In this document: one piece after another, positions 1 to 22,042 of the stretch
How positions within the stretch are numbered: position 1 is the stretch's first letter
Layout: each line of letters opens with the position of its first letter
DNA from: a virus
IMG/VR virus record: IMGVR_UViG_3300013014_000146
Coordinates: 1 to 22,042 of that record
Length of the DNA: 22,042 nucleotides
Direction: 5' to 3' (one strand)
Notes under the pieces: generated by a model
What the model was told of the DNA's origin: nothing
The model's input: the letters and a program-made list of their open reading frames with translations, nothing else
Databases searched by the model: none
Program-made: the position numbers and the translations under genes

Positions 1-3000
1 TCATAAAACCACTGATACACCCCACGCCAATAACCCTGATATATAGGTTCTTGATTTATTTTATTTCCACTTTGATAATAGTTAAATGTAAACTCATCGT
101 TTCTGTTATATAACTGTTTCTTATAATTAATTCTATTTTGCCCAATCCAATTCAAAAACATTTTACTATAAATTTCTAATATTTCACCATTGGTAAATTC
201 AGTTTCTCTAAAGAATCCAGGAATAATATCATACTGAGATATAGGAACACTAGTACTTAATTTCAAGTTATTGTAAACTCTAAGCTCAAATTCAAGTAAA
301 GCTTGGTCTCTAAAGTCTATAAGCACGCCTAATATGTCATCATATATGCCATATAACTTATTATATGAGCCATCATGGCCCTTAATAAAATATGTAGGTT
401 GTGAATAATCGGAATCTAATACAACTTCAGGAATAAATGCAGGATATAATCCCAATTTAGTAGGAGTATTTGGAACATAACTACCATATGTTTGATTGTA
501 CTCTTTAATTATAATTACATCACCATTTTGAAGAGGAGATGTAATTGTTAAAGAAGGTCCGGTAGTACTAATAGTATAATCTGTATTGGTAACCAATTGT
601 TTGGTTACAGTTACGTTAGATATTGTAGTAGCAACATATACTAATACACCTGAATAATTAGCGGTAGTGAAATTATATACTTGACTTAATGGATAAGTTG
701 GAGCTATTGCTGCTGTAGTATAGGTATAACTATTAATAATATACGGTGACTCTGATGGGATCATGTCACTCCAAAAGAAAGGTTGAGATTGAATCTTAAC
801 CCTATTAATTTGCTCTAATGCATCATCTAATATAGTAGATGGATTAAATCTTTGTGTATAATCTGTATTATTAATAGTATCTACTAACAGTGTTTTAAAC
901 TTAATATATTCTCTACTATTAAACATTAATGCATTGAATATATTATGATTTGGTTTTCTTAAAAATGCTCCAGGTAATACTAATGACGCACTATTCTGTA
1001 TAATTCTGTCGCCCCATGGTACTAAATTACCCAAGTCTCTGTAATTATTTGAACCAAATGCCTCACCTATAGTATTTGGATTATTATAGAATATGGTTTG
1101 ATATTGATTTTTTATATCACCTACGTTAGTAACTTCTAAATTAGTATTAAGTGGATTATTACTTAAATTGATAGGTATATTATAATATGCAGTAGTACTA
1201 ATCTGATCACTAAACAATAATATTTCTATGACGGTATCAGTTGATATAGTATTCAATATCTGTACCACTGTGGAATTGCTATTAATAGTGTATTGATATT
1301 CGGTACTATCCAATAAAATATTATTTGCTAATACTTTAATAACAGGCCAATTAGTAGAAGCGATAGAATTTACTGCTACATCGCATATAAAAATTGATTG
1401 AGGTTCTTCTACATAGTAGTCAAATTCAAATACTTGATATTGAATACTAGGTGATACCGCGGTTTGCCAACCTAATTCTCTAGTATAAAGACTTCTAGTG
1501 TCATAATTATAAACATAACCAGTATTAATATTCTGTGTTATAGGTTGAAAATTGCTTACATAATCAAAGGTATCAGTATTGATAGATACATCAAAACTAA
1601 TATCACCAATATTAGCTACCGTACTATATCTAATAGGGAAACCCAAAACTGAATCTTTTGTTCCTGTACCAATACCATATGCAAATAACTTGCTACCTAT
1701 GAAGGAGCTTCCAGAATATACTGTATTATCACCAAAACTAATTCCATTTTCGTCAAATACATCAAATAAAGGTGGTTGATTTACCGTAGACTTTTGCTGA
1801 GCCTGAAGCCAATCTACACCATCATACCAAACACTTTTTCCTGTATAATTATAACCACTAAGTACAACGGCTTGATCTCCAATTAAAATCTCTCCGTTTG
1901 GTGCTTCGCTTAAAGTAAGAACCGGTGTCGTGCCTGATAGAATAGAATATCTAGAAATATATATTTTATTTCTAACATCAGGATCGGTAGCCGCAGCAAA
2001 GACTACTCTAGCCTCATTAAATAGTGCATAGTTATTAACTGGTTGAGGGACAGCTATAAGAGAAGCAGTAGTTGTACCTGTAAAAAAACTATATGATATA
2101 GTATCCCAATACACTACCATAGTGGTTATTGTAGGTGTTCTCGAAACAGAAGATATTTGTGTGTCAGGTGGGAGTAAATTAGTAGAGTCAGTTATATATT
2201 GACCTATTTGAAATGACCCTGTTACATCATTAGTAGGAACTGTTATAACAGTGCTTTGTGGAGTCCAATAAAACTGAATTGTCCCGGTACCTGTGGAAAG
2301 ATTAAATACAGCTCCTCCCCTAGTTTCTGATATTGTAATTGTATTACTATTAACTATTTCTGAAATATAGTAATATTCACCCGCAATTATATTACCATAT
2401 ACCGGGCCTGAACTAACAGTAAACCTTACCAAATCATTAACTCTGAAGCCAAAGGTATTACCGCATGTAATTTGATTATTAGTACCATTAGTAGCGGTAG
2501 CAACATTTACACTAGTATATGCAGTTGCATTAATTGTAGCTGTATAATCGGTGTATACTTGAACATCGGGGTAATAATTTTCTTGACCCGACACCAATGA
2601 CAAAGGATCAGTAGTACGAAAATCTACAAAATCCAATGGCTCTTTACCTTCAGTACCTGAATTAAATAATCTTAAATTTGGATAAAATTCAATAATAGGT
2701 CTTTTAGCTTTATTAATCTGTGAAGCATACAATAATATTGTAGGATCATTATTATATTCTGCGGTCGCATTAATAACATCAATATGAAACCATCTATTAC
2801 TTCTAGACCAAGCGTTTTTGCTTAATGAGTTTCTAGCTATTGTAATATAATCTGGATTTGCAGGTATATACGGTTTACCTGACCAAGCACCTATGTCCCA
2901 TGGAGTAGAATCATAAGGTAAATACAATGTTGATGAAAATGATTCAGGTACTATAAGACTTGAAACAGGAATAAGTTCTATTGCTGTACCTACTCCCTCT

Positions 3001-4325
3001 ACATAAAAATCTTCAACAGAATATGCTTCGGGGACAACATTTCCTTGAAATTGAACTTTCAATCCATTGGTAAATTTAACACCATTACGAGAAGTATAAG
3101 TAGTTTTACCTAATATGTCAGTTACGACATCAATTGTATCAGTTGAATTATTTTCGATAAGTTTAATCACACCAACTTTATCACTTGAAGTACCATCTTG
3201 ATAATAAAGAGTATCTAACTCAGCACTTAAGTAAGGTATTAGTGTAATAATTGTTGATGTATTTCTAAAAAATTGTTTACCTAAATAATCAGTACCATAT
3301 TGAACATTAATTTTTTGATTAGTTGGGATACTGCTAGCAGGTGTAAGTTGCAACTGTGGATTAGAAGAAGACCCTATATAATTAATTGTGAAAAATTGTG
3401 CGCTTACTAATTGACCGTAAGCCATTTCATTTGGATCACCTGTATTATAAAACATAACAGTTAATCCATTTAGTGAAGTTATTCCATCAATATCATTTAA
3501 CAAGCTTAAATAACTTCCATCGACTTGTGAAAAAAGAAGTGTGCTTACTAAGTCAACCGTGTTGTTACCTGGCAAATTATACTGATTTTGTGCGTTTTTA
3601 GCAGGTACGGTAAATGTCACGACACCAGCAGTAGCACCATTATTAACAACACCTAGTACATCTCTAGTTTGCACATTTGGTTGAGTAATACTATAACCTG
3701 TGATTCCCGGTTCGCCTTGAATCCAAAATTCACTTGATTGATTTACAGTAAACGTATACGTACCACCTCGTAATAAGGTTAGAGTTGGATTACCTGATGA
3801 AGTGCCTGTAGGCTCAGTGGCAATTTCGTAAGAGGTTGGTCCATCAATCACATAATATTGCTCTGATGAATATGCGACACCAGATGTTATTACTACAGGT
3901 GGAAGACCCTCAGGTAACCAATAATACTGATGAAAATTAACGTTTGTATCTAAATTAGTAAACGAGTCCCAAGAATAAAATTCGCTATTAAAAAGTCGAT
4001 TATTATTGTTTATTAACCCACCTTCCAATTTAAGAGCATCTAATATGCCAGGATAGCTTATAAAATCCTGTGCAACATCTTGATCAGTTTTTCTAAAAAT
4101 AACACCTGGATCAAGTTGGTAATCTGTTCTAACTTTAGTTGGTTCAGTTACATAATAATCTTTAGCATTGATACCATAACCAACTCTAGTACCAATATAA
4201 CCCTGAATTCTTTCAACATCAGGCTGAGCAACTAATTGATCTAGCGTGGCTGCTAAGAATTGAGCATTGGTTGGGGTTTGAAATATCTCTGGGAGAAAAT
4301 CTAAGGTTCTTATTTTTGTGGCCAT
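1..4325 (-). CDS. Giant virion structural protein in the gp7 (baseplate wedge) position, C-terminus off the left edge
   Basis: The reading frame opens at ATG 4325-4323 (MATKIRTLDFLPEIFQT) and was still open at every place I translated it, including the left edge, where it reads IQGYWRGVYQWFY. This gives at least 1441 residues, against about 1030 for the whole of T4 gp7. The protein is rich in Asn, Thr, Tyr and Ile, and I see no signal peptide, membrane segment or catalytic motif. Its N-terminus (QGYIGTRVGYG, then DYYVTEPTKVRTDYQLDPG) and a later segment (IKGHDGSYNKLYGIYDDI) look like the very long structural proteins of marine T4-like phages. It starts 6 bases after the gp6 stop, matching the T4 order 53-5-6-7, and its ribosome binding site is weak, which suggests coupling to gp6. 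That it is a phage structural protein is strongly supported; equivalence to gp7 rests on gene order only. Confidence 0.82.
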   Translation of the reverse strand, partial: MATKIRTLDFLPEIFQTPTNAQFLAATLDQLVAQPDVERIQGYIGTRVGYGINAKDYYVTEPTKVRTDYQLDPGVIFRKTDQDVAQDFISYPGILDALKLEGGLINNNNRLFNSEFYSWDSFTNLDTNVNFHQYYWLPEGLPPVVITSGVAYSSEQYYVIDGPTSYEIATEPTGTSSGNPTLTLLRGGTYTFTVNQSSEFWIQGEPGITGYSITQPNVQTRDVLGVVNNGATAGVVTFTVPAKNAQNQYNLPGNNTVDLVSTLLFSQVDGSYLSLLNDIDGITSLNGLTVMFYNTGDPNEMAYGQLVSAQFFTINYIGSSSNPQLQLTPASSIPTNQKINVQYGTDYLGKQFFRNTSTIITLIPYLSAELDTLYYQDGTSSDKVGVIKLIENNSTDTIDVVTDILGKTTYTSRNGVKFTNGLKVQFQGNVVPEAYSVEDFYVEGVGTAIELIPVSSLIVPESFSSTLYLPYDSTPWDIGAWSGKPYIPANPDYITIARNSLSKNAWSRSNRWFHIDVINATAEYNNDPTILLYASQINKAKRPIIEFYPNLRLFNSGTEGKEPLDFVDFRTTDPLSLVSGQENYYPDVQVYTDYTATINATAYTSVNVATATNGTNNQITCGNTFGFRVNDLVRFTVSSGPVYGNIIAGEYYYISEIVNSNTITISETRGGAVFNLSTGTGTIQFYWTPQSTVITVPTNDVTGSFQIGQYITDSTNLLPPDTQISSVSRTPTITTMVVYWDTISYSFFTGTTTASLIAVPQPVNNYALFNEARVVFAAATDPDVRNKIYISRYSILSGTTPVLTLSEAPNGEILIGDQAVVLSGYNYTGKSVWYDGVDWLQAQQKSTVNQPPLFDVFDENGISFGDNTVYSGSSFIGSKLFAYGIGTGTKDSVLGFPIRYSTVANIGDISFDVSINTDTFDYVSNFQPITQNINTGYVYNYDTRSLYTRELGWQTAVSPSIQYQVFEFDYYVEEPQSIFICDVAVNSIASTNWPVIKVLANNILLDSTEYQYTINSNSTVVQILNTISTDTVIEILLFSDQISTTAYYNIPINLSNNPLNTNLEVTNVGDIKNQYQTIFYNNPNTIGEAFGSNNYRDLGNLVPWGDRIIQNSASLVLPGAFLRKPNHNIFNALMFNSREYIKFKTLLVDTINNTDYTQRFNPSTILDDALEQINRVKIQSQPFFWSDMIPSESPYIINSYTYTTAAIAPTYPLSQVYNFTTANYSGVLVYVATTISNVTVTKQLVTNTDYTISTTGPSLTITSPLQNGDVIIIKEYNQTYGSYVPNTPTKLGLYPAFIPEVVLDSDYSQPTYFIKGHDGSYNKLYGIYDDILGVLIDFRDQALLEFELRVYNNLKLSTSVPISQYDIIPGFFRETEFTNGEILEIYSKMFLNWIGQNRINYKKQLYNRNDEFTFNYYQSGNKINQEPIYQGYWRGVYQWFY

Positions 4326-4331
4326 AATATA

Positions 4332-7300
4332 TTATCTTGCCTGTAACTGAGCTTGTGTCAGAGCCGGTACTACTAATACATCATTTGATGTTGCTGCATT
4401 AACAAAAATTTGGTAAGGGGCACATTTTATTTCATATAAATCTCCAAATGTTAGTGTGGGATCGTTGGGAACTAAAACAGCAGAACTAATAAGATCGCCT
4501 ATCTCTGAATGCAAATAAGCACTTAATTCTGAGAAATAAAAGGTGTCACCAAAATTCCAATTGTTTATGCTAAAATAATTATTCATTGTTGTTAGTACCG
4601 CACTACGAATTTCACTATCGCTGGCATTGGTACTTGATGTTTTAATTACTTTAACAGTAGCTCGTAGAGCCGGCGGCGCTTTTGGTCCAAACAAAGGTTG
4701 AAATATTACGCTGTTTAAAATAACAGAATCGCTAATCATCTTATAATCATTGACCTTACCATATTCTTGATTCAACTCAGCTATAGTAGGTCTTTGAGGC
4801 TCAGGTACTGTATTGGTTGAATCATTAATGTAGTTAGTATATGCTGTATAGTATGATTGGGTTACTACATATAAATCTATAATATTAGTTGTAGCCGGGT
4901 CAATTCTAGTTGTATTATTAGAATTATGCCTATATTGAAATTGCAATCCTTGACGACCAGGCTTCATTGAATACTGGGGTTGTTCTACTAAGGTATAGAA
5001 TGGGGTTGTAACTGTTGGGCTTTGTACGCTAATATAAAAAAGATTCTCTGTATAAGCATAAAATATTTGACCTAATGGATAATCATACTTAACAACTTCT
5101 ACAGAGTTTTTTGTAGGATATTGATAAACAACATCTGTTGTAGGAATTAGTTGATTTCTTGCTAAATTTATAGGATCTTGAATAAGTTCAAAGAAAACAT
5201 ATATACCAAAATTCTGAGCACCTGTTACATAACCTGTTACTGTATTAAAAAAATCAGGGTCAGTAATAATAAGTCTATTATTAATATCGGTCGCAGAAAC
5301 CTGAACTTCAAAATCATCAATGTACCCATCAGCCAATACAGTTTGACCTACAATGTTAGTTTGTACATTTGATGCTAAAGAATAGTTTGAGTTAGGCTGA
5401 GTATTAGTAGCTAAAATATTAATAAAATCTTGTAAAATTTTTCCAGTAACTGGGTCGTAAACTAGTTTATCTCTTTCAAAAGAAAATCTTGTGTCATGTA
5501 CACTACCAAAATAATATATGAGAGATTTATAAGATACTGAGTATCTATTATTGCCTAAACTTAAAAAATTAATAAAGTAGTTAGGATCATTATAATCAGC
5601 AACAGACCATCTATCTTGATCAATATTTAAACTATTATTAAATACCAAAGAAAAATTTTGCTGTAATCCTATTCTAATAATACATTCTTGAATGACATTA
5701 TTATTAAAGGTATTACTAAAAGCTGGAATTACCTGAGTTGAAATAGCTCCTGACGGGACGTATCCATTTAAAGTAACAGGACCTGTTCCATTTGGAAAAG
5801 AGCCGGCGCCTTGATTAAAACCATCACCGACTACAGATAAAACGCTAGTCCAAAAATAAGTTGTGTCAGACGGACCAGAAATTCCTGATACTAATCTATT
5901 ATTTGAGTCAAAGTAATATCCCGCAGGTGCAATGAACTTAACTAGAGCGCCGGGAGTTATATATTTTGCATTATATCCTGAAAAAGTTCCAACGGGAATG
6001 GGTATTTTATCACCGTTAATAATATTATAGTAATAACCAGTTAAAGAATTAGTATCAACTGTACTAGTTTGCCAATATACGGTGCCGTCACCAGTAGATG
6101 TATTTAGATTATACCTAGTATAATTTTGTAGATAATATTGAGTCGTTTTAGTTAATAATAATTCAGATGATAGAGTGTCTGTTAAAAAGGTAATAATATT
6201 ACTAACGTCATTCACTGTCAATATCAGATTACCATTAGCATCATCTGAATATAATCCACCGTCGCTAGCAAAAGAATTTAAACTACTATATTTTCCTGTT
6301 GGATCTAGCAAATCTAAATTTTTAGAAATACCTATCGAACTTCTATTAATTGCTTTACTTTTAATAATAGAGCTATATAGAGTATAAGGAAAATTGTTAT
6401 AATCTTCTCCATTTACCATACGGTTCTGTGTATAGTAGCGAGTAGGAGCCCTTAGTTTAATTTGTGGTAGAGATTCTCTAGCTTGAGCATTAGAAACAGG
6501 AGTTGATAATTGTAAACCAATTGTTAGAGTTTCAACTCTACCCAATCTACTTACATAAGAAAATGCAACTGATAACCCCTGCATTTCAGTAGGATCAATT
6601 GTATATGTTAACCCATTAGAAGAACGAACATATGCTCTAAAATTACCAACTGGTATAGCTGAGAATACACCATCACCAAAATTGTAATTAACTACATCAT
6701 TAAACCCTGATCCTACTGAAAAGATTCTTTTTTGACTAGATGCTGTTTGTAAATATGCATTAGCATATATATTTTCAACCTGTAACCATGGACTTAGTGC
6801 GCCATTAGCTGCGCTTAGCTGATACAACCAAGTATCTGTATTATTGACACCTTGAATATCAATATTAACTACTTGATTTGAAATTTGTTGTTGTAGAGTA
6901 AAATCGTAATTTTGCAATATACCTTGTTTAAAATAGAAAAAATATCCTGTATTAGGACTACCATATCCCAATTTATCGTTTCTATATAACATGTTAAATC
7001 GACCTGTTGGAGCAGGTGGAATCTCGTACAAATAATCTTCATCTAAACTTGTTACACTAACAAGCTCAAAATTCATAGTTAATCCATCTACAGTAGAAGA
7101 AAACGGTGCTATTGGTAAAGTACCTTGAGGTATGTTTATAGCATATTCACTAGTAGTAATACCCAATAAATCAGAAGTATTTCCAGGACGACCAATTTTT
7201 TGACTGTTTATTAAGGTAGCATTAATAATAGTATTATATTGTTCTAACCAATTTGGATTAGCTGGATCGTTCCAAAGTATAGTTAAATTGCCTAAGTTAA

Positions 7301-7703
7301 TACCATTTAGATCTGTGATATTTTCTGTGGTATTAATACTTGTTACCTTTAAAAACCCTTGTGCAGTTAAATTTCTTTTAGGAGTGTAACTTACTAAATT
7401 AGCTAGTTTAACTACTGAATCTCTGCGTTCAGCAGTATCAATAAAATTTTCTCTGGTATTTAAATCATTTCGGAAAGCTAGACCTTGACCCATAAAAGCC
7501 ATAACGTCTAACAAAGCTATGAATTCGCTACTTTCTATGTAGTCATTAAATGTTTCAGGATAATATGTGCGTAGGTAATCTATAAAACTTTTGCGTAATG
7601 TTTCATAATCATAAGACCGAAAATCTGCTTCTCTAAAGGTTTGGTATATAGATTTCCAATCATTAACACCAAATAAGGCCGATTGTCTGCTGCTGGTTGC
7701 CAT
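4332..7703 (-). CDS. gp6: Baseplate wedge protein, T4 gp6-like
   Basis: This 1123-residue protein corresponds to the wedge subunit that forms the ring around the T4 baseplate hub and binds gp25, gp53 and gp7. The N-terminal ~120 residues (DYETLRKSFIDYLRTYYPETF, then EFIALLDVMAFMGQGLAFRN and RRDSVVKLANLVSYTPK) follow the gp6/baseplate J pattern of an N-terminal helical region before a variable beta-rich middle. The J-like stretch around residue 430 (RAPTRYYTQNRMVNGEDYNNF) matches the region in gp6 where an RxxT/A-x-xDY segment occurs. A C-terminal domain (residues ~1000-1110, with NYFSINNWNFGDTFYFSELS) ends the protein. It is much longer than T4 gp6 (about 660 residues), mostly through extra beta-rich middle sequence. 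The start at 7703 lies 12 bases after the predicted late start site, with only a weak AAGAGA ribosome binding site. It lies between gp25 and the gp7-position gene, as expected. Confidence 0.88.
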   Translation of the reverse strand: MATSSRQSALFGVNDWKSIYQTFREADFRSYDYETLRKSFIDYLRTYYPETFNDYIESSEFIALLDVMAFMGQGLAFRNDLNTRENFIDTAERRDSVVKLANLVSYTPKRNLTAQGFLKVTSINTTENITDLNGINLGNLTILWNDPANPNWLEQYNTIINATLINSQKIGRPGNTSDLLGITTSEYAINIPQGTLPIAPFSSTVDGLTMNFELVSVTSLDEDYLYEIPPAPTGRFNMLYRNDKLGYGSPNTGYFFYFKQGILQNYDFTLQQQISNQVVNIDIQGVNNTDTWLYQLSAANGALSPWLQVENIYANAYLQTASSQKRIFSVGSGFNDVVNYNFGDGVFSAIPVGNFRAYVRSSNGLTYTIDPTEMQGLSVAFSYVSRLGRVETLTIGLQLSTPVSNAQARESLPQIKLRAPTRYYTQNRMVNGEDYNNFPYTLYSSIIKSKAINRSSIGISKNLDLLDPTGKYSSLNSFASDGGLYSDDANGNLILTVNDVSNIITFLTDTLSSELLLTKTTQYYLQNYTRYNLNTSTGDGTVYWQTSTVDTNSLTGYYYNIINGDKIPIPVGTFSGYNAKYITPGALVKFIAPAGYYFDSNNRLVSGISGPSDTTYFWTSVLSVVGDGFNQGAGSFPNGTGPVTLNGYVPSGAISTQVIPAFSNTFNNNVIQECIIRIGLQQNFSLVFNNSLNIDQDRWSVADYNDPNYFINFLSLGNNRYSVSYKSLIYYFGSVHDTRFSFERDKLVYDPVTGKILQDFINILATNTQPNSNYSLASNVQTNIVGQTVLADGYIDDFEVQVSATDINNRLIITDPDFFNTVTGYVTGAQNFGIYVFFELIQDPINLARNQLIPTTDVVYQYPTKNSVEVVKYDYPLGQIFYAYTENLFYISVQSPTVTTPFYTLVEQPQYSMKPGRQGLQFQYRHNSNNTTRIDPATTNIIDLYVVTQSYYTAYTNYINDSTNTVPEPQRPTIAELNQEYGKVNDYKMISDSVILNSVIFQPLFGPKAPPALRATVKVIKTSSTNASDSEIRSAVLTTMNNYFSINNWNFGDTFYFSELSAYLHSEIGDLISSAVLVPNDPTLTFGDLYEIKCAPYQIFVNAATSNDVLVVPALTQAQLQAR

Positions 7704-7720
7704 ACGTTTTCTCTTTTAAG

Positions 7721-7728
7721 TATTTATC
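7721..7728 (-). promoter_or_regulatory. T4-like late promoter octamer (GATAAATA) for gp6
   Basis: The minus strand reads GATAAATA in the 54-base spacer between gp25 and gp6, one base from the T4 late consensus TATAAATA. Placing the octamer at -13 to -6 puts the start near 7715, giving a 12-base leader ahead of ATG 7703. No sigma-70 -35 box is visible, as expected for a gp55-dependent promoter. The DNA is AT-rich, so a chance match is possible; the position is the main support. Confidence 0.6.
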
Positions 7729-7757
7729 AAACCTGTAAATCACGGTTTTTAAGTAAA

Positions 7758-8207
7758 CTACTGAATAGTGGCTCTATTAGTATTAGAGTCAAAAAATACG
7801 CTTAATACCAATGGATTATTAAAGGGAGCAATGGCTATTTCTAATTCTATTAAAATTCCAAGTTCTTGCGGAAAAGCTGCCACTGTGTTTAAAATTAATC
7901 TAGGATCTAAACTAGCAACTCTTCTTACTTCAGTTTCTAATTGAAACTGAACATCAGCCGTATTTGGTTCAAATACAAAAGACCATATGGTTGTACCATA
8001 TTCAGGCTGTCCTACTTTTTGCCCTTGTGTTATATTCAAGGCATTGATAAAATCTTGAACTACAAGCGGAACATCTACTAGTGTAAATTTTTTACCAGTG
8101 TTAACAGGTCTAACAATTCCACCTACACCCCCATCAGTGCCATTGACGGCATTAGTGGTTTTTGGTTGATTCGCTCCAATTGTACTGAATCCAATATATG
8201 ATGGCAT
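7758..8207 (-). CDS. gp25: Baseplate wedge protein, T4 gp25-like (GPW/gp25 family)
   Basis: This 149-residue protein is close in size to T4 gp25 (132 residues), the small wedge subunit that bridges gp6 to the tail sheath and helps start sheath contraction. A poorly conserved Gly/Asn-rich N-terminus (to about residue 38) precedes the family core: DVPLVVQDFINALNITQGQK, then PEYGTTIWSFVFEP around residues 66-80 and a final beta segment with LDPRLIL and ELEIAIAP. The PEYG and FEP stretches are typical of the family. ATG 8207 has a strong Shine-Dalgarno sequence (AAGGAGTGA, 6 bases upstream), which settles the start. It sits between gp5 and gp6, as in many T4-like phages, though T4 itself places gene 25 elsewhere. 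Confidence 0.9.
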   Translation of the reverse strand: MPSYIGFSTIGANQPKTTNAVNGTDGGVGGIVRPVNTGKKFTLVDVPLVVQDFINALNITQGQKVGQPEYGTTIWSFVFEPNTADVQFQLETEVRRVASLDPRLILNTVAAFPQELGILIELEIAIAPFNNPLVLSVFFDSNTNRATIQ

Positions 8208-8240
8208 GATTTATCACTCCTTATTCTTATAAATTTTGCC

Positions 8241-8274
8241 TAAGTGCGGCAATTGCATCCAAAGTGCCGCCTTA
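8241..8274 (-). other. Intercistronic hairpin starting at the gp5 stop codon
   Basis: On the minus strand, TAAGGCGGCA (beginning with the gp5 stop TAA) pairs with TGCCGCACTTA, giving a 10-bp stem with one bulged A and a 13-base loop. It ends about 34 bases before the gp25 start and about 20 bases before its Shine-Dalgarno. No U-run follows on either strand, so it is not a standard intrinsic terminator; an mRNA processing or 3'-end protecting element is more likely. The spacer is otherwise AT-rich, so the GC-rich stem stands out. Confidence 0.55.
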
Positions 8275-11200
8275 CAGTCCTCTAATCCTATCACGTTCCC
8301 TATTACCGGTGGTTCCTTGCAACGCATACTGCTGTTCTCTCAAAGATAGTATTTTATTATTTAAAGTATTAACTTCTGCGAATGCAGACTTTGCAGACAA
8401 TTTGGCAAGATTTATACTTGGATCTCCTTGTGGCTTAGTATTTAATAAGTTAGCCCATTCAGCATTAGCAGCGTTAAATTTGATCTCAACTTTATCTCTC
8501 TCAATAATTAGATCATCTATTTGTTTTAAAATATCATTTAGTTTATTATTTTTTTCCTCTACTGCATTTAATGCAGAGGCGGTTTCTTCTGAAACAGTTC
8601 CTGAAAAATTTGGAGGAGGTGCACTGCCAATCAATGAAGTAGTTTGAGCAGTTATCTGTGCTCGGTCAGTAGTATTTGTACCTACTTGAGGAGTAGTTAC
8701 ATTCACTAAACCCGAACTTAATCCTGAAATAGAAGAATTTAATTTTGCAGCAGCATCCGCAGGCAACCCTGATTGTATCAAAGATGCCAAACCTGAAGAT
8801 TTTAATTTTTCTAGTCCGCTTGAAAGAGCCCCTGTAAGTGCTCCTGCTGCACCACCAAGTGCTCCACTAAGTGCTCCTGCTGCACCACCAAGTGCTCCAC
8901 TAAGTGCTCCTGCTGCACCACCAAGTGCACCACTAAGTGCTCCGGCTGCACTACCAAGTGCTCCTGTAAGTGCTCCTGCTGCACTACCAAGTACTCCTGT
9001 AAGTACTCCGGCTGCACTACCAAGTGATCTTGCTGTGCCACCAAGTGCCCCTGTAAGTGAATTTGCTGCACTTCCTATAGCATTTGATAATGAAATTCCG
9101 TTATTAACCGCAGTACTAGAACTATCTACTAGAGCCTTAATAGTTCCTGTACCCGGTATAGAATCAACGACACTGTTTGAGTAATCTGTAATAGATGCTA
9201 TGGCATTTTGACCACCTGGTATATTACTAATACCGCTTGCTACAGCCGAATCTACCCCACTAGTAATATTTGTTGATGAGGTTGTTCTAGCCAAAGTATT
9301 TGCTGCATTAGCAACAAGTGACCCTGCTGAATTTATAGCTGCATTCCCAGCGGTTTTTAAAGTAGTAAGGGCTCCGGCTGCCGAAGATAATAATGAATTA
9401 CCTGATCCTAATACTCCTCCTGCAACGCCAGAGAGTGCGGATCCAATATTACCTCCTAAACCACCACCTGCTATACTTGATGCTGACTCTCCTAAATTTT
9501 GTTTCAAAGCTGTTATAGCATCTAAAGTTCCGTTCTGTAACTCTGCGATTTTTGCAAGTTCAGCATTACCGGTCGGTTCAGCAGATGATGCTGCTTTTGC
9601 AGCTTCGTTAATTGCTGTTAAATTCTGCGGTACATTTGCCTTTAATTTTGGCAAAGCACCTTTAATTGCATTAAATGCTCCTGCTGCTATCCCTTTAGCT
9701 TGGTTGAGAACATCAGTAATGCCCCCTCCTATCTTACCTAAAGCGCCTGATATTGCACCAAATGCACCACTCGTAGAACCAAGCTTGGCTGCAAAATTAC
9801 CTGAATTGATAGTTGCAGTGATACTTGAAATTGCCCCCTGAGCACCACTAATTAAATTTTTACCTGCATTAACTAATCCTTGGGCACCGGCTCCCAAAGC
9901 GCCGGTAACATTGTTAGCAAGATTTTTAACCGCATTTATAGTTGATGCTACTCCGGCAGTAGAAGCAGACAATACCAATCCAGCGGCGGCCGCGCCTGAT
10001 TCAGTACCAGAAATAACCCCTGCTTGCGTTAACGCAGCGTTCGCTTGTTGTAAACCTGAAACTGCTATTTGAGCTTGTGTGGCTACATTTGATGCAACTG
10101 CTTGCAGATTTTCAGCACCTGCTTTACCAGTAAAAACGGCATTAGGCAATGCTTTAGCTAATGTTGCACCAGCATTCTGCGCTAAAGCCATTGACAATGC
10201 AGCAGAGCCTGGTTTAGTAGTACCATCATTTTGAAGTTGTTGCGGTGTTAGTCCTAGCGACCCAATTACAGGTATTGTACCCTGTGCTGTTCGCACCAAC
10301 CCTCCACCTGCAGCAGCAGCCGTAGCAGCAGCACCACTGGCCACATTGGTAGATATAGCTCCTATTAAAGCTTTAGTTTCACCAGTTCCAATAGCTGGAC
10401 TAACAGGAGCTGTTGTCGGTACGGTAGCAGCCGCAGCAGCACTAACAGGTACACTAGGATTCTCACTGGCCATTGCATTAATCTCACTAGTACCGGAGCT
10501 AGGTTCGGATGGAAGTTGAGCATCTGCATTTAATGTAGTAGGTACATTAACCCCTTGACCTGCACTAGCCCACGGTGCGTGAGCAGGAGCCCTAGATACT
10601 ATACTTATTAATTTGCCTGGAGCTGCTAAAAAGCCTTTTTCTTTGTCATACAATGTATCGGTATGTGCCACATTAGTAGGAAGAGGAACATCTTTTGGAA
10701 TTACACCGGTTTGACCTGTATTTAAATTTATAGTCGATCCATTAATGTATGTAACCGCACTGCTAGCAAATGAAGCTACCCCACTAGCAGCCATACTCAT
10801 AGCTCCGCCAATTTTATGTGTGAATTTACCTATAGTTTGTAATATAGAATCGCCACCAACTCTTAGACTATAATCTTTTTCTGAATTTATAGTGATAGAA
10901 TCAGCTTGAATGTTTAGTTTTTTAGCAGCATTTATATTAACGTCATTGTCTGCATGTAAATTTAAATCACCCTGTGTTCTAATGTTAACACTGTTAGTAG
11001 CATACATATCAATGGTACCTTCTTTACCTAATTCAATGTAGCTTTGTCCATTTGAGTGCAAAATCATTAAAGTTTGACCATTATCACTCATCAAAATTTG
11101 ATGTCCCAATGCGGTTCTGATCCGAATAAGCTGATCATTTCCAACCCAATCTCCATCATCCATAACTATAGAATGACCACCTCTTCTACCTACAACTTTT

Positions 11201-11952
11201 ACATCGGGCTTGTCAGCCAACGCTGCCTGAACTACAGATTCATCAGTATAATTACCTTCATATATAGGTCTACCCGGAGTACTTACCCCCCACCCAACTC
11301 TACTAGGTGATTCACGTTGGGCACTAGAACTAATAGGTCCTCTAATCGGGTCTCTAATAATACCTTGCTGATTCATAATCGCAGCAACATATGAATGCAC
11401 TGGCTTTGGCATATTTACATAATCTGCGTCATTTGATTTGGGATTATTAGGATTAAGGTTAGTTACAGGTAATCTAGTAGCACCTCCATAGCTAGATGCT
11501 TCAGAATCACTTAAAACTATATTTGTTGAAGCACCAATAGCCGGAATCATTTGCAAAGCATCTGGATTAGGAACACATCCTATATAATATCCAAAATTGG
11601 GGTCGCCATTTACAAACATACAAATGACTACGGTTCCTATATCAGGAGGACTTTGCCACGCTCCATATGAATGAGGATTTCTGTCATATGTACCATAATC
11701 TTCAGGCTTAGCTCCACCTCGAGGTGCAGTATAACCATAAAAGTTAGGAAGTTGTCCAACAGTTATCCAACTATCAGCATCATTTTGGTCTTCCCCTCCC
11801 AAATCAAGTAAATATACTTGAATTCTACCCATTCTAACGGGGTCTACATTGTCTTTAACCACACCAAAAACAGGGACTGATCTTATATTAGCATTACCCG
11901 CATCAGGTTTGCTCGACTTTATAGGCCCTCTTGGCTTAAATCTATCAAACAT
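8272..11952 (-). CDS. gp5: Baseplate central spike protein, T4 gp5-like, with long Ala/Gly-rich repeat tail
   Basis: This 1226-residue protein is the likely membrane-piercing spike. Residues ~27-140 look like the gp5/VgrG OB-fold domain (PVFGVVKDNVDPVRMGRIQV, then PPDIGTVVICMFVNGDPNFG). Residues ~250-420 resemble the needle-like beta-helix of gp5/VgrG, with short repeating strands such as IDMYATNSVNIRT, DLNLHADNDVNIN and KLNIQADSITINS. A conserved-looking segment (SRAPAHAPWASAGQG) follows near residue 455. I see no lysozyme domain, unlike T4 gp5. Residues ~490-1110 are strongly Ala/Gly/Ser/Leu-rich, including an 11-residue tandem array, and residues ~1120-1170 look like a coiled coil (NALN, EEKNNKLNDILKQIDDLI). 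ATG 11952 has GGAG 11 bases upstream. The tail could be a helical, membrane-active or scaffolding region, which is inference. T4 gp5 is about 575 residues. Confidence 0.87.
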   Translation of the reverse strand: MFDRFKPRGPIKSSKPDAGNANIRSVPVFGVVKDNVDPVRMGRIQVYLLDLGGEDQNDADSWITVGQLPNFYGYTAPRGGAKPEDYGTYDRNPHSYGAWQSPPDIGTVVICMFVNGDPNFGYYIGCVPNPDALQMIPAIGASTNIVLSDSEASSYGGATRLPVTNLNPNNPKSNDADYVNMPKPVHSYVAAIMNQQGIIRDPIRGPISSSAQRESPSRVGWGVSTPGRPIYEGNYTDESVVQAALADKPDVKVVGRRGGHSIVMDDGDWVGNDQLIRIRTALGHQILMSDNGQTLMILHSNGQSYIELGKEGTIDMYATNSVNIRTQGDLNLHADNDVNINAAKKLNIQADSITINSEKDYSLRVGGDSILQTIGKFTHKIGGAMSMAASGVASFASSAVTYINGSTINLNTGQTGVIPKDVPLPTNVAHTDTLYDKEKGFLAAPGKLISIVSRAPAHAPWASAGQGVNVPTTLNADAQLPSEPSSGTSEINAMASENPSVPVSAAAAATVPTTAPVSPAIGTGETKALIGAISTNVASGAAATAAAAGGGLVRTAQGTIPVIGSLGLTPQQLQNDGTTKPGSAALSMALAQNAGATLAKALPNAVFTGKAGAENLQAVASNVATQAQIAVSGLQQANAALTQAGVISGTESGAAAAGLVLSASTAGVASTINAVKNLANNVTGALGAGAQGLVNAGKNLISGAQGAISSITATINSGNFAAKLGSTSGAFGAISGALGKIGGGITDVLNQAKGIAAGAFNAIKGALPKLKANVPQNLTAINEAAKAASSAEPTGNAELAKIAELQNGTLDAITALKQNLGESASSIAGGGLGGNIGSALSGVAGGVLGSGNSLLSSAAGALTTLKTAGNAAINSAGSLVANAANTLARTTSSTNITSGVDSAVASGISNIPGGQNAIASITDYSNSVVDSIPGTGTIKALVDSSSTAVNNGISLSNAIGSAANSLTGALGGTARSLGSAAGVLTGVLGSAAGALTGALGSAAGALSGALGGAAGALSGALGGAAGALSGALGGAAGALTGALSSGLEKLKSSGLASLIQSGLPADAAAKLNSSISGLSSGLVNVTTPQVGTNTTDRAQITAQTTSLIGSAPPPNFSGTVSEETASALNAVEEKNNKLNDILKQIDDLIIERDKVEIKFNAANAEWANLLNTKPQGDPSINLAKLSAKSAFAEVNTLNNKILSLREQQYALQGTTGNRERDRIRGL
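8836..9055 (-). repeat. 33-bp tandem repeat array within gp5 (11-residue unit)
   Basis: Six full units and a degenerate seventh of a 33-base repeat lie head to tail. The plus-strand units begin at 8836, 8869, 8902, 8935, 8968 and 9001, each opening with AAGTG or AAGTA. The protein unit is GALGGAAGALS with variants GSAAG and ALT, at residues ~967-1039. The units nearest the protein C-terminus are the most alike and the N-terminal ones more diverged, so the array may be growing or shrinking at its 3' end. Gly and Ala fall every four residues, a glycine-zipper-like pattern that favours close packing of helices. Confidence 0.93.
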
Positions 11953-11977
11953 TATTTTTTTAACTCCGTTATTCGTT

Positions 11978-11985
11978 TATTTAAA
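11978..11985 (-). promoter_or_regulatory. Possible T4-like late promoter octamer (TTTAAATA) for gp5
   Basis: TTTAAATA on the minus strand overlaps the stop codon of the upstream 846-residue gene and differs from TATAAATA at one base. The predicted start near 11972 leaves a 20-base leader containing GGAG before ATG 11952. The mismatch at the second base and AT-rich DNA make this the weakest of the operon's late-promoter candidates. Confidence 0.4.
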
Positions 11986-14521
11986 TTAACTCATCTAGTC
12001 TTTGAGGCCCATTCCGTGCTATTACATCTGATGTAAGTAGTCCATTTGAATCAGCTTCTCTGCCAGCATTTGAAATAGGATTACTTATCACACCGTGGGC
12101 ATCATCATCTAATATTAGTAATCCAGTATTAGGAGCGCCGCCTGTTGGTGAAGTAATTGCAGAACCTTGTGTTTCAGTATTGGTTACTGATACTATCTCC
12201 GTAGATCCTATTCGAGGAAGAGCAGAATCTATATCCGGTGCTAATTTTAATCCAGTAGACTGATTAGCTAGACCTTGTGCAGTTGATAAACCAATCCCTG
12301 CTCTAGCACCACTTGCTTTATCTATAGAAGATCGCAATGAAGCCGCATTGAGAGGGGTCGCAGGTCTAGTACCTTGTCTAGCAAATTTAGCAGTTTCATT
12401 AGCATAAGGATCAACTGGTCGAGTATCTGCACTAGCAGCCGGGGCATCAGGGAACGTGTTAATCACACATTCTAAATCTTGTGTGAATTTGCCTCCCTTA
12501 AAGTTATTGGTAACTCGTAAAACCATATAGCTTACACCTTTAACTTTATTTTGTATTTCACTAGGATATGCCCAAAATCTAATACTTTCATTTATAGATA
12601 AAACACCCGTAACAGTATCATAATCATCAGCTTCTTTAAAATTTATTTCTATAAAAACTTGTCCACCATTAGGATTAATAGTAAATCCATCATCGCCATA
12701 AAATCTATCATATACCGCTTTAATACTACCGGGAGAATCTTGAATCATGAAATCAGGATCACCTATAATAGTCATTTTTACTTTGGCATATGATCCAGGA
12801 TCGTACAATGAAGTTACATATGTGTTTATAGTATCTAATGATTTGTCTAGGGCGGATAGTCTAGATTGATCGGGACGAAGATGCGGTACAACAGTTATAT
12901 CAGTGGGGCCACCTTGTGATTGTCCAGTACCAGAAGGAACAACTGCCACATTAAAATACGCATTATCCAATGATTGTTCATAATTTAATATTTCTGTATT
13001 TTCTCCAGTATACCAATAATTATATATTTTATGAGGACCATAATACTTAGGTGCAATTTTAGAATAAGCACTTAAAAATATAGGAGCAATATATTTTTTA
13101 ATATAATATGTTATGGTATACGCATAATCACCTACTTGGGGATCCCATTTTGCTTCAGTAATTTTTACACTGATATTATACCAATTTATTTTAGCTTTAG
13201 TATCATTCGGTAAAGGCTTATCAGATTCATTTGGCTTATTAGAATATACTGCTTCAACAGCATTTCTCATATAAGAGCTATTAGAAATAATATTTTCAAT
13301 AACTTGTAAAATAGGTGTGTTGGTAGTAAATTTTAATTGTTTCTCATTAGGATCAGCAGTAGCTTTATTTCTTATAGCAGCGGATTCGGTAGATTCAGAT
13401 GTCTTTTGCACTGGCATTCTATAAGAAAATTTGTTTAAATCAGCTTTATTAACTATAGAAGCATTAGCTATTTCTAAATCCTGAAATACTACTTTATATG
13501 TATTTTTAACTTTAATTTGATTTTTACTCAGCATAGCTTCTTGCTCTTTAGACAGTATATCTAAAAATTCAGTTACGGCGCCTTGTACAGTACCGGAGGT
13601 AACTGTTATATCTTTAGTAGAAAATCCATGCTTTAGTCCCATAGCTACACCCGGAGGCAATGAGTTAGCAGATATATTGTATACTGTGGCTTGACCATTA
13701 ACTTTAAATTTAATACCACGTATGATAATATCATAATATCTTTCAAAAATTCCACTAGAATTATTACTTTGTGATGGATCTAATTTTTTACCTAAATATT
13801 CTTCTTTACCGGTCATAACTTTTCCATTTTTGTCATAACCCTGAAATCTAATACCTAAAACAAAGAATTGTCTTGAAGGATTTTGTAAATCTTTATAATT
13901 TTCAGTTTTACAATATTCTTGTAACTGATCTGCGGCTCGTTTTAAATTAGTAATAAAAGAAAAACCATATGGTTCAATAATATTGAAAGTAATATCAGTA
14001 ACATTAGATGCACTTTGAGTACTTTTTCCATTTATGTAAGAATCAATTTTTAAATCATCTATATAAAAATCATATGTAAATCCGCTTGCTCTTTTAGTAC
14101 TAGAATTATTAATACCGCCGCTTTGGCAAATTATTAATGCACCACCTTGTCCTTTAGCAGAGGATTGATTTAATACATCTAGTTTTTGACGTCCAGAATC
14201 TATAAATCTATCATATGCATCTGGAGTAATCATATAAAGAGTAATTTGATATGTATAACTAGAAAACTCCCCTAAAGGATTGTATCTTCTTCTATTAGGC
14301 ACTTCTTCTGATACTGTAGCGGTAGGGGTTTCCGCTTTACCTGCTTGAGTTGTACCACCAGCATTTGAACCTGATGATTCTTGTACTGTGTTTGCTCTAT
14401 CACCTGATCCTGAGCTTTGAGTACCCGCATCACCATCCGCACCACCTGATGCTATATATTGTTTATTTTGCTGCTCTGTATTGGTAGAAGGATTAAGTAG
14501 GGTTGGATCTTCGTTAGCCAT
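11981..14521 (-). CDS. Large baseplate structural protein, possible hub (gp27-like) component
   Basis: This 846-residue protein lies between gp53 and gp5. Residues 1-80 are Ser/Gly/Thr/Gln-rich and probably disordered. An ordered region from ~83 contains SYTYQITLYMITPDAYDRF, then TDITFNIIEPYGFSFITNLK (residues ~175-195), LGIRFQGYDKNG, and SLPPGVAMGLKHGFSTKD; a stretch near 400 (TNTPILQVIENIISNSSY) looks helical. The C-terminal ~150 residues are again low complexity. I do not recognise it firmly. In T4 the spike gp5 sits on the gp27 trimer, and this gene directly precedes gp5, so a hub role is reasonable but inferred. It is about twice the length of T4 gp27 (391 residues). The ATG follows the gp53 stop immediately (TAAATG), with AGGA 5-6 bases upstream, so the two are probably translationally coupled. 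Confidence 0.75.
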   Translation of the reverse strand: MANEDPTLLNPSTNTEQQNKQYIASGGADGDAGTQSSGSGDRANTVQESSGSNAGGTTQAGKAETPTATVSEEVPNRRRYNPLGEFSSYTYQITLYMITPDAYDRFIDSGRQKLDVLNQSSAKGQGGALIICQSGGINNSSTKRASGFTYDFYIDDLKIDSYINGKSTQSASNVTDITFNIIEPYGFSFITNLKRAADQLQEYCKTENYKDLQNPSRQFFVLGIRFQGYDKNGKVMTGKEEYLGKKLDPSQSNNSSGIFERYYDIIIRGIKFKVNGQATVYNISANSLPPGVAMGLKHGFSTKDITVTSGTVQGAVTEFLDILSKEQEAMLSKNQIKVKNTYKVVFQDLEIANASIVNKADLNKFSYRMPVQKTSESTESAAIRNKATADPNEKQLKFTTNTPILQVIENIISNSSYMRNAVEAVYSNKPNESDKPLPNDTKAKINWYNISVKITEAKWDPQVGDYAYTITYYIKKYIAPIFLSAYSKIAPKYYGPHKIYNYWYTGENTEILNYEQSLDNAYFNVAVVPSGTGQSQGGPTDITVVPHLRPDQSRLSALDKSLDTINTYVTSLYDPGSYAKVKMTIIGDPDFMIQDSPGSIKAVYDRFYGDDGFTINPNGGQVFIEINFKEADDYDTVTGVLSINESIRFWAYPSEIQNKVKGVSYMVLRVTNNFKGGKFTQDLECVINTFPDAPAASADTRPVDPYANETAKFARQGTRPATPLNAASLRSSIDKASGARAGIGLSTAQGLANQSTGLKLAPDIDSALPRIGSTEIVSVTNTETQGSAITSPTGGAPNTGLLILDDDAHGVISNPISNAGREADSNGLLTSDVIARNGPQRLDELI

Positions 14522-14833
14522 TTAAAGTCCTAATACTTGTTTCAACAATTCTAATTTAGGTATATAAATGCTTAATCCAGCCACAAAATCAAAATAAGGA
14601 TCCTTTAATCTATTTGGATTTCTTTGTGCAAAAACCCACCATAATCTAGAATCGCCGTATAGGTCATATGCTAACATATCAGGTCTATATTGGTAAACTG
14701 TACTAATTTCAAAATATATATCACTAGGAACCATTGGAATTGGAATATTAATCATAATATCCAAATAACTATTATTAACAATGTCCGTAACATTGTAAGG
14801 ACTAGTTGCAGGGTATAAACTATTGACAGCCAT
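14522..14833 (-). CDS. gp53: Baseplate wedge protein, T4 gp53-like
   Basis: This 103-residue protein matches the core of T4 gp53, the wedge subunit that joins adjacent wedges around the baseplate hub. The central segment (IYFEISTVYQYRPDMLAYDL, then LWWVFAQRNPNRLKDP and a final LSIYIPKLELLKQ) is typical: a short LysM-like fold with a Leu-Trp-Trp turn. T4 gp53 is longer (196 residues); only this part is present. I chose ATG 14833, which overlaps the stop of the upstream gene (TAATG), over TTG 14839, which adds two residues without a better ribosome binding site. The overlap implies translational coupling. Placed next to gp5/gp25/gp6, the assignment is firm. Confidence 0.85.
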   Translation of the reverse strand: MAVNSLYPATSPYNVTDIVNNSYLDIMINIPIPMVPSDIYFEISTVYQYRPDMLAYDLYGDSRLWWVFAQRNPNRLKDPYFDFVAGLSIYIPKLELLKQVLGL

Positions 14834-16536
14834 TACCAAATACCCACAGTTGAATTTTGTTTACCTTGCAATAATTTGCCAGTCGCATAATCTTTTAAAC
14901 TAAACCTATTACTAATATCATTTCGTGTTACAATTGGTACAGCGGTTATAGCTATATTCATTTTTGTAGGTACATATGTTGGTGTTCTTGATGAAGCGGA
15001 TGGTGTTTGTGTTGTAGTTTGTTGTCCAAAAACTGGTTCAGGTGTTACTCCACCCGGGCCGGCAGGACTTGAACTTGTAGATAATCTACTAGCACTTACC
15101 GCATTCGTATTGTTTGGGACTTGTGCTTCTGCTTTACTTACACCGGCGATAGTTGTTACAGTAGATGATGATCTTATATAATCTACATCAGTGGGCAAGT
15201 TATAAGAAAAATTAGTAATAACTAATGGATGAGTGTCAAATTGAAACGACCCCAAACCTGACAAGAAACACAAAGGAGGAGGTGTTCCAATTTTAGGAAT
15301 TGAATCTTGACCATAAAACATTTTAGTGACTGATCTAAAGAAATGTATAACCGCAAGTAAATAATTTGCCTCGGAAGTATCTTGTGCAGTAAAATCACAC
15401 GATAGTGTAATACTATCTACTGAACTATTCTTGTATTGATGTATTTTATAGTTACTATGGGTTAAATCATAATTATCATAATGTGCGCTATACTGAATTT
15501 GTATGCTTGGAGTATACGGAAATATTACTCCGTTGGTGGCTTGTAATGGTTGTAATATGCCCGGAGGATTAGCTTTATATAGATATGTTGCATTGGGGGC
15601 CAAACTTAACCTAACTCGCCAATCTTCTTTAATATTAAAATTGGCTTGACTTTGAGCAGTAGATTGAGATTGAGCATTAGTTTTAGCTCCTTGTAACCCT
15701 TTACTAGACCCGGTAGGACCATCAGGAAAATAAGTATCTCCTGTTTCAGGATTAGTAAGTACACCTTCTGCTACTGTACCATCTTCGGCTCGTACTGGTA
15801 AACCTGAAGTATTAATCGCTATCTTTTCCTGCAATGCTACAGCTTCATCTACACCTTCAAATTCATTTGGAAACGTGTCCCCGGTTTTCTGTGGTTCAAC
15901 TACTTCATAAAATGGTTCTGATGCCATTCCAGCAATATTTGTATCAATCGTTGTAACATTAGGGGGCAAGATCGGGGAAGTTTGTGCCTCAGGTGCGGGT
16001 ACATCAGTACCAGGAGCACGTTCACGTATTTCCTGATCTGTAAGTGGGGGGAGATTAGTTTCTTCTCTTGGTACATCTCGTGGTGTAGTAGATATTGGTA
16101 CGGGTTCTGGGTTGAGATTAGCAGGTACTCCAGGATCATTATTACTATTAGTTGGTATTGCGGCTGATTCTTGTGGGACCGGGGTATCTGTTGCCGCAGC
16201 GGCTGCTTGTGCTTTTTGTGCTTGGTTATTTACATCTCCCCAAGATGAGTTTAATACATTACCTATTCCTAGTGTGCTAACAGGACTGCCACCATTAGCG
16301 GCTGTTAATTGCGATCGGATATTATTTATATTTTTTACAGATTGGGGGTTTTCATCCTGTGGTAAAGTTAATGTGGCTGTTAGTCCAGCTGGAGTAGTAA
16401 CCGTATACGTGGTTTTACCGGTAACTGTATCTAGCGTTGCATTTACAACTGTGCTAGTTATAGCGGTATCTGCTGTTACCCGTGTTCCCCCGAGAATGTC
16501 TCTTGAGGTAGCAACCGTTACTGTAAAATTAGCCAT
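14833..16536 (-). CDS. Tail tube / baseplate protein, gp48/gp54-like (tentative), with long disordered linkers
   Basis: This 567-residue protein opens the baseplate operon. Residues 1-~60 look like a small beta-rich domain. Residues ~60-295 are Pro/Thr/Gln/Asn-rich and probably disordered. A folded region starts at ~298 (NIKEDWRVRLSLAP) and includes IFPYTPSIQIQYSAHYDNYD, LTHSNYKIHQY, DFTAQDTSEANYLLAVIHFF and SVTKMFYGQ, a pattern I associate with tube-initiator proteins of marine T4-like phages. A Ser/Pro/Thr-rich insertion (~470-525) separates strand-like TNFSYNLPTDVDYIR from the terminal NIAITAVPIVTRNDISNRFS. I chose ATG 16536: AGGATAGGAA lies 5 bases upstream and a late octamer lies just above it, whereas TTG 16569 lies upstream of that octamer. 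Tube-like function is inferred from motif style and position. Confidence 0.72.
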   Translation of the reverse strand: MANFTVTVATSRDILGGTRVTADTAITSTVVNATLDTVTGKTTYTVTTPAGLTATLTLPQDENPQSVKNINNIRSQLTAANGGSPVSTLGIGNVLNSSWGDVNNQAQKAQAAAAATDTPVPQESAAIPTNSNNDPGVPANLNPEPVPISTTPRDVPREETNLPPLTDQEIRERAPGTDVPAPEAQTSPILPPNVTTIDTNIAGMASEPFYEVVEPQKTGDTFPNEFEGVDEAVALQEKIAINTSGLPVRAEDGTVAEGVLTNPETGDTYFPDGPTGSSKGLQGAKTNAQSQSTAQSQANFNIKEDWRVRLSLAPNATYLYKANPPGILQPLQATNGVIFPYTPSIQIQYSAHYDNYDLTHSNYKIHQYKNSSVDSITLSCDFTAQDTSEANYLLAVIHFFRSVTKMFYGQDSIPKIGTPPPLCFLSGLGSFQFDTHPLVITNFSYNLPTDVDYIRSSSTVTTIAGVSKAEAQVPNNTNAVSASRLSTSSSPAGPGGVTPEPVFGQQTTTQTPSASSRTPTYVPTKMNIAITAVPIVTRNDISNRFSLKDYATGKLLQGKQNSTVGIW

Positions 16537-16556
16537 AATATTCCTATCCTTATTAC

Positions 16557-16563
16557 TATTTAG
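16557..16563 (-). promoter_or_regulatory. T4-like late promoter motif (CTAAATA) for the baseplate operon
   Basis: The minus strand reads ACTAAATA here. CTAAATA/NATAAATA is the form of the late promoter I recall from marine T4-like phages; T4 itself uses TATAAATA. With the octamer at -13 to -6, the start falls near 16551, leaving a 15-base leader (AAGGATAGGAATATT) that holds two overlapping Shine-Dalgarno matches directly before ATG 16536. It stands at the head of the seven-gene baseplate operon. Confidence 0.65.
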
Positions 16564-16588
16564 TATCAAAAAATATTGACTTTTAGAA

Positions 16589-16596
16589 GATAAATA
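16589..16596 (+). promoter_or_regulatory. Possible late promoter octamer (GATAAATA) upstream of gp55
   Basis: GATAAATA lies on the plus strand in the 150-base divergent spacer, 35 bases upstream of the -35 of the sigma-70 promoter of gp55. If used, it would start transcription near 16602 with an ~85-base leader and would make gp55 boost its own synthesis late. Distance from the gene and AT-rich DNA limit confidence. Confidence 0.35.
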
Positions 16597-16628
16597 ATAA
16601 TATCACTTTTACCGTTTCATCCATCAGA

Positions 16629-16646
16629 TGTTGCTATTCTGCAACA
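16629..16646 (+). repeat. Inverted repeat over the gp55 -35 element (candidate operator)
   Basis: TGTTGC-N6-GCAACA, a perfect 6-bp inverted repeat, covers the -35 box and the start of the spacer of the gp55 promoter. That is a typical place for a repressor or activator site. No regulator gene for it is visible in the window. Confidence 0.4.
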
Positions 16647-16659
16647 AATATGCTATAAT
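16631..16659 (+). promoter_or_regulatory. Sigma-70 promoter with extended -10 for gp55
   Basis: TTGCTA (16631-16636), a 17-base spacer and a perfect TATAAT (16654-16659) preceded by TG at the extended -10 position form a strong host-type promoter. The start is expected near 16666, giving a leader of about 20 bases with AAGGA four bases before the gp55 ATG. This fits gp55 being made by host RNA polymerase before late transcription. Confidence 0.8.
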
Positions 16660-16686
16660 TTACTGTAGCAAAATAACAAGGACCCT

Positions 16687-17586
16687 ATGTCAATCACTAC
16701 AAAAAAACCGGTTAACTACCTAAATAATAAAGATATTTTAAAAGAAATTCACGAAAGCAAAAACACTTATTGCTACTTTCAAAATAAAGAATATCATAGA
16801 TATGATTACATTATAGATATGCCCCAATCTTCAACAGAAGAAATAATCAATCACGAAACTATTAAAGATATAATCCAATCTGCTCGTGAAACAAGAGCTA
16901 CTAGACTTAGCATTGAAGCAGGAGTAAAAGACTCCGTAGATCCAATGAGCATCCCAGTTACAGATTTAGTGTTTAGAGTTATGACTTGGGATCACATTCC
17001 AGTCTCTCAAAAACAACCTCGAAAAACTGTAAAAAAGAAAACAGCTAAGGATATCTTTGAATTTGACGAAACAGATCCTGATGAAATTTTTGCAGACTTA
17101 GAAGACATTACTACCCAAGCCGAAGTAGATGACATGGTTCATGTCAAAGTCAACTTTCCACCTTTTAAACACTATAAAATTAACAAACAGAATGAATTTT
17201 ATTGTATTGGACATTCTCATTGGAAAGGTGACCTAGAAACCGGTTTCTTCAGCAAAGATCATGGTCAGATCACTGATAAGTTAGCTAGAATGTATATTAT
17301 GATGTGTGAAAAATATGCTATGAAATATAACTGGCGTGGTTATACCTATCGAGATGAAATGCAAAATTCTGCAATTCTTCAACTTACTTATGTTGGTCTT
17401 AGATTTAACGAAGCAAAGAGTGCTAACCCATTCGCATACTATACCGCAGCTATCACAAATTCCTTTTGTAGAGTACTAAACACAGAAAAACGAAATCAAA
17501 ATATCAGAGATGATATCTTGGAAATCGCTGGTTTATCCCCGTCGTGGTCTAGACAAAATACATCAACCACCGCTTATGAAGAATAG
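16687..17586 (+). CDS. gp55: Late transcription sigma factor, T4 gp55-like
   Basis: This 299-residue protein would bind host RNA polymerase core and direct it to late octamers such as those in front of the baseplate genes. The N-terminus (NYLNNKDILKEIHESK, residues ~10-27) resembles the start of T4 gp55 (NYVNNKELLQAI as I recall it). The sigma region-2-like core runs over residues ~195-285: LARMYIMMCEKYA, NWRGYTYRDEMQ, then NPFAYYTAAITNSFCRVLN (247-265). Between them, ~30-180, lies an insertion absent from T4 gp55 (185 residues), including a basic/acidic stretch (TVKKKTAKDIFEF, then DETDPDEIFADLEDI) and FPPFKHY plus HWKGD (157-181). The C-terminus ends soon after PSWSRQ, with no match to the T4 clamp-binding tail. 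ATG 16687 has AAGGA four bases upstream. It is transcribed divergently from the baseplate operon and leads toward gp47-gp46. Confidence 0.85.
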   Translation: MSITTKKPVNYLNNKDILKEIHESKNTYCYFQNKEYHRYDYIIDMPQSSTEEIINHETIKDIIQSARETRATRLSIEAGVKDSVDPMSIPVTDLVFRVMTWDHIPVSQKQPRKTVKKKTAKDIFEFDETDPDEIFADLEDITTQAEVDDMVHVKVNFPPFKHYKINKQNEFYCIGHSHWKGDLETGFFSKDHGQITDKLARMYIMMCEKYAMKYNWRGYTYRDEMQNSAILQLTYVGLRFNEAKSANPFAYYTAAITNSFCRVLNTEKRNQNIRDDILEIAGLSPSWSRQNTSTTAYEE

Positions 17587-17599
17587 GCAACCTATATAG

Positions 17600-17629
17600 T
17601 TGACTAGATAGTCAAAAATAATATATAAT
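17600..17629 (+). promoter_or_regulatory. Sigma-70 promoter with palindromic -35, for gp47-gp46
   Basis: TTGACT (17600-17605), an 18-base spacer and a perfect TATAAT (17624-17629) make a near-consensus promoter in the 49-base gap after gp55. The -35 is the left arm of a perfect inverted repeat, TTGACTA-GA-TAGTCAA (17600-17615), a candidate operator. The start is expected six to eight bases after the -10, at about 17635-17637, which is the gp47 ATG itself. Confidence 0.75.
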
Positions 17630-17635
17630 CAGTGG

Positions 17636-18652
17636 ATGAACAATCTATTTAAAAAAGCAGCGGTTTTCACAGATATACATTATGGCAATAAGTCCAATTC
17701 TTTGGTTCACAACACCGATTGTATCAATTTTGTCAATTGGTTCGTAGAGAAAGCTAAACAAGAAAATTGTGAAACTTGCTTGTTCTTGGGTGATTGGAAT
17801 CATCATAGGGCAAGCATTAATATTCAAACTCTTCAGTTTAGCTTACGAAGCCTGGAAAAATTAAGCGAAAACTTTAAACAGGTATATTTTATACCTGGTA
17901 ATCATGATCTTTACTATAGAGATAGGCGTGATATTCATTCTGTAGAATGGGCTAAACATCTGCCAAATATTACTATTGTAAATGATTGGTTTCAAGCAGG
18001 TGATTGTGTCATAGCCCCTTGGTTAATAGGCAACGATTACAAAAAGTTAGCGAAATTGTCTGGTAAATATCTTTTTGCCCATCTTGAATTGCCTCATTTT
18101 TTTATGAACGCTCAAATAGCAATGCCCGATCATGGTGAAATCAATGACGGGCATGTAGAGGGTTTTGAAAAAGTTTTCTCAGGGCATTTTCATAAACGTC
18201 AGGCTCGCAAGAACATTTGGTATATTGGTAACGCTTTTCCACATAACTATGCTGACGCTGGAGATGACCAACGAGGCATGATGGTACTAGAATGGGGCCA
18301 AGAACCTGAATTTCATAGTTGGCCCAATCAACCTTTATTTAGAGTCTATAAGCTAAGTGATGTATTGGAAAACCCTAAAGGTTTGCTATTACCTGACAGT
18401 CATGTTAGAGTTCATTTAGATATAGATATTTCATACGAAGAAGCAAACTTCATCAGAGAAACACTAATACCCGAGCATAAACTAAGAGAAATGACTTTGA
18501 TACCTATAAAAGCAGACCAAGTAGAACATTATCAAAATACCGACGGAATGAAATTTGAGTCAGTTGATCAAATTATTTTAGCAAGTATTAATGCTATTGA
18601 AAGTGAAAGTTTTGATAAACGGCTTTTGTTAGAAATTTACAACAACATATGA
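17636..18652 (+). CDS. gp47: Recombination endonuclease subunit, T4 gp47-like (Mre11 family)
   Basis: This 338-residue protein is the nuclease half of the gp46/gp47 complex, which trims DNA ends for recombination-dependent replication and degrades host DNA. The metallophosphoesterase motifs are all present: TDIHYG (D13, H15), GDWNH (D53), GNHD (88-91), FAHLE (H149) and GHFH (183-186). Length matches T4 gp47 (339). The C-terminal ~100 residues contain LPDSHVRVHLDIDISYEEA and resemble the capping region. No Shine-Dalgarno is visible before ATG 17636 and the predicted transcript starts at about the ATG, so the mRNA may be leaderless. The stop overlaps the start of gp46 by four bases (ATGA), linking production of the two subunits. 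Confidence 0.95.
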   Translation: MNNLFKKAAVFTDIHYGNKSNSLVHNTDCINFVNWFVEKAKQENCETCLFLGDWNHHRASINIQTLQFSLRSLEKLSENFKQVYFIPGNHDLYYRDRRDIHSVEWAKHLPNITIVNDWFQAGDCVIAPWLIGNDYKKLAKLSGKYLFAHLELPHFFMNAQIAMPDHGEINDGHVEGFEKVFSGHFHKRQARKNIWYIGNAFPHNYADAGDDQRGMMVLEWGQEPEFHSWPNQPLFRVYKLSDVLENPKGLLLPDSHVRVHLDIDISYEEANFIRETLIPEHKLREMTLIPIKADQVEHYQNTDGMKFESVDQIILASINAIESESFDKRLLLEIYNNI

Positions 18653-20406
18653 TTTTACTAAAAAATATTGCTCTTAGGAATTTTTTATCTATTGGGCAAG
18701 TAGTTCAAGCGGTAAACTTTGATCGTAAAGAGTTGACCCTTATCCTAGGTGAAAACCTAGACTTAGGCGGTGATGGTGCTAGAAATGGTACGGGTAAAAC
18801 CTCATTGATTCAAGCACTATCATACGCCCTTTTTGGCGTTCCAATTAATAACATTCGCAAAGATAATTTAGTTAATCGTACCAATGGTAAGGGCATGATG
18901 GTCACTTTGGAATTCAGTGTCAATGGCATTGAATACAAGATTGAACGTGGTCGTAAACCCAACATTCTGAAATTTTATGTAAACAATGATTTGCAAAAGT
19001 CAACTGATGATGCCCAAGGTGAGAACCGAGAAACTCAACATGCTATTGAACGAATCATCAACATGTCGGCTGATATGTTCAGGCATATCGTTGCACTGAA
19101 TACCTATAGCGAACCATTTCTTGCTCTTAAAACCAACGAACAAAGAAATATCATTGAACAGCTTTTGGGCATTACTATTCTTTCCGAAAAAGCTGAGGTA
19201 ATTAAAAATCTAATCAAAGAAAGCAAAGACTCTATTCAATCCGAAGAATTCAAAGCCAAGGCCATTGAAGAAGCCAACAAACGTGTTAAAGAACAAATTG
19301 AAGCATTAAAGCGTAGACAGAAGCTTTGGAAAACCAAGCATGATGAAGACTTGGAAAAACTCGCTATTGAGTATACTAAACTAAGTGCTATTGACATAGA
19401 TAAAGAACTACAGGCTCATACAGATTTAGCAATTTATAATGATCAGGTTCGTTTACAAACTGAACACGATGCCAATCTTGGTAGAGCAAAGACCGATCTA
19501 GCCAAAGAAAAGAAAGCTTGGACTAAACTAGATACTGAGGTTAAAACTCTCAAAGAACACAAGTGCTATGCTTGTGGTCAGGAGTTCCATGATGAATCTC
19601 ATTCAGAAGTCTTAAATAAAAAGATTGGATCCTTAGCGGAGAGTAGAACTCATATGGATGAGTTTGAAGCCACTGTAAAAGCTATTGAAGATAATCCAGT
19701 ATATGTCAGTACCAAACCCACTACTCATTATAAAACAGAAGCGGAAGCGGTTAAGCATTCCAGTCAGATTGCCAATACTCTAGTTTCAATAGAAAACAAA
19801 GCAGCGGAAGTTGACCCATATGATGAACAAATTAGTGAAATGGAGAGCCAAGCTCTACAAGAAATTGATTTTGATAATATCAATAAGTTGACTAAAACAT
19901 TAGAACATCAGAAATTTCTACTTGACCTATTGAGTAGTAAAGATTCGTTTGTTCGCAAAAAGATTATAGACCAAAATTTGTCATATTTGAATAGCAGGCT
20001 TACTCATTATTTAGATAAGATAGGTCTACCCCATCAAGTAGTATTTCAAAATGATCTACAGGTTGAAATTACTGAATTGGGTAGAGAAATGGATTTCTAT
20101 AATTTGTCAAGGGGAGAGATGAACAGAGTTATATTAGCATTGTCTTGGGCTTTTCGTGACGTTTGGGAATCATTATATTCACCAATCAATGTATTATTTA
20201 TTGATGAACTATTAGACAACGGTACTGATAGTATAGGTGTTGAAAATTCTTTAAGTATACTTAAAGAGATGTCACGGCGTAGGCAAAAATCTATTTGGTT
20301 AGTTAGTCATAAAGAAGAGTTAATCAACAGAGTGCCAAATGTTCTCAAAGTTGTCAAAGAGAGTGGATTTACTACGTATGAGAGTTCCGTAAGTATTGAA
20401 AAATGA
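18649..20406 (+). CDS. gp46: Recombination endonuclease ATPase subunit, T4 gp46-like (Rad50/SMC family)
   Basis: This 585-residue ABC-type ATPase drives the gp47 nuclease at DNA ends. The Walker A region reads LGENLDLGG then ARNGTGKTS (residues 33-52), with a short insertion between G34-E-N and the P-loop lysine K50, as in related phage gp46 proteins. Residues ~180-300 and ~340-425 look like the two coiled-coil arms, and C306-Y-A-C309 between them is the zinc hook that joins two molecules. The signature motif is NLSRGEMNRV (485-494), Walker B is VLFIDE (515-520, D519, E520), and H554 in SHKEE is the switch histidine. Length is close to T4 gp46 (560). All key residues are intact. The start overlaps the gp47 stop. 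Confidence 0.95.
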   Translation: MILLKNIALRNFLSIGQVVQAVNFDRKELTLILGENLDLGGDGARNGTGKTSLIQALSYALFGVPINNIRKDNLVNRTNGKGMMVTLEFSVNGIEYKIERGRKPNILKFYVNNDLQKSTDDAQGENRETQHAIERIINMSADMFRHIVALNTYSEPFLALKTNEQRNIIEQLLGITILSEKAEVIKNLIKESKDSIQSEEFKAKAIEEANKRVKEQIEALKRRQKLWKTKHDEDLEKLAIEYTKLSAIDIDKELQAHTDLAIYNDQVRLQTEHDANLGRAKTDLAKEKKAWTKLDTEVKTLKEHKCYACGQEFHDESHSEVLNKKIGSLAESRTHMDEFEATVKAIEDNPVYVSTKPTTHYKTEAEAVKHSSQIANTLVSIENKAAEVDPYDEQISEMESQALQEIDFDNINKLTKTLEHQKFLLDLLSSKDSFVRKKIIDQNLSYLNSRLTHYLDKIGLPHQVVFQNDLQVEITELGREMDFYNLSRGEMNRVILALSWAFRDVWESLYSPINVLFIDELLDNGTDSIGVENSLSILKEMSRRRQKSIWLVSHKEELINRVPNVLKVVKESGFTTYESSVSIEK

Positions 20407-20412
20407 TAAATA
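20405..20412 (+). promoter_or_regulatory. T4-like late promoter octamer (GATAAATA) for the homing endonuclease
   Basis: GATAAATA overlaps the gp46 stop codon (TGA 20404-20406). With the octamer at -13 to -6, +1 falls at G20418, the first base of the leader hairpin. Late expression is the usual pattern for T4-type homing endonucleases such as I-TevI. Confidence 0.6.
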
Positions 20413-20417
20413 ATAGT

Positions 20418-20449
20418 GTAGTTCGCGGGAATCTCACCTCCCCAACTAC
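20418..20449 (+). other. Leader hairpin of the homing endonuclease mRNA
   Basis: GTAGTT (20418-20423) pairs with AACTAC (20444-20449); inside, GGGA (20427-20430) pairs with TCCC (20439-20442) around an 8-base loop, with a small internal loop of CGC opposite C. It stops 19 bases before the Shine-Dalgarno AAGGAG (20469-20474), so it does not hide it. No U-run follows, so a terminator is unlikely. It probably protects the 5' end of the transcript. Confidence 0.5.
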
Positions 20450-20481
20450 TCTAATGCTATTCATTTACAAGGAGCACCAGC

Positions 20482-21237
20482 ATGACTATTTATAACGAAA
20501 CCACACCCTATATCTATAAATGGACTCATATACCAACCGGCAAATGGTATATAGGTTCTAAGATTCGCAAGGGATGGAACCCAACAAGACATGAAGAATA
20601 CATTTGTTCAAGCAAAGAAGTAAAGCCATTGGTTTTAGAAAATCGCAATGAATGGGTATATGAAATACTATACATTGGAGAAGCTAATTATATTGCTGAT
20701 TTAGAAAACTCAATTCTTACCTCTCTTAATGCCAAAGATGATCCATTGAGTTTTAATCAACATAACGGAGATGGATTATACAATAGATACGGGGTAAAGG
20801 AAAATGCAACTACTAGGCGAAAAAAGAGTGAAGCTAGGATCGGTAATAAAAATCCTATGTACGGTAAAACTGGCGAAAAATCACCTCATTACGGGAAAAA
20901 ATATGATGATAGTAGAAAGCAGAAACAAAGTTCTAGTTTGAAGGAATACGCAAAAAATAGACCTACCTCTCATAACAAAAACATAAGTAAATCTCTTAAG
21001 GGAAACCCGAAATTGTCTGAGAGATTACGAGGTGCGAATAATCCAATGTACGGGATTCCTGCATCAGATTACAATAAAGAAATGACCAAATTAAAAAACT
21101 CGGGCGATAATAATCCAATGAAGAAACCCGAACATCAACGAACGTGTGAACATTGTAGTAAGACAGTGGCAAAAAATCATTATACAATGTTTCATGGTGA
21201 TAAATGTAAATTTTTCATAGCCCCCAATAAACACTAA
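20482..21237 (+). CDS. Free-standing GIY-YIG homing endonuclease with NUMOD3-like repeats
   Basis: This 251-residue protein carries a GIY-YIG nuclease domain at residues ~8-98: YIYKWTHIPTGKWYIGSK (the GIY and YIG motifs are YIY 10-12 and YIG 23-25), R29, E75 in the ADLENSIL helix and N92 in FNQHNGDG. Their spacing parallels Y6, Y17, R27, E75 and N90 of I-TevI. DNA-contacting NUMOD3-like motifs follow: NKNPMYGK (122-129) with SPHYGKK, NNPMYG (186-191) and NNPMKK (210-215). The C-terminus has a probable zinc finger, C-x2-C-x7-H-x4-H-x3-C (222-242). It has a strong ribosome binding site (AAGGAG, 7 bases from ATG). It sits between two intact genes, so it is free-standing rather than intron-borne; its target site is probably in the homologous region of phages lacking it. 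Confidence 0.9.
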   Translation: MTIYNETTPYIYKWTHIPTGKWYIGSKIRKGWNPTRHEEYICSSKEVKPLVLENRNEWVYEILYIGEANYIADLENSILTSLNAKDDPLSFNQHNGDGLYNRYGVKENATTRRKKSEARIGNKNPMYGKTGEKSPHYGKKYDDSRKQKQSSSLKEYAKNRPTSHNKNISKSLKGNPKLSERLRGANNPMYGIPASDYNKEMTKLKNSGDNNPMKKPEHQRTCEHCSKTVAKNHYTMFHGDKCKFFIAPNKH

Positions 21238-21245
21238 GTATTAGT

Positions 21246-21815
21246 ATGTCTAGTCCACAAAAGCAAAAAGGTTCATCATGGGAAAGAGATGTTGCAAAAT
21301 ATCTCAGCGACCTATATGATGATCATTTTGTAAGAGTACCTAACTCAGGTGCTTTTATTGGTGGCTCAAATTCACATAGAAAGCAAAATCTAAGTGAAAA
21401 TCAAATCAAAGGGTTTAAGGGAGATATTATTCCTCCTGACTCTTGGTCTAAGTTTAATGCTGAAGCAAAGAACTATGCTGATTTTCCTTTTCACTTAGTA
21501 CTTTCAGGTGAAAGTAAGCAACTAAATACGTGGCTAGATCAACTCATGTCGGTTGCTGATGAAGGGGACTTAAACATCTTATTCATGAAGTTCAGCCGAA
21601 AGGGAAGATACGTGGCCGTGCAATGCGGTCTTACTTGGGTTACAGACAATTTTATATATTATTCTTCAGACAAATTTGGTGATTGGCTCATTATAGAATT
21701 CAATCACTTTTTTAAAAACAACAAAGACCTTCTTAAAACTTATTCCAGTACTATAGACACCAAGTCAAATCAATTTAAATCTTCTAATAATTTAATTACA
21801 CTAACAATTCAATAA
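21246..21815 (+). CDS. PD-(D/E)XK nuclease, probable Hjc-type Holliday junction resolvase
   Basis: This 189-residue protein shows the Hjc/RecU-like nuclease pattern: KGSSWERDVAKYL at the N-terminus with E13, RVPNSGAF (residues 30-37) like the RxPxSG strand of Hjc, GD60I and then NAE73-A-K75, giving E13, D60 and E-x-K 73-75 as the expected metal-binding set. The region after residue ~80 is less conserved and holds a WLDQLMSVADEGDLNILFM stretch typical of the family's last strand and helix. T4 uses a different enzyme, endonuclease VII (gp49), for branched DNA, so this gene may replace it. It starts 8 bases after the homing endonuclease stop without a clear Shine-Dalgarno, suggesting shared transcription. 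A generic phage nuclease with another substrate is the alternative. Confidence 0.75.
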   Translation: MSSPQKQKGSSWERDVAKYLSDLYDDHFVRVPNSGAFIGGSNSHRKQNLSENQIKGFKGDIIPPDSWSKFNAEAKNYADFPFHLVLSGESKQLNTWLDQLMSVADEGDLNILFMKFSRKGRYVAVQCGLTWVTDNFIYYSSDKFGDWLIIEFNHFFKNNKDLLKTYSSTIDTKSNQFKSSNNLITLTIQ

Positions 21816-22042
21816 ATTTCGTTTGATCGAGGTACCTCGATCCTCCTTGAGTCAGCCGAGGTAAGGCTCGTTGCCGACAGATCTGGAGTATGCAGGATTA
21901 TTATATTAATCAATAGTTAGTATTTTAGTCTTGGAATACCGACAGGGCTCTCGTTATGTGTGCGAACCCTGAATGAGTCTATAGCCTACTTTGTCTTTGG
22001 GTTATAGAACATGCGTTGCGGAAGACCTCTTACAAGAGATAA
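21816..22042 (+). other. Non-coding right end with several hairpins (candidate structured RNA)
   Basis: No convincing gene is present in these 227 bases. Besides the palindrome at 21825, AGCC/GGCT pairs around 21854-21868, CAGGG pairs with CCCTG (21943-21947 with 21967-21971) and contains an inner TCG/CGA stem, and TCTATAGCCT pairs with GGGTTATAGA (21978-21987 with 21999-22008, two G-U pairs, 11-base loop). CCGACAG occurs at 21874 and 21939, and CGAGGTA at 21828 and 21857. It does not fold as a tRNA by eye. Either strand could be the RNA, and the element may continue beyond the window. Confidence 0.35.
21825..21842. repeat. 18-bp perfect palindrome after the resolvase gene
   Basis: GATCGAGGTACCTCGATC is its own reverse complement. 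In RNA it would form a 7-bp stem with a GUAC loop, ten bases after the stop codon at 21815. No U-run follows, so it is not a typical terminator. It could be a protein-binding site or the first hairpin of a structured RNA. Confidence 0.7.

Follow-up and report, generated by a model that had tools for sequence, protein, structure and literature searches.

The window, by which we mean the whole stretch of DNA analysed, is an IMG/VR virus record 22,042 bases long. Its open reading frame (ORF) at positions 8272-11952 on the minus strand (1226 aa, ATG start) codes for the central spike of an uncultured, T4-like jumbo phage with a contractile tail. In the reading that we favour, at a probability of roughly 60%, this spike carries a pseudo-lysozyme domain (T1) and a helical adaptor tail, and the wall is opened by a hydrolase of the tape-measure protein; the role of the tail is the part that we infer. 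In the usual picture, the spike with which a contractile phage pierces the wall brings its own lysozyme. Here, a spike-borne lysozyme domain appears to be kept but disarmed across a wide environmental clade, with differing wall-cutting enzymes on the tape measure, which makes testable both the need for spike lysozyme catalysis in infection and the retention of a dead enzyme as a docking or structural part. The analysis was computational throughout and dealt with the domain architecture and how far it is conserved, with the relation of T1 to active-type tail lysozymes, with the loss of its catalytic Glu and with the active-looking tape-measure hydrolases of relatives.

The identity of the spike is indicated by its gene context and its domains. 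Its neighbours are homologues of gp6, gp25 (baseplate wedge protein, 7758..8207, minus strand; PF04965, 1.4e-6) and gp53 (baseplate wedge protein, 14522..14839, minus strand; PF11246, 4e-6; phrog_7145, 3.9e-25), and on the opposite side lie divergent gp55-, gp47- and gp46-like genes, named from the order and annotation in cultured relatives. This gene order recurs, whole or in large part, in PA5oct, Atu_ph07, PBECO4, XaC1 and Phosso, which marks the ORF as the gp5 spike gene of a relative of T4-like jumbo phages. The head of the protein (aa 1-468) matches 60 cultured phage records, with 27-35% identity among the matches listed. An earlier note on this DNA had proposed a gp5-type spike without a lysozyme between the OB fold and the beta-helix, and both statements are borne out, the first by the OB fold, the beta-helix and the gp25/gp6/gp53 neighbours, the second by the colinear head and predicted coil described below. 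A search of genome contigs for a host found no relatives. Two other ORFs may be mentioned: positions 1-4325 (minus strand) hold the beginning of a structural gene of very large size, which lies downstream of gp6 in the same way in PA5oct and L004, and an ORF adjoining gp46 (20482-21237) resembles a GIY-YIG homing endonuclease by eye only.

The head comprises an OB-fold domain (aa 23-128; 11569..11886, minus strand; PF04717 at E=9.4e-5, just under the cut-off, and VIA matches to phage/CIS spikes with a model range from aa 19), a connecting region (aa 129-252; 11197..11568, minus strand) and a triple-stranded beta-helix shaft (aa 253-430; 10663..11196, minus strand; profile matches to VgrG, eCIS and T4 gp5 spikes, and Foldseek). 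The head closes with a conserved spike-end motif found in alignments (aa 428-468, ...SRAPAHAPW...; 10549..10671, minus strand), at which the PA5oct and SCTP-2 proteins end. The connecting region takes the place of the lysozyme in T4 gp5 (1k28), with which the spike shares the OB fold, the triple beta-helix and the gp25/gp6/gp53 context, but T4 gp5 has an active lysozyme between OB fold and helix and is without the long C-terminal extension. Head alignment with PA5oct, SCTP-2 and other jumbo-phage gp5s is colinear from end to end, with no lysozyme-size insertion between OB fold and beta-helix, and residues 129-219 are mostly coil in the AF2 predictions (monomer only), most of them below pLDDT 50. 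Alignment and AF2 together rule out a lysozyme fold hidden at aa 140-250, which the earlier note had entertained; a lysozyme-family domain does occur in the protein, at aa ~523-688. It should be noted that the central lysozyme is also absent from the jumbo relatives, and hence its presence is not required of a gp5-type spike in this sub-clade.

Beyond the spike end, the C-terminal extension (aa 469-1226) is rich in Ala and Gly, as the earlier note had described (20% Ala and 13% Gly by our count), and at 758 residues is longer than the ~600 given there. Four conserved modules were delimited: T1 (aa 523-688; 9889..10386, minus strand), the helical T2 (aa 718-782, ...QAKG...VPQNLT; 9607..9801, minus strand), T3 (aa 900-936, ...IPGG...; 9145..9255, minus strand), which falls below the HMM threshold in the window and is aligned in A5, and T4 (aa 1060-1129, ...P.V..NTTDR..IT.Q...; 8566..8775, minus strand). 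The terminal coiled coil foreseen earlier is present as a C-terminal helical hairpin (aa 1122-1211; 8320..8589, minus strand), with AF2 pLDDT mostly 94-97 and VIA matches to coiled-coil hairpins. The spike tail evolves under purifying selection, with dN/dS of ~0.2-0.4 in the tail modules vs 0.10-0.13 in the head. A Pfam scan found no family in the tail, Pfam and PHROG scans together gave nothing consistent, tblastn against the cultured phage collection gave no match, and PDB sequence searches returned nothing useful. A fold search with the tail model matched mostly common helical hairpins; T1, T2 and T4 were not found in it, though this does not make their folds new ones. No fold could be recognised for T2-T4. 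The assignment of T1 thus gives an identity to one stretch of an Ala/Gly-rich region that otherwise lacks annotation.

Profile comparison makes T1 a homologue of the catalytic tail lysozyme found in Pootjesviridae gp5. The domain is folded at pLDDT 93-98 over aa ~497-677 (AF2), and its profile aligned with that of Pootjesviridae-type tail lysozymes bearing the ESSG motif (hhalign Prob 96, E=4.7e-9, score 59.9), against scores of at most 12.9 for 20 column shuffles and 14.9 for the reversed profile; the T2-T4 profile, compared with the same lysozymes as a further control, gave E=0.92. The link to lysozymes rests mainly on this one profile-profile comparison. Weak leads in the same direction are a match of the T1 consensus to phrog_27932 (baseplate hub and tail lysozyme, E=0.0053) and one of the tail model to the Atu_ph04 hub and tail lysozyme in BFVD (prob 1.00, E=0.061). 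A third lead, the similarity of T1 to the phi6 lysin 4dqj (Z 7.3 over 123 residues), has a score within the background range, and Foldseek found no match of the tail model in the PDB with E <0.001. In Atu_ph04 and other Pootjesviridae, gp5 contains a T1 homologue, annotated as tail lysozyme, but there the lysozyme precedes the beta-helix and keeps the catalytic Glu.

In the window, V537 (codon 10342..10344, minus strand) aligns with the catalytic Glu of the active homologues, which is assigned from the ESSG motif and not from an assay. Across 82 unique T1 sequences this column holds Ala (56), Thr (12), Val (7) and Ser (2), and none of the 77 residues is Glu; since the catalytic Glu is absent from all family members examined, T1 is a pseudo-lysozyme, that is, a lysozyme-family domain without its catalytic residue and predicted to be non-catalytic. 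Five members do have a Glu two positions off the aligned site, and in a few of the sequences a residual active site could therefore be masked by a shift in register. In L118, the deepest-branching environmental relative, the spike is 535 aa long and T1 has an ORF of its own, of 691 aa, behind it. This ORF is more canonical in sequence, matches both lysozymes (E=1.1e-9) and T1 (E=2e-6), is also without the aligned Glu, and bridges the lysozymes and the T1 family. A literature search with limited terms found no description of an inactive spike lysozyme of this kind. We regard it as unlikely that T1 has stayed enzymatic, or binds peptidoglycan specifically, by way of some other residue. Its core is strongly conserved, including K580, F607, Q626 and E651, as that explanation would have it; however, T1 does not conserve the Glu, Tyr-Gln and His that its active-type homologues share, and E651 aligns outside the catalytic ESSG motif.

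The extension is not peculiar to the window; of the close environmental relatives examined, nearly all have it. Searching with the tail gave 25 viral loci, and searching with the head gave at least 595 relatives, of which the best 80 were kept; nearly all of these 80 have T1-T4 after the head. Among the 79 distinct heads in these best 80 of at least 595, 61 are fused to the extension, 10 are split and 8 are head-only by HMM, 7 of the last from cultured phages. Split genes raise the possibility that the 1226-aa protein is a precursor from which spike and tail units are separated by cleavage in the course of assembly, in the manner of T4 gp5. The split state, in which the chain is cut into adjacent genes at module borders, requires at least six independent changes on the tree, and covalent linkage would then be dispensable; nevertheless, no protease site was identified and fused forms are the great majority, which leaves such processing unlikely. 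Some split ORFs could be assembly frameshifts, but at the junctions the stop and start codons mostly overlap or are near neighbours, and a GGAGG-like site within the terminal Gly codons often precedes the start. In the fused gene of the window, GGTGGAGGG stands directly before TTG GTG (10294-10299; aa 552-553), a site near the separate-gene start of L007 and L092 and a possible relic. The spacing is too short to claim an internal restart at aa 552/553. In L025, L030/L033, L090 and L106 the C-terminus of the second ORF looks Hint-like (GGGGGCV...LHHN), by eye and pattern only.

Among the cultured jumbo relatives, some spikes end at the tip and the others bear hydrolases there. The gp5s of PA5oct and SCTP-2 share the homologous head and the spike-end motif with the window, but end at the motif, without tail or lysozyme. 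RaK2/121Q-type gp5s (RaK2 gp078, CBB_240) likewise have a homologous head, the same gene order and no central lysozyme, but carry a C-terminal GH24-type lysozyme in place of T1-T4; such a C-terminal spike lysozyme was already described for RaK2 and CBB (PMC3622015, PMC5259590). The gp5s of Vibrio 2.275.O and PBECO4 also end in a GH24 domain (Pfam), and that of Atu_ph07 in a trypsin-like peptidase domain (PF13365, 6.1e-17). The end of Phosso gp5, which a long poly-Gly linker precedes, looks similar. Evolved VgrGs of the T6SS resemble this arrangement in their working, with a domain added after the beta-helix and separate PAAR proteins in related genomes, but the spike of the window has no recognised effector domain after the beta-helix and is not a member of that group. 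Separate PAAR genes are present in 4/8 clade contigs, which suggests that the beta-helix tip may be capped despite the extension.

The earlier note had also suggested that the tail inserts in or crosses membranes. Such a tail would act on the envelope after puncture like glycine-zipper effectors, among them the T6SS effector Tde1, which is reported to require its glycine zipper for translocation (PMC10240207), and it does lie beyond the beta-helix, where the envelope would be met. The glycine-zipper-like pattern reported earlier is real, with 28 GxxxG motifs in the tail vs 13.8 expected, and the excess is significant in the repeat region; it is not tail-wide, however, but comes from one 66-residue tandem repeat of the 11-aa unit GALGGAAGALS (aa 978-1043; 8824..9021, minus strand; a 33-bp tandem repeat at 8835-9026), without which 13 motifs remain vs 9.5 expected (p=0.14). 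No 19-residue stretch of the window tail reaches transmembrane hydrophobicity (maximum Kyte-Doolittle 1.50), and no segment in the window or 12 relatives has a favourable insertion energy. With no membrane helices predicted and the GxxxG signal confined to one repeat, the membrane idea is not supported; T1 is, moreover, a soluble-type domain and the tail can be encoded as separate polypeptides. We therefore consider membrane activity quite unlikely.

In related contigs, the muralytic activity missing from the spike would appear to sit on the tape-measure protein, in the form of swappable, active-looking hydrolases recognised from their sequences. A tape-measure-like protein adjoining the portal gene has homologues in 15/23 clade contigs, several of which match tape-measure PHROGs. 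The hydrolases are SLT-type (L130), GH24 (L120), M23 and SLT (L153) and VanY (L150, a near relative). In L004 the C-terminus of the portal-adjoining protein matches a transglycosylase family, and no PF00959 lysozyme was found in its 333-kb contig. PA5oct gp335, used as a tape-measure query, had no match in the clade and was uninformative. In L041, a near relative of the window, the tape-measure-like gene (VanY) lies ~2.3 kb from gp46, and by this gene order the tape-measure gene of the window phage would lie just past the right edge. That the extension is itself a tape measure, or a protein of the tube lumen, joined to the spike by fusion, the earlier idea of a tail acting inside the tail tube, is very unlikely: its composition is Ala-rich and helical, and the tail of L002 matches the tape-measure family phrog_58 (8.4e-14) where shuffles do not, but the tails of the window, L003 and L004 do not match it, only 1/12 tails does so weakly, the clade has a tape-measure-like protein of its own, and the tail comes after the beta-helix, at the end distal to the tube.

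Our preferred reading, a disarmed spike with an adaptor tail and a hydrolase on the tape measure, can be put together as follows. The OB fold and triple beta-helix would form the puncturing shaft, beyond which each chain would present the dead lysozyme T1, the Ala/Gly-rich helices of T2-T4 and the helical hairpin end. At the spike tip, T1 and the helical tail may serve as a non-enzymatic structural or wall-docking adaptor, and after contraction the tape-measure hydrolase would open the wall, an arrangement that the window phage presumably shares. Whether this large clade of uncultured jumbo phages made a conserved tip module without catalysis out of its spike lysozyme and moved interchangeable hydrolases to the tape measure, so that the cut in the wall is made from inside the tube and not by the spike, we hold to be evenly balanced.

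Tape-measure proteins with peptidoglycan hydrolase motifs are known, for example in mycobacteriophage TM4 (PMC1796659). The tape measures described here are alike in bearing a muralytic domain, but belong to T4-like jumbo phages of a clade in which a dead lysozyme has stayed on the spike. In L153 (1391-9355), two tape-measure-like genes stand in tandem, one with an M23 domain and the other with an SLT domain.
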